Below are positions 1 through 64,000 of a DNA stretch of 64,000 nt, piece after piece (position 1 is the first letter of the stretch; each line of letters begins with the position of its first letter). The DNA is taken from NCBI RefSeq assembly GCF_024055725.1, contig NZ_JAMXMX010000006.1, positions 248,001 to 312,000 on the forward strand, written 5' to 3'. Below the pieces are notes generated by a model. It was not told the DNA's origin. It did not search any database and worked only from the letters and a program-made list of their open reading frames with translations. This DNA comes from Actinoallomurus spadix. Its GTDB lineage: Bacteria; Actinomycetota; Actinomycetes; Streptosporangiales; Streptosporangiaceae. Made by a program: the position numbers and the translations under genes.

Positions 1-942
1 CACGAATCCATCGACGAGATGCGCCGGGCCCTGGCCTGCGTCGATGTCCCTCTGGAACTCGACGTACCCCCGCGGTCACTCGGGGAACTCGCCGCCGAGG
101 TCTCGCGTGTCCGTCGACTGGCGCAGGACGCACAGCATTCGCAGGTCGGTGATCGCATTTCGGCTCTGATCACCGAGTTGTCCTTCCACGTCAACGATTC
201 CGGTGATCCACGGGCTTGGACACTGCTCAACAACGCGCAGGCGGTGGCTGTCTCACTCGCGCGCCGCCTGGGCTACAACGACCTCGCCAACTTCGGTATC
301 GAGCGCGCGGCCGCTGCGGCGGCTCGATCGGAGGACCCCAACCTGCCGAGGCTTGCTCAGCTCTCTCGAGCGCTGCTTCTGATGACGATCGGCGCCTGGG
401 ACGCTGGGATGAAGCTCGTTGAGCGTGCCGGTACTGGGATGGACCTGGACAGTTCCGAGTCTCGAGCCGTCTTCGGAGCGCTGCAGTTGCGTGCGGCGAT
501 CCTGTCCGCTCGCGCCGGGAGGGCCGGCGACGCCTGGGAGCATTACGGGCTCGCAAGCGAGGCCGCCCGGCAGTTGCCCGAACGAGCACCAGACTTCTAC
601 GGCCTGCAGTTCCATCTGCTGAACGTCGCCATTCACGGGGTGGCCGTCGCAGTGGAGCTCACCGACTTCGACGAGGCGATCAGGCGAGATTCCCGTTTGT
701 CACTGCCGACTTCCGTGTCGGCGGAACGCCGGGCCCACCACGAGATCGACGTGGGCCGTGCCCTCGTGTCGACCGGTCAGTGGGATCAGGCGCTGCGTCG
801 ACTGCTCAGAGCGGAATCGATCGCCCCCCAGATGACGCGATACCACCCGATGGCGCGGGAGTCGGTCATCCGGCTGATTGATCATCATCGAAAGCTCCCT
901 GAGCCTCTCCGGCTGCTTCAGGACCGCATGAGCTTGACCTGA
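1..942 (+). CDS. XRE-type transcriptional regulator, C-terminal part (5' end outside window)
   Basis: The frame is open from base 1 and ends at 942, leaving 313 codons; the N-terminal helix-turn-helix lies upstream of the window. What is visible is an all-alpha, TPR-like sensor region rich in Ala, Leu and Arg, with repeated helical segments such as WTLLNNAQAVAVSLARRLG. This architecture is common in actinomycete XRE regulators that sit beside RsbW-like ATP-binding genes and small secondary-metabolite loci. The first in-frame ATG at 19 is probably internal. It is the likely regulator of the genes that follow. The regulator assignment rests on the C-terminal pattern and the context, because the DNA-binding domain is not in the window. 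Confidence 0.7.
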   Translation, partial: HESIDEMRRALACVDVPLELDVPPRSLGELAAEVSRVRRLAQDAQHSQVGDRISALITELSFHVNDSGDPRAWTLLNNAQAVAVSLARRLGYNDLANFGIERAAAAAARSEDPNLPRLAQLSRALLLMTIGAWDAGMKLVERAGTGMDLDSSESRAVFGALQLRAAILSARAGRAGDAWEHYGLASEAARQLPERAPDFYGLQFHLLNVAIHGVAVAVELTDFDEAIRRDSRLSLPTSVSAERRAHHEIDVGRALVSTGQWDQALRRLLRAESIAPQMTRYHPMARESVIRLIDHHRKLPEPLRLLQDRMSLT

Positions 943-961
943 CGCTTCGTCAAGGGTTCAC

Positions 962-982
962 ATGCGCACAACTCGTGCGCAT
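962..982. promoter_or_regulatory. Inverted repeat, possible operator
   Basis: Perfect 7-bp arms ATGCGCA (962-968) and TGCGCAT (976-982) are separated by 7 bases. They lie just after the XRE-type regulator stop and 130 bp before the ATP-binding gene. A regulator site or a weak terminator are both possible; the binding protein is unknown. Confidence 0.3.
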
Positions 983-1113
983 TGACTCTCTCGACGTTAC
1001 TTACCGTGATGCATCGTTGACGGTGCGTCCGGAATCCCCCTGGCGCTGCCCGGAAACGCGAACTCTGGAAGGCGTCGGATGCGCATACAGATCCCACCCC
1101 GCTGGTGGACAGA

Positions 1114-1590
1114 ATGAGGGCGGCCGTACGCACGCCGTCCGTGCCCCCTCGTCGATCGTTCCTCGCGCTGCGCGACCGGCCCGGGGTCATTCACCGCCTC
1201 CGGGCCTTCGCCGGCGCCGCGGTCACCGGTCTTCCGTACGCCGTCGACGAGATCGAGCTGATCGCCGTGGAGCTCGTCACCAACGCCCTGCGGCACGCCG
1301 CGCGAAAGCTGACCCTCACCGAGGACCTGTGGCCGATCGGCGTCGAGATGACCGCCGACCACCGGTACGTACATCTGGCCGTGAGCGACCCCGACCCGCA
1401 GCCCATGCCCGCAGGCGATACGGGTGGCCTGCTCGCCGAACATGGTCGCGGCCTGGCGATCGTCGACGATCTTGCCGTCGCCCGGTGGGCCACCTACACG
1501 CGACACGGAAAGACGGTTCACGTCATCGTCGCCGGATCAGGTGTGACTCTCACACCCGGCGAGCTCGAATCGATCCGGGAACTGCAATGA
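1114..1590 (+). CDS. RsbW-like ATP-binding (HATPase_c_2) protein
   Basis: A 158-aa single-domain GHKL ATPase of the anti-sigma factor/serine kinase type. The N-box is visible as VELVTNALRHA, followed by a G1-like VSDPDPQP and a G2-like EHGRGLAIVDDLA. There is no sensor or phospho-acceptor domain. Such stand-alone proteins are abundant in actinomycetes and usually partner STAS proteins or unknown regulators. The start is uncertain: GTG at 1105 and ATG at 1114 are both in frame, and neither has a strong ribosome-binding site. The stop overlaps the next gene in an ATGA arrangement, so the two are probably translationally coupled. The client sigma factor, if any, cannot be named. Confidence 0.8.
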   Translation: MRAAVRTPSVPPRRSFLALRDRPGVIHRLRAFAGAAVTGLPYAVDEIELIAVELVTNALRHAARKLTLTEDLWPIGVEMTADHRYVHLAVSDPDPQPMPAGDTGGLLAEHGRGLAIVDDLAVARWATYTRHGKTVHVIVAGSGVTLTPGELESIRELQ

Positions 1591-1868
1591 TCCGCCTACT
1601 CGCCTGGCTGTTCGCTCGGCGCAGCCCGTGCCGTACGAGGGGCGACGACACGGTCACCGACATCCCGGTCTGCCGGGCCGATCCCAGCGCGCGGCAGCTC
1701 GCCGAGCTGCAGGGGCTGTGCTCGCTCTGGTTAGTGATGTGGTGCTGGTATCGACGCGAGTACATGGCCATCGCGAAGTTCGACACCGCGGATCCGATCC
1801 TGTTCGACCCGGACCCGCGGCGGCTGGTGTACCGGTGCCGTGCGGCCGAACTCGCGGTGCCGGCGTGA
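1587..1868 (+). CDS. Small hypothetical protein coupled to the ATP-binding gene
   Basis: A 93-aa protein whose ATG overlaps the preceding stop (ATGA). The N-terminus is basic and Cys-containing; the middle holds a Trp/Leu-rich stretch (LWLVMWCWYRREY) that could be buried or membrane-peripheral. The C-terminus reads DPILFDPDPRRLVYRCR. I do not recognise the family. The overlap, GC-rich third positions and position between a regulator/ATPase pair and a RiPP-type methyltransferase argue that it is real and part of the same transcription unit. Confidence 0.6.
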   Translation: MIRLLAWLFARRSPCRTRGDDTVTDIPVCRADPSARQLAELQGLCSLWLVMWCWYRREYMAIAKFDTADPILFDPDPRRLVYRCRAAELAVPA

Positions 1869-2109
1869 GCGACCGTCCTCGCACGCCCATCCCGACCCCC
1901 GTGCGGCGCCGCCCCCCGAAGCCGTACGGCCCCGGTCGCCGGGTCGGGCGCGACGCATCGGTACGTGCTCCCCGGCGGCTCCACCCAGACGTCCCGGCAG
2001 GTACGGACACCGTCCACTGCCGGGGCCGACGGGCCGCCGGACGCGTCACGAGGGAGGCGCGTCCGGCGGCCCTGGCGACCAGGAATCTCAACAGCGAAGG
2101 AGAGAACAT

Positions 2110-2223
2110 ATGGGCAGGCACGGTACGGGCGGCGATGAGCGGGACGGCCACAAGGACAAGGGCAAGCAGGGCACGTTCGTGGACCCTGCCAAGGACGGCA
2201 AGGGCGAAGACAGCGGTAAATGA
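2110..2223 (+). CDS. Putative RiPP precursor peptide (imiditide-like)
   Basis: A 37-aa highly charged peptide with a good ribosome-binding site (AAGGAGAG, about 6 bases before the ATG). Its stop overlaps the ATG of the PIMT-like methyltransferase by four bases. It contains six Asp residues (9, 12, 16, 25, 29, 34), two in Asp-Gly and one in Asp-Ser context, the contexts in which methyl-esterified Asp most readily closes to aspartimide. There is no Cys and no signal peptide. Precursor plus stand-alone PIMT homologue is the reported minimal layout of imiditides (for example NmaA/NmaM of Nonomuraea maritima). The role is inferred from layout, charge and Asp content; which Asp is modified cannot be told from sequence. 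Confidence 0.65.
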   Translation: MGRHGTGGDERDGHKDKGKQGTFVDPAKDGKGEDSGK

Positions 2224-3377
2224 CCGACGCTGAAGCGCTGAACCGGCGGCTCGTCGACGAACTGGCGGCCGCCGGTGCGCTGCCTCAAGAGTGGCGCGCG
2301 CCCTTCCTGGCCGCTCCCCGGCACCTGTTCGTACCCCGTGTCATCTGGGAGGACGCCGGCGGGGGCACGTTGACACCGCGCCGACGGGATGAAAATCCTG
2401 CCGCCTGGCTGTCAGCCGTGTACGCCGACGAGGCGATCGTCACGCAGGTCGATGACGGGGCGACGCCGGACACCGGAACGGGCTCGCGGGTCACCAGCTC
2501 GATCTCCAAACCGTCCATCGTGGCCAGGATGCTCGGCGACCTCGAAGTGGAGCGCGGTATGCGCGTGCTGGAGATCGGCACCGGTACCGGCTGGAACGCG
2601 GCACTCCTCACCCACGCGGTCGGCGAAGGGAACGTCACGACCGTCGAGGTCGACGGCGTTCTCGCCGAGCGGGCTCGTACGGCCCTGGCCGGGGCCGGGG
2701 TGTCGCCTCTGGTGGTCACCGGAGACGGCGCGGGCGGGTACCCGCCGGGCGCGCCGTACGACCGGGTCATCGCGACCGCGTCGGTACGGGTCGTCCCGTA
2801 CCCGTGGGTGACGCAGACCCGGCCGGGCGGGCTGATCCTCTCGCCGTGGGGCACTGCCTATGACAACGGCGCGCTCGTCCGTCTGACGGTCGACGATCGC
2901 GGCGCGGCGTACGGCCCGTTCCTCGACAACACGATCGCGTTCATGTGGGTGCGCGCGCAGCGTGTGCCACGTCCGGCCGTGCCGGCGCACCTGGCGGGCG
3001 TGGCGGAGTCGACCACGACCCTCCACCCGGACGCGGTGGCCTTCGACGACTACGACGCGAGGTTCGCGGTGGGCGTGCGGGTGCCCGACGTGGTGACGAG
3101 GTTCGAGGATGCCGGTGACGGCGGCGACGACTTCACCTTCTGGGCGTTCTCCGGTGCGTCCTGGGCGCGCGTCGACGTCATCGACGGGGCGGTCTCGCAT
3201 CGGGTGCGTCAACACGGTCCGCGTGCGCTGTGGACCGAGATCGAGGCCGCCTATCGTTGGTGGGAGGAGGCCGGGCGTCCGGAGACCGGCCGTTTCGGGC
3301 TCGCCGTCACCGCCGACCGTCAGTACGTCTATCTCGACTCGCCCGGCACCCCCGTGGGTCGTCCGGGGAGTCGCTGA
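2220..3377 (+). CDS. PIMT-like O-methyltransferase, RiPP-associated type
   Basis: A 385-aa SAM-dependent methyltransferase homologous to protein-L-isoaspartate O-methyltransferase. The N-terminal half has the PIMT layout (APRHLFVPRV, SSISKPSIVARML) and the SAM-binding motif I VLEIGTGTGWNAALL at about residues 116-130. Housekeeping PIMTs are about 210-230 aa. This one carries an extra C-terminal region of about 150 residues ending in LWTEIEAAYRWWEEAGRP and FGLAVTADRQYVYLD, which resembles the C-terminal motif of O-methyltransferases linked to lasso peptides, graspetides, FxLD lanthipeptides and imiditides. It starts inside the stop of the small peptide gene, its probable substrate. Expected activity: methyl esterification of an Asp side chain, then aspartimide formation. 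No ATP-grasp, lanthipeptide or lasso cyclase gene lies nearby. Confidence 0.85.
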   Translation: MTDAEALNRRLVDELAAAGALPQEWRAPFLAAPRHLFVPRVIWEDAGGGTLTPRRRDENPAAWLSAVYADEAIVTQVDDGATPDTGTGSRVTSSISKPSIVARMLGDLEVERGMRVLEIGTGTGWNAALLTHAVGEGNVTTVEVDGVLAERARTALAGAGVSPLVVTGDGAGGYPPGAPYDRVIATASVRVVPYPWVTQTRPGGLILSPWGTAYDNGALVRLTVDDRGAAYGPFLDNTIAFMWVRAQRVPRPAVPAHLAGVAESTTTLHPDAVAFDDYDARFAVGVRVPDVVTRFEDAGDGGDDFTFWAFSGASWARVDVIDGAVSHRVRQHGPRALWTEIEAAYRWWEEAGRPETGRFGLAVTADRQYVYLDSPGTPVGRPGSR

Positions 3378-3444
3378 ATCAGTCGGGTTTCCCTACTCGG
3401 ATACTCTGGTATCTCGTGGCCGGTGCGGCCCTGAGGAGGAGTCC

Positions 3445-4335
3445 ATGGCGTTTCCCCTGCCGTCGTACGAGCGGTCCCGTGTCGTCGTTCCGCCGCCCGG
3501 GGACACTCCCGGCCACTGGGCGGGCGCGCCGAGCGCCTGTGTCGTGGACGGCGAGATCTATCTGGCGTACCGCCTGCGCCGTCCTGTCGGGGAGGGCCGG
3601 GGCTACGCCGTCGTGGTCGCCCGCGCGGTCGGCGGTGAGCGGCCGGAGACGCTGGCCGTGATCGAGAGCGATCGGTTGTCGGCGGAGTCGCTCGAGCGGC
3701 CCGCGCTGGTCGTCACTCCCGAGGGCTCCTGGCGGTTGTACCTCAGCTGCGCGACGCCGGGGACGAAGCACTGGCGCGTCGAGGTGATCGAGGCGGCCGA
3801 CCCCCGCTCGTTCGACCCGTCGACGGCCGAGGTGGTGCTGCCCGGCAGTGACGCCATCGGGGTGAAGGACCCGGTGATCCTCCTGCAGGGCGACAAGTGG
3901 CACCTGTGGGCGTCCTGTCATCCGCTCGCCGACCCGGACGAGGCCGACCGGATGGTGACCGACTACGCGACGAGCGCCGACGGCCTGGACTGGACCTGGC
4001 ACGGCACGGTCCTGACGGGGCGTCCCGGCCGGTGGGACGCGCGCGGCGTACGGATCTCGTCCGTGGTGACGGCGGGCGGCAGGACCGTGGCCTGCTATGA
4101 CGGCCGGGCCAGTGCCACGGAGAACTACGAGGAGCGCACCGGTATCGCGGTCGGTGACGGGTTCGGCATGTTCGAGCAGCAGGGCACCGGCCCGGCCGCC
4201 GTCTCGCCGTACGCCGGTGGCGGCCTGCGCTATGTGACGGCGCTTCCCCTCGGTCACGGGGAATGGCGGCTCTACTACGAGGCGACGCGCGCGGACGGCG
4301 CCCACGAACTGCGCACCGAGCTCATCGCGGCTTGA
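3445..4335 (+). CDS. Glycoside hydrolase family 43-like beta-propeller protein
   Basis: A 296-aa cytoplasmic protein without signal peptide. Repeated blade-like segments (GAPSACVVDGEIYLAYR, SWRLYLSCATPGTKHW, GVKDPVILLQGDKWHLWAS, GEWRLYYEATRADG) match the five-bladed propeller of GH43/GH32-related proteins. The KDP motif, an acidic residue before a DPxIL strand, is where GH43 enzymes place a catalytic Asp. Substrate is unknown and enzymatic activity is unproven. A strong ribosome-binding site (AGGAGGAG) precedes the ATG at 3445. It ends 14 bp inside the convergent sulfotransferase gene. Confidence 0.6.
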   Translation: MAFPLPSYERSRVVVPPPGDTPGHWAGAPSACVVDGEIYLAYRLRRPVGEGRGYAVVVARAVGGERPETLAVIESDRLSAESLERPALVVTPEGSWRLYLSCATPGTKHWRVEVIEAADPRSFDPSTAEVVLPGSDAIGVKDPVILLQGDKWHLWASCHPLADPDEADRMVTDYATSADGLDWTWHGTVLTGRPGRWDARGVRISSVVTAGGRTVACYDGRASATENYEERTGIAVGDGFGMFEQQGTGPAAVSPYAGGGLRYVTALPLGHGEWRLYYEATRADGAHELRTELIAA

Positions 4336-5236
4336 GCCAGTCGCCGTAGTCCTCGCCCGTCACCTCCTCGAGCAGCCGGATGTCGTCGGCGAAGTGGGGG
4401 ATCAGCTGCTGCCGGTCGTCCCAGGTCAGGGGCTGCCGGGGGCGGCGTTCGCGGTGCAGTGCCGCCAGGAGCGGGCCGCGGGCCAGGCGGCGTACGGGCA
4501 GGGGCAGGTCCTGGCCGATCCGGGCGCCGGTACGCAGCAGTTGCTGCAACGCGCGGGTGACCGGGGAGTCGGCCACGTGATTGGTGACGTTCTCGCGGGG
4601 GATCGATCCGATCAGGCCGGTGCGCACGCCGAGGAACGCGCAGATCCGGTCGAGGGTGGCGGCGGGCTCCTCGTGGATCCGCCGGTACCTCACGACCAGC
4701 ACCTGGTCGCGCGGGAACAGCTTGTACAGGTGCTGGAGCTGCTCGCCGTAGCGCCCGAGGTCGACGTACCGCCAGAACGCCGCCCAGCCCGCCGCGATCC
4801 GTTCGGGTTCGGCGGCGCACGCGTCGACGACGTTCCCGATCGGTTCGAGGCCCGCCGACCACAGGTGCGTCCAGTTGGAGTGGGCCCGTTCGACGGGGTC
4901 CCGGAGGACGGCGACCATCTTCACGTCGGGGATGAGGGTGCGGATGCGGAGCTGCGCGTCCCGGTCGTGGAGGTAGAACGGCGTGCTCTCGCCGCGCAGC
5001 GTGCCCTCCGGGGCGGCGGCGAACAGCGCCTCGTAGTCCGTTCGGCGCCAGACGTGCTCCCGGTAGGTCTGCGCGTCACCGGGGCCACCGCGGGTGGGCG
5101 GTGGTCCGTCGGTGAGGAAGAACTTCGGCTCCTTGACGGGGGACAGGAACAGGTCGGGGTGGCGCGCCAGCGCGGCGTGCAGGGCCGTCGTGCCGGCCTT
5201 CGGAGCACCGATCAGCAGAAAGTCCGGAAGGGTCAT
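4322..5236 (-). CDS. Sulfotransferase family protein
   Basis: A 304-aa PAPS-dependent sulfotransferase. The 5'-phosphosulfate-binding loop is near the N-terminus (LIGAPKAGTTALHAAL), with KEPKFF after it and the 3'-phosphate-binding motif VAVLRDPVERAHSNW in the middle. Similar actinobacterial enzymes sulfate carbohydrates or small metabolites. The ATG at 5236 was chosen over an upstream in-frame start at 5272 because GGGAGG precedes it at good spacing and the P-loop follows directly. The tail overlaps the convergent glycosidase-like gene by 14 bp. Substrate cannot be predicted. Confidence 0.85.
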   Translation of the reverse strand: MTLPDFLLIGAPKAGTTALHAALARHPDLFLSPVKEPKFFLTDGPPPTRGGPGDAQTYREHVWRRTDYEALFAAAPEGTLRGESTPFYLHDRDAQLRIRTLIPDVKMVAVLRDPVERAHSNWTHLWSAGLEPIGNVVDACAAEPERIAAGWAAFWRYVDLGRYGEQLQHLYKLFPRDQVLVVRYRRIHEEPAATLDRICAFLGVRTGLIGSIPRENVTNHVADSPVTRALQQLLRTGARIGQDLPLPVRRLARGPLLAALHRERRPRQPLTWDDRQQLIPHFADDIRLLEEVTGEDYGDWLKPR

Positions 5237-5360
5237 CCATCCTCCCTGGTCAGGCGTCCAGCGGTGAGTCAATCATCCCATACCTACCTAAAATGCAGGG
5301 AAATATGCCCTATCAAGGTCGTCGCGGTTCGGGCTGGAATGCGCGATCCTCGGCCGGGTC

Positions 5361-6113
5361 TCAGCCGTAACTGTCGATGCCGAGTTTCACCGCGACGGCC
5401 ACGCCGCAGACCGCGACGATGACGCGCAGTGCCTCACCGGGGAGGCGGCGTACGAGCGCGGGACCGATCCAGCCGCCCACCAGGAAGCCCGCCGCCAGCG
5501 GAACGACGGCGTCCCACCGTACGGGGCCGAAGAGCGCGAACCCGAGGGCGGCGACGCCGTTGGCCAGGCCGGCGATGACGTTCTTCACCGCGTTGACCCG
5601 GACCAGGGGCAGGTCGATCATCGCGGCGAGCACGGCCAGCGTGAGGATGCCGCCGGCGGCGCCGAAGTACCCGGTGTACACCGCGACCGTGAACAGCGCC
5701 AGGCGGAGCGGCCGGCTGCGCTCCCCCGTGGAGCGTTCCGCGAGCCGCTTCGCCTTCGGCTGCAGCAGCAGGATCAGGGACGCCCCCGCGATCAGCCACG
5801 GCGCGATCAGCTCGAACGCCCGCGACGGCGTCACCAGGAGGAGCACCGCGCCGGTGGCGCCGCCGAGCGCCGTCAGCAGGCCCAGCCGCAGGACGCGGGA
5901 ACGCTGGCCGGTGAGCTCCCGCTGCGAACCCGCCGCCGCGCCCACCGCCGTGAACACCAGGGCGACCGTGTTGGTCACGTTCGCGCTGAGGGCGGGCAGC
6001 CCCAGTGCCAGCAGCGCGGGATACGACACGACCGACGCGAGGCTCACCACGGTGCTGACCACCCCGGCGAGGACGCCGACCCCGAACAGGATGGGCAGGT
6101 GTGCCGTGATCAC
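5361..6113 (-). CDS. Sulfite exporter TauE/SafE family permease
   Basis: A 250-aa integral membrane protein with about eight hydrophobic helices and the internally duplicated TauE/SafE layout. Family signatures are seen in each half: ALSANVTNTVALVF near the N-terminus and YTGYFGAAGGILTLAVL in the middle, with VNAVKNVIAGLANG following. The family moves sulfite, sulfonates or other anions out of the cell. It starts at GTG 6113 with no clear ribosome-binding site. A second family member lies at 33505-34338. Substrate unknown. Confidence 0.85.
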   Translation of the reverse strand: MITAHLPILFGVGVLAGVVSTVVSLASVVSYPALLALGLPALSANVTNTVALVFTAVGAAAGSQRELTGQRSRVLRLGLLTALGGATGAVLLLVTPSRAFELIAPWLIAGASLILLLQPKAKRLAERSTGERSRPLRLALFTVAVYTGYFGAAGGILTLAVLAAMIDLPLVRVNAVKNVIAGLANGVAALGFALFGPVRWDAVVPLAAGFLVGGWIGPALVRRLPGEALRVIVAVCGVAVAVKLGIDSYG

Positions 6114-6153
6114 CCAATATCACTAACACACCGGGTCGCCAGGGGGTGGGGAC

Positions 6154-6534
6154 TCAGCTCGCGACCTTGGCGGAGACGATGTCCGGGGCGAGGGTGGCGA
6201 CGACGCCGATGATCTGGCCGACCAGCTCGGCCGGGACGCCCGCGGCGGTGAGCGCGTCCGTCAGGTGCCCGGCGACCAGGTCGAAGTGCTCCTGCTCGAT
6301 GCCGCGCCCCTGGTGGACCGCCCGCATGGGCGCGTCCGAGTAGACCTGCGGCCCGCCCAGTGCCGCGCCGAAGAACTCCACCTGACGGCCCTTGAGCCGG
6401 GGCATGGAGACGCCGGCGAAGAAGCTCTCCAGCTTCGGATCCGCCAGCACCCGTACGTAGAAGTCGTCGACCACGGCGACGAGCGCCTCCTCGCCGCCGA
6501 TCCTGTCGTAGATGCTCTGCTCCGTGGTGCTCAT
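6154..6534 (-). CDS. Group I truncated haemoglobin
   Basis: A 126-aa haem protein of the 2-on-2 fold. The start [22 protein letters not shown], the B-helix Tyr in [11 protein letters not shown], and the proximal His in [18 protein letters not shown] fit group I (trHbN) proteins. Members typically oxidise nitric oxide to nitrate or bind O2. Length is standard. The ATG at 6534 fits the family start; longer upstream reading is not family-like. It lies 40 bp before the TauE-like gene on the same strand in the opposite order of transcription (hb is downstream of nothing obvious), and may be monocistronic. Confidence 0.9.
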
Positions 6535-6742
6535 CGCGCTGCCTTCCTGGCTCGTCCGTCGGAAGTCGGAAGGAGGCCAGCGTCGGATCCGCGCATTACG
6601 ACCGGCGCCGCGGGCGGTAACCATGAGGTGACGCTCGGCGCACCACCGGCCCGTACGGCTGTGAGACCGGGCTCTCGCGCCTACTCGCGCCGTGCCGCAC
6701 TGGGGCTGGGGCGTCGCTCCGCCGTACACCGGCGCGTAACGG

Positions 6743-7471
6743 TCAGCTCGCCAGTTCTCCCGGGCCCGGGATCGGCGGCAGGTCGGCCAGCGCCGCGAGC
6801 GTGGCCTCGTCCAGCGGCGTCTCCGGGAACGGCGGGCGCCAGCCGGTCTCCGGGTCGTAGCGGCGTACCACCTTGGCGGGCACCCCGGCGATGACGCTGT
6901 GGTCGGGGAACTCCCCGCGCACCACGGCGCCGCCGGCGACGACGACGTTCCGCCCCAGGCGGGTGCCGGGCAGGATGATGGCGCCGGCGCCGAGCCAGCA
7001 GCCGTCGCCGATGACGACCGAGTCGTTGACCGGCCACTGCCGGCCGACGGGGACGTCCGGGTCGGCGTAGCCGTGGTTCTGGTCGGTGATGTAGACGTAC
7101 GGGCCGGTGAAGACGTCGTCGCCGATCTCGATCGACTGGTGGCCGACGATGTGACTGCCCCGGCCGATCGAACAGGCTTTACCGATCTTCACGACGGGGT
7201 CCGGGCCCAGGTCCAGGCCGGGGCCGAAGCCGGCCGAGATCGTGACGTGCACTCCGACGAGCGTGTCGTCGCCGATATGGATCCAGGGTTCGCCGAAGAT
7301 CGCACCGGTGGGGAAGCCGATGCAGACGCCTTTTCCCAGGTGACCGAATCGCCGCCCGGCGGGGGTGCTCGGTGTTATCTCGCCATGCCGGCGGATCCAC
7401 TCCCAGCCCCGGTGGAGAGCCACCGCCACCACTCTGCGGGTCGCGGAACCGATCGACGACCTAAGCGACAT
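6743..7471 (-). CDS. Hexapeptide-repeat acyltransferase (left-handed beta-helix)
   Basis: A 242-aa protein with isoleucine-patch repeats characteristic of LbetaH acyltransferases, for example [36 protein letters not shown] and [19 protein letters not shown] histidine in the DQNHGYADP loop corresponds to the catalytic His of the CAT/NodL/maltose acetyltransferase group. The N-terminal 40 residues are amphipathic and basic; the C-terminal tail after [12 protein letters not shown] is family-typical. It probably O- or N-acetylates a sugar or small molecule. The acceptor cannot be inferred. Confidence 0.85.
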
Positions 7472-7681
7472 GCCGGAAACGGTACGGCATGTGATGTCCG
7501 TTTGATCCCCTGATATGGCATCCCGTGACCGTCAGGCCGTACCGCATTCGGTCAGAAAGCGCGCACCCGTTCAGGAGAAAAGTCCTGGCCGTACCGCACG
7601 GAACGCCGCCGCCCCGGGAACGGGAGCAGAACGGCGGTGGGCCCGGCCATCACGCGGGGCTCACCGCCGAATCGAACGCCG

Positions 7682-8284
7682 TCAGGACGTACGAGCACGG
7701 TCGCTGCCGCTGCTGCCGCTCTCGCTGTCCGACACCGAGGAGAGGCGCTCGGACGGCGCGGACGCCGACTCCTCGGCCTGCCTGCGCGCGACGTTGTGGC
7801 GGGTCGCGATCGCTCCGGCGGCACCGAGCGCCCCACCGGCCAGGAGCAGCGTGGTGGCCATGCCACGGCGGCGCTTAGGCTGCGGCGGCTCCAGCCGCTT
7901 GGCCGTCCGGCGCATCATCGCGCCGACCCGGGGGGCGAGCTCCTTCTCGATGTACGCGCCGGCGCGGTCCAGCCGCGGCGCGCCCCAGACCCGGGCGTTG
8001 TACACGCCCGTGGAGGCCACGTCGCGGGCCTGACCCGCCGTGGGACCGAGCTTCTCCGCGGTCCGCTGGGCGGCGGTCTGCGCGGTCGTCGCCGCGCTCT
8101 GCGCGCCCTGCGCGGTTCGCTGGGCGGTGCGCTGGGCCGACATCATGGCGCGCTTCTGCGCCCGGCTCAGCTCGGAGAGGCGCAGCTGCCGCGCGCTGCG
8201 CATCGCGCGCTTCTGCGCCCGGGTCAGCTGTGAGCCGCTGAGCTTGACCTGCGGCTTTTTACTGCTCATCGATCGTAGGGACAT
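7682..8284 (-). CDS. Unknown Ala/Arg-rich membrane-anchored protein beside ppiA
   Basis: A 200-aa protein with a striking N-terminal half of repeated basic/Ala helices: RAQKRAM occurs twice and AQRTAQ-type units follow, ending with a hydrophobic segment (TTLLLAGGALGAAGAIA) near residue 155 and a Ser/acidic tail. The ATG at 8284 was chosen because GGAGGGG lies 5 bases upstream. The gene is divergent from ppiA, where other actinomycetes often encode DUF5324-type proteins of similar topology, so it may be a diverged counterpart. Function unknown. Confidence 0.6.
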   Translation of the reverse strand: MSLRSMSSKKPQVKLSGSQLTRAQKRAMRSARQLRLSELSRAQKRAMMSAQRTAQRTAQGAQSAATTAQTAAQRTAEKLGPTAGQARDVASTGVYNARVWGAPRLDRAGAYIEKELAPRVGAMMRRTAKRLEPPQPKRRRGMATTLLLAGGALGAAGAIATRHNVARRQAEESASAPSERLSSVSDSESGSSGSDRARTS

Positions 8285-8536
8285 CCATACCCCTCCGTTA
8301 TGTGCGGTCTCGACCAACCTCTTCCCCCGGTAGGCGATGTCAATCACCGGACCGGTGAGAGCGCCGTTCGCCCGTTGTCAGGGCGCTGTTCGGCCCCGCC
8401 CGAGAACACCGTCCGGCCGTCGGCGCCGGTGCGGCGGGTCGTTCGGGGAACCCGCCGAGGCCAGTAGCGTTGGTCACCTCAGACGTATCCGAACACGCCC
8501 GCCGAGGGCATACTCCGAAACGAGGAGGCGGTCTTC

Positions 8537-9055
8537 ATGGCCGGAGAACTCATCGCGACCCTGAACACCACCCTGGGGCCCATCGTCATCCGCCTGTTCC
8601 CCGACAAGGCACCCAAGACGGTCGAGAACTTCGTCGGTCTCGCCGAGGGGACGATCGAGTGGACGCACCCCGCGACCGGTCAGCGGTCGACGACTCCGCT
8701 CTACAACGGCACGATCTTCCACCGGGTCATCGACGGCTTCATGATCCAGGGCGGCGACCCCCTCGGCCAGGGCTTCGGCGGCCCGGGCTACGAGTTCGAG
8801 GACGAGATCGACCGTGACCTGCGGTTCGACCGGCCGTACCTCCTGGCGATGGCCAACGCCGGACCCGGCACGAACGGCTCGCAGTTCTTCGTGACGGTCG
8901 TCCCCACGCCGCACCTCAACGGCCGCCACACGATCTTCGGTGAGGTCGTGCAGGGCAGCGAGGTCGTCGACGCGATCGCCAAGACGGAGACCGGCCGGAA
9001 CGACCGCCCGGTCAAGGACATCGTCGTGGAATCGGTGACCATCGAGCGTCGTTAG
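8537..9055 (+). CDS. ppiA: Cyclophilin-type peptidyl-prolyl cis-trans isomerase
   Basis: A 172-aa cytoplasmic cyclophilin. Family residues are visible: FHRVIDGFMIQGGDP (catalytic Arg and Phe), GTNGSQFFVT and NGRHTIFGEVV. It catalyses prolyl isomerisation during protein folding. GAGGAGG stands 8 bases before the ATG. The position, upstream of the rhomboid and crgA genes, is the conserved origin-proximal arrangement in Actinobacteria. No signal peptide, so the intracellular PpiA type rather than the lipoprotein PpiB type. Confidence 0.95.
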   Translation: MAGELIATLNTTLGPIVIRLFPDKAPKTVENFVGLAEGTIEWTHPATGQRSTTPLYNGTIFHRVIDGFMIQGGDPLGQGFGGPGYEFEDEIDRDLRFDRPYLLAMANAGPGTNGSQFFVTVVPTPHLNGRHTIFGEVVQGSEVVDAIAKTETGRNDRPVKDIVVESVTIERR

Positions 9056-9087
9056 ACGGATAACCGGCCACAGACGAGAAGGCGACG

Positions 9088-9969
9088 ATGAGCACCGATC
9101 CGGCGCAGGCCCCGGCTCCCGAGGTACCCATGTGCTACCGGCATCCGGGCCGGGAGACCTACGTCCGGTGCACGCGGTGCGACCGGCCGATCTGCCCGGA
9201 CTGCATGCGCGTGGCCGCGGTCGGGCACCAGTGCCCCGAGTGCGTCCGCGACGGCAACAGCACGGTGCGTGAGCCGCGCACGGTGCTGGGCGGCCGGGTG
9301 CGGAACCGCCCGGCGGTCACGCTGACGCTCATCAGTCTGAACGTCCTCGCCTACCTGGCGGAGCTGGTCTCGCCGACGTTCGTCGGCCGGTTCGAGATGC
9401 TGGGCGGCATGCCCGCGCGCGGCCGGCTCCCCGGGATCGGCGTCGCCGACGGCGAGTGGTACCGCCTGATCACCGGGGCGTTCCTGCACGTGCCGATGGA
9501 CCAGGGCGGGCTCGGCATCACCCACATCCTGTTCAACATGTGGGCGCTGTGGGTGCTCGGCCCGCAGCTGGAGCACGTGCTGGGCCGCGCGCGGTTCACG
9601 GTGCTGTACGTCCTGTCGGCGATCGGCGGGAACGTCCTGCTCTACCTGGTGGCCCCGCTGCAGCCCGCCGTGGGCGCCTCCGGCGCCATCTTCGGGCTGT
9701 TCGCGGCGTTCTTCGTCGTCGGCCGCCGGCTCGGCGTCGACACGCGCGGCATCGTCTTCCTCATCGTGATCAACCTGGTGTTCACGTTCACCTTCTCCGG
9801 GATCTCCTGGGAAGGGCATGTGGGCGGGCTGGTCACCGGTGCGGTGCTCGCGGTCGCGTTCGCGTACGCCCCGCGCCGGCGGCAGAAGGCCGTCCAGGTC
9901 GCCGCGTCGGCGGTCGTCGCCGGTCTGCTCGTCGTCCTCACCGCCGTGGCCACGGCGCTCGCGTCCTGA
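9088..9969 (+). CDS. Rhomboid family intramembrane serine protease with N-terminal zinc finger
   Basis: A 293-aa protein. Residues about 15-55 form a B-box-like zinc-binding region with Cys/His pairs (CYRH, CTRC, CPDC, CPEC). The rest is a six-helix rhomboid core with the catalytic serine in GASGAIFGLF (about Ser198) and the histidine in WEGHVGGL (about His244); HILFNMWALW supplies the oxyanion-helix motif. It cleaves transmembrane substrates in the plane of the membrane; native substrates in actinomycetes are mostly unknown. It follows ppiA by 32 bp, probably co-transcribed. Confidence 0.93.
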   Translation: MSTDPAQAPAPEVPMCYRHPGRETYVRCTRCDRPICPDCMRVAAVGHQCPECVRDGNSTVREPRTVLGGRVRNRPAVTLTLISLNVLAYLAELVSPTFVGRFEMLGGMPARGRLPGIGVADGEWYRLITGAFLHVPMDQGGLGITHILFNMWALWVLGPQLEHVLGRARFTVLYVLSAIGGNVLLYLVAPLQPAVGASGAIFGLFAAFFVVGRRLGVDTRGIVFLIVINLVFTFTFSGISWEGHVGGLVTGAVLAVAFAYAPRRRQKAVQVAASAVVAGLLVVLTAVATALAS

Positions 9970-10010
9970 CGCCCGCGCTCGTCGTTCGCGCCGCGTGGCG
10001 ACCGCGCCGG

Positions 10011-10036
10011 CGTTTCATGGCGGCGTTTCATGGCGG
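10011..10036 (+). repeat. Two-copy 13-bp tandem repeat
   Basis: The unit CGTTTCATGGCGG occurs twice in direct succession (10011-10023 and 10024-10036) in the spacer after the rhomboid gene. It could be replication slippage; no function is evident. Confidence 0.6.
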
Positions 10037-10175
10037 CGTGCTCGCGCCGCTCGTGCGGGCGCGGCAACCGCTCGGCGGTTCCGCGGCCGTACGACCGGCT
10101 CAGCCGGTCACGCGCGGGCGGACATGGACGCTCCGCCCGCGCCGCACGGCACGAGAGAAGGCTGGGGACGATCCC

Positions 10176-10214
10176 TGTGGATAACCCCCAGTGCGATCCA
10201 CAGGCTGTGGACAA
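10176..10214. promoter_or_regulatory. DnaA-box pair between the rhomboid gene and crgA
   Basis: TGTGGATAA at 10176-10184 is the reverse complement of the consensus TTATCCACA, and TGTGGACAA at 10206-10214 is the reverse complement of the actinobacterial TTGTCCACA. Between them GATCCACA (10195-10202) is a degenerate box on the other strand. They sit 14-52 bp past the 3' end of crgA in non-coding DNA. Confidence 0.6.
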
Positions 10215-10227
10215 CCGTGTGGGGAAG

Positions 10228-10485
10228 TCAACGCCAGCGCGTCGACAGCACCACGCCGATCACGATCACGCCGAACCCGATGAGCAGGTTCCAGTTGCTC
10301 AGCGAGGTGATCAGCGGCACCGACGCGCCGACGCTCGCCGTGATGTAGTAGACGGCGATCCAGGCCAGGCCGAGCAGCCAGCAACCCACCATCGTCGGCA
10401 CCAGCCACCTGGGGCTGACCGAGACCTTCTGCGAGCGCTGCGGCGGAGTGTAGACGGCCTTCTTGCGTACCTTCGACTTGGGCAC
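10228..10485 (-). CDS. crgA: Cell division protein CrgA
   Basis: An 85-aa protein with a basic N-terminus (PKSKVRKKAVYTPP) and two transmembrane segments separated by a short loop, the CrgA/UPF0233 layout. CrgA recruits or holds FtsZ-ring and peptidoglycan synthesis proteins at division sites and tunes septation in sporulating actinomycetes. The start is GTG at 10485, preceded by GAGGAGAG at good spacing. It is transcribed divergently from the DUF881-sortase operon, as in related genomes. Confidence 0.93.
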   Translation of the reverse strand: MPKSKVRKKAVYTPPQRSQKVSVSPRWLVPTMVGCWLLGLAWIAVYYITASVGASVPLITSLSNWNLLIGFGVIVIGVVLSTRWR

Positions 10486-10604
10486 GGGGTCTCTCCTCGG
10501 GCGGAACGCGGCCGCACGCCGGGTCCGCGCATGGGTCAATTTGTCAGTTAGCGTAGTCGCTGGTGAGCAGCGTACGACCTTATTGGGGGCGGTGGGGTGT
10601 CGCG

Positions 10605-11384
10605 ATGCGGGCAAAAACCGGCAACGGCGGGCTGAGCGGCGCCGCCCGGCCGTGGCGATACGCCATCCCGGCCCTGACGATCTTCGCGGGCACCCTGTTC
10701 GCGGCCAGCGCGAGCACTGCGCACGGAACGGACCTGCGCGGCGGCGGCCGTACGAAGGTCACCGAGCTCATCGCCCAGGAACAGCGGCAGTACCAGGGCT
10801 CGCAGACGCGCTACCGCCACCTCCGGCGGCAGATCGAAGGTCTCGTACGGGCGGCGGCGCGGCGCGACGCCCGGGTCAAGGCCGCTCAGGAGACCGCCGA
10901 CCGCCTCGCGGCCCGAGCGGGGCTCGCCCCGGTCACCGGACACGGGCTGCGCGTCACCCTCGACGACGCGCCCACCGGGCAGCGGATCGCCGGCGACCCC
11001 GGCCCCGACGACCTCGTCGTTCACCAGCAGGACGTCCAGGCCGTCGTCAACGCGCTGTGGACCGGCGGTGCAACGGGCGTGCAAATCATGGACCAACGCT
11101 TGATCTCCACCAGCGCCGTACGTTGCGTCGGCAATACGCTCATCCTCCAGGGCGTCGTCTACTCGCCGCCGTTCCGGATCACCGCGACCGGGGACCCGGG
11201 CCGGCTGCGAGCGGCGCTGGACGCCTCGCCGGCCATACAGGTCTACCGGCAGTACGTCGCCGAATACGGACTCGGGTACACCGTGAGAACGCTCAAGAAG
11301 ACGACACTGCCCGCCTACGCGGGCAACGCACAGCCCAAGTACGCCACCGCGCTGGAGCCCGACGGTGCGAACCCTCATTCGTAG
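10605..11384 (+). CDS. DUF881 family protein
   Basis: A 259-aa membrane-anchored protein: a short cytoplasmic N-terminus, one hydrophobic helix (about residues 15-37), a predicted coiled coil (Arg/Gln/Glu-rich, residues 55-110), then the DUF881 domain with GLRVTLDDAP, DDLVVHQQDVQAVVNALW and a VRCVGNTLILQGVVYSPPF strand. DUF881 proteins sit beside crgA and the class E sortase in Actinobacteria and are thought to act in division or envelope assembly; no biochemical role is established. It overlaps the sortase gene by 20 bp. Confidence 0.88.
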   Translation: MRAKTGNGGLSGAARPWRYAIPALTIFAGTLFAASASTAHGTDLRGGGRTKVTELIAQEQRQYQGSQTRYRHLRRQIEGLVRAAARRDARVKAAQETADRLAARAGLAPVTGHGLRVTLDDAPTGQRIAGDPGPDDLVVHQQDVQAVVNALWTGGATGVQIMDQRLISTSAVRCVGNTLILQGVVYSPPFRITATGDPGRLRAALDASPAIQVYRQYVAEYGLGYTVRTLKKTTLPAYAGNAQPKYATALEPDGANPHS

Positions 11385-12018
11385 CCTCGGCGAGTTGTGC
11401 ATCACCGCCGGGGCCGTCCTGCTGCTGTTCGTCGCGTACGAACTGTGGGGCACCGGCGCGTACACCCAGGCCGAGCAGCGCAGGCTCGGCGGCGAGCTCA
11501 CCCACGACTGGGCCGCACCGCCTCCCCGCAAGGCGCCGGGCGCCGTGACGGCCGAGCGCGTCCGGCTCGGCCACGGCCTCGCGCTGATCCGGATCCCCCG
11601 GCTGGGCAAGCGGTTCCACTACGTGATCATCGAGGGTGTGTCCGTCGCGGACCTGCGCAAGGGGCCCGGACACTACCCCGGCACCGCGATGCCGGGCGAG
11701 ATCGGCAACTTCGTCGTCTCCGGGCACCGGACGACGTACCAGGCGCCCTTCAACCGCCTCGACGAGCTGCACACCGGCGACAAGATCCTCATCGACACCC
11801 GATCCCGGCAGTACACCTACAAGGTCACCGGCAAGAAGGTCGTGTCCCCCGGTGACGTCGGCGTCGTCGCCCCGGTGCCGGAACACCCGACCAAGGACCC
11901 GACCGACCGGCTGATCACGCTCACCACCTGCCACCCCAAGTACTCCGCCGCCGAGCGGCTCATCGTGTTCGGGCGGATGGTCGGCTCGATCCCCCGGGTG
12001 AACGGAGCGTCCTCCTGA
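11365..12018 (+). CDS. Class E sortase
   Basis: A 217-aa membrane-anchored transpeptidase. One N-terminal transmembrane helix (about residues 8-26) precedes the sortase barrel. The catalytic His is in VVSGHRTTY (about 121), the Cys in LTTCHPKY (about 189), and the Arg in ERLIVFGR. Class E sortases of high-GC actinobacteria attach LAXTG-type proteins to peptidoglycan. The start is GTG at 11365 inside the DUF881 gene; the stop overlaps the ATG of the next small gene by one base, so the three form an operon. No sortase substrate gene is seen in the window. Confidence 0.92.
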   Translation: MRTLIRSLGELCITAGAVLLLFVAYELWGTGAYTQAEQRRLGGELTHDWAAPPPRKAPGAVTAERVRLGHGLALIRIPRLGKRFHYVIIEGVSVADLRKGPGHYPGTAMPGEIGNFVVSGHRTTYQAPFNRLDELHTGDKILIDTRSRQYTYKVTGKKVVSPGDVGVVAPVPEHPTKDPTDRLITLTTCHPKYSAAERLIVFGRMVGSIPRVNGASS

Positions 12019-12224
12019 TGTACTCCTGGCTGTGGCGGCAGCTGCCCGGCGACACGGTGACGCGCGTCTACACCGCCCTCGTGGGCCTGCTCGTGATCGG
12101 CGTCCTGCTCTGGTACGTCGTGTTCCCCTGGTTCGAACCCCAGATCCAGTTCGATCACGGGACGGTGGACGACGGCGGCACGTCGGCTACGGCACCCCCG
12201 GCCCCCGGTACAAAACATCGGTAA
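12018..12224 (+). CDS. Small single-pass membrane protein downstream of sortase
   Basis: A 68-aa protein with one transmembrane helix (YTALVGLLVIGVLLWYVVF, about residues 18-36), a short cytoplasmic start with WLWRQLPGD, and an outside Asp/Gly/Pro-rich tail. Small proteins of this kind follow the sortase gene in several actinomycetes. Function unknown. Translation is coupled to the sortase by a one-base stop/start overlap. Confidence 0.8.
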   Translation: MYSWLWRQLPGDTVTRVYTALVGLLVIGVLLWYVVFPWFEPQIQFDHGTVDDGGTSATAPPAPGTKHR

Positions 12225-12275
12225 AAAGATTCTCCCCCGACCGTGTAACGCTCTAGGGGGTGAAGACGGATCAAC

Positions 12276-12322
12276 GAGTGAGGGCTTCCGCCGTTGCCCC
12301 CGAGCGGCGGAAGCCCTCACTC
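12276..12322. terminator. Strong hairpin between the sortase operon and pknB
   Basis: A perfect 18-bp stem (12276-12293 with 12305-12322) around an 11-base loop, in the gap between convergent operons. There is no U-tract on either side. It would serve as a bidirectional terminator of the stem-only kind common in high-GC actinomycetes. Confidence 0.75.
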
Positions 12323-12378
12323 ATGTCCGCACCCGGTCCCGGCGCGAAAGCCCGCGTGCGAGGCGCTCGAACGACGAC

Positions 12379-12413
12379 GCGGCCTCCCCGCCCGGGAGGG
12401 GCGAGGAGGCCGC
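12379..12413. terminator. Second hairpin after pknB
   Basis: Arms GCGGCCTCC (12379-12387) and GGAGGCCGC (12405-12413) pair perfectly; the loop can fold further through CCCGGG. It lies directly after the pknB stop (minus strand) and probably terminates the kinase operon together with the hairpin at 12276-12322. Confidence 0.6.
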
Positions 12414-12425
12414 GGTCGGATGCCG

Positions 12426-14225
12426 TCAGAAGCCGCCGGGCGGAGGCCAGGTCACCTTGCCAGGCTGCGAGGGGCCATCGGTCGGGTCGCCGGTCGGCTG
12501 GTCCGGCGGCTGCTGCTCCTTGGCGACCATCAGGGTCACGGTGCTGCCGCGGTTGGCCGTTTCGCCCTCATTGGGATTCTGCTGGACGACGGTGCCCGGC
12601 GCCTCACCGTTCTGCGGCTCGACGTAGGTCACCCGGACCGCGAAGCCGTTGTTGCGCAGGTCGGCCTTTGCGTCGAGAACCTGCTTGCCGACCTCGGAGG
12701 GCACGGTCGTCTTGCCCGGGCCCTCGGAGATGGTCAGGTTGACCTCGGAGTCCTTGGCGACCTTCGAGCCGGAGTCCGGGTCGGAGCTGATCACGTAACC
12801 CTTGGGCACCGACGAGCTGTTCTGCTTGTCCGTGCTGCCGACCTTGAGGCCGGCGTTCTCGATCGCGTTCTTGGCGGAGTCCTCGCTCAGCCCGCGGACC
12901 TTGGGCACCGCGACCTTCTGCTTGCCGGTCGAGACGACGAGGGTGACCGCGGTCGTGGCCACCTGCGCCTTGTCGATCTTGGTGTTCTCGTTCGGGCTGA
13001 CGCTGATGACCTTGCCGCTGTCGACGCTGTCGCTCGACCTCTTCTTCGTCGTGATCTTCGTGAAGCCGAGATCCGTCAGCTGCTGTTTGGCAGCGTCCTG
13101 GTCGTTGCCGACGATACCGGTCGGGATCGCGACGGTGGTGCTGTCCTTCGCGCCCCCACTGCCCTTGAACATGAAGAACAGCGCGGTCACCGCGCCCACG
13201 GCGAGCAGTGCCACGACCACACCCAGCGCGATCTTCCTGCCGCGGCCCTCCGGCTCCTCCGCCTCGGCGTACTGCACCGGCGGCAGGTCGTAGCCCATCG
13301 TCGCGGGCGGGGCCGCCTGGGTCGGCGGCCCGCCCTGCAGGACCTGGGTGCCGGCGTTCATCGCCATGGTCGGCGCGGCCACCGGCATGCCCTGCAGCGC
13401 GCGCTGGATGTCGCCCCGCATCTCCGCCGCGCTCTGGTAGCGGTAGTTGGGGTCCTTCGTCAGCGCCTTGAGGACGATGGCGTCGGCCCAGCGCGGGATC
13501 GACGGATCGATCTGCGACGGCGCCGGCGGCTCCTCCCGCACGTGCTGGTAGGCGATGGCCACCGGCGAGTCGCCCTGGAACGGCGGGCGGCCGGTGAGCA
13601 GCTCGAACAGCACGCAACCGGTGGAGTACAGGTCGCTGCGGGCGTCGACGCGCTCGCCGCGCGCCTGCTCCGGCGAGAGGTACTGCGCGGTGCCGATGAC
13701 CTGCGCGGTCGCGGTCATCGTGGCGGCGGAGTCGGCGAGCGCGCGGGCGATGCCGAAGTCCATGACCTTGACCTCGCCGGCGGAGGTCAGCATCACGTTG
13801 GCCGGCTTGATGTCCCGGTGCACGATCCCGCCGCGATGGCTGTAGTCGAGCGCGCGGAGGATCCCGTCGGTCATCTCCATCGCCCGCTCGGGCGGCAGCT
13901 TCTGCTCGTCCCGCAGCACGTCGCGGAGCGTGCGTCCCTCGACGTACTCCATGACGATGAAGGGGATCGGGTTGCCGTCGAGAAGGTCCTCGCCGGTGTC
14001 GTACACCGCGATGACCGACGGGTGGTTCAGCGAGGCGGCGGACTGCGCCTCCCGGCGGAACCGTGCCTGAAATGTCGGATCCCGGGCGAGGTCGGCCCGT
14101 AGCGTCTTGATCGCGACTACTCGATCGAGTCTGAGATCCCTGGCTCGGTAGACCTCGGCCATGCCACCACGCCCGATGACACCATCGAGCTCATAGCGAC
14201 CACCGAGTAGCCGAGGCTGAGTCAT
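12426..14225 (-). CDS. pknB: Serine/threonine protein kinase PknB with PASTA domains
   Basis: A 599-aa receptor kinase. The kinase domain (about 1-270) shows the Gly-rich loop GRGGMAEVYRA, the VAIK lysine, HRDIKPANVML, DFGIA and GTAQYLSPEQA. A Pro-rich linker is followed by one transmembrane helix (about 335-357) and three extracellular PASTA repeats (each beginning near VAIP, VAVP and TTVP), then a Pro/Asp tail. PASTA domains bind peptidoglycan fragments or lipid II, and the kinase controls division and cell-wall growth. Most PknB homologues have three to four PASTA units. The start MTQPRLLGGRYEL was preferred over a GTG nine bases upstream at 14234. Last gene of the fhaA-pknB operon. Confidence 0.95.
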   Translation of the reverse strand: MTQPRLLGGRYELDGVIGRGGMAEVYRARDLRLDRVVAIKTLRADLARDPTFQARFRREAQSAASLNHPSVIAVYDTGEDLLDGNPIPFIVMEYVEGRTLRDVLRDEQKLPPERAMEMTDGILRALDYSHRGGIVHRDIKPANVMLTSAGEVKVMDFGIARALADSAATMTATAQVIGTAQYLSPEQARGERVDARSDLYSTGCVLFELLTGRPPFQGDSPVAIAYQHVREEPPAPSQIDPSIPRWADAIVLKALTKDPNYRYQSAAEMRGDIQRALQGMPVAAPTMAMNAGTQVLQGGPPTQAAPPATMGYDLPPVQYAEAEEPEGRGRKIALGVVVALLAVGAVTALFFMFKGSGGAKDSTTVAIPTGIVGNDQDAAKQQLTDLGFTKITTKKRSSDSVDSGKVISVSPNENTKIDKAQVATTAVTLVVSTGKQKVAVPKVRGLSEDSAKNAIENAGLKVGSTDKQNSSSVPKGYVISSDPDSGSKVAKDSEVNLTISEGPGKTTVPSEVGKQVLDAKADLRNNGFAVRVTYVEPQNGEAPGTVVQQNPNEGETANRGSTVTLMVAKEQQPPDQPTGDPTDGPSQPGKVTWPPPGGF

Positions 14226-14267
14226 GTCTCGCACTTTCCCTCGTCGTCTACACCGTGCTCTCCGAAC

Positions 14268-15707
14268 CTACTCGCCTGAAGGCGGGCTCTCAGGCGGCGA
14301 CGGATCCGGAGAGTTCGGCGGTGAGTCCACCGCCGGTGTGGTAGGCGTCGTTTTCGGGGTACTCCTCGTCTTGGTCGGTTTCGTCACTGGCGTCGAGCTC
14401 GGCACCGAACTCGGCGTCGGGCTGGTACTCGTCCGTTCGACGGTCGAACCCGAGGGTACGGGCCGATTGCTCGGCTCGCCAAGACGGGGCCGCCTGGTGT
14501 GCTTCGTCGGTGCGGTGCCGCCGACGGGCTGGACCCGCTTGCCGTCCACGAGCTTAGTGTGGTCAGGCCCTTTCCACAGCGCTGTGACGGTGAACACGCC
14601 AGCGCCGAGGACGATGACGAGCGCGGCGCCCGCGAAGATGTACCGGCTGACGCGCTGCCGCCGCCGCCGTGCGGCGGCCCTCGGCGACAGCTCCGTCTCG
14701 GGCCAGCCCGGTGCCTCGGCCGCGAAGACGCCGCCGGCCGCGGCGGCGCCGAGCGCGGTGCCGGCCTCGGCGAAACCGACGGTCGCGCCGCTCCCCTCGG
14801 CGGCGGAACCCGGCAGGTGATCCCCGGTGAGCGGGGCCTCGACCGCCCATCCGTACGCGAGGGCGGTCTCCTCGGCGGCGGGGTCGTCGCCGACGCCCAG
14901 CGAGTGACGGATGGCGTACGCGCCCTCGGCGATCTCCGCCGCCGACCGCGGACGGTCGTCGGGGTGCTTGGCCAGCATGGCGGAGACGAGTCCGCGGACG
15001 GCCGGGGACACCGACGACGGCAGCGGCGGCGGCTCCTCCCGTACGTGCTTGAGGGCCAGCGCGACCGGGGTGTCGGCGACGAACGGCGGCCCGCCGGTCA
15101 GGCATTCGTACGCGACGACGCCCAGGGAGTACAGGTCCGCGGCGGGGGTGACCTTCTTGCCGGTCGCCTGCTCCGGCGAGACGTACTGCGCGGTGCCCAT
15201 GACCATCCCGGTCTGGGTCATGGAACTGTCACCGCTGCGCGCGATGCCGAAATCGGTGATCTTGACGGTGCCGTCCCCGGTCACCATCAGGTTGCCGGGC
15301 TTGATGTCGCGGTGGATGATGCCCGCCGAGTGGGCGACGTGCAGCGCCCGCGCGGCCTGGCCGACGAGGTCGAGCGTCGCGTCGGCCGACAGCCGCCCGT
15401 CCCGGGCGAGGATCTGCGACAGCGTCTCGCCCGCCACCAGCTCCATGACGAGGTAGGCGAGGTCGTCCTGCTCGCCGTAGTCGAAGACCTGGGCGATACC
15501 GCTGTGCTGCAGGGCCGCGGCGAACCGCGCCTCGGCGCGGAAGCGACCCCGGAACGTCTCGTCGTCGAGGTACTGCTGTTTGAGCAGCTTGACCGCCACC
15601 GGACGGCCCAGGAGCCGGTCGGTGGCCTTCCAGACCTCGCCCATCCCACCGATGGCAAGACGTTCGTCGAGCACGTACCGGTTGTTCAGGACGTCTGGTG
15701 TGGTCAT
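14268..15707 (-). CDS. pknA: Serine/threonine protein kinase PknA
   Basis: A 479-aa membrane kinase. Kinase motifs are intact: AIGGMGEVWKA, VAVKLL, HRDIKPGNLMV, DFGIAR and GTAQYVSPEQA. A cytoplasmic Ala/Glu-rich linker leads to a transmembrane helix near residues 348-370. The outside tail of about 100 residues is Ser/Thr/Pro-rich with no PASTA repeat, the hallmark that separates PknA from PknB. PknA phosphorylates division and peptidoglycan-synthesis proteins. It starts two bases after pbpA ends, so the genes are co-transcribed. Confidence 0.93.
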   Translation of the reverse strand: MTTPDVLNNRYVLDERLAIGGMGEVWKATDRLLGRPVAVKLLKQQYLDDETFRGRFRAEARFAAALQHSGIAQVFDYGEQDDLAYLVMELVAGETLSQILARDGRLSADATLDLVGQAARALHVAHSAGIIHRDIKPGNLMVTGDGTVKITDFGIARSGDSSMTQTGMVMGTAQYVSPEQATGKKVTPAADLYSLGVVAYECLTGGPPFVADTPVALALKHVREEPPPLPSSVSPAVRGLVSAMLAKHPDDRPRSAAEIAEGAYAIRHSLGVGDDPAAEETALAYGWAVEAPLTGDHLPGSAAEGSGATVGFAEAGTALGAAAAGGVFAAEAPGWPETELSPRAAARRRRQRVSRYIFAGAALVIVLGAGVFTVTALWKGPDHTKLVDGKRVQPVGGTAPTKHTRRPRLGEPSNRPVPSGSTVERTSTSPTPSSVPSSTPVTKPTKTRSTPKTTPTTPAVDSPPNSPDPSPPESPPSGE

Positions 15708-15709
15708 GG

Positions 15710-17158
15710 TCAGTGCACCGCCTGGACGATGCGCAGGGCGATCGGCGCGGAGTACTCCGCACCGCTCGACCCCCGCGGGCCCTCGGTGACGACGGCGAAG
15801 GCGACCTTCGGGTTGTTCCTCGGGGCGAAGCCGACGAACCAGTCCTCGTTGATGCCGTTGACTCCGGTCTCGGCGGTGCCGGTCTTGCCGGCGATGTCGC
15901 GCCCCGCGAGGTACCTCGACGCCGTCCCGTGATCGACGACCGCGCCCATCATCTCCTGAATCTGGCGCGCCGTGTCGGCGCTGATCGGCTGCCCGAGCTG
16001 CTTCGGGTCGGCCGTCACCAGCTCGGACTGGTCCTGCGCGACGACCCGCTTGACGAGGTACGGCTTCATCAGCTTGCCGTCGTTGGCGACCGCCTGCGCG
16101 ACCATCGCCATCTGCAGCGGCGACGCGGTCACGACCTCCTGGCCGATGCCGCTACGGGCCAGGGCGTCGCCGCCGAGCCGCTTGGTCGGGTAGACGCTCG
16201 TGGCGCTGGACATGCCGTTCTCGACCTCGGTCGGCTTGTTGAAGCCGAACTTGGCCGCCATCTCCGCCAGCTTCGACTGCCCCAGCATGCCCGCGAGACG
16301 GCCGAACGTCGAGTTGCACGACGCCGCGAACGAGTTGATCAGAGGCGGGGAGCCGTTGCACTTTGCCTCGTCGCCGTCGGAGTTGTGCAGCTCCTGGCCC
16401 GACTCGGGAAGCAGCAGGCGGTTCGCGTCGGCCGGGGAGTCCTTGGTGTACTGCCCACTCTCGATCGCCGCCGCCGAGTCAATGATCTTAAAGGAGGAGC
16501 CCGGCGCGAACGTCTCCCGCATCGCGTAGTTCAGCAGCGGGGTCGGCTTCTCCTTGGTCAGCGACTCGAAGACCTTGTTCGCCTTCGTTCCGTCGTGCAC
16601 CGCGACGTTGTTCGTGTCGTACGACGGGAAGGAGGCCATCGCCAGGATCGCGCCCGTCTTCACGTCGATGGCGACCGCGCCGCCGCGCCGCATCGTCTTG
16701 TTCTTGACGCCGCTGTAGGCCGCCTCCTGGGCGTCCGGGTCGATCGTCGTCTGCACGGTGGCGCCGGCGGCCTTCTTGCCGACCAGCACGTCGAACCAGT
16801 TGTGCAGGGCCAGCCGCTTGTCCGTGCCGTCCAGCAGGCCGTTCTGCGCCGCTTCGAGGCCCGTACGGCTGAACACGCTGACGTACCCGGTGATCGGGGA
16901 GTACATCGTGCCCTGGTTGTAGTGCCGCTGGTACTCCTTGCCGTCCTTGCCGCCGATCTTCTCGGAGTAGGCCAGCGTCACCTTCCCGGCCATGATCGGG
17001 CCGCGGTTGTGCTCCCACTGCTGCGCGAACTGCCGGCTGTTCAGCGGGTCGGTCCGCAGCTTGTCCGCCTGGGAGCCCTGGATGTAGTTCACGTTGATGA
17101 GCAGGACGACCAGCAGGACCATGCCGGCCACCGCGACCTTGCGGAGCGGCTTGTTCAC
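15710..17158 (-). CDS. pbpA: Penicillin-binding protein 2 (class B transpeptidase) PbpA
   Basis: A 482-aa class B PBP with an N-terminal membrane anchor (residues 7-25), a short dimerisation region, and a transpeptidase domain. Active-site motifs are present: SSFK in FAPGSSFKII, SCN in FAASCNSTF and KTG in AGKTGTAET. It cross-links peptidoglycan in partnership with the SEDS protein encoded just upstream, with which it overlaps by four bases (ATGA). The order rodA-pbpA-pknA-pknB is the conserved actinobacterial arrangement. Confidence 0.95.
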   Translation of the reverse strand: MNKPLRKVAVAGMVLLVVLLINVNYIQGSQADKLRTDPLNSRQFAQQWEHNRGPIMAGKVTLAYSEKIGGKDGKEYQRHYNQGTMYSPITGYVSVFSRTGLEAAQNGLLDGTDKRLALHNWFDVLVGKKAAGATVQTTIDPDAQEAAYSGVKNKTMRRGGAVAIDVKTGAILAMASFPSYDTNNVAVHDGTKANKVFESLTKEKPTPLLNYAMRETFAPGSSFKIIDSAAAIESGQYTKDSPADANRLLLPESGQELHNSDGDEAKCNGSPPLINSFAASCNSTFGRLAGMLGQSKLAEMAAKFGFNKPTEVENGMSSATSVYPTKRLGGDALARSGIGQEVVTASPLQMAMVAQAVANDGKLMKPYLVKRVVAQDQSELVTADPKQLGQPISADTARQIQEMMGAVVDHGTASRYLAGRDIAGKTGTAETGVNGINEDWFVGFAPRNNPKVAFAVVTEGPRGSSGAEYSAPIALRIVQAVH

Positions 17159-18651
17159 TGCGTCCTCACCACCTGGGTCATCCCCTCGTCCTGAATCGGC
17201 TGCGGCGCGGGCCGCCGCGCGGTGTCACTGATGCGGATCAGAATGGCGATCAGAATCCAGTTGGCGAGCAGCGACGATCCGCCCTGGGCGAGGAACGGCG
17301 TGGTCAGACCGGTCAGCGGGATGAGCCGCGTCACACCGCCGACGATGACGAAGACCTGCAGCGCGAAGACGAACGACACGCCGCCGGCGAACAGCTTGGC
17401 GAAGTTGTCCTTCGTGGCCAGCGCGGCCTTCATGCCCCGCTGCACGATCAGCGCGTACACGATGAGGATGACCATCGCGCCGGTCAGCCCCAGCTCCTCG
17501 CCGAACGAGGTGAAGATGAAGTCGCTGTAGGACAGCGGAGTGCGCCACGGCTCGCCCTGGCCGAGGCCCGTGCCGAGCACACCGCCCTGGCCCATCGAGA
17601 ACAGGCCGAACATCAGCTGGCTGCTGTCGGCGAGGTACACGCCGCCCTTGCTGGCGCAGACGTCGGCGTGCGTCTGGTTGACGATCTTGCCGCCGATCCG
17701 GCACCCGCCGTCGAAGTACGCCTGCGGATCCAGCCAGGTGTCGATCCGCTGCGCGACGTGCGGGATCTCAGGGGCGATCAGGCAGGCGCAGGCCAGCAGC
17801 AGAACGCCGATCAGCACCCACATGAAGCGCTCGGTCGCGACGTACAGCATGCTGACGAACAGGCCGAAGAACAGGATGGCCGTACCGAAGTCGTTCTCCA
17901 GCGCCAGGACGCCGAGACAGATCACGAAGATGACCAGGATCGGCCCGAGGTCACGCGCGCGCGGGAGGTTCGCCGGGCCGATCTTCTTACCGACGATCGA
18001 CAGGCTCTGGCGCTTGTTCACCAGGTACCCGGCGAAGAAGGCCACCAGCGCGAGCTTGGAGAACTCACTGGGCTGGATCGAGAACCCGCCGATCCGAATC
18101 CAGATCTTCGCACCCAGCGCGCCACTGATCGACGAGGGCAGAAAGCCCGGGAGGGCGAGGAAGAACAACCCGACCGCGCCGATCGTGTACATGTACCGCT
18201 GGAGGACCTTGATGTCCTTCAGCACGAGCAGCGTGACGGCGAAGAAGATCATCGCCAGCGCCGTCCAGGTGAGCTGCCCGGTCGTCGACGGCCCGATGTA
18301 GGACAGCTTCTTGCCCTCTTGGAGGGCCTTCTTCCAGTCGGCGCTCGTGCTCAGGTCCAGACGGTAGATCATCGCCAGGCCGAGGCCGTTGAGGAAGACG
18401 GCCAGCGGGAGCAGGAGCGGATCGGCGTACGGCGCGAACCGGGCGACGACGAAGTAGGCGCCGGCCGCGAGGATCCCGAGGCCGATGCCGTATCCGTACA
18501 TGCCGGCCGGCAGGCCACCGTCACGCGCCAGGCCGACCTGCGCGAAGCTCGCGACGGTGATCACCAGTGCGAAGACCAACATGCCGAGCTGGGCGCTCCG
18601 CCGCGGGCGGGTCGCGATCTGAACCTCGGATTCGGCGGCTACGGAAGTCAT
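17155..18651 (-). CDS. rodA: FtsW/RodA/SpoVE (SEDS) peptidoglycan glycosyltransferase
   Basis: A 498-aa polytopic membrane protein with 12 or so hydrophobic segments. SEDS signatures are visible: WIRIGGFSIQPSEFSKLAL, LVIFVICLGVLALENDFGT (with the essential acidic residue) and RLIPLTGLTTPFLAQGGSS near the C-terminus. It polymerises lipid II glycan strands with PbpA. The start MTSVAAESEV at 18651 overlaps the pstP stop by four bases. A longer upstream reading would lie inside pstP and is less likely. Confidence 0.95.
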   Translation of the reverse strand: MTSVAAESEVQIATRPRRSAQLGMLVFALVITVASFAQVGLARDGGLPAGMYGYGIGLGILAAGAYFVVARFAPYADPLLLPLAVFLNGLGLAMIYRLDLSTSADWKKALQEGKKLSYIGPSTTGQLTWTALAMIFFAVTLLVLKDIKVLQRYMYTIGAVGLFFLALPGFLPSSISGALGAKIWIRIGGFSIQPSEFSKLALVAFFAGYLVNKRQSLSIVGKKIGPANLPRARDLGPILVIFVICLGVLALENDFGTAILFFGLFVSMLYVATERFMWVLIGVLLLACACLIAPEIPHVAQRIDTWLDPQAYFDGGCRIGGKIVNQTHADVCASKGGVYLADSSQLMFGLFSMGQGGVLGTGLGQGEPWRTPLSYSDFIFTSFGEELGLTGAMVILIVYALIVQRGMKAALATKDNFAKLFAGGVSFVFALQVFVIVGGVTRLIPLTGLTTPFLAQGGSSLLANWILIAILIRISDTARRPAPQPIQDEGMTQVVRTQ

Positions 18652-20228
18652 GGGTGAGTGGTGTTCGCCTTTACGGGGGGACAGCCGGACTTGCCCGGCT
18701 TCCTTCTGCACGTGTCGGCCGCGTCGCGGAGCTCCTGCACCTTGGCGCGGGCCTGCGTGACGTCCGCCACGATGATGCCCTTGTGCACGGTGTCCTTGGT
18801 CGCCTTGGGCAGCGAGCTCGCCTGCACCGGCGGACTCGGCTTCTCGACGACCGTCTCGTCACAGCCCAGCGAGCTCTTCTGGCCCTTGCCCTTCCAGATC
18901 GTCACGACGCCCTCGGAGTTGTCGGCGACGACGACGCGGCAGACCTGCCCGCGCAGGGTGTGGACGGTGGTACGGGCCTTGCTCAGGCTGCCCAGGCCGT
19001 CGATCGTGTGGTTCACCGAGTCCCGCGCCGAGGGCGCCAGGTCGGCGACCTTCAGCGCCGGGCTGGGACGCTCCTTCAGGTGGTACAGCTTGATTCCCAG
19101 GAGGTCCTGGTTCATCCCCTGGTAGATGACGACCTGACCGCCGTCCGCCGCGACGTAGTACTGCCCCTGAATCGTGTTGTACGCGACGTACCCCCCGCCG
19201 GCCGCCAGCACGACGACCGCACCGGCCGCCGCCACCAGCCACGGCCAGCGGCGCCGCCGCCGCCCCACCGCCTCCTGCGGCAGCGCCTCCTGCGGCAGCG
19301 TCTCCTCGGCGGGCTGCCGCCCGACCGCGGGAATGTCCGCCACGGTCACCGGCGCGGGATGCTGCTGCTCCCGTAGCGCCGCGGCCCGCTGCGCCGGCGT
19401 CTCCGCGGCCATCGCCCCCGGCGGCATGTCCGCCTCACCGCGACCCAGGCTCGCGTTGTGCGCCGCGCCCGCGGTGATCGGAGCCGACGGCGGGCCGTGC
19501 AGCTGCTCCAGCTCGACCACATCGGCCACCACACAGGTGATGTTGTCCGGACCGCCACCGCGATTGGCCAGATCGATGAGCTGGCGTACGGCCTGGTCCG
19601 GCTCCGCCGCCGTGCTCAGCGCGTGGTGGATGGTCTCCGCGCTCACCACCGTGCTCAGCCCGTCCGAGCACAGCAGGTAACGATCGCCCAGCTGCGCCTC
19701 GCGCAGCGCGATGTCCGGATCGACCTCGCCCCGGCCGTCAAGCGCCCGCAGCAACAGGGAACGCTGCGGGTGTGACGCGGCCTCGTCCAGGGTGATCCGG
19801 CCCTCGTCGACGAGCGACTGCACCAATGTGTGATCATGAGTGATCTGGAACAGCTCGCCGTTCCGCAGGAGATACGCGCGGGAGTCGCCGATGTGGACGA
19901 GGGCGACCTGCGGCCCGTTCCACAGCATCGCGGTGAGCGTGCAGCCCATGCCCTGCAGCGAAGGGTCACCCTCCACGATACTGTGCAAGGTCTCGTTGGC
20001 CCGGTGAACCGCCTGCTCCAGCGCACCGACCAGCTCGTGCGCCGGGAAGTCCCGGTCCAGTGGCTTCAGGGTCTCGATCGCGGCGGCACTGGCGATCTCA
20101 CCGCCGACGTGGCCGCCCATGCCGTCGGCGACCGCGAGCAGCCGGGAGCCCGCGTACGCCGAGTCCTCGTTGCCCTCGCGCAGCATGCCGACGTCCGACC
20201 GGGCGGCGAAGTGAATTCCGATGGTCAT
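18648..20228 (-). CDS. pstP: PP2C-type serine/threonine phosphatase PstP
   Basis: A 526-aa phosphatase opposing PknA/PknB. The N-terminal PP2C domain (about 1-235) has the metal-binding motifs RSDVGMLREGNEDSAY, VADGMGGHVGGEIAS, GDSRAYLLR and GGPDNITCVV. A Gly/Pro/Ala linker precedes a transmembrane helix (WPWLVAAAGAVVVLAAGGG, about residue 335) and an extracellular region of about 160 residues with four Cys. The extracellular part has no recognised fold. The start MTIGIHFAARSDVG at 20228 overlaps fhaB by four bases. Confidence 0.95.
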   Translation of the reverse strand: MTIGIHFAARSDVGMLREGNEDSAYAGSRLLAVADGMGGHVGGEIASAAAIETLKPLDRDFPAHELVGALEQAVHRANETLHSIVEGDPSLQGMGCTLTAMLWNGPQVALVHIGDSRAYLLRNGELFQITHDHTLVQSLVDEGRITLDEAASHPQRSLLLRALDGRGEVDPDIALREAQLGDRYLLCSDGLSTVVSAETIHHALSTAAEPDQAVRQLIDLANRGGGPDNITCVVADVVELEQLHGPPSAPITAGAAHNASLGRGEADMPPGAMAAETPAQRAAALREQQHPAPVTVADIPAVGRQPAEETLPQEALPQEAVGRRRRRWPWLVAAAGAVVVLAAGGGYVAYNTIQGQYYVAADGGQVVIYQGMNQDLLGIKLYHLKERPSPALKVADLAPSARDSVNHTIDGLGSLSKARTTVHTLRGQVCRVVVADNSEGVVTIWKGKGQKSSLGCDETVVEKPSPPVQASSLPKATKDTVHKGIIVADVTQARAKVQELRDAADTCRRKPGKSGCPPVKANTTHP

Positions 20229-20710
20229 TTGCGCAGCTCTATGGCGGTCTTCCCGATACGGATCGGTACGCCGACGGGGACTGGTTCCGGCCTGCTCACC
20301 TTGGCACGCCCGAGATAGGTGCCGTTCGTCGAACCGAGATCCTCCACGAACCACTGACCGTTCTGCGAGAAGAGCCGGGCATGCCGTCCCGAAGAGTAGT
20401 CGTCTCCGAGAGGCAGGGTGACATCATTCGACCGACCCATCGTTATCTCCGTACCGACCAGGTCCATCGTCGTACCGGCCCGGGCACCTTCGGTGATGAC
20501 GAGCTTGGTCGGCTCGGTACGCCTGACGCGCGGCGCCGCGGCCTGCCGGGGCGGCCGGGCGGGCTGGGCGGCCTGCCGAGGCCGCTGGGCCTTCGCGGCG
20601 GCCTTCGAACCCCACAGATCGGCACGGATGACGCCCGCGGCCGCGATGACGAACAGCCAGAGTACGGCTAGGAACGCCACCTTCATGAGCGTCAGGGTGA
20701 TTTGGTTCAT
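20225..20710 (-). CDS. fhaB: FHA-domain protein FhaB (FipA-type)
   Basis: A 161-aa protein with an N-terminal transmembrane helix (about residues 8-28), a Pro/Arg/Ala linker and one FHA domain (about 80-155). The phosphothreonine-binding residues are visible in MGRSNDVTLPL, SSGRHARLF and LGSTNGTYLG. It reads PknA/PknB phosphorylation and couples it to FtsZ/septal synthesis in mycobacteria. It sits between fhaA and pstP in the kinase operon. Confidence 0.93.
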   Translation of the reverse strand: MNQITLTLMKVAFLAVLWLFVIAAAGVIRADLWGSKAAAKAQRPRQAAQPARPPRQAAAPRVRRTEPTKLVITEGARAGTTMDLVGTEITMGRSNDVTLPLGDDYSSGRHARLFSQNGQWFVEDLGSTNGTYLGRAKVSRPEPVPVGVPIRIGKTAIELRK

Positions 20711-20721
20711 CGGAGTCGGAA

Positions 20722-21468
20722 CTACTCCCTATCGCGGCGGAACACCAGGGTTGTCCGGCCGAGCGTCACCCGCGCGCCATCGTGCAGCGTCACGCGGCGG
20801 ATCGGCTGGCCGTTCACGAAAGTGCCGTTTGTCGACCCTAGATCAACCGCAACCACCTCCGGGCCCTCGACTCTGATCTCGGCATGGTGCCGGGAAACGC
20901 CCGGATCGACAAGCCGAAGATCACAATCGGTGCCCCGGCCGAGCAACGTCACCGGAGTGGTCAGATCGTACGTGTGACTCGGCTGACCCTCCGTGCTCAC
21001 CAGCAGCCGCGGCCGGCCACCCGCGAACCCACGCGGCGGAGCCGGCATGTCACTCATCGGCTGACGGATCTCGCCACCCTCGACCGTCGAGCCGCGGATG
21101 ACACCGGACCGGATCCGGAACATCCCGGTACGCAGGTCATCGGCGTTCTCGAACCGCACCCGCACCGGCCCCACGAAGGAGTAACCCTGCTCCTTCGCGT
21201 GCTCACGGGCGAGATTCGCCAGCTCCTGGCTCAGACTGTCGGCGTAGACCTCCAGCCGCTCACCGTCCGGATGTGAGATCTCGACCACGAAGTCGTTCGG
21301 CACCAGCGTGCGACCCTGCGCCACGATCGCGGCGCGCTCGTCCATCTCGCGCTGGATGGCGCTGGCCACCTCGACGGGTTGAAGCTCCGACTTGAAAGCC
21401 CGAGCGAAGGCACCCTCGACCATGCCCTCGAGCCGACGCTCGAAGCGCTGTAGGACACCCACGTGCAC
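20722..21468 (-). CDS. fhaA: FhaA: DUF3662 plus FHA domain protein
   Basis: A 248-aa protein. The N-terminal DUF3662 domain (about 1-120, starting VLQRFERRLEGMVEGAF) is followed by a Gly/Pro/Arg linker and a C-terminal FHA domain with LGRGTDCDLRL, VSRHHAEIRVE and LGSTNGTFVNG. FhaA binds phosphorylated MviN in mycobacteria and controls peptidoglycan precursor export. It is the first gene of the operon running down to pknB; the promoter should lie between it and tRNA-Leu. The start follows GGGAGGTGCAC-like sequence on the minus strand. Confidence 0.93.
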   Translation of the reverse strand: MHVGVLQRFERRLEGMVEGAFARAFKSELQPVEVASAIQREMDERAAIVAQGRTLVPNDFVVEISHPDGERLEVYADSLSQELANLAREHAKEQGYSFVGPVRVRFENADDLRTGMFRIRSGVIRGSTVEGGEIRQPMSDMPAPPRGFAGGRPRLLVSTEGQPSHTYDLTTPVTLLGRGTDCDLRLVDPGVSRHHAEIRVEGPEVVAVDLGSTNGTFVNGQPIRRVTLHDGARVTLGRTTLVFRRDRE

Positions 21469-21570
21469 CTCCCCTCTCCACTGCTAGACGATCGTATCTG
21501 TGAGTAGGTTCGCCCCGAGCAACCGATTCGGACCACCGCTGGAATGGTGCTAATCTTTGGGACGCGCCCG

Positions 21571-21653
21571 GGGCGGGTGGCGGAACGGCAGACGCGCACG
21601 GTTCAGGTCCGTGTGTCCGAAAGGACGTGAGGGTTCAAATCCCTCCTCGCCCA
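21571..21653 (+). tRNA. tRNA-Leu (anticodon CAG)
   Basis: An 83-nt class II tRNA. The acceptor arms GGGCGGG and CTCGCCC pair with one G-U and leave A73. The anticodon stem CACGG/CCGTG encloses the loop TTCAGGT, anticodon CAG. A long variable arm (TGTCCGAAAGGACG region) and a T-arm with GGTTCAAATCC follow. CCA is not encoded as CCA after the discriminator. A tRNA-Leu downstream of fhaA is conserved in actinomycetes. Confidence 0.95.
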
Positions 21654-21775
21654 CTCGGTGTTGGGGTCGGCTGGTCGGAAGCTTTGCTTCCTCCCAGTCG
21701 ACCCCTCGTCGTTTTTTCGGGGGGACGACCCCCCGGGCCCCCCGAGGTGGGGGGCTTCGCCCCCCACGCCCCCTT

Positions 21776-21923
21776 GGGGCTCAGGTTCGTTTGCTGGTGC
21801 GGGCTCCGCGCGGGCTGGGATTTTTGGGGCTTCGCCCCTTGCCCCCCCTGGGGCTCAGGTTCGTTTGCTGGTGCGGGCTCCGCGCGGGCTGAGGTTTTTT
21901 GGGGCTTCGCCCCTTGCCCCCCT
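21776..21923 (+). repeat. Two-copy 74-bp tandem repeat with terminator-like hairpins
   Basis: A 74-bp unit starting GGGGCTCAGGTTCGTTTGC at 21776 repeats at 21850 with only a few changes. Each copy contains the small palindromes GCGGGCTCCGCGC and GGGGCTTCGCCCC, the latter after a run of five or six T. A related hairpin, GGGGGCTTCGCCCCC, precedes them at 21750-21765. It lies just after tRNA-Leu. Confidence 0.85.
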
Positions 21924-22137
21924 TGGTGGTTGGGGTGCGAGGTCGGTCACATTGAGCTCTGGGTTGACGGGCTGAGCCTTGTGATTCGGTCATTGCTTCG
22001 TTCGCGATGGCGGCACGGAGCGGCCTTGAAGTCGCCCGGTGGGGCGCGTCGGTGGGGTGCCTGCCGTTCGGGCCGCCGACGCCGCTGATTTCAGGGGGCG
22101 GTGTTCAGAGCTGCTCCTGGCGGTACCAAGAGATGAG

Positions 22138-22152
22138 TAGAACGTTCGGTCT
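22138..22152. promoter_or_regulatory. TetR-type operator, copy 1
   Basis: TAGAACGTTCGGTCT with palindromic core GAACGTTC. The same 15-mer recurs at 22190-22204, and with one change at 23476-23490 in front of the tetR gene, which is the expected pattern for a self-regulating TetR and its target. Confidence 0.75.
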
Positions 22153-22189
22153 TGACGGGTGGGTGGCGCCGTGTCATGGTCGGGGGAGG

Positions 22190-22204
22190 TAGAACGTTCG
22201 GTCT
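22190..22204. promoter_or_regulatory. TetR-type operator, copy 2
   Basis: An exact second copy of the 15-mer at 22138, 52 bp (about five helical turns) downstream and in the same orientation, 81 bp before the DUF308 gene start. The spacing would let two dimers bind the same face of the DNA. Confidence 0.75.
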
Positions 22205-22285
22205 CGTGTGGTTCGCGTCCTCGATCGGGGGAGCCGTCAGCGGCGCCGCTGACCCGCGTAGTCCGTTTCCATCGAGAGGATCATC

Positions 22286-22843
22286 GTGGCCACCGTTGCC
22301 TCATCCACCGTCCGCGGGATCGCGCCGGCTCTGCGCCGGTTGTACTTTGTCCGATCCGGGTTCGCCGTCGTCTGGGCGCTTCTGCTGTTCGCCACCAAGT
22401 CGGACCTCGGTCCGGTCGGCGTCGCCCTGCTCGTTCTGTATCCCCTGTTCGACGCCGCCGCGGCGGTCGTGGACGCTCGTTCGGCTCGCGCCGCCGGGCC
22501 GGCGCGCGGACTGTACGTGAACATCGCGATCAGCGTGCTCGCCGCGATCGGCGTGGCCGTCGCCTGCGCGTCCGGTGTGCCGGCCGTCCTACGCGTGTGG
22601 GGCGTCTGGGCGATCGTCTCCGGGCTCGTGCAGCTGGTCGTGGGTGTTGCGCGCCGCTCGATGGGCGGCCAGTGGCCGATGATCCTCAGCGGGGGCATCT
22701 CCGTACTCGCCGGCGCCTCGTTCATCACGTCGGCCTCCGCGGAGGACCCGTCGCCGGGCGGCATCGCCGGCTACGCGGTGCTGGGTGGCGTCTTCTTCCT
22801 CGTCTCGGCGCTGCGCCTCGGGCGTGCCGCGGATAAGCGCTGA
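22286..22843 (+). CDS. DUF308 (HdeD-like) membrane protein
   Basis: A 185-aa protein with six predicted transmembrane helices in paired hairpins, matching the HdeD/DUF308 family (acid or stress response membrane proteins of unknown activity). Examples are FAVVWALLLFATKSD, LYVNIAISVLAAIGVAVACA and YAVLGGVFFLVSALRLG. The start is GTG 22286 with GAGAGGA five bases upstream. Two TetR-type operators lie upstream and the tetR gene is convergent 17 bp downstream. So expression is probably repressed by that regulator. Confidence 0.8.
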   Translation: MATVASSTVRGIAPALRRLYFVRSGFAVVWALLLFATKSDLGPVGVALLVLYPLFDAAAAVVDARSARAAGPARGLYVNIAISVLAAIGVAVACASGVPAVLRVWGVWAIVSGLVQLVVGVARRSMGGQWPMILSGGISVLAGASFITSASAEDPSPGGIAGYAVLGGVFFLVSALRLGRAADKR

Positions 22844-22860
22844 CATCGCCGGCTTGGTGC

Positions 22861-23457
22861 TCAGGCGGTCTTCGTCCCGGATCCGGACGTGGAGCGGTGT
22901 TGCAGGATCCCGTCGACGCCCCGGAGGAACGTCTCGCAGACCTCCGCGGGATCGGAGAGGCAGCCCTCGGCCATCGCGCCGTCTCGCAGCATGACGAAGT
23001 GGCGGCCCGCGAGCTCGGGTGGCGTATCCCCGACGTGCGCGAGCAGGTCGGTGATGGTGCGCAGGAACCACGCGCGGTGAGCGAGGACGGCCTTGTGGAC
23101 GGGGTGATCGGGATCCGGATACTCGGCGACGGCGTTGAGGAAGGCGCAGCCGCGGAAGCCGGCCGACCGGATGCCGTCGGCGATCGACTCTGCGATGGCC
23201 CGCAGGATGTCGGCGGCCGGACGGCCGCTGTCGAGGACCTTGCCGACCTGCTCGCGGTCGAGCCGGTGGACCGCTTGGAGGTACGCGATGACGAGGTCTT
23301 CCTTGCCGGGGAAGTGCCGGTACAGCGTCGCGCGGGTCACCTTCGCCTCCGCGACGATCCGATCGATCCCGACGGAGTGGATTCCCTCGGTGTAGAAGAG
23401 CCGGGTGGCGGTTTCGAGTAGCCGCGAGCGCGCTTCGGAGACCTGACCTCGAGCCAT
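22861..23457 (-). CDS. TetR family transcriptional regulator
   Basis: A 198-aa regulator. The N-terminal helix-turn-helix is classical: RLLETATRLFYTEGIHSVGIDRIVAEAKVT region with TLYRHFPGKEDLVIAYL following. The C-terminal ligand domain resembles TetR_C regulators with FRGCAFLNAVAEYPD and a HRAWFLRTITDLL helix. Copies of a 15-bp palindromic site occur 18 bp upstream of its own start and twice before the convergent DUF308 gene, which argues for autoregulation plus control of that gene. The ligand is unknown. Confidence 0.92.
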   Translation of the reverse strand: MARGQVSEARSRLLETATRLFYTEGIHSVGIDRIVAEAKVTRATLYRHFPGKEDLVIAYLQAVHRLDREQVGKVLDSGRPAADILRAIAESIADGIRSAGFRGCAFLNAVAEYPDPDHPVHKAVLAHRAWFLRTITDLLAHVGDTPPELAGRHFVMLRDGAMAEGCLSDPAEVCETFLRGVDGILQHRSTSGSGTKTA

Positions 23458-23475
23458 TGTGGGGAGTGTAATCGA

Positions 23476-23490
23476 TAGAACGTTCAGTCT
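23476..23490. promoter_or_regulatory. TetR-type operator, copy 3 (autoregulatory)
   Basis: TAGAACGTTCAGTCT differs from copies 1 and 2 at one base and starts 18 bp upstream of the tetR start codon. A bare core GAACGTTC also occurs at 23613-23620 without the flanks. Confidence 0.75.
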
Positions 23491-23623
23491 CCGGGGTGAC
23501 GTCTTCGCGCCCTGCGCCGGTGAGCGGCGGCGAGCCGTTCAGAGCACGGATCGGCAGAAGAACCGGCGCGTCCGGCCCGCCGGTGCGCGAGTGAGGTGGA
23601 AGGCGGTCCCCAGAACGTTCCGT

Positions 23624-23663
23624 TGCCCTCGGTATGGACCCGGGGGATTCCATACCGAGGGCA
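23624..23663. terminator. Hairpin after the serine hydrolase gene
   Basis: A perfect 15-bp stem, 23624-23638 with 23649-23663, and a 10-base loop. It lies 29 bp beyond the serine hydrolase stop (minus strand) and probably terminates that transcript before the tetR promoter region. Confidence 0.7.
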
Positions 23664-23691
23664 GCGGAGGGGAACTACACCGTGATGGAGA

Positions 23692-24963
23692 TCAGCTGGA
23701 GGCGGGGACCGGCTTGCCGAACATCGTGCAGATGGCCGCGGTGACCAGGTCGTCCTCGGCCGTGCCGGCCGCGGCGTCGGTTTTGAGGCCGAAGTGGGTT
23801 GTGGCCAGCACCGAGACGGTACGTCGGCCCAACTCGTCGGTGTAGTTGTCGCTGCGGTATCCGGGAAGCGCGCCGTCGTGCCCCCACACCGTCCCGCACG
23901 GGGTGTGGACCTCCTCAAGCCCCAGCCCGTAGAGGCGGTTCAGCCCGTTCGCCTCGTCCTCCTGGGTGGTGACCCGCATTTGGGCGAGCAGCGGCTTGGG
24001 AAAGAGCCGGCCGGACAGCAGGGCCTTGTCGAATCGGGCCCAGTCACTCGTGGTGGAGACGATGGAACCGGCCGCCCCGACCCACGACTGGTCGATCCCG
24101 GTGACGTCGACCCGCTCGCCGCGGGCCGGTCCGACGAAACCGAAACCCGCGGGTGTGCCGGGCGGCAGGATCGGCGCGAGGTGCGCCGCGTCGGGCTCGT
24201 ACCCGTGGGCGAACCGGCGGTCGGCGGGGTCCGGGGCGCCGGTGGCCAGGTAGGTGTGCCGAAGCCCCAGCGGCCCGGCGATACGGTGCTGGATCAGGTC
24301 CGCCACACTCTGTCCGGTGATCTTCTCCAACAGCAGGCCGAGCGCGTCATAGTTGGTGTTGCTGTAGGACCAGCCCTGACCGGGCGGGAACTTCACCGGC
24401 AGGCTCGTGCCCATGGCGAGCAGCTGCTCGGCCGTGGGCGGCTCCGTCTGCCGGCCGGTCATCAGCATCAGCGCCTCGGGGTCGTACGCGTAGTCGGCCA
24501 GTCCACTGGTGTGGTTCAGCAGCATTCGTACGGTGATGTTCCGGCCGTTCGGAACGGCTCCGGGAAGCCGCTTCTCGATGGGGTCGTCCAGCGCGAGGCG
24601 GTGGTCGGCGACGAGTTGCAGAACCAGCGTCGCGGTCATCGTCTTGGTGTTCGAGCCCATCCTGAACTCGTCGTTCGCGGTCAGCGCGTGATCAGGGATG
24701 CTCCACGAGGCCTGCCGGACGATGTTCACCTCCGGGCCGTGTCCATCGTCCACCCGGACGATGACGCCCGGGACGCCGGCCGCCGTGGCCCTGCTTGCGG
24801 CGGCGACCAACTGTTGCGAGTGCCCCGCGACGCCCGGCCGCTCCGCCGCCGCCGCTGACGCCGACGCCGCGCCGGACATCGCGATGACGCCGGCGCCGAG
24901 CGCCAGCGCCGTCGCCGTTCCCCGGAGACGGCGGGAGACGAATCCAGTGCTCTTCCCTGCCAT
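23692..24963 (-). CDS. Secreted serine hydrolase (class C beta-lactamase/DD-peptidase family)
   Basis: A 423-aa exported enzyme. The first 35-40 residues form a signal peptide (RRLRGTATALALGAGVIAMSG, cleavage near AASASA). The penicillin-binding fold motifs are SxxK in MGSNTKTMTA, YxN in WSYSNTNYDAL and HxG in WGHDGALPGY. Relatives include D-alanyl-D-alanine carboxypeptidases, D-aminopeptidases and esterases, so the substrate is open. Cys residues near the C-terminus may form a disulfide (PCGTVW, AICTMF). The two-component system at 25112-27024 lies just upstream on the same strand and could control it. Confidence 0.88.
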   Translation of the reverse strand: MAGKSTGFVSRRLRGTATALALGAGVIAMSGAASASAAAAERPGVAGHSQQLVAAASRATAAGVPGVIVRVDDGHGPEVNIVRQASWSIPDHALTANDEFRMGSNTKTMTATLVLQLVADHRLALDDPIEKRLPGAVPNGRNITVRMLLNHTSGLADYAYDPEALMLMTGRQTEPPTAEQLLAMGTSLPVKFPPGQGWSYSNTNYDALGLLLEKITGQSVADLIQHRIAGPLGLRHTYLATGAPDPADRRFAHGYEPDAAHLAPILPPGTPAGFGFVGPARGERVDVTGIDQSWVGAAGSIVSTTSDWARFDKALLSGRLFPKPLLAQMRVTTQEDEANGLNRLYGLGLEEVHTPCGTVWGHDGALPGYRSDNYTDELGRRTVSVLATTHFGLKTDAAAGTAEDDLVTAAICTMFGKPVPASS

Positions 24964-25111
24964 GGCGAATCCTCCTCATCCTGCGGCCGGTGGCGGCTGC
25001 CAGGCCGATGAGCAAGAAGGTAGGAAAACGGCATGGGCGTACACATCGCCTCGCAGTGGGCCGCTCGTGGCTCGCGTGGGGGATGGACAGCCGGCGCGGG
25101 CGTCGGCTAAT

Positions 25112-25801
25112 TCAGCCGTCCTGCGTGGCGAGCCCGATCTGGTGCGCGAACACCACGGCGTGGACTCGATCCCGAAGGTCGAGCTTGGCGAAGATGCGCG
25201 ACACGTAGGTCTTGACCGTCTCTCTGCTCAGAAAGAGCGACTTCGCGATCTCGGCGTTCGACTGCCCGGTGGCCATCAGCTTCAACACCTCGACTTCGCG
25301 TTCGGTCAGGTCGGCGAGGGCCTCCCTCACACGCCTGTCCGCCTCGTCGTCGTCGCGGATGCGCTCGCCGAAGCGGCCGATCAGCCGGCGGGTGACCTCG
25401 GGCGCCAGCAGGGCGTTCCCGGCGGCGATGGTGCGGATCCCGGCGAGCATCTCCCCCGCCGGAGTGTCCTTGAGCAGGAACCCGCTGGCTCCCGCGCGCA
25501 GTGCCTGGAAGACGTACTCGTCCAGGTTGAACGTCGTGACGACCAGCACCTTGACCCGCCCGGCGGACTGCGGGCCGGCGATCCGCCGGGTCGCCTCGAT
25601 GCCGTCGAGCAGCGGCATCCGGATGTCCATGATGACGATGTCGGGGGTGAGCCGCTCGGCCAGCCGCACCGCCTCACGGCCGTCCTCGGCCGTACCGACG
25701 ATCTCGAAGTCCGGCTGCGAGGACAGGATGGTGATGTAACCGGCGCGGATGAGCGCCTGGTCGTCGCACACCAGCACCCGGGTACGCGGCTTCGCGCTCA
25801 T
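25112..25801 (-). CDS. NarL/LuxR family response regulator
   Basis: A 229-aa protein with a receiver domain (VLVCDDQALIRAG, phospho-acceptor Asp in IVIMDIRMPLLDG, KVLVVTTFNLDEYVF, FLLKDTPAGEML) and a C-terminal LuxR-type helix-turn-helix (LTEREVEVLKLMATGQSNAE, LFLSRETVKTYVSRI). It overlaps the histidine kinase stop by four bases (ATGA), so the ATG at 25801 is preferred over an upstream in-frame start. Target genes are unknown; the adjacent serine hydrolase and the 27316-27663 gene are candidates. Confidence 0.93.
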   Translation of the reverse strand: MSAKPRTRVLVCDDQALIRAGYITILSSQPDFEIVGTAEDGREAVRLAERLTPDIVIMDIRMPLLDGIEATRRIAGPQSAGRVKVLVVTTFNLDEYVFQALRAGASGFLLKDTPAGEMLAGIRTIAAGNALLAPEVTRRLIGRFGERIRDDDEADRRVREALADLTEREVEVLKLMATGQSNAEIAKSLFLSRETVKTYVSRIFAKLDLRDRVHAVVFAHQIGLATQDG

Positions 25802-27024
25802 GAGGCGTCCGCCTCGGTCGGAAAGCACGCATGCAGGACGAACCCTCCGCCGTCCTCCTGCCGCGTGGTCAACTCGCCGCCGGCGAGGAGCACGCGTCTG
25901 CGCAGCCCGGCCAGCCCCCGGCCCGACGGCACGGCGGCCGGCGGGGGTCCGGCCGGTCCGCGAGCGGGCGCTCCGCCCGGACCGTCCGTCGTCACGTCGA
26001 CCGTCAACCGCCCCGCAACGGACCAGGTCAAGTGCACCACCGTCTTCCTTCCCGGCGCGTGTTTGAGCGCGTTGGTCAGCGCCTCCTGCACCACCCGGTA
26101 CGCCGCCAACGCCACCATGTCGTCCATCATGCGCTCCGGACCGTCCTGGACGAGTTCGACCGGTTGCCCGGCAAGCCTGGTCTGGGCCACCAGATCGGTG
26201 AACAGCCCGGCCGCCGGAGCGCGCGGGGCCGGCTCGGCGTCATGACGGGGACTGAGCACGCCCAGCATCGCGCGCAGGTCTCCCAGCGCGCGGCGCCCGG
26301 TCCCGCCGATCGCCGTGAGCCCTTCTTCGATCTCCGCGCGGTTGTCAGGCGGCACGTAGAGCGCGGCGTCCGCCTGCATCACGATCGCCGTCACATGATG
26401 CGTCACCACATCGTGCAGCTCCCGGGCGATGTGCTCGCGCTCCTCACGCCGGGCCGCTTCCATGCTCTCGCGCTGCCGCCGCTCCTGCTCGCGCAGCCGG
26501 GTGCGCGCCAGAGTGCCGACCAGCCAGCATCCCGCCGGCAGGGCGAAGAACTCGACGCCCTCGGTCGGCGACTCTGGGGCTCCGAGGGCGGTCAGGCCGC
26601 CGAGCAGCGCCGCGTACCCCGCCGTCCACGCCACGACTGTGCGCTGCCTTCGCCGAACCTGATACAGGCCGACGCTGTACAGCGCGATGTACAACGCGAT
26701 CGTCGCCGCCGTGGGCCGGTAGCCGAGACACTGGTAGGCGAAGAACGCGGCGGATACGATCGCCAGACACAGCGTGGGCGCCCGGGTCCGCATCAGGAGC
26801 GGCAGGCCGTGCCCGAGCACCAGCAGCGCGGCCAGTGGTCCGAACGAGCGCTGGGACGTGGGCCAGGCCAGGTCGGTGCCCTTGTCGGCGACACCGGGGA
26901 TGAAGGAGAGTGCCACCACGGCGGCGGTCAGCAGAACGTCGTGGCGACCGGCCGGCCATGCCCTCGTCCGCTCGGCGAGGCGGCGCAGCCCGGCTCGGGC
27001 GGACCTCCACTTTCGGCGGCGCAT
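25798..27024 (-). CDS. NarL-type sensor histidine kinase
   Basis: About 408 aa. Four to five N-terminal transmembrane helices (within residues about 25-170) form the sensor; then a HisKA_3 dimerisation helix with the phospho-His in EREHIARELHDVVTHH, an N-box-like VVQEALTNALKHAPG and a GRGLAGLRRRVLLAGG G-box. The kinase has no large extracellular domain, as in DesK/LiaS-type membrane stress sensors. The start is uncertain: ATG 27024 is used, but the frame is open to 27183. Pairs with the response regulator next door. Confidence 0.88.
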   Translation of the reverse strand: MRRRKWRSARAGLRRLAERTRAWPAGRHDVLLTAAVVALSFIPGVADKGTDLAWPTSQRSFGPLAALLVLGHGLPLLMRTRAPTLCLAIVSAAFFAYQCLGYRPTAATIALYIALYSVGLYQVRRRQRTVVAWTAGYAALLGGLTALGAPESPTEGVEFFALPAGCWLVGTLARTRLREQERRQRESMEAARREEREHIARELHDVVTHHVTAIVMQADAALYVPPDNRAEIEEGLTAIGGTGRRALGDLRAMLGVLSPRHDAEPAPRAPAAGLFTDLVAQTRLAGQPVELVQDGPERMMDDMVALAAYRVVQEALTNALKHAPGRKTVVHLTWSVAGRLTVDVTTDGPGGAPARGPAGPPPAAVPSGRGLAGLRRRVLLAGGELTTRQEDGGGFVLHACFPTEADAS

Positions 27025-27315
27025 CGCAGGCGTGGTCAGCAAGGCGATCCGACCGGACCTGCGGAGACGGAGAGCCGGATGTCTCCGGAGGAGACCGGAT
27101 AGCCCATCTGTCCTCCCACGTGGCCGGATAAGACCATAGCGCGCCTCGTCGGCGGTGATCCGTCGATTTCCTCTGGAGTGCACATGACGCAGCGCCGGTA
27201 TTTCAGCGCTACTTATCGCGATTCGTGAAGTCAGGAGGAGGTCGATGCGCGCGATCGTAGGCTTCCTGTGACGCTGACCGAGACCCCGTTGATGGGGGTG
27301 TATCGCGCGGACCGC

Positions 27316-27663
27316 TCAGCCGTTGCGGACGATCCTGACGCCGCCGAAGATCCCGTAGCGGTGCACGCGTACGGTCGGCGCGTCCGGGCCGCCGGTTCCG
27401 CGGAACCGGCGCCGTCCGAGGAGGCCCGGCACTCCGAAGCCGATGGTCTCCACGTTGACGTCGGCCGGCACCGTGAGCCGCACGCCGCCCACGAGTGACA
27501 CCTTGACCACGGTCACGTCCTGGTCGATGCCGCTGAAGTCGACATTGGCGCCGCCGATCGGGGAGACCGAGACAAAGCGCTGGGGCGTCTGCTGTTCGGG
27601 CTTGTAATCGACGCCACCCAGGATCGCGACGTGGAATTTGGTGTTCGGGTTCGTGTTCGTCAT
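27316..27663 (-). CDS. LiaF/DUF2154-like cell-envelope response protein
   Basis: A 115-aa soluble protein made of beta-strands: KFHVAILGGVDY, VSPIGGANVDFSGID, VVKVSLVGGVRLTVPAD, GIFGGVRIV. The repeated GG-x-V strand pattern resembles the C-terminal cell-wall-active antibiotic response (LiaF/YvqF) domain found alone in many actinomycetes. It lacks the LiaF transmembrane region. Proximity to a DesK/LiaS-type kinase suggests, without proof, a shared envelope-stress role. The ATG is at 27663. Confidence 0.7.
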   Translation of the reverse strand: MTNTNPNTKFHVAILGGVDYKPEQQTPQRFVSVSPIGGANVDFSGIDQDVTVVKVSLVGGVRLTVPADVNVETIGFGVPGLLGRRRFRGTGGPDAPTVRVHRYGIFGGVRIVRNG

Positions 27664-27889
27664 GTCCTTAACGTTAAGGATCGCCGGTTCGGGACGTTAG
27701 TACCGGCGATCACGCTTTCCCTATGACAGAAGTCATGGGCGGGAGCCGAGCGTTCCGCCTCCGTCCTTCATGGTGTGGATTCGAGGTCGGGGGACGCCTT
27801 TCCCTCGCCGAGGGGCCGGTGGGTGTCGGAAACCATCACTTCGGGCTCGTCGGCTGGGGCGGTGGAGGGGGCGGTCACACGCTGGGCTC

Positions 27890-28768
27890 ATGACCGACAT
27901 CGACCGGATCGACCACTCAGTCCTCTACACCACCGACATGGACGCCACCGCCGCGGTGTACGAAGCGCTGGGTTTCACCTTGAGCCCGTTGTCGATGCAC
28001 ATGGGCTCCGATCGTCCCGGTGGCGAGCGCAGGCCCATGGGCGCCGGCAACCGGTGCGCGCTCTTCGGGGGTAACTACCTGGAACTGCTCGGACTGTTCG
28101 GGGACGGGAGCGTCGACCCCTGGAACATCCGTTCCCTGATCGCCGAGTACGAGGGTCTGCACGGTTACTCGTTCGGTTGTACGGACGCGGCGGTCACCGA
28201 GGAGCGGCTGCGCCGGGCCGGGTTGTCCTCGTCGGGGGTCCTGCCGCTCCAGCGCGACGTGGACACTTCGGACGGCACCGCGACCGCCCGGTTCGAGGCC
28301 GTTCACGTGGAACGTGCGCTCACCCCTGAGGGCCTGGTCCACGCCGCCCGCCATCTGACGCCGGAGCTGATCCATCAGCGCCGGTACCTGCGCCATGCCA
28401 ACGGGGCCACCCACCTGGACGGTGTCCTGCTGGTGGTCGATGACGGCGAGGTGGCCGCCGCCACGGACCGGTACGCAAGGATCCTGGACGTGACGCCGGT
28501 GACCGAGGGGCCGCGCCGGGTGCTGCGCCTCGCGCTGGGACAGGTGGAGATCGTCGCGGCCTCCGACCTCGGCGCGGTACTGCCCGGGGAGGACGTTCCG
28601 GCCCTGCCGTACATGGCGGGGCAGACGGTGGCGGTCACCGACGTCGGCGCGGCTCGCGCGCTGGTGGAGGGTAACGGGTTCGGCACCCGGGACCTGCCGG
28701 GTGGTGGGTTCTTCGTCGGCGCGGCGCAGGCACGCGGCGCCGCTCTCGCCTTCCGGCAGGCGTGGTGA
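27890..28768 (+). CDS. VOC (glyoxalase-like) family protein
   Basis: A 292-aa protein with two vicinal-oxygen-chelate modules: DRIDHSVLYTTDMDATAAVYEALGF near the N-terminus (split here: IDHSVLYTTDM) and NGATHLDGVLLVVDDGEVAAA in the second half. The layout matches glyoxalase-like domain proteins of the PF13468 type, often of unknown activity. The stop overlaps the ATG of the esterase gene, so the two are coupled. Metal ligands cannot be assigned securely. Start MTDIDRIDH chosen because it begins the first module. Confidence 0.8.
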   Translation: MTDIDRIDHSVLYTTDMDATAAVYEALGFTLSPLSMHMGSDRPGGERRPMGAGNRCALFGGNYLELLGLFGDGSVDPWNIRSLIAEYEGLHGYSFGCTDAAVTEERLRRAGLSSSGVLPLQRDVDTSDGTATARFEAVHVERALTPEGLVHAARHLTPELIHQRRYLRHANGATHLDGVLLVVDDGEVAAATDRYARILDVTPVTEGPRRVLRLALGQVEIVAASDLGAVLPGEDVPALPYMAGQTVAVTDVGAARALVEGNGFGTRDLPGGGFFVGAAQARGAALAFRQAW

Positions 28769-29739
28769 TGGCGGCCTCCGGGAAGGCCCCGCTGCGCGCC
28801 CGACTCATCCTCAGGGACTCCCTGGACTGGGAGACGCTCACCGCGGACCAGGTGATCGCGCTGCGCGGGAAGGTCAACCGCCTGCGCGCGTCCCGCAAGG
28901 CGCGGATCATCACCGGGCTGCCCGACCGCGGCGCTCGGATCGAGGAGCACACGATCGACCTGCCGGGCCGCCGTCTGACGCTGCGGGTGCACCGTCCGAA
29001 GGACGCCGGTCGCCCGTTGCCGCTGATCCTCTCGTTCCACGGCGGGGGCTTCATCGTGGGCACCGCCGCGCAGAACGACTGGCTCAACAGCCACCTCGCG
29101 GCCCGGTGCCCGGCGGTGGTCGTGTCGGTGGAGTACCGCCTCGCGCCGGAGCACCCGCTGCCGGAGCCGGTCGACGACGGCTACGACACGCTCGTCCGGC
29201 TCGTCGACGACCCCTTCGGCTGGGGAATCGACCCCGCGGCCGTCGCCGTCCTCGGCGAGAGCGCCGGTGGCACGCTCGCCGCGCTCGTCGCGCTGCGGGC
29301 CCGCGTGGACGGCCCGCCGCTCCACGCCCAGGTGCTGGCCTACCCGAGCACGGACTGGACCGAGGACATGGCGGACTATCCCTCGGTCACCGCGAACGCC
29401 GGCCACCCCGGGTTGTCGGTGTCCGAGTGGCGGATGTCCCGCAGGCTGAGCGTGCCGCCGACGCTCGATCCGCGCAGCGTGTCCCCGGTGCGGTTCGACG
29501 ATCTCACCGGGCTGCCACCGACGCTGGTCGTCACCGGTGCGCTGGACCCCGGAGACGACCACGGACGCCGCTACGCCGAACGGCTCCGCGCGGACGGCAC
29601 CGACGCCCGCGCGACCCGCTACCCGAGGGCCGTCCACGGCTTCCTCAGCATGCCGGGCCTGATCCCGGACGCCCGGCCCGCGCGCCGCGAGATCCTCGGC
29701 TTCCTGCGGGAGCGCCTGCGCGGTCCGGAGGGGGGCTGA
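28768..29739 (+). CDS. Alpha/beta hydrolase (hormone-sensitive lipase family esterase)
   Basis: A 323-aa esterase of family IV. The oxyanion motif HGGGFIVG and the nucleophile elbow LGESAGGTLAAL are intact; the acidic residue is likely in ALDPGDDHGRRY and the His in RAVHGFL. The N-terminal cap (residues 1-60) is basic and helical. It starts at ATG 28768 overlapping the VOC stop by one base. It is followed by the remnant of a second, unrelated carboxylesterase. The substrate is unknown. Confidence 0.9.
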   Translation: MAASGKAPLRARLILRDSLDWETLTADQVIALRGKVNRLRASRKARIITGLPDRGARIEEHTIDLPGRRLTLRVHRPKDAGRPLPLILSFHGGGFIVGTAAQNDWLNSHLAARCPAVVVSVEYRLAPEHPLPEPVDDGYDTLVRLVDDPFGWGIDPAAVAVLGESAGGTLAALVALRARVDGPPLHAQVLAYPSTDWTEDMADYPSVTANAGHPGLSVSEWRMSRRLSVPPTLDPRSVSPVRFDDLTGLPPTLVVTGALDPGDDHGRRYAERLRADGTDARATRYPRAVHGFLSMPGLIPDARPARREILGFLRERLRGPEGG

Positions 29740-29742
29740 CGC

Positions 29743-29938
29743 ATGACCCTCGTCGATGCGCCCGCCGGAGCGCTGCGCGGTGTCTCCACCGGCGGCGCGG
29801 TCACGGCCTTCCTCGGCCTTCCGTACGGCAGCGCCGGGCGGCCCCTGGGGGGAGGAGATGCAGCGCGCCTGGGCGGGTTTCGTCCACACCGGTTCACCGG
29901 GCCGGCCCTCGTTCCCGTACGTCAGGCACTTCGGGTAG
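29743..29938 (+). pseudogene. Type-B carboxylesterase remnant with internal deletion
   Basis: The first 30 codons from ATG 29743 read like the N-terminus of a type-B carboxylesterase (VDAPAGALRGVSTGG, TAFLGLPYGSAG). From about 29850 the match continues in the +1 frame as the extreme C-terminus of the same family (EEMQRAWAGFVHTGSPG, stop at 29936). About 400 codons in between, including the GESAG nucleophile, are missing. This is a simple internal deletion. GGAGG still precedes the start, 4 bp after the upstream esterase. Confidence 0.75.
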
Positions 29939-29947
29939 CCGGTTACC

Positions 29948-30958
29948 GTGACGCGGGTGGGTTCTCCGGTTCTGGACGAGATCGACCGTTCGATCGTCCA
30001 CGCCCTGCACATCGACGGGCGAGCGCCGTTCAGCCGTATCGCGTCGGTGCTGGGCGTGTCCGATCAGACGGTCGCCCGGCGCTACCGCAGACTGCGTTCC
30101 AGCGGATCGCTCCGGGTGGTCGGCCTGCCGGACGCGGGGCGGCTGGGCTGGGTGGAGTGGTTCGTCCGGGTCCAGGTGACCCCGGACGCGGCGGTGCCCG
30201 TCGCCGACGCGCTGGCCCGCCGGGGGGATACCTCGTGGGTCTGCCTCACCTCGGGCGGGACGCAGATCGTCTGCGTGACCCGGGCGCGCAGTTCTCACGA
30301 ACGCGACGCCCTGCTGCTCGGGCAGCTGCCCAGGACGCCGCGGGTCACCGGCGTCACGGCGCACTGCCTGCTGCGCGTCTTCGCCGGCGGCCCGTCCGGC
30401 TGGCACGGCAGAGCCGATTCGCTCACCCCCGGGCAGGTCGCCGCCCTCGCCCCCGAGCCGGCTCACCACGTACGGGACCAGGTCGTCCTGCGGGAGGGCG
30501 ACGAACCCATGCTGGCCGCGCTGGCCCGGGACGGCCGCGCCACGTACCTCGAGCTCGCCGAGGTGACCGGCTGGTCGGAGATGACCGCCAAGCGCCGGCT
30601 CGCGCGGCTACGGCGACGCGGCGCGCTCTTCTTCGACGTGGACATCGATCCGCTGCTGCTGGGGTTCGAGACGCTCGCCATCCTCTGGCTGACCGTCGAC
30701 CCGGCCCGGATGCGCCGGGCGGCCGAGGCCATCGCCGCGCTTCCGGAGGTCGCCTTCGCCGCCGCGACCACCGGCCCGACCAACCTGCTCGTCTTCGCCG
30801 CCTGCCGCGACGTGGAGTCCCTGTACGACTTCCTCGAACGCGGAGTGGGCGGGCTCCCGGGGATCCGCCAGGTGGAGAGCGCGCCCGTCATCCGCAACAG
30901 CAAGCGCGTCGGCGCGCTTCAGCGCCCCGGTCCGCCCTCCGCGGGCCGGGCCTCCTGA
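29948..30958 (+). CDS. Lrp/AsnC family transcriptional regulator (tandem type)
   Basis: A 336-aa protein with two Lrp-like halves. Each begins with an AsnC-type winged helix (LDEIDRSIVHALHIDGRAP, then DEPMLAALARDGRATYLEL) and is followed by a RAM-like alpha/beta module (VEWFVRVQVTPDAAV; LAILWLTVDPARMRRA). Duplicated Lrp proteins of this length are common in actinomycetes. The start is GTG 29948. It lies beside the carboxylesterase remnant, a target that appears to have decayed. Its 3' end overlaps the convergent adenylating-enzyme gene by 40 bp. Confidence 0.88.
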   Translation: MTRVGSPVLDEIDRSIVHALHIDGRAPFSRIASVLGVSDQTVARRYRRLRSSGSLRVVGLPDAGRLGWVEWFVRVQVTPDAAVPVADALARRGDTSWVCLTSGGTQIVCVTRARSSHERDALLLGQLPRTPRVTGVTAHCLLRVFAGGPSGWHGRADSLTPGQVAALAPEPAHHVRDQVVLREGDEPMLAALARDGRATYLELAEVTGWSEMTAKRRLARLRRRGALFFDVDIDPLLLGFETLAILWLTVDPARMRRAAEAIAALPEVAFAAATTGPTNLLVFAACRDVESLYDFLERGVGGLPGIRQVESAPVIRNSKRVGALQRPGPPSAGRAS

Positions 30959-32613
30959 GGTTCTCGCGGCCGGTCCCCGGTCCCCGCGGGCGGGCGGAGG
31001 CGGGCGCGGAGTTCGGTCTTGCGGACCTTGCCGAGCCCGTTGCGGGGCAGCGTGTCGACGCACTCCAGGCGGGTGGGCAGGTACCACTCGGTCATGCCCG
31101 TGGCGAGGAGGTGCCGGCGCAGGTCGGTGAGGGTCGGTTCCGCGCCGGCGGGGACCACGACGGCGCAGACCGTCTCGCCGCCGTCGTCGTCCGGGCAGCC
31201 GACGATGGCGACGTCGGCGACGGCGGGGTGGCGCAGCAGTTCGTCCTCGACCTCCAGGACCGGGATCGGGCGCGGGCTGCCGACCCGGTCGGCGACGCGG
31301 GAGAGGTAGCGCAGGCCGCCGTGCCCGTCATCGCCGACCAGGTCGCCGGTGTCGTACCAGCCGTCCGTGGCGGCCGGGTCCCACACCGGCCGCCGGTCGC
31401 GCAGCCGGAAGGTGCCCGCGCACACCGAGGGGCCGCGTACGTGAAGGCGGTACGCCCCATCCCGGGACGGCGGCCGCTCGGCGACCAGGCGGACCTCACA
31501 GCCGGGGACGGGACGGCCGATGCCGTGGCCCGCCGCGCCGGGCGGGTCGTCGGCGGCTGTCGCGGTGAGACCGCCCGTCTCCGTCATGCCGAAGCCGTTC
31601 ACCAGGACGGGGCAGAGCCACGTACGGATCGGGGCGACGAGGGAGGCGGGCAGCGGGGCCCCGGTGCTGGTGATCACTCGGAGGGCGGGCAGGGGGCGAC
31701 GCCGGCGCCGCTGGGCGCCGACGAGTTCGCGCAGCAGGTGGGGCGCGCCGAGGAAGTGGGTGACCCGGTGCCGGGCGAGGAGGTCGAGCCAGACGTCCGG
31801 GTCCCGGGTGTCGGCGAACACGGATCCGCAACCGGTGACCAGGGGCGTCAGGACGTTGGTCCGCATCCCCACCGAGTGGGTGAGGTCGGCCGGTGTGGCC
31901 GTGCGCGGGTCCGGGACGTCGCGGAGGGCCGCGTGCCGGGGCCGGGTGGAGGCGTACTGCGTGTTGGGGGTGTGGAGGACGCCCTTCACCTCGCCCGTCG
32001 TCCCGGAGGTGAACAGGATCAGGGACACCTCGTCCGGTCCCCGGGGCGCGGGTGAGCGGGGGCCGGACGCTCCGAGGAGATCGGCGAACGCGGTCGCGCC
32101 GGTCGCCGCCGCGTCGCCGATCACCACGCGGTGGCGGAGGCACGGCAGGCGCGTGCCGAGGCCGGCGAGCAGGCGGGCGGGGCGGGCGGCCTCCCAGCGG
32201 TCGACGACCACGCACGCCGCGGCCTCGGTTCCCGCCAGGATGCGCTCGACCTCGCGGGCGCCCATCGTCACCATGACCGGTACGGCGATCAGGCCCGCGT
32301 CCAGGCAGGCGAGGGCGAGCGCCGCCGCCTCCCACCAGTTCGGGAGCTGGTAGGCGACGGCGTCGCCGGGGCGCAGGCCGAGCCCGCGCAGTCCGGCGGA
32401 CAGACCGTCCACGGCCGCCGCCAGCCCGCCGCAGGTGACGACGACCTCGCGGCCCAGGTCCCGGCGCCAGTTGACGAAGATCGTACGGTCGGGCGTGGCC
32501 GTGGCCGCGGCCCGCAGGTCGTCGGCGAACGTCTCGCGGCGCCACCAGCCGCGGGCGTAGTACGTCCCGGTCCGTGACGTCGGCGGCGGGGCGGGACGGA
32601 GGCGGCCGGTCAC
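30919..32613 (-). CDS. Acyl-adenylating enzyme (AMP-dependent synthetase/ligase), divergent
   Basis: A 564-aa ANL-superfamily enzyme. Core motifs: LILFTSGTTGEVKGVLHT (A3), GFGMTETGG (A5), YDTGDLVGDD (A7) and PRNGLGKVRKTEL (A10 lysine). The A8 hinge usually contains a Gly-rich (R)GGxNI segment; here it reads DRVGSPRPIPVLEVED, a clear departure. Relatives activate fatty or aromatic acids as adenylates or CoA thioesters. It is translationally coupled (ATGA) to the sulfotransferase gene upstream. Substrate unknown. Confidence 0.85.
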   Translation of the reverse strand: MTGRLRPAPPPTSRTGTYYARGWWRRETFADDLRAAATATPDRTIFVNWRRDLGREVVVTCGGLAAAVDGLSAGLRGLGLRPGDAVAYQLPNWWEAAALALACLDAGLIAVPVMVTMGAREVERILAGTEAAACVVVDRWEAARPARLLAGLGTRLPCLRHRVVIGDAAATGATAFADLLGASGPRSPAPRGPDEVSLILFTSGTTGEVKGVLHTPNTQYASTRPRHAALRDVPDPRTATPADLTHSVGMRTNVLTPLVTGCGSVFADTRDPDVWLDLLARHRVTHFLGAPHLLRELVGAQRRRRRPLPALRVITSTGAPLPASLVAPIRTWLCPVLVNGFGMTETGGLTATAADDPPGAAGHGIGRPVPGCEVRLVAERPPSRDGAYRLHVRGPSVCAGTFRLRDRRPVWDPAATDGWYDTGDLVGDDGHGGLRYLSRVADRVGSPRPIPVLEVEDELLRHPAVADVAIVGCPDDDGGETVCAVVVPAGAEPTLTDLRRHLLATGMTEWYLPTRLECVDTLPRNGLGKVRKTELRARLRPPAGTGDRPREPQEARPAEGGPGR

Positions 32614-33320
32614 CGGACCGCCGTCCTCTCGTCGGAGCCCAGCGGGCGCAGCGTGAGCAGGCGCCGGCGGCGCCGGGACGCCATCCGGCGGAACGCCGCC
32701 GTGTCGTTCAGGTGCGGGAACGGCTCATCGGGCCGGGGCACGCCGAGGAACTCGCAGAGCGGCCCCCAGCCCTGGCCGACGTCGTACACCAGGAGCCGGT
32801 GGTCGGGGATGACCTCCTGGACGTGCGCGGTGTGCCACTCGAACACCTGGATGGCGAAGTCGGGGTCGCCGAACCGGGAGCCGAAGGTGCCCTCCCAGAT
32901 GACCCGCTCGCACATCCGGCGCCGGACGCGGAGCCCGGCGCAGACCCGGTCCTCCAGCCACATGGCGAGGCCGTGCCATCCCGGCCGCCGGTGGCTGGAA
33001 CGGTAGATCGTGTCGCGCACGCTGGCGTACCAGCGGGCGGGGTCGCGCACGGTGAGGATGACGGGGGCGTGGCGGTAGGCGTCCGCGAGCTCCCGCCAGA
33101 AGAAGCAGGAGGGCCAGTCGACGGTCGCGCGGTAGCCCGCCAGGAGGTCCTCCCACGCCACCGGTTCACCGCGGGCGGCCGCCTCCCAGCCGAGGATCCG
33201 GCGGAGGTCCCCGCCGAGCGAGGACATGTGGTGACAGGGCCCGTGCCCCAGGCGTTCGAGTGCTGCTTTGAGCGAGTAGGTGCCAGTGCGTCCCATGCCG
33301 GCCCCGATGACTTCCAGCAT
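32610..33320 (-). CDS. Sulfotransferase family protein
   Basis: A 236-aa protein with the P-loop-like PAPS-binding segment IGAGMGRTGTYSLKAALE at the N-terminus and VILTVRDPARWYASV in the middle, plus FEWHTAHVQEVIPDHRLLVYDV and LNDTAAFRRM near the end. This matches the stand-alone sulfotransferase/NAD-dependent family common in fungi and actinomycetes whose chemistry is poorly known. It shares a four-base overlap with the adenylating enzyme, so the pair probably acts in one pathway. Confidence 0.82.
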   Translation of the reverse strand: MLEVIGAGMGRTGTYSLKAALERLGHGPCHHMSSLGGDLRRILGWEAAARGEPVAWEDLLAGYRATVDWPSCFFWRELADAYRHAPVILTVRDPARWYASVRDTIYRSSHRRPGWHGLAMWLEDRVCAGLRVRRRMCERVIWEGTFGSRFGDPDFAIQVFEWHTAHVQEVIPDHRLLVYDVGQGWGPLCEFLGVPRPDEPFPHLNDTAAFRRMASRRRRRLLTLRPLGSDERTAVR

Positions 33321-33504
33321 GTGCTCCCCCCCGTGCGGTGAGGCTCTCCTGCGTCGGGTCGTCGTGGTGCGGCTGCGCCGGATGACCGTCCGGCTCGTCA
33401 GCGGCCTCTATTCAGGTAGGGGGTTAACACCCAGTTTGACACGTTAGCGACTTGTTTGACGCTGGTTGTCGTGGTCGCCGGGACCTGGCATAGAGTCGCC
33501 GACC

Positions 33505-34338
33505 ATGAGGTCCCCCGCCCCCCGGGCCCTGATCGGCCTGGTCCTCGCCGTCTCGATCGTGGGTTGCGCCGCCGTCTTCGGGCTGTCCGCCCGGCCGTGG
33601 GCGGCGCTGGCGGTACTCGCGGCGGGAACCGCGGCCGGAGCCATCAACGCGATCGTCGGATCGGGTTCCCTGATCACCTTCCCGACGCTGCTCGCCGTGG
33701 GGCTGCCGCCGATCACCGCCAACGTCTCCAACAACATCGGCCTGGTGCCGGGCGGCGTCACCGGCGTCCTCGGGTACCGGGCCGAGCTGGCGGGCCAGCG
33801 CGGCCGCCTCGCCCGGCTGGCCCCCGCCTCGGTGCTGGGCGCGCTGGTCGGCGGCCTGCTCCTGCTCAACCTGCCCGAGCAGGCCTTCACCGTGGTCGTG
33901 GCCGTGCTGATCGGCCTGTCCTGCGTTCTGGTCCTGACCCAGCCCATGATCAGCCGCCGGCTCGCCTCCCGGCCCCGGCGGGCCCACGGCGGGCCGTGGC
34001 TCTGGCTCGGCGTGTTCGCCGGCGGCGTCTACGGCGGCTACTTCGGCGCGGCGCAGGGCGTCCTCCTCGTCGGCCTGCTCGGCATCTTCCTCGACGAGGA
34101 CCTGCAGCGCGTCAACGCGGCCAAGAACCTGCTGACGATGCTGGTCAACGCCACCGCGGCGGTCCTGTACATCTGCGTCGCGAAGGTCGACTGGTGGGCC
34201 GTGCTGCTGGTGGCCCTGGGCTCCATGGTCGGCGGCCTGCTCGGCGCCCGGGTCGGGCGCCGGCTGCCGCCCATGATCCTGCGCGGGGTGATCGTCTGCG
34301 TTGGCGTCGCCGCCGTGATCAAGCTCGTCAGCGGGTAG
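33505..34338 (+). CDS. TauE/SafE family permease (second copy)
   Basis: A 277-aa membrane protein with eight hydrophobic helices. The duplicated family signatures are INAIVGSGSLITFPTLLAVG and GVYGGYFGAAQGVLLVGLL, with VNAAKNLLTMLVNATAAV after the second. The start MRSPAPRALIG at 33505 is preferred; an in-frame ATG lies 39 bases upstream. It is monocistronic, bounded downstream by a terminator hairpin. Anion substrate unknown. Confidence 0.88.
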   Translation: MRSPAPRALIGLVLAVSIVGCAAVFGLSARPWAALAVLAAGTAAGAINAIVGSGSLITFPTLLAVGLPPITANVSNNIGLVPGGVTGVLGYRAELAGQRGRLARLAPASVLGALVGGLLLLNLPEQAFTVVVAVLIGLSCVLVLTQPMISRRLASRPRRAHGGPWLWLGVFAGGVYGGYFGAAQGVLLVGLLGIFLDEDLQRVNAAKNLLTMLVNATAAVLYICVAKVDWWAVLLVALGSMVGGLLGARVGRRLPPMILRGVIVCVGVAAVIKLVSG

Positions 34339-34354
34339 TCCGACGGCACCACGC

Positions 34355-34380
34355 GTGGGCGGGGCTCGGACCCCGCCCAC
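34355..34380. terminator. Hairpin between convergent genes
   Basis: Arms GTGGGCGGGG (34355-34364) and CCCCGCCCAC (34371-34380) pair perfectly around a six-base loop, midway between the TauE-like gene and the convergent CU044_5270-type gene. Confidence 0.75.
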
Positions 34381-34436
34381 CCGGGAGCCGGTACGGTCGC
34401 CCGGCGCGCGCACCCTGGCCGCTCCGGCGGATCGGG

Positions 34437-35459
34437 TCAGGGGCGTTGGCCCGGCCGATCCACGACCTTGGGGATGGAGTGCATCTCGAGGTTCAGGACG
34501 GCACCCTTCTTGTCGACCGACCGGCCGTCCAGCGCGTTCAACGTGTGATCCTTCACGACGATCACGCGTTCGGCCAGGTAGGCGTACGTCTTCGGATCGA
34601 CCAGGATCTCCTTGGCCAGGTAGCCCTCGGTGACCCGGCTCACCGCGATGGCCGGGCGTCCCGCCATGTCGACGACGTTCTTCCGCAGGGTGACACCGGG
34701 GATCCGGGCGATCGCCCGGTAGACCGCCGCCTCGGTCTTCGGCGGCGCCACGCCGTTGCGCAGGACGGCGCTGTACTGGTCGTACAGCGCGGCGGCGCGT
34801 TCCTCCGCGTTCTTCGGCCTCATACCGCCGATGAACACGTGGGAGGCGACCCAGGCGTCGAGGGCCGTGGGGTCGGTGGGCAGCGCGGCGAGCGCCGGGT
34901 AGTTGTGCTTCCACAACTGGTTGCCGGTCTCGATCCGCAGCTTCCCGTCCCCGTAGGCGCCCTGCTGCGTCCTGGCGATCTGCTTGCCGTCGGCGCGCCA
35001 CCACGTCCGCTCGACGAAGTTCACCAGCCGCGTCTTCGGTGTGGTCACGTGGGTCCCGATCGCCGGGAAGCGCTGGCGGCTCTCCACGTAGATCCACTGG
35101 TCCGGGCGGGGCGCGAACGGCCGCGACTCGGCGGCGGTGGCGGCGCGGTTCAGCAGATCCGCCGCGTTGGCGACCGGGCCGGCGGGGATCACCGGGAGGA
35201 CGGGCCGCGGCCGGCCCTCCTTGTCGGTGCCGCCGACGTTCTGCGCGATCGTCACCCCGGCCGCGATCGTGACGGCGAGGGCGCCGACGGCGGCCAGGCG
35301 TACGCCCATCCGCGGCAGCCCGAGGAGGCGCCGGGCGGGCCGGGGGGCCGTCACCGGAGACGTGCCGTGCGCGGCGGCGAGGAGGCGGCGGCGCCCCTCC
35401 AGAACGGCGTTCTCGGCGGGCGGGGGCACCTCGGCGTACATGCGCTCGAGTTCGTTCAT
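34437..35459 (-). CDS. CU044_5270 family protein, probable sigma-factor partner
   Basis: A 340-aa membrane protein: a cytoplasmic N-terminus (MNELERMYAEVPPP), one transmembrane helix (about residues 53-70) and an extracytoplasmic beta-rich domain (WIYVESRQRFP, LIETGNQLW-like, TVTEGYLAKEILVDPKTYAYLA). It is translationally coupled to the upstream ECF sigma gene (ATGA). Members of this family regularly accompany such sigma factors and may act as membrane-bound regulators, although an anti-sigma mechanism is not established. A deleted relative survives at 48954-49349. Confidence 0.82.
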   Translation of the reverse strand: MNELERMYAEVPPPAENAVLEGRRRLLAAAHGTSPVTAPRPARRLLGLPRMGVRLAAVGALAVTIAAGVTIAQNVGGTDKEGRPRPVLPVIPAGPVANAADLLNRAATAAESRPFAPRPDQWIYVESRQRFPAIGTHVTTPKTRLVNFVERTWWRADGKQIARTQQGAYGDGKLRIETGNQLWKHNYPALAALPTDPTALDAWVASHVFIGGMRPKNAEERAAALYDQYSAVLRNGVAPPKTEAAVYRAIARIPGVTLRKNVVDMAGRPAIAVSRVTEGYLAKEILVDPKTYAYLAERVIVVKDHTLNALDGRSVDKKGAVLNLEMHSIPKVVDRPGQRP

Positions 35460-36046
35460 GCGTGGACTCCTTCTCCGACGTCCCTGGGGTCGATGCCGCC
35501 CAGGGCGTCGCGGGTCTTCCTGCGGGCCCGGTTGAGCCGGGAGTGGACGGTGCCCTTGGCGATGCCCAGGGCCGAGGCGATCTCGTCGGCGGACAGGCCG
35601 CCGGCGGCGGTCAGCAGCAGCACGTCGCGCTGCCCGCGCGGCAGCCGGGCGAGCGCGGCGGCGAGTTCCCGGCGCATGCCCTGCGCGCTGACGCGTTCGG
35701 CGACGCGCTCGCTCGGGGACTCCACCGCCGGGTCGGCGCCGGTCCGGGCGATGAGCCGCCAGAACCGGTTCTCCGCGCGGTGGTGCTGCCCGATGAGGTT
35801 GGTGGCGATCCCGTAGAGCCACGGCCGGGCGCCGGCGCACGTCAGGTCGTAGCGTTCCCGCTGCGCGAAGGCGATCAGGAACGTCTCGGCCATGAGGTCG
35901 TCCGCCTGGTCGCGGCCGAGCCGTCGCGCGATGTAGCGGTGGATCGTCGCGTGATGCCGGTCGTACAGCTCGGCGAAGCGTTCCGGATCACGCAATGACG
36001 CGTCGATCACCGCTGCGTCGGTCCCGGCGCGGACTTCGCCCGTCAC
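35456..36046 (-). CDS. ECF-type RNA polymerase sigma factor
   Basis: A 196-aa sigma-70 family factor with regions 2 and 4 only. Region 2 includes FAELYDRHHATIHRYIARRLG, DLMAETFLIAFAQRERYD and ARPWLYGIATNLI; region 4 reads LPRGQRDVLLLTAAGGLSADE with GIAKGTVHSRLNRARRK as the recognition helix. It starts at GTG 36046. It is co-transcribed with the CU044_5270-type gene, its presumed partner. Target promoters are not predicted here. Confidence 0.92.
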   Translation of the reverse strand: MTGEVRAGTDAAVIDASLRDPERFAELYDRHHATIHRYIARRLGRDQADDLMAETFLIAFAQRERYDLTCAGARPWLYGIATNLIGQHHRAENRFWRLIARTGADPAVESPSERVAERVSAQGMRRELAAALARLPRGQRDVLLLTAAGGLSADEIASALGIAKGTVHSRLNRARRKTRDALGGIDPRDVGEGVHA

Positions 36047-36131
36047 AGGCGTCTCTTATCAGTCATACGGCCTTCTCGGGTGGGGGGTGTCACCCGTTGT
36101 TGGCGCGACCGGCGATCTCGCTTCCCGAGGA

Positions 36132-37232
36132 TCAGCCGTCGTGGCGCCGGCGCCGGATGAGGCCCAGGTGCGGCCGGCGGGGACGGTGGGCCCGCTCGCC
36201 GACCTCCTCGCCGTCGATGACGGCGGGCTCGGCCGCCGGTTCGATGCCGGTCGTGCGCCGGAGCAGGGTCCACAGGTGATGGCTGACCTCGGCCGTGCGC
36301 TCCAGGGGCAGCAGGTGGCCCGCCCCGGGGATCACGACGAGGTCGGCGCCGGGGATCTCCGCCGCGAGGGCCTCGGCGTGGCGCATCGGCGTGATGACGT
36401 CGCGGTCGCCCACCATGACCAGCACCGGTATGCGGCCGAGGGCGGGCAGCACCGTCCGCTTGTCGTACGCGATCAGCTCCGTGTAGAAGGTCGCGATCAC
36501 TTCGATCGGCACGGACGCCATCAGCCGGGTGGTCACCTCGGCGATCTCCTTCGACACGTGGGCGCCGAAGAGGTACGAGCGGGTGAGCAGGAAGGACATC
36601 CCGCCGAGTGGGCGGCGCGCCGCGTCCACCAGTCTCGCCTGGTGGCGGAGGGTGCTCAGGGTGACGGGGACCATGCGGTGCAGGACCCGCGCGGCGTGCG
36701 CGGGGAGCCCGATGGTGACGGAGGACAGGTCGCCCGAGGAGGTGGCGGCGAGCAGCACGCCGACGATCCGGTCGCCGAACAGTTCCGGGTGCGCGTCGGC
36801 GAGCCCGAGGATCGCCATGCCGCCCATGGAGTGGCCGACCAGGACGATGGGTCCCTCCGGCGCGGTCTCCGCCAGTACCGCGAACAGGTCGCGGCCGAGC
36901 TGGTCGATCGTGGCGTTCGGTGGAGAGCCCCACCCGGACCGGCCGTGGCCGCGCAGGTCCCAGGCGACGACGCGGACCCGGCCGGCCAGCGCGTCGCGCT
37001 CGGCGCGCCAGCACGTGGAGTTCAGCAGGAATCCGTGGCAGAACACGACGGTCGCGCTCGCCTCGGGGGCCTCGCGCATCTCGGCGTGGAGCCGGACTCC
37101 GTCGTCGGCCGTCACGGTCAGCGTACGGAGATCACCGACGGCCGGTTCCCGGGTCTCCCGCGTCTCCTCGAGTGATCCGTTCATCCACCAGCTGTGCTTG
37201 CTGAGGACCTTGGTGATTTCCGTGAAGGACAT
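36132..37232 (-). CDS. Alpha/beta hydrolase
   Basis: A 366-aa hydrolase. The oxyanion HG motif is FCHGFLLNSTCW, the nucleophile elbow is VLVGHSMGGMAILG, the acid is likely in VMVGDRDVITP and the His in GAGHLLPLERT. An N-terminal extension of about 40 residues and a basic C-terminal tail flank the fold. No signal peptide. GGAGG six bases before ATG 37232 decides the start over the GTG two codons upstream. Substrate unknown; resembles esterases or haloperoxidase-like proteins. Confidence 0.85.
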   Translation of the reverse strand: MSFTEITKVLSKHSWWMNGSLEETRETREPAVGDLRTLTVTADDGVRLHAEMREAPEASATVVFCHGFLLNSTCWRAERDALAGRVRVVAWDLRGHGRSGWGSPPNATIDQLGRDLFAVLAETAPEGPIVLVGHSMGGMAILGLADAHPELFGDRIVGVLLAATSSGDLSSVTIGLPAHAARVLHRMVPVTLSTLRHQARLVDAARRPLGGMSFLLTRSYLFGAHVSKEIAEVTTRLMASVPIEVIATFYTELIAYDKRTVLPALGRIPVLVMVGDRDVITPMRHAEALAAEIPGADLVVIPGAGHLLPLERTAEVSHHLWTLLRRTTGIEPAAEPAVIDGEEVGERAHRPRRPHLGLIRRRRHDG

Positions 37233-37338
37233 GGCCACCCTCCGCCCGTTGCCGCTCCCAGCTTTTTACGGTGGCCCCTAACTCCAGTTTGGGTCATGGT
37301 CGAGGCATCGTCAAAGCCAGGGTCCCTGGTGAAGGACC

Positions 37339-38313
37339 TCACGGCGGCCCGGGACAGGCCACCGCGAGCCGGCCGTCCTCTTCGACGACCTTCGTCCCGA
37401 ACGCCGCGCAGGCGCTGATGAACCGATCCCGGATCCAGGCGTGGTCGGTGCCGGTCGCCAGGCGCGTACGGGCGTACTCCAGCGTGAGGGGGCACGCCGT
37501 CAGCCGGCTGATCGCCGATCCGGTGAGAGTGACGTGGAAGACCAGGCCGAGATCGTTGCGGAGGGCCGGATCCACGGCGTAGTCGTCGACGAGATCGCCG
37601 AGGTCGTACAGCACCCGGCCGGACATGCCGTGGAAGACGTGCGCCGAGTGCCCGGCGATCAGGGTCGCCCCGGCGTCGACCAGCGCCCGGGCGGCGACCT
37701 GGATGTAGCGCGGGGGCTCGATGGTCATGTTGGGGCCCCAGTGCGCCAGCAGGAGCACGCGGAGGCCGTCGGCGGACAGGTGGCTGATCCGGGCGGTGAG
37801 CCAGGCGGGGATCTCGCGGCGCAGGTTCGCGTACGCCACCCCGGGCCGTTCCTCCCCGGCGGCGAAGTCGGCGGGATGGTCGGTGATCCCGAGGACGGCC
37901 ACGGGCCCGCCCGCGGTGTCGAACAGGGCCGGTTCCCGCGCCCGGCGCACGTCGGGGCCCGCCCCGACGACCCGGATCCCGGCCCGCGCCAGGTGACCGA
38001 GCGTGTCCGCCAGCGCCTCGGGGCCGTAGTCGAGCGCGTGGTTGTTGGCGAGCGTGACGCAGTCGATCCCCAGGTCGGCGAGGGTGTCCGCGGCCGCGGG
38101 CGGCGCGCGGAAGTGGAACGGCCTGCCGGGGGCCGCCCACGGCTCGCCGCGGTCGGAGACGCAGCACTCCAGGTTGACCAGGGACAGATCGGCCGATCGG
38201 AAGACGTCCCGGATCTCGTCGGCGAACATCCCGTACGGACCGTACGCCGCGATCCGCTCCGCGACCCCGCGTCCCAGCATGGTGTCGCCGCCCAGGGCGA
38301 CCGTCGTGGTCAC
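37339..38313 (-). CDS. CapA family (PGA_cap metallophosphatase-like) protein
   Basis: A 324-aa protein of the CapA/PgsA fold. Motifs: TVALGGDTMLGRGVAERI at the start, LSLVNLECCVSD, TLANNHALDYGPEAL, HWGPNMTIEPP and AGHSAHVFHGM; these supply the metallophosphatase-type Asp/Asn/His residues. No signal peptide is evident, unlike poly-gamma-glutamate CapA. Soluble actinobacterial members have unknown targets. The start is GTG 38313, preceded by GGAGGTGGGGAG. It is divergent from the Fpg/Nei gene across a 120-bp regulatory region. Confidence 0.85.
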   Translation of the reverse strand: MTTTVALGGDTMLGRGVAERIAAYGPYGMFADEIRDVFRSADLSLVNLECCVSDRGEPWAAPGRPFHFRAPPAAADTLADLGIDCVTLANNHALDYGPEALADTLGHLARAGIRVVGAGPDVRRAREPALFDTAGGPVAVLGITDHPADFAAGEERPGVAYANLRREIPAWLTARISHLSADGLRVLLLAHWGPNMTIEPPRYIQVAARALVDAGATLIAGHSAHVFHGMSGRVLYDLGDLVDDYAVDPALRNDLGLVFHVTLTGSAISRLTACPLTLEYARTRLATGTDHAWIRDRFISACAAFGTKVVEEDGRLAVACPGPP

Positions 38314-38362
38314 ATCCAGCTCCCCACCTCCCAGGATGGTCGCGCCCCGCGCGCCCGGCCAA

Positions 38363-38376
38363 GGGACCAAGGTCCC
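38363..38376. promoter_or_regulatory. DosR/DevR-like palindrome
   Basis: GGGACCAAGGTCCC is a perfect two-fold palindrome in the space between divergent capA-like and Fpg/Nei genes. The half-site geometry GGGAC-N4-GTCCC equals that of the DosR/DevR (NarL family) dormancy-regulon box. The binding protein is inferred only. Confidence 0.5.
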
Positions 38377-38395
38377 CGGGCGGCGATCGGCGGGT

Positions 38396-38417
38396 TCATC
38401 CACAGCCTGTGGACGGA
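38396..38417. promoter_or_regulatory. Pair of DnaA-box-like sequences upstream of the glycosylase
   Basis: TCATCCACA (38396-38404) differs from the DnaA consensus TTATCCACA at one position, and TGTGGACGG (38409-38417) matches the reverse-complement box at seven of nine. They face each other 17-38 bp before the Fpg/Nei start and could overlap its promoter. Confidence 0.4.
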
Positions 38418-38433
38418 GCCGTACCCTTGGACC

Positions 38434-39294
38434 ATGCCGGAGCTGCCCGAGGTCGAGTCCCTCGCCGCCTACCTGCGCGAGCACGCCGTCGGGCGGGCGA
38501 TCGCGCGGATCGACGTGACGGCCATCTCGTCGCTGAAGACGTACGACCCGCCGATCACCGCGCTCAACGGTCTGACGATCATGGGGGTCGCCCGCCACGG
38601 CAAGTTCCTCGATCTCGACGTCGACGGCATCCATCTCGTCGTCCACCTGTCCCGGGCCGGCTGGCTGCGGTGGAAGGACGCGCTGCCGCCCGCGCCGCCC
38701 CGGCCGGGCAAGGGCCCGCTGGCCATGCGCGTCCACCTCGACGACGGCTCCGGGTTCGACCTCACCGAGGCGGGCACCCAGAAGCGGCTCGCGGTGTACG
38801 TCGTGCGCGACGTGGCGGAGGTGCCGGGCGTCCGGTCGCTCGGTCCGGACCCGCTGGCCGAGGGCTTCACCGCCGACACGCTGAAAGGCATCCTCGACGG
38901 GCGGCGCACCCAGATCAAGGGGCTGCTGCGCGACCAGAGCGTGATCGCCGGGATCGGCAACGCCTACTCCGACGAGGTGCTGCACGTGGCGCGGATGTCG
39001 CCGTTCAAGCTCGCCGCGAGCTTCACCGACGAGGACGTCGCCACGCTGTACGACGCGATCGTCCGCACCCTCGGCGACGCCGTCGAACGCGCGCGGGGCG
39101 TCGCGGCCAAGGACCTCAAGGGCGAGAAGAAGGAGGGCCTGCGGGTGCACGGCCGGGCAGGGCAGAAGTGCCCGGTCTGCGGCGACACGATCAGAGAGGT
39201 GTCGTTCGCCGACTCCGCCCTGCAGTACTGCCCGACGTGCCAGACCGGCGGCAAGCCGCTGGCGGACCGCCGGATGTCCCGCCTGCTCAAGTGA
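38434..39294 (+). CDS. Fpg/Nei family DNA glycosylase
   Basis: A 286-aa bifunctional DNA glycosylase/AP lyase. The N-terminal Pro2-Glu3 catalytic pair follows Met1 in MPELPEVESLAAYL. The helix-two-turn-helix is in LLRDQSVIAGIGNAYSDEVL, and a C-terminal zinc finger (CPVCGDTI and YCPTCQTGG) closes the protein. It excises oxidised bases such as 8-oxoguanine or formamidopyrimidine. Whether it is MutM or an Nei-type paralogue cannot be decided by eye, so no symbol is given. Confidence 0.92.
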   Translation: MPELPEVESLAAYLREHAVGRAIARIDVTAISSLKTYDPPITALNGLTIMGVARHGKFLDLDVDGIHLVVHLSRAGWLRWKDALPPAPPRPGKGPLAMRVHLDDGSGFDLTEAGTQKRLAVYVVRDVAEVPGVRSLGPDPLAEGFTADTLKGILDGRRTQIKGLLRDQSVIAGIGNAYSDEVLHVARMSPFKLAASFTDEDVATLYDAIVRTLGDAVERARGVAAKDLKGEKKEGLRVHGRAGQKCPVCGDTIREVSFADSALQYCPTCQTGGKPLADRRMSRLLK

Positions 39295-39372
39295 GCCGTA
39301 CCTGCGTGCCGGCGCGCATCAGCGCGCGGGCGCGCGCCAGCGAACGGGCGCGGACCGACGCGCGGGCGTGGG

Positions 39373-39915
39373 TCAGCGGACGGGCGGCAGCGACCCGAAC
39401 AGCGAGGCGAGGTTGCCCCACCGCTTGATCTCGCAGCCGTTCTTCCGGTTGAAGGTCGCGTCGACCTGCTTGCCGTTCCACGTGCCGGTCACCGTGGCGG
39501 TCTCCGGCCCGCCGTAGATCTGCGTGCACATCTGATCCTTCGGCGTCGGCGCGAACGGGTCCTCGCCCTTCGCGGCCGCCGCGGCCAGGACCGCGCACGC
39601 CTGGCCGGCCTTCGGCAGGGTCCCGCCCACCGGGTCACAGGTGAGCGTCCAGGTCTTCGGCGCCGACGTCTGCGACGCGCGTACGGTGATGGTCAGCCGG
39701 GTCCCGGCCGCCGACCCGCTCGGGGCGGGCGCCGTCGGGGAGGCCGTCGGCTCCGGCGTGCCGGGCTCCGCCGACGAGGTCGGGGTCTCGGAGCCCTTGC
39801 TCGGCGCGGCCGTGGCGGATCCGTCCCCGTTCTTGCAACCGCCCAGCGCGAGGGCGGCCACGATGCCGGGGATGGCGAGGGCCGTGGGTCCCAGTCTGGA
39901 GAAAGATTGCCTCAT
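39373..39915 (-). CDS. Subtilisin-inhibitor-like (SSI) lipoprotein
   Basis: A 180-aa lipoprotein: signal peptide with lipobox LALGGC (Cys27), then a Ser/Thr/Pro-rich spacer (about 28-70) and an SSI-like domain (about 72-180). SSI hallmarks are LTCDPVGG, the QMCTQIYGGPETATVTG segment with the reactive-loop region and the disulfide-forming Cys pairs, and NRKNGCEIKRW. Streptomyces SSI proteins inhibit secreted serine proteases such as transglutaminase-activating and subtilisin-like enzymes. Membrane tethering would protect the cell surface. Confidence 0.85.
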   Translation of the reverse strand: MRQSFSRLGPTALAIPGIVAALALGGCKNGDGSATAAPSKGSETPTSSAEPGTPEPTASPTAPAPSGSAAGTRLTITVRASQTSAPKTWTLTCDPVGGTLPKAGQACAVLAAAAAKGEDPFAPTPKDQMCTQIYGGPETATVTGTWNGKQVDATFNRKNGCEIKRWGNLASLFGSLPPVR

Positions 39916-39957
39916 GACGATTCGACTCCGGGCGATGACTCATGGTTCCTTTGACAG

Positions 39958-40296
39958 GTGAACTCTTTCAGGGAACAGATTCCCGCCGTGGAGGTCGCCA
40001 AGGTTCCGGACGACGCGTTCCTGCTGGACGTGCGCGAACTGGACGAGTGGCAGGCCGGCCACGCCCCCCGGGCCGTCCACATCCCGCTGAGCCAGCTCGG
40101 CGCCCGTGCGTCCGAGGTGCCCACGGGAGAGGACGTCTTCGTCATCTGCCGGTCGGGGGCCCGCTCGGCGTCGGTGGTCGCGGCTTTCAACAACGCCGGC
40201 TGGAAGACCGCGAACGTCCAGGGCGGCATGCACGCCTGGGAGGCGGCGGGCCGTCCGATGGTCAGCGAATCGGGCGGGGAGCCATACGTCGCCTGA
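39958..40296 (+). CDS. Rhodanese-like domain protein
   Basis: A 112-aa single rhodanese domain. The strand LLDVRELDEWQAGHAPRAVHIP and the catalytic loop VFVICRSGARSASV with the active-site Cys are intact. Such proteins carry sulfur as a persulfide or act in sulfur transfer. It starts at GTG 39958 with no convincing ribosome-binding site, 42 bp from the divergent SSI-like lipoprotein. It lies just before the TPP riboswitch, so a link to thiamine sulfur chemistry is conceivable but unproven. Confidence 0.88.
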   Translation: MNSFREQIPAVEVAKVPDDAFLLDVRELDEWQAGHAPRAVHIPLSQLGARASEVPTGEDVFVICRSGARSASVVAAFNNAGWKTANVQGGMHAWEAAGRPMVSESGGEPYVA

Positions 40297-40326
40297 CGAG
40301 GTACATTTACGGCGGAAAAGTTAAGA

Positions 40327-40421
40327 CCCGCGGGAGCTCGGACGACGACCGGGCTGAGAGGGCGGCTTCGCACGTGCCGCCGACCGCTCGAACCTGACCG
40401 GATAATGCCGGCGTAGGGAGT
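40327..40421 (+). promoter_or_regulatory. TPP riboswitch (THI element)
   Basis: Conserved thiamine pyrophosphate aptamer blocks are present in order: a P2-side CGGGAGCTCGG, the pyrimidine-sensor CTGAGAGGG, a P3 hairpin, then GACCGCTCGAACCTGA and the closing GGATAATGCCGGCGTAGGGAG. The last block carries GGGAG, which is also the ribosome-binding site of the TTG-started permease six bases on. Ligand binding would therefore hide the ribosome-binding site and shut translation off. Confidence 0.93.
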
Positions 40422-40426
40422 GTGCC

Positions 40427-41791
40427 TTGAGCGCTGCCGTCGAAGAGCGTTCGTCCAACGAGGCCCCGTACACCCTCGATCAGCCCGCACCGAAGGTCCT
40501 CAGCTTCTGGGACCAGAGCGCCTTCTGGGCGAACCTCGGCGTGAGCCTCCTCGCCTTCTCGGGCGCGTACACCGTGCTCGCCCCGGACGCCCAGGGCACG
40601 CCCCGGCTGCCCATCGTGGCCGGGATCCTCGCCATGGTCGTCGGCACCGCGATCGGCGGCGTCATGCTCGGGCTGGCCGCCGTGCCCGGCACCCGCGCCG
40701 GCGTTCCGGCGATGATGCTGCTGCGCGGCCTGTTCGGCACGCGCCTGTCGTACATCCCCACCGTGATGAACATCCTGCAGATGGTCGGCTGGGGGACGTT
40801 CGAGCTGGTCACGATCGCGGGCGCGGCGAAGGAACTCTTCGGTGGCGGCCCGCGCTGGGCGTACGTGGTCGCGGCGGGTGTGATCACGACCGTGCTGACG
40901 CTCTGGCCGCTCGGTTCCGTCCGGGTGCTGCGCCGCTACGTCACCGTCGCGGTCGTCCTCGCCCTCGGCTACTTCTACGTCCAGCTCGCCCGGCAGCCGC
41001 TGCCGGACCTCACCCACGGCTCGTGGAGCCACTTCTGGATCGGCGCGGACGCCGCGCTGGCCGTCTCCATCTCCTGGGTGCCGATGGCGGCCGACTACAC
41101 GCGGCACTCCCGCTCGGAGCGGGCGGCTTTCGGCGCCGCGAGCGTGGCGTACGGCCTGACGCAGGTCGTCGCGTACGTCCTCGGGCTGCTGGCGCTCGCG
41201 CTGGCCGCCGGCGACTCCTCGAAGGTGTTCGGGCCGTTCCAGCATGTGGCGCTCGGCACGCTGTTCTTCGCGGTCTTCGTCCTGCGGGAGGTCGACCAGT
41301 CGTTCGCGAACGTCTACTCGACCGCGGTCTCCATCCAGAACCTCGTGACCCGCACGGACCGGCGCCTGCTCACGGTCGTCCTGGGAATCCTGACGACCGT
41401 GCTGGCCCTGGTCCTGAACATGGACAACTACGCCGGCTTCCTGACGCTGATCGGGTCGGTGTTCGTGCCCATGCTCGGCGTGCTCGCCGTGGACTTCTTC
41501 TGCTTCACGGGGCGGCGCGGCTGGGACGTCTCCGACCGCGCCCCCGCCCGCTGGGGGATGATCGTCGCCTGGGCGGCGGGCATCGCGGCGTACCAGCTCA
41601 TCAACCCGGGCCAGGTCGGCTGGTGGTCCCGGCTGTGGACGCACGCGCAGAGCACGCTGCACTTCACCCCGGCGGACTGGATGAGCGCCTCGCTCCTGTC
41701 CTTCGCTGTCGCCGCCGCCATGACCGCGCTGATCGGCGCGCTGAACCGCCGCCAGGCGACCGTCCACCCCGACCCGGCGAGCGCCCGGTGA
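40427..41791 (+). CDS. NCS1 permease, probable thiamine-precursor (HMP) transporter, CytX type
   Basis: A 454-aa transporter with 12 predicted transmembrane helices and NCS1 signatures: QSAFWANLGVSLLAFSGAY at the N-terminus and ISWVPMAADYTRHSR in helix 6. The TPP riboswitch immediately upstream marks it as a thiamine pathway gene; by analogy to CytX it likely imports hydroxymethylpyrimidine. The start is TTG 40427, supported by GGGAG at six bases and a family-typical N-terminus. Substrate is inferred from regulation, not from residues. Confidence 0.88.
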   Translation: MSAAVEERSSNEAPYTLDQPAPKVLSFWDQSAFWANLGVSLLAFSGAYTVLAPDAQGTPRLPIVAGILAMVVGTAIGGVMLGLAAVPGTRAGVPAMMLLRGLFGTRLSYIPTVMNILQMVGWGTFELVTIAGAAKELFGGGPRWAYVVAAGVITTVLTLWPLGSVRVLRRYVTVAVVLALGYFYVQLARQPLPDLTHGSWSHFWIGADAALAVSISWVPMAADYTRHSRSERAAFGAASVAYGLTQVVAYVLGLLALALAAGDSSKVFGPFQHVALGTLFFAVFVLREVDQSFANVYSTAVSIQNLVTRTDRRLLTVVLGILTTVLALVLNMDNYAGFLTLIGSVFVPMLGVLAVDFFCFTGRRGWDVSDRAPARWGMIVAWAAGIAAYQLINPGQVGWWSRLWTHAQSTLHFTPADWMSASLLSFAVAAAMTALIGALNRRQATVHPDPASAR

Positions 41792-41834
41792 GGTGACCGC
41801 TCACGGCCCCGGCGCCACGAAACCTTGACCGCGA

Positions 41835-42506
41835 TCATTCGCCGCCGAGCAGGAGGGCGGTGACCGCCTCCGGGGCCTCGTGCATCGCGTCGTGGCCGGT
41901 CGGGAGGTCGTGGACCCGCCACCCGGGATCGGCCTGGAGCCGGGTGCGGAGTTCGGCGAACGGCGTGCGGTCCGCCCATCCCGAGCAGTAGACGAACTCA
42001 CGGCGAGGGACCTGGGCGTGCGCGCCGGTGAGCCGGATCGTCTGCAGGAACGACGCGAGGGGATGGGGGCGGCGGCGGGGATCGCCGCCGTCCGGTGGCC
42101 GGACGGCGTAGCCGGTGCTCGCGGCGCCGGCGGCGAAGATCTGACGGTAGCGCTCGGTCGTCGACGACCAGCACGACTCGCCGTCGCGCGGCACGTAGGC
42201 GTCGAGATGCACCAGCCGTGAGACCCGGCCGCCCGCGCGGTCGGCGGCGGCGGCGATCACCATCCCGCCGTAGCTGTGGCCGACGAGCGTCGCGCCGGTG
42301 AGGTGGGCGCGGTCGAGGAGCCGCACCACGTCGTCGGCGTGCGTGTCGAGGTTGGCGGTCGCGATCGTCGCGGTGTCGTCGTCCGGCCGCAGACCGGTCA
42401 GGGTCAGGGCGTGCACGGCATGGCCGGCACGCTCCAGCAGCGGTACCACCGCCTCGAACGACCAGGAGCCGTGCCAACCGCCGGGCACGAGCACGAACGT
42501 CGCCAT
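41835..42506 (-). CDS. Alpha/beta hydrolase
   Basis: A 223-aa esterase-like protein. The family start ATFVLVPGGWHGSWSFEAVV is followed by the nucleophile elbow TLVGHSYGGMVIAAAA; the His is likely in PTGHDAMHEAPEAV. It resembles the small methylesterase/hydroxynitrile-lyase-like hydrolases of actinomycetes. The ATG at 42506 was chosen because GAGGAG stands upstream. It is divergent from an AraC-type regulator that may control it. Substrate unknown. Confidence 0.87.
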   Translation of the reverse strand: MATFVLVPGGWHGSWSFEAVVPLLERAGHAVHALTLTGLRPDDDTATIATANLDTHADDVVRLLDRAHLTGATLVGHSYGGMVIAAAADRAGGRVSRLVHLDAYVPRDGESCWSSTTERYRQIFAAGAASTGYAVRPPDGGDPRRRPHPLASFLQTIRLTGAHAQVPRREFVYCSGWADRTPFAELRTRLQADPGWRVHDLPTGHDAMHEAPEAVTALLLGGE

Positions 42507-42656
42507 GCGCTGTGTCTCCTCTCTCAAGCCGCGGATCGGGGACGCCGCCTCGATGACCTGGGGCCGGCCGGGCGCTCCGCGCGACCGGGGACCACTCCGC
42601 GTGAAGCCAGTGTCGCCAGGTCACGGTGTGGCGGGCCACCGGTAGAGTGCCAACTG

Positions 42657-43466
42657 ATGCCCGTTCGCCGCCAAACACGCCCGAGTGCCGGTGTGACGTC
42701 GTCCATCTGGCCGTCCGGCGGGCGTCACCTCTGGCCGTCCGGTGAGACGAGCGCGGTGCAGTCGCACGCGCGGGGACACCTGGTGTACGCGGCAGGTGGC
42801 GTCCTGGCGGTGCACACCGAGCGCGGCACGTCGATCGTTCCGGCCGACCGGGTCGCCTGGACTCCGGCCGGGTTCACGCACTCCCACCGCGCCCACGGCG
42901 ACACCGATATGCGGATCGTCTTCCTCCCGCCCTCCCTCGCCCGGCTCGTACCGGACCGCCCCGCCGTGTTCCTGGCCTCCGGCCTCGCTCGCGAGGTCCT
43001 GCTCGCCCTGACCGGTCCCCGTGACAGTGACGATGCCGCGCCTCGCCACAGCCGTTCCGCGCGCTCTCGCCTCCTCCGGGTTCTCGTCGACGAACTCCGC
43101 GAGGCACCCGAACAGCCGCTGCACCTGCCGGAGCCACGGGACGACCGGCTGCGGGCCATCGCCCGGATCCTGCGGGAGACACCGGCGGAGAACGCCTCGC
43201 TGGCCGAACTCGGGAGGACGATCGGGGCGAGCACCCGCACCCTCAGCCGGCTGTTCCGCGCCGAGCTCGGCATGACCTTCTATGAGTGGCGCACGCAGCT
43301 GCGCGTCTACCACGCGCTCGTGCTCCTCGCCGACGGCCACGACACCACCCGGACCGCCCACGCCTGCGGATGGGCCAACCCCAGCGGCTTCATCGCGGCG
43401 TTCACCGACATCGTCGGAACGACCCCGGGCCGCTACCGAGCCGGTCGCCGGACCACCGCCAGGTGA
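42657..43466 (+). CDS. AraC family transcriptional regulator
   Basis: A 269-aa regulator. The N-terminal cupin domain has the metal/effector strand [18 protein letters not shown] and the [18 protein letters not shown] strand. The C-terminal pair of helix-turn-helix motifs comprises [21 protein letters not shown] and [19 protein letters not shown] with GTTPGRYR. It resembles cupin-AraC repressors/activators of efflux or hydrolase genes. The divergent hydrolase across a 150-bp gap is its best candidate target. Confidence 0.92.
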
Positions 43467-43516
43467 CCGGGGGTCAGGCGGAGTCGTGGGATGCCTGCTC
43501 GTCTAGGCTCGAGGGC

Positions 43517-44314
43517 ATGCCGGACACGCAGTACGAAGACCTGCTCCGCCATGTGCTCGAGACGGGCGCCCGTAAGGAGGACCGCACCGGCACCGGTACG
43601 CGGTCGATCTTCGGTCACCAGTTGCGCTACCGGCTGGCCGACGGCTTCCCGCTGATCACGACGAAGAAGGTCCACTTCCGCTCGATCGCGTACGAGCTGC
43701 TGTGGTTCCTGCGCGGCGACGCGAACGTCGCCTGGCTGCGGGAGAACGGCGTCACGATCTGGGACGAGTGGGCGGGGCCGGACGGTGATCTGGGCCCGAT
43801 CTACGGCGTGCAGTGGCGGTCGTGGCCGACCCCGGACGGCGGGCACGTCGACCAGATCAGCGAGGTGCTGCGGACGCTGCGCGAGAATCCCGACTCGCGG
43901 CGGATCATCGTGTCCGCGTGGAACGTCGCCGACATCCCGCGGATGGCGCTGCCGCCGTGCCACGCGTTCTTCCAGTTCTACGTCGCCGACGGCAGGCTGT
44001 CCTGCCAGCTGTACCAGCGCAGCGCGGACCTGTTCCTCGGCGTGCCGTTCAACATCGCGAGCTACGCGCTGCTGACGCACATGATCGCCGACCAGGTGGG
44101 TCTCGGTGTCGGTGACTTCGTCTGGACCGGCGGCGACTGCCACATCTACGACAACCACGTGGATCAGGTCCGTACGCAGCTGGCGCGGGAGGCGCGGCCG
44201 TTCCCCGCGCTGAGCCTGAAGCCGGCGGACAGCCTGTTCGACTACACCTACGAGCACATCACGCTCGACGGCTACGACCCGCACCCCGGCATCAAGGCGC
44301 CGGTGGCGGTGTGA
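43517..44314 (+). CDS. thyA: Thymidylate synthase
   Basis: A 265-aa enzyme making dTMP from dUMP and methylene-THF. Family motifs: [35 protein letters not shown], the catalytic Cys148 in [34 protein letters not shown] and [10 protein letters not shown]. Length is standard. GTG of folA begins four bases before its stop (GTGA), so the two are translationally coupled; the products act in one cycle because ThyA generates dihydrofolate. Confidence 0.97.
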
Positions 44315-44769
44315 TCGGGCTGGTCTGGGCGCAGTCGGCGAACGGCGTCATCGGCCGTGCGGGCACGCTGCCGTGGCACCTGCCGGAGGACCTGAGGCAC
44401 TTCCGCTCCCTGACCGAGGGCGCGGCCGTGCTCATGGGCCGCCGTACGTGGGAGTCGCTGCCGCCACGGTTCCGGCCGCTGCCGGGCCGGCGCAACCTTG
44501 TGCTGTCCCGCACGCCGCAGGAGGGCGCCGACACGTTCCCCGACCTGACACAGGCGCTCGCCGCGGTGTCCGGGGACGTCTGGGTGATCGGCGGCGCGGC
44601 GGTGTACCGGGCGGCGCTGCCCGTCGCGGACCGGATCGTGGTCACCGAGCTCCGGGAGAGCTTCGACGGGGACACGTACGCTCCTGACGTGGGGCGTGCG
44701 CCGGACTCCGTCGGGGCGTGGCAGGAGTCGTCGACCGGGCTGCACTACCGGTTCCTGACCTGGGGCTGA
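44311..44769 (+). CDS. folA: Dihydrofolate reductase
   Basis: A 152-aa DHFR. Visible motifs: [26 protein letters not shown] (split: [16 protein letters not shown]), the NADPH-binding [10 protein letters not shown] and [13 protein letters not shown]. It reduces dihydrofolate left by ThyA back to tetrahydrofolate. The start is GTG overlapping the thyA stop. Length and active-site Asp in HLPEDLRHF are typical. Confidence 0.96.
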
Positions 44770-44902
44770 GACCGGCGGCCTCGACGCGGGCGGGGTGAGC
44801 CGGGTGAAACGCGGGCTTCGTTCGTCAAGACTGCCGAATAGTCCGGCGCGGCGGCCGTACGCCGGTCATCATGGGAGGTACGGAGCGCGGGAGGCGATCA
44901 CC

Positions 44903-44989
44903 ATGGCGCAATGTGAGCACGACTGGGTGCACACGGCCCCCAACCAGAAACGATGCCGTAAGTGCGGATTGGTGCTGACCTTCGCGTAG
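44903..44989 (+). CDS. 28-aa zinc-ribbon-like microprotein
   Basis: MAQCEHDWVHTAPNQKRC, then RKCGLVLTFA: a 28-aa peptide carrying one Cys-x-x-His pair (C4/H6 region) and one Cys-x-x-Cys (C18/C21), enough to bind a single zinc. GGGAGG precedes the ATG by eight bases and codon third positions are GC-rich, which supports a real gene too short for most gene callers. It lies between folA and the PAS/GAF kinase. Function unknown. Confidence 0.65.
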   Translation: MAQCEHDWVHTAPNQKRCRKCGLVLTFA

Positions 44990-45010
44990 GTGCGCCGTCT
45001 GAGTGGCACT

Positions 45011-46876
45011 ATGGGCGGCGTGGGCGCCTCGGATGCGATGATGCGCGCGGCGGTGGCCTCTTCCGCCGACGCGATGATCGCGGTGGACGCCGACCTGACC
45101 GTCAGGCTGTGGAACCCCGCCGCCGAGCGGGTGTTCGGCTGGGCCGCGGACGACGTGCTGGGCCGGCCGCTGCGAACCATTCCCGAGGAGCACACGGCGG
45201 AGCACCGTGCCGTCCTCGAACGCGTCCGTGAGGGCGGCCACATCTCGTTCGTCACCCGGCGGCTGCATCGCGACGGCCGGCTGCTCGACATCCGGGCGGT
45301 CGTCAGCGCCATGCGCGGCGAGGACGGCGGGTTCCTCGGCTGGGTGGGCCTGTACCGGCCGGTGCGCGAGGACGAGGCCGTGCAGCACCAGACGGCCGAG
45401 CGCATCCGCCTCGTCCGGCGGCTCAACGACGTGGTGGCCGACCTCAACACCGAGCCGGCGCTGTCGTCGGTCCTCGACCGGGTCACGTCGGGCCTCATCG
45501 AGCTGACCGGCGCGGACGCCGCCGGCTTCGTCGTCATCGAGCACCAGACCAACACGCTGAAGCTCGTCAGCATGACCGGGCTGCCGCGGAACCTGCGCGA
45601 CTCGACCGCCGACCTGCGCTCCAGCCTCGTCGGCGAGCTGCTGCGCGCCGGGCGTACGGTGATGCTGGCGACGTCCGAGGCGCGGGGCCTCGGCGACCTG
45701 ATCTGGTCCGAGCTGGACGGGTTGCACACGATCGCCGTCGGCATCTCGAACGTCCACGGCAGCCCGTACGGCGCGCTGTACGCGCTGTTCTCGAGCCGGC
45801 GGGCGGGCCACATCGAGCTGGAGCTGCTCGAGCTGTTCGCCGGGCACGCGGGGGTGGTGATCGGCAACGCCCTGCACTACGACGAGGCGGTCCGGCAGCG
45901 CAGGCACGAGCGCGCGGTGATCGAGGCCAGCGCGGACGGCATCGCGGTGCTGGACCGCGACGGCGTCGTCAAGCGGTGGAACCTCGCGGCGGAGCGGATC
46001 ACGGGCCTGGCCCCGGAGGACGTCATCGGCCGTCCGCTGCCGTTCCCGCTGCCCGATCCGGACGGCGAGCAGACGATCCGGCTGGAGTCGGGCACCTGGC
46101 TGGGTGTCCTGCACACCGAGATCGAGGGTCACGACGAGGTGGTCGTGGACTTTCGCGACATCACCGAGGCCAAGTCGCTGGAGGCGGAGAAGGACCTCTT
46201 CCTGTCCATGACCAGCCATGAGCTGCGGACGCCGATCACGGTCGTCCGCGGGTTCGCCAAGACGCTGGTGGACCGGTGGGAGAAGCTGGAGGAGGCGGAC
46301 CGGCGGCGGGCGGTCGCGACGATCGCCGACCGCGCCGACGCCCTCGGCCGGCTGGTCGACAATCTGCTGTACTCCCGCGCGGTCCCGAACGGTCTCACCG
46401 TCACGAGTGAGCCGTTCGACCTGGCGGGGCTGCTGCGCGGCGCGGCGTACGGCCTGCGGGGCGTGTCCGAGCGTCACATGGTGGAGCTGGACGTCGCCGG
46501 GGACCTGCCGGCGGCCCTCGGCGATCCGATGGCCACGGACATCATCGTCGGGCAGCTCCTGGAGAACGCCGTGAAGTACTCCCCGGACGGTGGTGTCATC
46601 ACCGTACGCGCGGGCGTCGAGGGCGGCGTGATCACGGTGACGGTGGAGGACGCCGGGATCGGGATCATGGCGAACGACCGGGAGCGGGTGTTCGAGCGCT
46701 TCGTGCAGGGGGAGGCGGGGGACCGCCGCCGGTTCGGAGGTCTCGGGCTGGGGCTGTACATCGTGCGCCGGCTGGCCCGCGCTCAGCAGGGGGAGGTCTC
46801 CGCGCATCCGCGCGCGGACGGTCTGCGGGGCACCAGCATGCGCTTCACCCTCCCCCACTGCGTTGACACAACGTAA
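45011..46876 (+). CDS. PAS-GAF-PAS hybrid sensor histidine kinase (soluble)
   Basis: A 621-aa cytoplasmic kinase without transmembrane helices. Order: PAS (about 10-125; ADAMIAVDADLTVRLWNPAAE), GAF (about 140-293; TEPALSSVLDRVTSGLIELTG), PAS (about 303-390; ADGIAVLDRDGVVKRWN), HisKA with phospho-His near 403 (FLSMTSHELRTPITVV), HATPase (VGQLLENAVKYSPDGG, DAGIGIM, FGGLGLGLYIV). Signals could be redox, light, ligand or cyclic nucleotide. No response regulator is adjacent, so it is an orphan kinase. The start is ATG 45011, with a GTG 21 bases upstream as alternative. Confidence 0.92.
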   Translation: MGGVGASDAMMRAAVASSADAMIAVDADLTVRLWNPAAERVFGWAADDVLGRPLRTIPEEHTAEHRAVLERVREGGHISFVTRRLHRDGRLLDIRAVVSAMRGEDGGFLGWVGLYRPVREDEAVQHQTAERIRLVRRLNDVVADLNTEPALSSVLDRVTSGLIELTGADAAGFVVIEHQTNTLKLVSMTGLPRNLRDSTADLRSSLVGELLRAGRTVMLATSEARGLGDLIWSELDGLHTIAVGISNVHGSPYGALYALFSSRRAGHIELELLELFAGHAGVVIGNALHYDEAVRQRRHERAVIEASADGIAVLDRDGVVKRWNLAAERITGLAPEDVIGRPLPFPLPDPDGEQTIRLESGTWLGVLHTEIEGHDEVVVDFRDITEAKSLEAEKDLFLSMTSHELRTPITVVRGFAKTLVDRWEKLEEADRRRAVATIADRADALGRLVDNLLYSRAVPNGLTVTSEPFDLAGLLRGAAYGLRGVSERHMVELDVAGDLPAALGDPMATDIIVGQLLENAVKYSPDGGVITVRAGVEGGVITVTVEDAGIGIMANDRERVFERFVQGEAGDRRRFGGLGLGLYIVRRLARAQQGEVSAHPRADGLRGTSMRFTLPHCVDTT

Positions 46877-47023
46877 CCGGTCATACTTGGGCATACCGCC
46901 CAGTCTGGGCTGCGCCTTCGCCGCGTGTTGGAGGTCACAGTTACACGTGGTGTTGGTAACAGATTCCTGTGGCGCGGTTTCCGCGTTTTTTAAGTGGGCA
47001 TTTCGGTCGTTACCGGGGTGACC

Positions 47024-47524
47024 ATGTTACGGGGAGTATCCGGGATCCAACCGCCCGGGGAGGTGAGGGTGTCGAGCGTCGTGTTCCTGCCACATGCGCC
47101 GTCCAGCGTCTCGGACGTACGAAAGCGCCTGTGCGCCGAACTCTGCGCGTCCGGTGTGTACGAGGAGGTCGCGGATGACGCGGCCGTCATCATCAGCGAG
47201 TTGATCAGCAACGCGCTGCGGCACGCACGCCCTCTGCCGTCCGGGGACATCCGCGTGTCCTGGGCCTACGAAGGCGAGCTCATCCAACTGGCCGTCAGCG
47301 ACGGCGGATCGATGACCGAGCCACGCCGCACCCGCGCCGCCCTCTCCTCGCTCGGCGGCCGCGGCCTCAGCATCGTCGAGGCGTTGTCGGAGAAATGGGG
47401 CGTCTCTCACGAATCCGAGACGACGACCGTCTGGGCCCGGATTCGCGCCACGCAGCCGTCGAGCAACGGCCAGGCCATCTCCCTGATAGAGCCGATGCGC
47501 ATCGCCTTCGACCATTCCCTCTGA
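47024..47524 (+). CDS. RsbW-like ATP-binding protein (anti-sigma kinase type)
   Basis: About 166 aa, a single HATPase_c_2 domain. The N-box is IISELISNALRHARPL, followed by LAVSDGGSMTEP and LGGRGLSIVEALSEKWGV. The start is open: ATG 47024 is used, but GTG 47069 has a better ribosome-binding site (GGGGAGG at five bases) and would shorten it by 15 residues. It follows the orphan kinase after 147 bp. Candidate partner STAS proteins are encoded elsewhere (for example 53636). Confidence 0.85.
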   Translation: MLRGVSGIQPPGEVRVSSVVFLPHAPSSVSDVRKRLCAELCASGVYEEVADDAAVIISELISNALRHARPLPSGDIRVSWAYEGELIQLAVSDGGSMTEPRRTRAALSSLGGRGLSIVEALSEKWGVSHESETTTVWARIRATQPSSNGQAISLIEPMRIAFDHSL

Positions 47525-47540
47525 TTCACCGAACGGGCTC

Positions 47541-47569
47541 ACTCCCGGCGCCGGAGAGGCGCCGGGAGT
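47541..47569. terminator. Hairpin between convergent genes
   Basis: A perfect 12-bp stem (47541-47552 with 47558-47569) and five-base loop in the gap between the RsbW-like gene and convergent arcA; likely a bidirectional terminator. Confidence 0.8.
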
Positions 47570-47601
47570 ATCTTCGCGCGGTCGGTCTTCTACGGGCGGT
47601 C

Positions 47602-48798
47602 TTATCGGACCGGGTCGCGGAGGATGGGGCAGGACATGCAGCGGGGGCCGCCGCGGCCGCTGCCCAGCTCACTGCCCTGAATCCGGATGACCTCGATGCC
47701 GGCCGCCTCCAAGCGGGCGTTGGTCTCGACGTTGCGCTCGTACGCGACCGCCAGGCGCGGGCCGATGGCCAGGGTGTTGTTGCCGTCGTCCCACTGCTCA
47801 CGTTCGGCGGTCACCGGGTCGAGGCCCGTGTCGATGACACGGAGCCGGTCGATGCCCATCGCGTCCGCGGCGGCCTCCAGGAACGGCCGCGCCCGCGAGA
47901 CGCGCAGGTCGCCGTTCTCCTTCGTCACCGTGTAGGCGACCAGGGAGTAGGCGACGGCCGGGTACATCACGACCTTGTCGACGTCGACCATCGTGCAGAT
48001 CGTGTCGAGATGCATGGTGGCGCGTTCCTGCGCGATCGGCACCGCGAGGACCGTGTGCGCCAGGCCCGCGTCGAACGCGCGGCGGGCGATCCGCTCCACG
48101 CCCGCCGGGGTCGTACGCTCGCCGGTGCCGATGGCCAGCACGCCGGGGGCCAGCAGGAGGACGTCGCCGCCCTCGATGTGCTCCAGGTCCGGGTCGTACA
48201 GGTGCTCCGTGCCCTCGAACCGCGGGTGGTGGCGGTAGATCACCCGGGTGAGGGCGGTCTCCCGGCGGCGCGCCCGCATGGCGAGGCTCGTGACGGCGAC
48301 CTGGTTGCCGACCCACACGCTGGAGTCCCGGGTGAACAGGAGGTTCGGTAGCGGGTCGATGACGAAGTCGTGCCGGTCCATCAGCCGGTAGACCAGGCCG
48401 CGGCCGGTCTTCAGCTCCTCGTGGGCGAGGCCGGCGACGAGGACCTGGGTGAGGTCCTCGGTGGTCAGGTCGGCGAGGTGACTCTCCAGGATGGCGCGGA
48501 GCCGGTCGCCGAGCCGCTGGTCGCTCAGGACGTCGGCGATGGCCTCGGCGCGCGCGTCCCGGTATTCCAGGGTCTCCTGGAGGAGCTCGGTCAGGTAGAG
48601 GACCTCGACCCCGTGGTCGCGCAGCGCCTGGGCGAAGGCGTCGTGCTCCTGCTGGGCACGGCCGACCCAGGGGATGCCGTCGAAGAGAAGCTGATCGTTG
48701 TTACGCGGCGTGAGTCGCTTGAGCTCGGGGCCCGGCCGGTGGAGAAGGACCGTGCGGAGGCGACCGACCTCGCTGTCGACGCGATGCACATGAGTCAC
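47602..48798 (-). CDS. arcA: Arginine deiminase
   Basis: A 398-aa enzyme that hydrolyses arginine to citrulline and ammonia. Substrate and catalytic motifs: [31 protein letters not shown], the catalytic His in [13 protein letters not shown], and the nucleophile Cys387 in [13 protein letters not shown]. Length is standard. There is no arcB, arcC or arginine/ornithine antiporter nearby, so it acts as a stand-alone deiminase here. Start [14 protein letters not shown]. Confidence 0.95.
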
Positions 48799-48888
48799 AC
48801 GTGGAGCTTAACCCGGATATTTCGCCTCTGACCTCTTCAGATCGTCTCGAACCAGCCAAAGACCTCACAACGGAACAACGGTTCATTC

Positions 48889-48935
48889 GGGGGCCGAGGC
48901 GTGCGGAATCGCCGGTCCCGCACGCCTCGGCCCCC
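48889..48935. terminator. Strong hairpin upstream of arcA
   Basis: A perfect 18-bp stem (48889-48906 with 48918-48935) and an 11-base loop, 19 bp beyond the 3' end of the decayed CU044_5270-type gene on the minus strand; it would end that transcript before arcA. Confidence 0.75.
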
Positions 48936-48953
48936 GGCCGCTACCGGGACCGT

Positions 48954-49349
48954 CTACCGGGGCGGCCCCACGTTGGTCCACTCGGCGGCGTCGACCGTGT
49001 CCCCGCCGGTCACCTTCTCTCCCTTGCCGGTGTAGGTGGAGCTCCGGATGCGCGAGGTGGCCGGATCGAGAACGAGCTTGATCGTGGCACCGTTGTCGGT
49101 GATCAGCAGGCCCTGACCGCCGTCGACACGACCGAGATTCCGGACCTCCGGGAGCGAGGCCAGCGCACGGAACGCCGCGGCTCGGACCGCCGGCGGCGCC
49201 GGGGTCATCGCGAGCAGGCCGGTCAGCCCGCCGCTGATGACCTGATCCACCGTCAACGAGGTGCCGTGGGGGGCACCGACGGCCTTCATCAGATCGCTGT
49301 GGCGGGTGATCCACTTCTTAAGCACGGCCGGGTCGGCGGGCAGCCGCTG
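48954..49349 (-). pseudogene. CU044_5270-type protein, C-terminal remnant
   Basis: About 131 codons remain. Reading starts at QRLPADPAVLKKWITRHSD, which lines up with ALPTDPTALDAWVASHVF of the intact relative at 34437, and runs through FRALASLPEVRNLG to the C-terminus (GKGEKVTGGDTVDAAEW). The N-terminal half with the transmembrane helix is missing. Upstream sequence switches directly to sigma-factor coding in another frame, so one deletion removed the sigma C-terminus and this N-terminus together. Confidence 0.75.
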
Positions 49350-49708
49350 CGCTCCCGGTCGTCGATGCGGCCCGTGACCTCCTCGGCGAAGTCGGGTACC
49401 GCCTCCTGCCGGGGAAGACGCGCCACCGCGCCGTCGTGCCGGCGGGCGGCCCGGCGCACGTTCCGTGCGACGTTGGTGGCGATGCCGAGCAGCCAGGGGC
49501 GCAGTGACGAGTCCTCACCCTCGGCGTCGACCCGGTCGCGCAACCGCCAGGCCTCAAGGAAGGTCAGGGAGACGATCTCCTCCGCCGTCGATCGGTCCCC
49601 CGTCAGGCGGAAGCCGTGGTTGTAGACGGAGCGGACGTGATCGTAGAACAGCTGCCGGAACGCGTCCGGGTCACCGCCCCGTACCCGGGCGCGCAAACTG
49701 ATCTCCAC
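49289..49708 (-). pseudogene. ECF sigma factor truncated by deletion (region 4 lost)
   Basis: From GTG 49708 the frame gives a standard ECF region 2 (FRQLFYDHVRSVYNHGFRLTG, EEIVSLTFLEAWRLRDRV, LRPWLLGIATNVARNVRRA) and the linker VTGRIDDRER. At about 49349 the match stops; region 4 is absent and the frame reads out-of-frame remnant of the next gene until 49289. Without region 4 the factor cannot recognise a -35 element, so it is non-functional. Confidence 0.82.
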
Positions 49709-49765
49709 GGCAGGGGACTGTCCGGCCGACCCCCTCGGTTCCCGTGACCTGGGTCACATGGCCGG

Positions 49766-50638
49766 TCAGGGCAGGAAGATGGCGTACTCCGCGATCTCCG
49801 GCAGGAGGTCGGGATGCAGGTCGGCCGTTGCCGCGAGCTCCTCCGCCGACGAGAAGCCGCCGACGTGGTCGCGGACGCGTGCGATGTGCCCGGCGAGCTC
49901 CGGCGTCACGCCCGAGAACAGGGTCAGCGCCTGCGGGGGCACGTGGTTGACGTCGATCAGCCCCCCGTCGTCGTAGTGGCGGGGCAGGTCCGGGCGGCCG
50001 ATCCGCAGCTCACGGGCCAGCACGATGTCGGCCGCGGCCTGTTCGCGCGCCTTCTGCCGCAGGTTGCGCCGCTGGTTCGCCGCGGCGACGGCCTGGTCGT
50101 TGAGGTTGTGGAGCGGCGGCCCGGGCGGGAGGGGCATCGGTGGTCCCATCGGTGCGGGGGCCACCGGACGGCCGTTGTACAGCAGCGTGCCGTACGGGTC
50201 GACCGTGATCGTGATGCGTTTCTCGGTGCCGGTGACGGCGAGGATCACCCAGACGGGCAGCCACAGCCCGCACAGCAGGAGCGTGATGAGCAGGTGCAGG
50301 ACGTGATTGACCTGGCCGCCGCTGGTCATCACCGCCTGGTTGTCGGACTGCATCTGCACGCGCCAGCCCAAGGACGCCTGGCGCATCACCGCGCTGTTGA
50401 GGAGGGCGCGGATCTGGTCGGGGGGAAGCGTCGGCCGCATCGGCGGAGGGGCACCGGGAGGTCCCGGCGGCGGTGCCGCGTACGGGCCCGGCGGTCCGGG
50501 CGGCGGAGGTGATCCCGGGGCGCCCGGCACGGGGCCCGGCTGCCCCGGCGGCGGTCCGGGCGACCAGGACGGGGAGTCGGCCGGCCCCGAATGGGGGTCG
50601 TGCGGACCCGGTGGCGGTCCTGGCGGGAACGCGTTCAT
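49766..50638 (-). CDS. Pro-rich membrane protein with C-terminal helix-hairpin-helix
   Basis: A 290-aa protein of unusual architecture. The first 70 residues are almost pure Pro/Gly. Residues about 75-105 form a small folded part, and a single transmembrane stretch (LHLLITLLLCGLWLPVWVILAV) follows. The C-terminal 60 residues contain two helix-hairpin-helix units of the ComEA/DNA-binding type (LIDVNHVPPQALTLFSGV and FSSAEELAATADLHPDLL). Membrane plus HhH suggests protein-protein or DNA contact at the membrane. I do not recognise a named family. Start ATG 50638 after AGGGGGAG. Confidence 0.75.
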   Translation of the reverse strand: MNAFPPGPPPGPHDPHSGPADSPSWSPGPPPGQPGPVPGAPGSPPPPGPPGPYAAPPPGPPGAPPPMRPTLPPDQIRALLNSAVMRQASLGWRVQMQSDNQAVMTSGGQVNHVLHLLITLLLCGLWLPVWVILAVTGTEKRITITVDPYGTLLYNGRPVAPAPMGPPMPLPPGPPLHNLNDQAVAAANQRRNLRQKAREQAAADIVLARELRIGRPDLPRHYDDGGLIDVNHVPPQALTLFSGVTPELAGHIARVRDHVGGFSSAEELAATADLHPDLLPEIAEYAIFLP

Positions 50639-50746
50639 ATCTCCCCCTGGCATCGGCGTATCGGTGCGCCCTGCGGCGTCGACCGGTGCGGCGGGCCGCC
50701 CCGGTGGTTCCCCTCGTCTTCCCGCGCCCCCTGCCGCCGCCCTGTC

Positions 50747-52279
50747 TCAACGAACGGAACGGCTCTCGTCCTCCCAGTACGGCCGGCGGAGGTCGCGCTT
50801 GAGTACCTTGCCGGTCGGGTTGCGCGGGATGGCGTCCGTCCATTCGACGGAGGTCGGGCACTTGAAGTGGGCCAGCCGGTCCCGGCAATAGTCGATCAGC
50901 TCTCGCTCGGTGACCTCGCCGTCGCGGACCACGATGGCCTTGGGCGTCTCGCCCCACTTGGCGTCCGGCACGCCGATGACGGCGCAGTCGACCACGGCCG
51001 GATGGCCCATCAGGGTGTTCTCCACCTCGGCGGGGTAGATGTTCTCCCCACCCGAGATGATCATGTCCTTCACGCGGTCGTGGATGTAGAGGTACCCGTC
51101 CTCGTCGAGGTAGCCGGCGTCGCCGGTGCGCAGCCAGCCGCCGGGGAGCACGGCGTCCCTGGTGGCCTGGTCGAGCGACCAGTACCCCACCATGTTCTGC
51201 GCGGACCGGCAGACGATCTCGCCGACCCGCCCCGTGGGCACCGGTTCACCGGTCGCCGGATCGACGATCTTGAGCTCGGTGCCGGGATTGGCGACGCCGG
51301 CGCTGCGCAGCCGGCCGCTCTCGGGAACGTGATCCGCCGGCGGCAGGCGCGTGATCGCCCCTGTCGTCTCCGTCAGTCCGTACACCTGCATGAACCCGCA
51401 GCCGGGCAGCATCCGCATCATGCCGCGCAGCACGTCCTCGCTGATCGGCGAGGCCCCGTAGATCAGCAGGCGGAGGCTGGACAGGTCCGTCTCGCGCACC
51501 TGCGGGAGCTGCTGCATGAACAGCAGGATCACCGGGACGAGGAAGAGGTGAGTGACCCGGTGCGCCTCGATGCCCCGGGCGATGCCCACCGGGTCGGGCT
51601 CCCGGACGAGCACGCAGGGCAGGCCGTCGTAGACCCCGGAGAGGGCGAGCATGCACCCGGCGATGTGGTACAGCGGCATCGCGGCCATCACCACGTCGTC
51701 CGGGCGGAGGTCCCAGATCTCCTCGCTCATCCGCAGTGCGGTCAGGAAGTTCTGGTGGGTCAGCATGACCCCCTTCGGGCGGCCCGTGGTGCCCGAGGAG
51801 TACAGCTGGACGAACACCTCACCGGGCTCGTCCGCGGGCTCGGCGTCCCGGTCGGTCCACGCCGCGTAGTCCGCGTAGCGGTGACCGGTGCCGCCGACGA
51901 CGACCAGGTGTCCGGTGTGCTCGAGGCGATCCGCGATCGCGTCGAGCAGCGGCGCGAACTCCTGTCCCACGACGAGGACGGGTGCCTTCGCGTTGTCCAC
52001 GATGTAGGCGACCTCGTCGGCGGCCAGCCGGTAGTTGATCGGGACCTGCACGGCACCGGCCCGCGCCGCGCCGAACAGCAGCTCGACGTGGGCCAGGGAG
52101 TTCTTGTCGAGCACGGCGACGCGGTCGCCCGGCCGGACTCCGGAGGCGCGCAGGGCCGCCGCGACCTGGTCCACCCGGCGGTCGAACTCGGCGTACGTGA
52201 CGCGGTCGCCCTCGTAGAGAAAGGCGGTCGCGTCCGGCCGCTCGGCCGCACGGCTCCGCAGGATGCCCGTCAGGTCCAT
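50747..52279 (-). CDS. Long-chain fatty acid-CoA ligase-like AMP-dependent synthetase
   Basis: A 510-aa ANL enzyme of the FadD/acyl-CoA synthetase clade. A3 is VQLYSSGTTGRPKGVMLTH, A5 QVYGLTETTGAI, A7 WLRTGDAGYLDEDGYL, A8 HDRVKDMIISGGENIYPAEVE and A10 PRNPTGKVLKRDL with its Lys. The full canonical A8 hinge contrasts with the divergent enzyme at 30919. It likely activates fatty acids to CoA thioesters. Start MDLTGILRSRA at 52279. Confidence 0.9.
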   Translation of the reverse strand: MDLTGILRSRAAERPDATAFLYEGDRVTYAEFDRRVDQVAAALRASGVRPGDRVAVLDKNSLAHVELLFGAARAGAVQVPINYRLAADEVAYIVDNAKAPVLVVGQEFAPLLDAIADRLEHTGHLVVVGGTGHRYADYAAWTDRDAEPADEPGEVFVQLYSSGTTGRPKGVMLTHQNFLTALRMSEEIWDLRPDDVVMAAMPLYHIAGCMLALSGVYDGLPCVLVREPDPVGIARGIEAHRVTHLFLVPVILLFMQQLPQVRETDLSSLRLLIYGASPISEDVLRGMMRMLPGCGFMQVYGLTETTGAITRLPPADHVPESGRLRSAGVANPGTELKIVDPATGEPVPTGRVGEIVCRSAQNMVGYWSLDQATRDAVLPGGWLRTGDAGYLDEDGYLYIHDRVKDMIISGGENIYPAEVENTLMGHPAVVDCAVIGVPDAKWGETPKAIVVRDGEVTERELIDYCRDRLAHFKCPTSVEWTDAIPRNPTGKVLKRDLRRPYWEDESRSVR

Positions 52280-52324
52280 GCCGGAATCATCCGCGCACGC
52301 GCGGCGGCCGCACAAGGCCCGTCG

Positions 52325-52492
52325 TCAGCTCTTCGCCATTTTGCTGATGACCGTGACGATGATGGCGCCGACGACCGCGAGAACGCCGAGCCAGATCAGG
52401 AACTTCAACGCGGCGACGAGCATTCCGAGCACCGTGAAGAGAAGCCAGATCGCCAGCAGGATTCCGATGATGTTGAGAATGGTCCGCCCCAT
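52325..52492 (-). CDS. Small two-helix membrane protein
   Basis: A 55-aa protein that is almost all hydrophobic: NIIGILLAIWLLFTVLGMLV and an AVVGAIIVTVI second helix with a short basic end (SKMAKS). It starts at ATG 52492. Position 45 bp downstream of the acyl-CoA ligase start on the same strand may couple it. Small membrane proteins of this kind are common but rarely annotated; function unknown. Confidence 0.6.
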   Translation of the reverse strand: MGRTILNIIGILLAIWLLFTVLGMLVAALKFLIWLGVLAVVGAIIVTVISKMAKS

Positions 52493-52604
52493 GAGGGCGA
52501 GGGTACGCGGTCGGGATGCGATCACGGGCGAAACCTGGTGGATCTCGGTCGCCGATCGCTCCTCGCCTCCGGGCTCTCGTGCTTCTCCACCGCGGCCGCG
52601 AACC

Positions 52605-52747
52605 TGTGGACAACCGGTGGACAACGCGTGGAAAAGGCTCGCGTGCGGTATCGCGGCTGGCGCGTAAGGGCCTTCGCCGCCCTGGTCGGCGTGGCTTTCC
52701 GGAACGTAGGGATCCTGTGGACGGCGAAGCCCACACCCTGTGGATAA
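52605..52747. promoter_or_regulatory. Cluster of DnaA-box sequences
   Basis: TGTGGACAA (52605-52613) and TGTGGATAA (52739-52747) are exact reverse-complement DnaA consensus boxes. GGTGGACAA (52616-52624), CGTGGAAAA (52627-52635) and TGTGGACGG (52716-52724) are one- to two-mismatch copies. All five point the same way in 143 bp of non-coding DNA. This is far fewer than a streptomycete oriC (about 19 boxes), and no dnaA or dnaN is adjacent. Confidence 0.6.
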
Positions 52748-52845
52748 CCAATCCGCCGGGCGCATGCGGGTCTCCTGGCCGGAGCGGCCGGTGGGGACGA
52801 AGCCGGACGGCGGAGCCTCGCTCGTCCGTGCCGACGGGCGTGCGG

Positions 52846-52884
52846 GCGCGGGCCCGGCCCGGGCGCGCGCGGGCCCGGCCCGGG
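52846..52884 (+). repeat. 18-bp GC-rich direct repeat
   Basis: GCGCGGGCCCGGCCCGGG occurs at 52846-52863 and again at 52867-52884, a 21-bp period; each copy is itself nearly palindromic, so several hairpins can form. Confidence 0.7.
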
Positions 52885-53011
52885 GGCCGGCCGGGCGCAC
52901 GCCGTACGGGAGCGCGTGCGGCGGCCCGGCAGGCGCCGGAATTCATCGCCGCCTTATCGCGTCAATGGCGTTCGGTGAATCGGCGACCGCCGAAGCGCGG
53001 GCCGCAGAACG

Positions 53012-53545
53012 TCAGGTGCCCGGTGTTCGCTCGACGGCGTCCTGGATCGCGCGGAAGGTGGGGCACGGCCACCGCCACATGCATGCCCGGCACCGGCACA
53101 TCGGATTTCCGATGTCACTGGTGATTCCGCCGGCATCGCGCGGCTGGTGCAGATCGATGAGCCGCAATGTCATTTCGCAGAAGGCGATGACGTCGTCGCG
53201 GGCGGAGGCGAGAAAGACGATGTCCTCACGAGCGAGCCGGGCCTTCACCGGCACGTACCCCTCGCGGTTGACCAGCCGGGAGACGTACTGTGTCATGGAC
53301 CGCCACGAACTGGATTTCTCGGATCTGGTGCGTATCGTTTCCAGGCGTTCGCGGACACGGCGGTATCCGAAATCGCCGGACATTCGGGTTGGCGTCGCGC
53401 GTCGTGTCACCATCCCAGCTTCTCGCATGGCGACGCGCCGGTGGACGGATTCGCGGACATCGGCGGCGATATTTGAGAAGATCTCCATGTCGCCGCGCCG
53501 GGGCCAGAATTGACGGACATTTCCGTCGTAAGGTGCAGAAGTCAT
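53012..53545 (-). CDS. Conserved Cys-rich-tail protein of unknown function
   Basis: A 177-aa protein. The body is helical and charged (DMEIFSNIAADVRESVHRR, ARLAREDIVFLASARDDVIAF, EMTLRLIDLHQPRDAGG) and ends in a compact Cys/Trp cluster, PMCRCRACMWRWPCPTF, that could hold a metal or Fe-S centre (four Cys). Proteins ending this way appear in other actinomycetes, as I recall, but I know no function. Start MTSAPYDGNVRQF at 53545. GC content is lower than its neighbours. Confidence 0.65.
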   Translation of the reverse strand: MTSAPYDGNVRQFWPRRGDMEIFSNIAADVRESVHRRVAMREAGMVTRRATPTRMSGDFGYRRVRERLETIRTRSEKSSSWRSMTQYVSRLVNREGYVPVKARLAREDIVFLASARDDVIAFCEMTLRLIDLHQPRDAGGITSDIGNPMCRCRACMWRWPCPTFRAIQDAVERTPGT

Positions 53546-53635
53546 GGGCTCTTTGGCAAAGCACAGGCCATAGCCCGGTAATGTGCGAGACCTAATCCCG
53601 TTCGGCTCTGGTTCACCCGCTCGGAGGGCGCTAGT

Positions 53636-53980
53636 GTGCGGCACGTGGAGCTAAAGGTCTCGACCGCATCTCAGGGGGGTCACGCCGTCGTATCCGTCTA
53701 CGGCGAGGTCGATCTCTATACGGCACCCAGATTGCAAGCCGAGCTGGCCTCGCTCGTTCGCGACGGAGCCGGCCGGGTCGTGGTGGATCTGAGCGGGGTC
53801 GAGTTCTGTGACTCGACCGGGATGAACGTCCTGCTCTCGGCCATGAAACGACTCCGTGAACACGGCGGCACACTGGAGTTGGCGGCACCGCGTCCAGCGG
53901 TGCGCCGCATCCTTCAGGTCACGGGCCTCGACACGGTGTTCTCCGTGCACGATGCCCTACCGGCCCTGGAAGGCACCTGA
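53636..53980 (+). CDS. STAS-domain anti-anti-sigma factor
   Basis: A 114-aa SpoIIAA/RsbV-like protein. Strand VSVYGEVDLYTAPRLQAEL and the phosphorylatable Ser in VEFCDSTGMNVLLSAM are intact. It would bind an RsbW-like kinase and free a sigma factor. GTG 53636 follows GGAGGG at seven bases. It is an orphan: RsbW-like genes are at 1114 and 47024, and none is adjacent. A second in-frame GTG at 53645 is a possible start. Confidence 0.92.
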   Translation: MRHVELKVSTASQGGHAVVSVYGEVDLYTAPRLQAELASLVRDGAGRVVVDLSGVEFCDSTGMNVLLSAMKRLREHGGTLELAAPRPAVRRILQVTGLDTVFSVHDALPALEGT

Positions 53981-54000
53981 CCGCCACTACCATCGCCTTC

Positions 54001-54729
54001 ATGCAGGCGGACACGGCCGTCATCATCGCGGCCAAGGATGAGCAGGACCGGATCGCCGCGACGGTGGAGGCGGCGGCGTCGCTGTCGGGGGTGGACCTCG
54101 TCGTCGTCGTCGACGACGGGTCCACCGACGCGACGGGACGGCTGGCCGAGGGCGCGGGCGCGAAGGTCGTACGACACGCGCGCAACCGCGGCAAGGCGGC
54201 CGCGATGGAGACGGGTGCCGCCGCCGTCCGATTGCTGGACGGCGACGTCCCCCGCCACCTGCTGTTCCTCGACGCGGACCTCGGCGACACCGCCCGCCAG
54301 GCGGGCCCGCTGATCGAGCCGGTCCGCTCGGGCACGGCCGCGATGACCATCGCCGCGTTCAGCGAGCGCGTGAAGCTCGGCGGCCACGGCTTCGTCGTCC
54401 GCCTGTCCCGGGACGGCATCCGGCGCCTCACCGGCTGGACACCGACCCAGCCGCTGAACGGCCAGCGCTGCCTCACCCGGCAGGCGTTCGAGGCGGCCCT
54501 GCCGCTCGCGTCCGGCTTCGGCGTCGAGACCGGCCTCACCATCGACCTCCTGCGCCAGGGCTTCAAGGTGACCGAGGTGGAGGTTCCCCTGACGCACCGC
54601 GCCACCGGCACCGACTGGCGGGCGCAGCTGCACCGCGCACGGCAGTTCCGGGACGTCGGGCGGGCGCTCGCCGCCCGGGAGCCCGCCGTGGCCCGGCGAC
54701 TCGCCCGGCTGCGTCGTGACCCGCGCTGA
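54001..54729 (+). CDS. Glycosyltransferase family 2 protein
   Basis: A 242-aa GT-A enzyme. The nucleotide-sugar motifs are AVIIAAKDEQDRIAATV, VVVVDDGSTDATG, RNRGKAAAMETG, and the metal-binding LLFLDADLGD. There is no transmembrane segment. It resembles dolichyl/polyprenyl-phosphate mannose- or glucose-transferring GT2 enzymes. It overlaps the downstream MptB-like gene by 14 bp, so it may supply the polyprenyl-phosphate sugar that gene uses. Confidence 0.87.
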   Translation: MQADTAVIIAAKDEQDRIAATVEAAASLSGVDLVVVVDDGSTDATGRLAEGAGAKVVRHARNRGKAAAMETGAAAVRLLDGDVPRHLLFLDADLGDTARQAGPLIEPVRSGTAAMTIAAFSERVKLGGHGFVVRLSRDGIRRLTGWTPTQPLNGQRCLTRQAFEAALPLASGFGVETGLTIDLLRQGFKVTEVEVPLTHRATGTDWRAQLHRARQFRDVGRALAAREPAVARRLARLRRDPR

Positions 54730-56383
54730 CCGACTGGGCTTCGCGGGGCTGTCCGCCGCCGCGCTGGGCCTGGCCTGCTTCCTGACCGTGGCACTGCTCG
54801 GGCCGTCGGTCATGGAGCCCGCCCTGTCCGGCTCCTCCGGGCAGCCGCCGTACTCCCTCACCGCGCACCCCTCGGCGCACCTGGCCCTCGGGCTGACCGC
54901 GGCCGGGATCGGGCTGTCGGCGCTCGGCCTGGGCCTGGCCCTGTACGCGTCCCGGCGCGGCTGGTGGATCCGGCCGCGGATCCTGCTGGTCGCGGGCGCC
55001 GTCGCGGCCGTCGCGTTCATGTTCATGCCGCCCATCGGCTCGGCGGACCACCTCAACTACGCGGCGTACGGCCGCATGGCGGTCACCGGCAACGACCCGT
55101 ACGCCACGGCGCCGCGCAACCTGCCCGCCGACCCGGTCATCGGCGCCGTCCAGGACTGGCGGAACGCCCCGACCCTGTACGGCCCGATCGCGACGGCGCA
55201 GCAGAGCCTCGCCTCGCTGATCGGCGAGGACTCCGTCCGGCTCACCGTCTTCGTGATGTCGGTGACCGGGGTGATGGCCTTCCTGGCCGTCGGCCTGGTG
55301 CTGGCGCACGCCGCCCGCGGCGACCGGGACCGACGGCTGCGCGCGGCGCTGCTGTGGTCCGCCAATCCCCTGATCCTGTACGCCGTGGTCGCCGGGGCGC
55401 ACAACGACGTCCTGGCGCTCGGGTTCGCGGTCGCCGGGCTGGTGGTGTTCGCGGTGCCCGATCCGCCGTGGGCGCGCCGGCCGGAGACCCGGACGCTCGG
55501 CCGCTGCGTCGCCGCCGGGATCCTCATCGGCGCCGGTGCCGCCGTGAAGCTCAACGTCGCGATCGTCGGTGCCGGACCGGGCTGGGTCCTGCTGCGCGAG
55601 TGGTGGCGGACCCGCGCCGGCGCCGGCCCCGTACGACCGGCCGTACGGGCGGGCACCGGCGCGGCGGCGGCCCGGGTGCCCGCCCCGTCCGGTGTCGCCC
55701 TCGCCCGGGTGTCACGGCCGGCGGGCGCCGCGCTCGCCCGGCTGGTCGCGCTGCCCGGCGCGGCGCTCGCCGTCACCGGCCTGGCGTACGTCATCGCGGG
55801 ACCGCACTCGCTCGACCAGCTCCACCGCGCGTCCAAGGCGGTCGCGCTGGCCACGCCCTGGCACCTGTTCGCCGGGACGAACGGCGGGCTGCTGCTGACC
55901 CTGCCGCGCTCGGCCGTCCAGAACGCCGCCATCGCCCTGACCGCCGTCCTGGCCGTCCTGCTGCTGCGCGCCGCGCCCCGGCCGCGGCTACGGAACCTCG
56001 GCGTCGCCGCCGACGCGGCCGGCGAGGACGCGCTGCGGATCACCGCGGTCGCGGCGGTCGCCTGGCTGTTCGCCGCGCCGTACGCCCTGCCCTGGTACGA
56101 CGGCCTCGGCTGGGCGATGCTGGCGCTCGTGCCGTGGTCGCGGCTCGACGGGCTCCTCCTGGCCCGTACGAGCCTGCTGGCCCTGGCCTACCTGCCCGCC
56201 CGCGACCCGCGGCTCGCCGGGCTCCCGCGCTCCCTCGACTGGCTGATCACCGACGTGCGCTCGCGGGTCACCCCGTGCTTGCTGACGGCTCTTCTGATCG
56301 CTCTGGTCGTGGTGGCGCTTCGCGCCCGGCGAGCTCCAGCGCCCGTACGCTCGCCGCGAGCGCCAGCGGAACCGCGACCGTGA
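54716..56383 (+). CDS. Polyprenol-phosphate mannose-dependent mannosyltransferase (MptB-like)
   Basis: A 555-aa GT-C membrane enzyme with about 12 helices. The acidic loop after the first helices, MPPIGSADHLNYAAYGRMAV with DPYATAPRNLP, and the ALLWSANPLILYAVVAGAHND loop are characteristic of MptB-type alpha-1,6-mannosyltransferases for lipomannan-like polymers. Starts GTG 54716 overlapping the GT2 gene. The last 116 bp overlap the convergent phosphodiesterase-like gene. Actual polymer unknown. Confidence 0.85.
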   Translation: MTRADRLGFAGLSAAALGLACFLTVALLGPSVMEPALSGSSGQPPYSLTAHPSAHLALGLTAAGIGLSALGLGLALYASRRGWWIRPRILLVAGAVAAVAFMFMPPIGSADHLNYAAYGRMAVTGNDPYATAPRNLPADPVIGAVQDWRNAPTLYGPIATAQQSLASLIGEDSVRLTVFVMSVTGVMAFLAVGLVLAHAARGDRDRRLRAALLWSANPLILYAVVAGAHNDVLALGFAVAGLVVFAVPDPPWARRPETRTLGRCVAAGILIGAGAAVKLNVAIVGAGPGWVLLREWWRTRAGAGPVRPAVRAGTGAAAARVPAPSGVALARVSRPAGAALARLVALPGAALAVTGLAYVIAGPHSLDQLHRASKAVALATPWHLFAGTNGGLLLTLPRSAVQNAAIALTAVLAVLLLRAAPRPRLRNLGVAADAAGEDALRITAVAAVAWLFAAPYALPWYDGLGWAMLALVPWSRLDGLLLARTSLLALAYLPARDPRLAGLPRSLDWLITDVRSRVTPCLLTALLIALVVVALRARRAPAPVRSPRAPAEPRP

Positions 56384-58508
56384 ACGCCATCGCGGGGATC
56401 GCCACGCCGGAGTCGTTGACGAGCATGCCGACCACCGTCGTGACGAGGGCGGCGGTGAGCGTGGCCCGCAGCGCGGGGGCGCGCTCGTAGGCCAGGTGCA
56501 GCGCGGCGGCGCGCCAGGCCAGCGGCCGCAGCAGCGCGAAGAACAGGAAGCCGACGCCGAGCACGATGATCACCGACAGCTTCCAGTTGCCGAACGTGCC
56601 GACCATGCCGAGGAACTTGCGGAAGACGACCTTGCCCGCGTCGCCGCTCGTCAGTTCGTTCCAGAACTCCCCGATGTGGGTCGGGTTCGCCCGCAGCGAG
56701 TCGAGGAACGAGATTCCCAGCACGAGCACGGCCCCGGCCGCCAGGACCGCGATGACCCGCGTGGGCCGGACCCGGCGCCCGGTGAGCATGAACGCGAAGA
56801 CCGTGAACCCGGGGATCACCGAGATGATGCCGCCGAAGTCCGCCCCCCACATCGGCCCGCCGTCGATGACGAGCGCGACCACTCCTGCGGCGACGACGAC
56901 GGCGAGCGGGACCAGGCGCCGGTCGCCCCACCTCGCGGCGGCCAGGCCCGCCAGTGCCCCCGCCGCGATGATCAGCCCGGTGACCCACAGCGCGTAGGTC
57001 GTGTTGCCGAAGCCGTAGAACCGGCCGGCGACGACCGGCGTGTACCCGAGCATGCTGCAGTTCTGCAGGTGGTTCCCGGTCATCACGTCCAGGCTGAGGA
57101 CCAGCGCGGTCACCCCGGCGACCACCACACCCGGCCCGGTGACCGAGCGGCGCCATGGGCCGGCCAGCGCGGCTGCCGTGACCACGACGACGCCGGCCAG
57201 GATCAGCAGCGCCAGCGTCAGGGCCGGCTGCCCGCTCCGCCACCACGGGACGGCGTTGGCCAGGAACGACGCCACGGGCAGTGCCCCGGCCGCCAGCGCG
57301 AGCACCTTGGTGGCCGCGAGCCGCCGGTCGTTCCTGCGGCGCAGCGCCACCGTCGCGAAGGCGTAGAGGGCGAGCTGGGCCGCGATCAGCACCATGTAGA
57401 AGGGGAAGACGAAGCGGCTGTAGATCCGCGCGTGCGTGTCCCGGTCCGCCATCGCGCGCACGACGCGGGCCACCGACGCCGACTTGCGGCCGTCGGAGCG
57501 CCACGGCGAGCCGACCGCGTCCTTCGGCTGCGCGACGCCGAGCGTGCGCAGGATCGTCGACGTCAGGTCGGTCAGCGTGACGAGGCCGACCGTGCGCGTG
57601 GAGTTCGCCGTCAGGTAGCGCGGGCCGTAGCCCGGTCCGGCGGCCATCGCGACGTGCAGCCGCTCGGTGCCGGCGTTGTCCGACAGCCCGGCCAGCAGCA
57701 CGGTCGTCCCGGCGGGCGCCGCCTTCAGGATCCGGCCGACCTGCGCGTCGGCGGCCGACGCCGCCGCGGCGCGGACCTTCGGGGTGACCCGGACCGGGTG
57801 GCCGTTCACGTCGACGCCCGCGTCGACGTAGGCGCGGACGACGTCGTCGACGTCGGCCACCGTGAGCGCGCAGCGCGCCCACGCGTCGGCGGGCGTCTTG
57901 TCGGCCGAGGGGAAGTACGCGTCGACGCGGCCGGCGCGGTCCGCCGCGCCGACGGCCGCGCCGGGACCGATCGCCGTGGTGCAGGCTCCGGCGCCGTGCA
58001 CCGCGTCGCCCAGGAGGCCCGGCTTTGAACCGTACTTGCTGCGCGCGTTGTCCTCGCGCATCCCGGCGAAGCCCGGGACGGACGTGCCGGCCGGGGCGGG
58101 CGGCAGGCCGCAGCTGCCGTGGCGCAGCTGGGAGCGCTGCCCGGCCGACAGGGTCAGCCAGCCGTCGATCGGGCAGGCGTGGCCGCTCACCGTCTTGACC
58201 GACAGCGTGCCGACGGCCGCCCGGCCCGTCAGTTTCCACAGGTTCGGGGTGCCGGTGCGGCGGATGTCGCCCCAGCGCAGCCCGGGCACGCCGATGAGGA
58301 GCACCCGGCCCGGGCTCTTCGCGGGCGCGCCCGCGGTCGCCGGGGGCGGGGACGCCGCCGATCCGGTCGAGGTGGTCGGTGTGGGCGTCGGCGTGGACGT
58401 GGCGGTCGCGGTGCCGGGCAGCAGACCCAGCGACGCGGCTGTGAACAGCACCACCATGGCGATCGCAGCGCCCAAATGGTGACGTTCCGCCTTTCGTGGC
58501 CGTGCCAC
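56268..58508 (-). CDS. Multi-pass membrane protein with alkaline-phosphatase-like extracytoplasmic domain
   Basis: A 746-aa protein. A signal anchor and a Thr/Pro spacer (to residue about 60) lead to an extracytoplasmic domain (about 65-350) with RVLLIGVPGLRWGDI, VLLAGLSDNAGTERLHVAMAAGPGYG and the SVKTVSGHACP region, which resembles the alkaline-phosphatase/sulfatase superfamily. Ten or so helices follow (YMVLIAAQLALYAFATV onward) with an ENSMIG-like QNCSMLGYTPVVAGRFYGFGNTTY. The lipid-linked glycan trimming role is a guess. GTG 58508 follows GGAGGTGATC. Its tail runs 116 bp under MptB. Confidence 0.75.
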   Translation of the reverse strand: MARPRKAERHHLGAAIAMVVLFTAASLGLLPGTATATSTPTPTPTTSTGSAASPPPATAGAPAKSPGRVLLIGVPGLRWGDIRRTGTPNLWKLTGRAAVGTLSVKTVSGHACPIDGWLTLSAGQRSQLRHGSCGLPPAPAGTSVPGFAGMREDNARSKYGSKPGLLGDAVHGAGACTTAIGPGAAVGAADRAGRVDAYFPSADKTPADAWARCALTVADVDDVVRAYVDAGVDVNGHPVRVTPKVRAAAASAADAQVGRILKAAPAGTTVLLAGLSDNAGTERLHVAMAAGPGYGPRYLTANSTRTVGLVTLTDLTSTILRTLGVAQPKDAVGSPWRSDGRKSASVARVVRAMADRDTHARIYSRFVFPFYMVLIAAQLALYAFATVALRRRNDRRLAATKVLALAAGALPVASFLANAVPWWRSGQPALTLALLILAGVVVVTAAALAGPWRRSVTGPGVVVAGVTALVLSLDVMTGNHLQNCSMLGYTPVVAGRFYGFGNTTYALWVTGLIIAAGALAGLAAARWGDRRLVPLAVVVAAGVVALVIDGGPMWGADFGGIISVIPGFTVFAFMLTGRRVRPTRVIAVLAAGAVLVLGISFLDSLRANPTHIGEFWNELTSGDAGKVVFRKFLGMVGTFGNWKLSVIIVLGVGFLFFALLRPLAWRAAALHLAYERAPALRATLTAALVTTVVGMLVNDSGVAIPAMAFTVAVPLALAASVRALELAGREAPPRPERSEEPSASTG

Positions 58509-58723
58509 GATCACCTCCGGAATCTTGGGACGTCCCCAGGCTAGTGCCGTGCCCACCGTGCTCGCCGGTGTACGCCGCTTTGCGGATCTTCCCGTTCCGG
58601 CGGGCCCGGCGGAGGCCTTCCACCGCCGCACGGAGGCCTGCCGCCGTCGTGCGGGGGCCTTCCACCGTCGGGCGGCGGCGCACGGCTCCCCAGCAGTGGG
58701 CGACGTGAGCCAGGATGGGACCC

Positions 58724-59974
58724 ATGGCTGAGCGAAGGACGAAACGCGAGATCGCGATGGCCGTCGCGGGGCTCGCGATCGTCGTCGCCGCGGTGGGGCC
58801 GCTCGCGCTGCACTGGCTGACCAACCCGGCCGACCAGCGCATGGTCGACCTGGACGTCTACCGCTCCGGCGGGCAGGCGGTGCTGCGCGGCGCGCCGGTC
58901 TATGACTTCCTCACCCAGCCGCCGCAGCTCCTGCCGTTCACCTACCCGCCCTTCGCGGTGCTGCTCGCGATCCCGCTCGCCCTCCTCCCGTGGGCCGCCG
59001 CCCAGTGGGTGTGGGCGGGTCTCATCCTGTTCGCGCTGACGGTGACCGTCCGCTACGCCTTCCGTCCCCTGCTCCAGAGGTTCCCCGGGTGGGCGCCCGT
59101 CCTCACCGGGATCCTCGTCGCGGTGTGCGCGTACCCGATGCCGCTACGGGACCAGTTCCGGTTCGGGCAGGTCGACGTCTTCCTCATGGCGATGTGCGTG
59201 GCGGACTGCGCCGCGCCCCGGACGCGCTGGCCACGGGGCCTGCTCGTCGGACTGGCCACGGCGATCAAGCTGGTGCCGGGCGTCTTCATCATCTACTTCC
59301 TGGTCATGGGCCGCCGCCGGGAGGCGGTCAACGCCATCGCCGGTGCCGCGGTCGTCTCCCTCGGGACGTTCCTGCTCCTGCCGGCGGACTCGGCCGACTA
59401 CTGGTTCGGCGCCCTGTTCGACAGCGAGCGGCTCGGGTCCAACACCGCCACGACGAACCAGTCGATCCGGGGCATGCTGCTGCGGGCCGCCCTGCCGGAC
59501 TCCGTCGCTGCCGTCCTGTGGCTCGCGTGCGCGGCGCTGATCGCCTGGGTCGGCTTCCGCGCCGCGCGGCGCACCGCCCGCGCGGGCGATGAGATCGGCG
59601 CCATCGCGATCATCGGGCTCGTGCAGGTGCTGGTCTCGCCGGTGTCCTGGATCCATCACCTCGCCTGGCTGGTCGTCGTCCTCGGCGCGCTGACCGGGAC
59701 CGGCCGCCGCCGGAAGGCCTTCGCCTTCGCCGTGGGGGTGTGGTTGTTCTACGTCCTCACGATCCCGTGGTGGGGGATCGACCTGCTCGCGTACCACATC
59801 GGCCCGCGCCCGGTCGGGCGCGTCGTCCAGGACGCGTACGGGCTGGGGGCGCTCGCTCTCCTGTTCGTGTTCCACCGCCGGCGGCCGAGCGGAGCGATCC
59901 CAGAACCGGAATCCGAAAGTGATCGCGTGGATGCGTCGCGTGACGAGCCGCGGGTGGGTACGCTCAGATCGTGA
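58724..59974 (+). CDS. GT87 (DUF2029) alpha-1,2-mannosyltransferase-like protein
   Basis: A 416-aa GT-C membrane enzyme with nine to ten helices. The catalytic acidic loop VDLDVYRSGGQAVLRGAPVYDF and LLPFTYPPFAVLLAIPLALLP are family-typical; LRDQFRFGQVDVFLMAM is another landmark. GT87 members add alpha-1,2-linked mannose to lipomannan-type polymers using polyprenyl-phosphate mannose. Start MAERRTKREI. It shares the glycan theme of the GT2 and MptB-like genes and overlaps the DUF4446 gene by four bases. Confidence 0.88.
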   Translation: MAERRTKREIAMAVAGLAIVVAAVGPLALHWLTNPADQRMVDLDVYRSGGQAVLRGAPVYDFLTQPPQLLPFTYPPFAVLLAIPLALLPWAAAQWVWAGLILFALTVTVRYAFRPLLQRFPGWAPVLTGILVAVCAYPMPLRDQFRFGQVDVFLMAMCVADCAAPRTRWPRGLLVGLATAIKLVPGVFIIYFLVMGRRREAVNAIAGAAVVSLGTFLLLPADSADYWFGALFDSERLGSNTATTNQSIRGMLLRAALPDSVAAVLWLACAALIAWVGFRAARRTARAGDEIGAIAIIGLVQVLVSPVSWIHHLAWLVVVLGALTGTGRRRKAFAFAVGVWLFYVLTIPWWGIDLLAYHIGPRPVGRVVQDAYGLGALALLFVFHRRRPSGAIPEPESESDRVDASRDEPRVGTLRS

Positions 59975-60426
59975 TCCTCGTCACGATCGCCCTGGCCGCC
60001 GTCGGCATCGGGCTCCTCGGCCTCTACGCCGGGCTGACCGCCCGGCGTCGCGCCGCGCAGGCCGTCGAGGAGTGCGTCGAGATGGTGCGCCGCCGGCTGG
60101 AGACGAGCGCCGACGTCACCGACGGCCGCGCCATCCGCGATGTCGCGATCGTCCACTATGACGCGCTGCGGGAGGACGCCGGTGGCCTGTCCTTCTCGCT
60201 GGCCCTCCTCAACGCCGCCGGAGACGGCGTCGTGCTCACTTCGATCAACGGGCGCACCGAGACCCGCACCTATGCCAAGATCGTGCACAGTGGCCGCAGC
60301 CTGCAGCTGCTGTCTCCAGAAGAGGACCAGGTCGTGCGGGCGGCCAGGCTCGGTCAGGGGCCGCAGATCCGGCTCGACGACGGGCGCGACATCGGCATGA
60401 ACGCGCGGCCCTCGCCCTCCACGTGA
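59971..60426 (+). CDS. DUF4446 family protein
   Basis: A 151-aa protein with an N-terminal transmembrane helix (residues 2-22) and a soluble beta-rich domain; DVAIVHYDALREDAGGLSFSL and DGVVLTSINGRTETRTYAK are the DUF4446 signature. The family sits beside pheA/serS-type genes in actinomycetes and clostridia and has no established function. GTG start overlapping the GT87 stop by four bases (GTGA). Confidence 0.88.
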   Translation: MILVTIALAAVGIGLLGLYAGLTARRRAAQAVEECVEMVRRRLETSADVTDGRAIRDVAIVHYDALREDAGGLSFSLALLNAAGDGVVLTSINGRTETRTYAKIVHSGRSLQLLSPEEDQVVRAARLGQGPQIRLDDGRDIGMNARPSPST

Positions 60427-60510
60427 CGGGCGACCGGTCCGTCATAGTACGAAACCGCCCGTAACCTGGGTTGACGCCGGATCTGTCCAGCAGCGGCATA
60501 AGGGGACTCC

Positions 60511-61485
60511 GTGACCGACGACAGCCCGCGAAACGCGGCGGCACCGGCCGACCGACCCGAGCGCTTCGCGTACTTCGGCCCTGAGGGCACCTTCACCGAG
60601 GCCGCGCTCCTGACCCTGCCCGAGGCGCGGCAGGGCGTCCGCGAGCCGTACGCCACCGTGCCGATGGCCCTGGACGCCGTCCGCCGCGGCGACGCGGACG
60701 CCGCGATGGTGCCCCTGGAGAACTCCGTCGAGGGCCCGGTGCCCACGACCGTGGACGAGCTCGCCGACGGCGACGTGCTGCTCATCACCCGCGAGGTGAT
60801 CCTCCCGGTGGAGTTCGCGCTGCTCGTACGGCCGGGCACCGCGCTGGAGGACATCAAGAGCGTCTGCACCCACCCGCACGCGCACGCGCAGTGCCGGCGC
60901 TGGCTGGCCCGTACGCTCCCGCACGCCCACGTCGCGACCGGGACGTCCACCGCCGGAGCCGCCATGGCGGTCGCCGACCCCACCTCGGGCTTCGACGCCG
61001 CGATCGCCGCGCCGATCGCCGGCGAGCGGTACGGCCTGGTGCCCGCCGCGGAGAGCATCGCCGACCGGCCGGGCGCGGTGACCCGGTTCGTCCTCGCCCG
61101 GCGGCCAGGCCCGCCCGCGGCGCCGGTCGGCTTCGACCGCACCTCGCTGATGGCGTACCTCACCGATGACCACCCGGGCGCGCTGCTGGAGTTCCTCACC
61201 GAGTTCGCGGTCCGCGGCGTCAACCTGACCCTGATCCAGTCCCGGCCGACCGGGGACGGTTTCGGCCGGTACCGCTTCTGGATCGACTGCGAGGGTCACG
61301 TCGCGGACGCGCGGGTCGGCGAAGCGCTCATGGGCCTGCGCCGCATCTGCTCGGACGTTCGGTTCCTCGGCAGCTACCCGCGCGCCGACCAGGGCCGCAT
61401 CGAGATCCGCCGGGGCACCCACGACAGCGACTTCGCCGAGGCGTCCGCCTGGCTGCACGCCATCCGCTCCGGCCACGACCTGTGA
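60511..61485 (+). CDS. pheA: Prephenate dehydratase
   Basis: A 324-aa enzyme converting prephenate to phenylpyruvate for phenylalanine. PDT motifs: AYFGPEGTFTEAALL, VPLENSVEGPVPTTVDEL, ATGTSTAGAAMAVAD and VTRFVL; the ACT domain carries DDHPGALLEFLTEFAVRGVNL and GRYRFWIDCEGH for feedback inhibition. Stand-alone, not fused to chorismate mutase, as usual in actinomycetes. Start GTG 60511. Confidence 0.95.
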   Translation: MTDDSPRNAAAPADRPERFAYFGPEGTFTEAALLTLPEARQGVREPYATVPMALDAVRRGDADAAMVPLENSVEGPVPTTVDELADGDVLLITREVILPVEFALLVRPGTALEDIKSVCTHPHAHAQCRRWLARTLPHAHVATGTSTAGAAMAVADPTSGFDAAIAAPIAGERYGLVPAAESIADRPGAVTRFVLARRPGPPAAPVGFDRTSLMAYLTDDHPGALLEFLTEFAVRGVNLTLIQSRPTGDGFGRYRFWIDCEGHVADARVGEALMGLRRICSDVRFLGSYPRADQGRIEIRRGTHDSDFAEASAWLHAIRSGHDL

Positions 61486-61627
61486 CCGGACGCCACGGGC
61501 CCTACTTGACCTGGACGTAGTCGCCGGACGCGGCGATCGACAGGTAAGGGGAGTCGTCCCCGAACGGGGCCTCGGCGTACCAGATCCCGGACCGGGTGTC
61601 CTTAGGCGATCGTCGGGTGAGCCTGTC

Positions 61628-61672
61628 GGATCGAGCGGCGGCGTCCCCGGTGATCGCGCCGCCGCTCGATCC
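61628..61672. terminator. Strong hairpin, first of a pair
   Basis: A perfect 16-bp stem (61628-61643 with 61657-61672) and 13-base loop, 143 bp after pheA. Confidence 0.7.
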
Positions 61673-61679
61673 GGCCGAC

Positions 61680-61722
61680 CGGCACCTCCCTGCCGTTCCC
61701 GCCGAACGGCAGGGAGGTGCCG
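61680..61722. terminator. Strong hairpin, second of a pair
   Basis: A perfect 19-bp stem (61680-61698 with 61704-61722) and five-base loop, directly after the first hairpin. A 14-bp palindrome CCTGGCATGCCAGG follows at 61733-61746. Together they probably act as a bidirectional terminator between pheA and the convergent HisN-like gene. Confidence 0.75.
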
Positions 61723-61835
61723 TCGCTCGTGCCCTGGCATGCCAGGTGGGGAATGCGGGAAAGCGCCGCTCGGCCGGTGCGGCGAGCCGCGCGGTCGATC
61801 CTCGCCGCTGGGCACCACGGCGGCAACGCTTTCCA

Positions 61836-62696
61836 TCAGGGTCGAAACCCGGCCGTTTCACTGCCCGTTTCGCGGTCCGCCTTGCTGGCCGCTCCGCCGG
61901 CCGCGCCGGACAGGCGGGCCAGCACGTCGTCGTGCAGGAGCCCGTTCGTGACGACGGCGCAGTTCCGGTCGACGCGCGGTTCGCCCGCCAGGTCGCTGAA
62001 CCGGCCGCCGGCCTCCTCGACGATCACCTGGATCGGCGCGTTGTCCCAGATCTTGCCGCGCGGGTTGAGGCTGACGTCGCAGCGGCCCTCCGCCACCAGC
62101 ATCTGCCCCCAGAAACAGGCCGAGGCGAACTCGTACCGCGCGGCCTGCGACAGACCGAGCAGGCCGGGAACGAGGCCGCGGCGTTCGAAGTGGTCCAGCG
62201 CCGCGTACGAGAGGTGGACGTCCGCCAGGTCGCCGACCTCGGACACCCGGATCCGGCGGCCGTCGCGCGCCGCGTCCGGCGCGCCGGGCCACGGCGGGCC
62301 GCTGGTGTACGCGCCGTGGTCCCGCGCCGCCCACCAGCGGCGGCCCATCGCGGGCGCCGACACGACCCCGACGGTGATCCGCCCGTGCTCCTCCAGCGCG
62401 ATCAGCGTCGCGTACACCTCGATGCCCCGCGTGTAGTTGTCGGTGTGGTCGACGGGGTCGAGGATCCAGCGGCGGCCCTCTCCGGGCGTCTCGTCGAACT
62501 CCTCGCCGAGGACGCCGTCGTCCGGCCGGTGCTCGGCGATCAGTGCCCGCAGTTCGCGTTCCGTCGCGAGGTCCGCCTCCGTCACCGCGCTCCGGTCGGG
62601 CTTGGTCCGCACGTCGAGGTCGGCGCGCCGGAACCGGCTCATCGTGACGGCGTCCGCCCGGTCGGCGAGGAAGAGCGCGAAAGAGAGATCGTCCAT
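61836..62696 (-). CDS. Inositol monophosphatase/HisN-like phosphatase with altered motif
   Basis: A 286-aa member of the inositol-phosphatase superfamily, closest in layout to actinobacterial histidinol-phosphatase His[57 protein letters not shown] and [17 protein letters not shown]. The metal-binding DPxDGTxN normally has Gly-Thr-Lys-Asn; here it is His-Thr-Asp-Asn. The Asp ligands are kept, but the loop is changed. So catalysis may be altered. Divergent from serS. Confidence 0.85.
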
Positions 62697-62825
62697 GTCC
62701 GTGACTCTGTCACGGCGGTCCTTGCGCGAGCGGGGGCCCGCACGGCCGATCGCGGCCGGGACGTCGAGCCGGGTGATCGGTTATCGGGTCGGCCACGGGG
62801 CGGGGCGGGCGGTAGCCTCGTCTCT

Positions 62826-64000
62826 GTGATTGACCTGCGAGCCCTTCGAAACGATCCCGACCGGCTGCGCGCGAGCCAGCGCGCCCGGGGCGAGGACGAG
62901 GCCGTCGTCGACGAGCTGCTCGGTCTGGACGAGCGGCGCCGTTCCGCGCTGAGCACCTTCGAGTCGCTGCGGGCGGAGCAGAAGAGCTTCGGCAAGTCGG
63001 TGTCGAAGGCACAGGGCGAGGAGCGGCAGAAGCTGCTGGACCGGGCCAAGGAGCTCGCCCAGCAGGTGAAGGAGGCCGACGCCGAGGCCCAGCGGCTCGA
63101 CCAGGAGCTGCAGGCCCTCCTGCTGACCGTGCCGAACCTCGTGGAGGAGGGCGCGCCCGAGGGCGGTGAGGAGGACTACGTCGTCCTGGAGGAGGTCGGT
63201 ACGCCGCCCGCGTTCGACTTCGAGCCGAAGGACCACCTCGAGCTCGGTGAGCGGCTCGGGGCGATCGACATGGAGCGCGGCGCGAAGGTCTCCGGCGCGC
63301 GGTTCTTCTTCCTGACCGGCGTGGGCGCGCAGCTGCAGATGGCGCTGCTCAACCTGGCGATGGAGCAGGCGATCGAGGCCGGGTTCACGCCCATGATCCC
63401 GCCGGTGCTGGTCAAGCCGGAGTCGATGGAGGGCACCGGGTTCCTCGGCGCGCACGCCTCGGAGGTCTACCGGCTGCCCGAGGACGACCTGTACCTCGTG
63501 GGCACCTCCGAGGTGCCGCTCGCGGCCTACCACCGCGACGAGATCATCGGCGCGCTGCCCCGGCGGTACGTCGGCTGGTCGTCCTGCTTCCGGCGGGAGG
63601 CCGGCTCGTACGGCAAGGACACCCGCGGCATCATCCGGGTGCACCAGTTCGACAAGGTGGAGATGTTCTCCTACTGCGATCCGGAGGACGCGCACGAGGA
63701 GCACCTTCGCCTGCTGAACTGGGAGAAGCAGATGCTCGCCAAGGTCGAGCTGCCGTACCGCGTGATCGACGTGGCGGCGGGTGACCTGGGGACGAGCGCG
63801 GCCCGAAAGTACGACTGCGAGGCGTGGGTGCCGACCCAGAGCCGGTACCGCGAGCTGACCTCGACGTCGAACTGCACCGAGTTCCAGGCGCGCCGGCTGT
63901 CGGTGCGCTTCCGGGACGACGAGGGCCGGACCCGCCCGGTCGCGACGCTGAACGGCACGCTCGCGACGACCCGGTGGATCGTCGCGATCCTGGAGAACCA
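62826..64000 (+). CDS. serS: Seryl-tRNA synthetase (3' end outside window)
   Basis: The first 391 codons of a class II synthetase, open to the window end. The N-terminal coiled coil ([18 protein letters not shown], then [18 protein letters not shown]) is followed by the catalytic core: [15 protein letters not shown] (motif-2 entry), [30 protein letters not shown] and, near the end, the [12 protein letters not shown] active site. Start GTG 62826 preceded by the divergent HisN-like gene. Charges tRNA-Ser. Confidence 0.96.

What the first reader, a model, noticed from the sequence alone, without database searches (positions are those of the whole stretch)
2110..3377. Minimal two-gene imiditide-like RiPP locus: 37-aa Asp-rich peptide plus RiPP-type PIMT
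Seen: a 37-codon gene with a good ribosome-binding site overlaps by four bases a 385-aa PIMT-like methyltransferase carrying the extra C-terminal region (LWTEIEAAYRWWEEAGRP) linked to RiPP O-methyltransferases. The peptide has six Asp, two in Asp-Gly and one in Asp-Ser context, and no Cys. Known: imiditides use a stand-alone PIMT homologue to methylate an Asp on a linear charged precursor, giving aspartimide. Inferred: this is a member, with an unassigned modified Asp and unknown function. The precursor sequence is short and highly charged; whether it belongs to a described subgroup is open.
Basis: partly seen in the sequence, partly recalled or inferred. Interest (0 to 1): 0.85.

Follow-up and report, generated by a model that had tools for sequence, protein, structure and literature searches.

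The report
Two-gene imiditide locus with Asp-Pro
A soil actinomycete carries a two-gene cassette, a 37-residue peptide and the enzyme that should methylate one of its aspartates, which belongs to a known natural-product class (imiditides, also called type I pamtides), though in its small subgroup one of the two strictly conserved aspartates sits before a proline and so cannot form the usual ring.

Summary
A 37-codon gene (2110-2223) overlaps a 385-residue PIMT-type methyltransferase gene (2220-3377) by ATGA. Three other genomes, probably Actinomadura, hold full-length orthologues (70-73% identity) with the same peptide gene and overlap. DNA similarity covers the pair and little more. The enzyme has the C-terminal extension, WxxxGxP motif and an acidic loop as described for RiPP aspartyl methyltransferases. 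This is a type I pamtide/imiditide, a known class with over 1,400 reported members.

New detail concerns the acceptor. Only two Asp are invariant in the four clade peptides: D12 (RD[GS]) and D25 (GTFVDP). D25 precedes proline and cannot cyclise. In neighbouring clades, 24 of 24 distinct called peptides have an Asp at residues 9-13 (8 of 33 rows had no called peptide and were dropped), while a cyclisable middle Asp is missing in 6. I predict D12, unproven; in published NmaA the modified Asp appears to lie later. The bold alternative is a stable methyl ester on D25. Broken copies in two species of the genus and one further species, and a possible empty site in another, suggest the locus is dispensable. 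Its biological role is unknown.

The parts
2097..2104 (+). ribosome-binding site AAGGAGAG of the peptide gene
   Evidence: read from sequence
2110..2223 (+). precursor peptide gene, 37 aa; stop overlaps next start (ATGA)
   Evidence: conserved in three other full-length orthologous loci
2143..2145 (+). codon of Asp12 (RDGHK), invariant in the clade; predicted acceptor
   Evidence: acceptor role is inference
2170..2187 (+). GTFVDP motif, invariant in the clade; Asp25 is followed by Pro
2220..3377 (+). PIMT-type RiPP aspartyl O-methyltransferase (PAMT), 385 aa
   Evidence: PF01135 E 3e-27; TIGR04188 348.1 bits, below its cut-off of 380
2568..2594 (+). SAM-binding motif LEIGTGTGW of the methyltransferase
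   Evidence: alignments; motif name recalled
3105..3131 (+). acidic loop EDAGDGGDD, aligned with the DEDGD stretch of locus L121
   Evidence: DEDGD loop of NmaM described in PMC13001092
3261..3281 (+). WxxxGxP motif (WEEAGRP) of the C-terminal domain
   Evidence: motif described in PMC13001092
1105..1590 (+). upstream HATPase_c_2 protein (possible regulator; not part of the conserved pair)
   Evidence: no match beside the three other full-length orthologues at E 1e-6

Best explanation
This is a type I pamtide (imiditide) locus. The 37-aa precursor and the methyltransferase are translated together through the ATGA overlap. The enzyme recognises the linear, highly charged peptide, probably by pairing its acidic C-terminal loop with Lys of the peptide, and transfers a methyl group from SAM to one Asp. 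Most likely this is Asp12; the amide of Gly13 (Ser13 in one orthologue) then expels methanol and gives an aspartimide (-18 Da), which opens to isoAsp. Shown: the anatomy, the conservation, the family and the clade. Inferred: the reaction (from characterised relatives), the acceptor, the recognition. Biological role: not known for the class; the upstream XRE and HATPase genes suggest regulated expression, which is only an association.
For: Coupled two-gene unit with the ATGA overlap in the window and in 3 of 3 other full-length orthologues. PIMT domain at residues 92-212 plus about 170 further residues, WEEAGRP motif and acidic loop. Quick tree of 102 relatives: the window clade of four (support 100) groups with PIMTs preceded by MG[KR]H...DG[HQK][KW] peptides; the five enzymes with ATP-grasp-like ORFs upstream (L020, L023, L027, L037, L129; recognised by eye) fall in one other clade of nine. 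Characterised type I systems give methylated and aspartimidylated products on linear precursors (SpaA, PMC10787088 section 2.5; NmaA, PMC13001092). For Asp12: invariant in 4 of 4 clade peptides, kept in the broken precursor of G066 (RDGSK), and matched by an Asp at residues 9-13 in 24 of 24 distinct called peptides of the neighbouring clades, as Asp-Gly in 19; in L014 the only other Asp is D6.
Against: No mass evidence. NmaA is still aspartimidylated when its first 20 residues are removed, so its acceptor appears to lie later; by N-terminal spacing the matching residue here would be D25 (my reading). The acceptor of SpaA is not named in the text I read. The 24 of 24 rests on 25 of 33 rows: 8 rows without a called peptide were dropped and one row was a duplicate; residues are counted from an anchor that my script set, and matching position 11 there to D12 here needs a one-residue gap. 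The precursor is Pro-poor with net charge 0, whereas the review stresses positive charge. One of the four clade enzymes (L057) lacks the Gly of WxxxGxP. The tree has SH-aLRT support only; the branch joining the window clade to its neighbours has 91 and is drawn open, and type I-like peptides occur in both halves of the tree, with the ATP-grasp-like clade between them. TIGR04188, a graspetide-type model, is the best named match, though below cut-off.
Confidence: 0.65

Rival explanations
1. Same class, but the acceptor is D25 in GTFVDP. With proline next, the ester cannot cyclise, so the product is a stable aspartyl methyl ester (+14 Da) and the clade makes an ester peptide, not an imide.
For: D25 and its motif are invariant in 4 of 4; by N-terminal spacing D25 coincides with the TPD(D)GG Asp of neighbouring peptides, the region where NmaA's acceptor appears to lie. 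Asp-Pro in this region also occurs in L072 and L075 (D25) and L145 (D22).
Against: A second alignment is possible: peptides of a large-genome genus (L121, L124, L131, L132, L136, L138, L139) carry F or L, then 0-2 residues, then DP.[KR], before a separate later Asp, so GTFVDP may be that motif. In L119, L122 and L123 the corresponding dipeptide looks like Glu-Pro.
Confidence: 0.12
2. Same class, acceptor is one of the Asp after GTFVDP (D29-Gly or D34-Ser), in the tail, as in NmaA-like peptides.
For: NmaA's acceptor appears to lie beyond residue 20; D29-G and D34-S are chemically suited.
Against: The tails of the four clade peptides differ in length and sequence and I could align no shared Asp after D25.
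Confidence: 0.1
3. A graspetide, lasso or lanthipeptide tailoring PIMT that has lost or lies apart from its main modification enzyme.
For: Best NCBIfam model is TIGR04188, ATP-grasp peptide maturase system methyltransferase (348.1 bits, cut-off 380).
Against: Below cut-off. Pfam scans of six close neighbours (XRE, HATPase, 93-aa ORF and aldo-keto reductase upstream; 296-aa ORF and sulfotransferase downstream) show no known primary RiPP enzyme. The five enzymes with ATP-grasp-like ORFs upstream fall in another clade. Genes farther away were not scanned.
Confidence: 0.03
4. A housekeeping isoaspartate-repair enzyme with a chance ORF upstream.
For: PIMT domain.
Against: Extra C-terminal region; coupled peptide in four genomes with dN below dS in all six pairs; 0 of 36 control genes with such an ORF; the genome has 12 PF01135 matches, two of them scoring higher than this one; housekeeping model TIGR00080 scores 85.4 against a cut-off of 159.05.
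Confidence: 0.03

Closest known systems
Type I pamtides / imiditides (SpaA-SpaM of Streptomyces sparsogenes; NmaA-NmaM of Nonomuraea maritima)
   Same: two genes, short charged Cys-free precursor, PIMT homologue with C-terminal domain, WxxxGxP and acidic loop, no other maturation enzyme among the neighbours scanned
   Different: Pro-poor precursor with net charge 0; clade-specific GTFVDP with a non-cyclisable Asp; the invariant cyclisable Asp is N-terminal (D12)
Neighbouring type I-like clades with MG[KR]H...DG[HQK][KW] peptides
   Same: N-terminal MG[KR]H, an N-terminal Asp-Gly (DGHK in several), gene order, PIMT about 50% identical
   Different: Pro-rich middle and, in many, a GG[KR]HERD tail are absent here
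Graspetide-associated methyltransferases (TIGR04188)
   Same: best-scoring named family model
   Different: score below cut-off; no ATP-grasp gene among the six close neighbours scanned; different clade in the quick tree
Type II pamtides / cysimiditides
   Same: PIMT plus small precursor
   Different: no Cys, so no CxxCxGxG motifs

Membership tests
type I pamtides / imiditides | two-gene locus of precursor and PIMT homologue without a primary RiPP enzyme | tested here: met
   six close neighbours scanned
type I pamtides / imiditides | PIMT homologue with C-terminal extension over 100 aa and WxxxGxP | tested here: met
   one of the four clade enzymes (L057) lacks the motif's Gly
type I pamtides / imiditides | precursor of about 45 aa rich in Gly, Pro and Asp, no Cys motif | tested here: inconclusive
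   37 aa, Gly 27%, Asp 16%, but Pro 3%; published means 17.3 (Gly), 16.8 (Pro), 10.2% (Asp)
[quoted passage not shown]
   D12 and D25 in 4 of 4 clade peptides
type I pamtides / imiditides | enzyme falls among type I enzymes in a tree | tested here: inconclusive
   its nearest clades carry type I-like peptides and the S. sparsogenes locus L045 is in the same 53-row half (support 84), but type I-like peptides occur in both halves and the tree is a quick one
type I pamtides / imiditides | aspartimide (or isoAsp) formed on the linear precursor | not testable with these tools
   needs co-expression and mass spectrometry
type II pamtides / cysimiditides | CxxCxGxG twice in the precursor | tested here: not met
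   no Cys in the peptide
graspetide system methyltransferase (TIGR04188) | score over curated cut-off of 380 bits | tested here: not met
   348.1 bits
FxLD lanthipeptide methyltransferase (TIGR04364) | score over curated cut-off of 320 bits | tested here: not met
   123.4 bits, best stretch residues 59-209
housekeeping PIMT (TIGR00080) | score over curated cut-off of 159.05 bits | tested here: not met
   85.4 bits

The most novel reading that the evidence does not exclude
In this clade the enzyme methylates Asp25 in the invariant Asp-Pro and the reaction ends there: a pamtide whose finished modification is a stable aspartyl methyl ester, because proline removes the amide that would form the imide. 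That would separate methylation from imide formation in this enzyme family.
Probability: 0.12. Interest if true: 0.6.

Novelty: new member of a known kind. Interest (0 to 1): 0.35.

Why it matters
For imiditides the role of the aspartimide is called unclear in the 2026 review, which describes heterologous expression of two type I systems (PMC13001092). This clade offers a clean test of which Asp is the acceptor: its two invariant Asp differ in whether they can cyclise, so one mass measurement could tell D12 (imide, -18 Da) from D25 (ester, +14 Da only). Broken copies in related species give natural comparisons for function.

Tried and rejected
The JACS 2023 imiditide paper is not held, so the NmaA sequence was not seen; L121 (DEDGD stretch, an Asp-His in the peptide) is only a possible relative of NmaM, its organism being unnamed.

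Regulators: HTH_31 proteins are 15 of 73 upstream and 5 of 68 downstream neighbour proteins around 34 PIMT loci (Fisher p 0.03). The window's genome has at least 112 matches in 8.02 Mb; only 150 of 528 first-look candidates were scored, so 112 is a lower bound. The table counts proteins, not loci; neighbour ORFs were called by my own script; I passed 73 of 111 upstream and 67 of 110 downstream ORFs called, plus one downstream ORF set by hand (L080:7445-8332); and not all 34 loci have a called peptide. A hint only.

Literature: the listings (imiditide; aspartimide with RiPP and PIMT; aspartimide with Asp-Pro or n+1; pamtide; Actinoallomurus with RiPP; aspartimide with proline and methyl ester) showed me no paper on an Asp-Pro subgroup. 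Supplements could not be read; Figure S11a of PMC10787088, which its text says shows type I conservation patterns, was not seen, so the subgroup may already be there.

Errors of mine, corrected: searches failed on a wrong coordinate. In some searches the peptide was given one base out of frame (2111-2221); repeated in frame (no family at E up to 1). One search's codon counts for the window are out of frame and are replaced; its blastn part stands.

Full report
Observation. The window lies on contig 66 of an 8.02 Mb actinomycete genome. The genus is probably Actinoallomurus: genome G001 of the same genus has a contig of 455,626 bases, the length of the A. soli contig found, and the matches on both agree. 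The peptide gene 2110-2223 and the methyltransferase gene 2220-3377 are as described, with an AAGGAGAG ribosome-binding site and an ATGA overlap.

Family. The enzyme matches PF01135 over residues 92-212 (E 3e-27). Its best NCBIfam model is TIGR04188, the methyltransferase of ATP-grasp peptide systems, at 348.1 bits, below the cut-off of 380. The ten PDB sequences matched at E up to 1e-5 are isoaspartyl methyltransferases or a hypothetical one; among them is 1dl5, which PMC10787088 calls, to its authors' knowledge, the only solved enzyme of this clade (passage). Pfam and NCBIfam give no family for the peptide at E up to 1.

Orthologues. In 341 genomes of the family, 35 (the window's own included) have a match at E up to 1e-95; besides the window only three are full-length at 70-73% identity: G271, G267, G316 (five first-look candidates scored per genome). 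The TGA that one search reports inside the G271 match is not in the tblastn match of residues 1-379 and is most likely the gene's own stop. In a sample of 394 genomes of the class, 10 (own included) match at E up to 1e-90, all in the same family and, apart from the window's own, at 48-54% identity (four candidates scored per genome). The three loci each carry a small gene with the same overlap: MGMHGTGGNTRDGSKPKDQHGTFVDPTKQPSKGKRAKDDEGKGGKGK (G271), MGRHGSDGDKRDGSRDRDKQGTFVDPFKGDKGKGGKDKSKDDKGK (G316), MGKHGTGGDERDSSKGKDKQGTFVDPAKGGKDKGNKGK (G267). DNA similarity runs over window 2110-3355 (G271), 2091-3355 (G267) and 2110-3342 (G316): the pair is the conserved unit. Relatives of the window's XRE, HATPase, 93-aa, 296-aa and sulfotransferase genes were not found beside them within the 4-5 kb fetched (E 1e-6).

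Wider set. Of 102 distinct PIMT relatives gathered, 67 have a small G/P/D/K/H/E-rich ORF ending near their start and 35 do not. The 35 include five with ATP-grasp-like upstream ORFs (by eye), two with Cys-containing peptides (L026, L029), and others where there may be none or my rule may have failed. The control is 0 of 36 genes. In a quick tree of the 102 (SH-aLRT support only) the window clade of four has support 100; it joins enzymes with MG[KR]H...DG peptides at 91, drawn open. Type I-like peptides occur in both halves of the tree, so the tree alone does not define the class.

Which Asp. In the four clade peptides D12 and D25 are the only Asp kept in all over the first 28 residues, and I could align none in the tails. 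D25 is followed by Pro. [quoted passage not shown] that proline has no such N-H is textbook knowledge, from no call. The neighbouring clades hold 33 rows of the tree; 25 have a called peptide, 24 distinct. Of these 24, an Asp lies at residues 9-13 in 24 (at 11 in 23) and is Asp-Gly in 19; at residues 19-28 an Asp not followed by Pro is present in 18 and missing in 6 (L145, L072, L075, L147, L079, L014). L147 may not be a real precursor. I therefore favour D12. Against this, NmaA keeps aspartimidylation when its first 20 residues are removed (PMC13001092), which points to a later acceptor there. Peptides of a large-genome genus of the family (54 genomes searched) carry F or L, 0-2 residues, then DP.[KR] before a later Asp, so GTFVDP may be a recognition motif. 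Alignment of such short peptides is not secure.

Selection. Over the first 28 codons dN is below dS in all six pairs (0.11-0.29 against 0.35-1.43); one pair, G271-G316, is nearly equal (0.29 and 0.35), so constraint on the peptide is moderate.

Decay. In G007, of the same genus, the site keeps the XRE gene, the first codons of the peptide gene and the methyltransferase from about codon 181, with the middle gone. In A. soli DNA similarity to the enzyme gene starts only at about codon 243 (protein match from residue 222). The junctions differ, so these look like separate losses. In G006 the upstream flank and the 296-aa gene lie about 120 bases apart without the locus, which could be an original empty site or a deletion. 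The locus looks dispensable.

Known or new. Of PMC10787088 I saw the abstract, sections 2.3 and 2.5 and passages; of PMC13001092 the abstract, the imiditide section and passages. They describe the class, its two-gene form, charge-based recognition and more than 1,400 type I members. Of PMC11048544, PMC12262139 and PMC10745333 I saw passages. The window is a new member. The GTFVDP clade is at most a subgroup; I cannot say whether the published supporting figures already show it.

Noticed in passing
L083 about 5725-6350 (G007), L098 about 4448-5133 (G066), L084 about 5289-5819 (A. soli): Three broken copies of the orthologous pair, with different junctions; two run the start of the peptide gene into the second half of the enzyme gene.
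   Followed up: partly
L142 7050-7173 (G006): Possible empty site: the upstream flank and the 296-aa gene are only about 120 bases apart, without the locus and the genes between.
   Followed up: partly
G000:C44 (L005/L035/L081) and G000:C14 (L004/L082): Two further type I-like pairs in the same genome, with peptides MGKHSRPDPPPHPNDQPTPDGKGTPPPPPKPKK and MGRHSGKDSDDKAGGDGNKPQGGRRGTGGGNSGNTGDGNNPAK; the C44 copy also has an HATPase gene upstream, 45% identical to the window's.
   Followed up: partly
34 PIMT loci, neighbour genes: XRE-type HTH_31 regulators are frequent near these PIMT genes: 15 of 73 upstream and 5 of 68 downstream neighbour proteins scanned.
   Followed up: partly
L049 1-390 and L050 1-390: Two near-identical C-terminal PIMT pieces at contig ends in Actinomadura sp. 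NBRC 104425, which also has the full copy L039; perhaps repeated copies broken by assembly.
   Followed up: partly
window 3445-4332: A 296-aa gene without a Pfam match at E 0.01, 69-95% identical in four other genomes of the genus.
   Followed up: no
L121, L124, L131, L132, L136, L138, L139 (upstream of PIMT): Peptides with F or L, 0-2 residues, DP.[KR], then a separate later Asp (in TPD, SAD, GD or ND context) and a [KGS]G[KQ]H tail.
   Followed up: partly
window about 8500-12000: Peptidyl-prolyl isomerase-, rhomboid- and sortase-like ORFs, resembling an actinomycete core region; names recalled from the translations, not searched.
   Followed up: no
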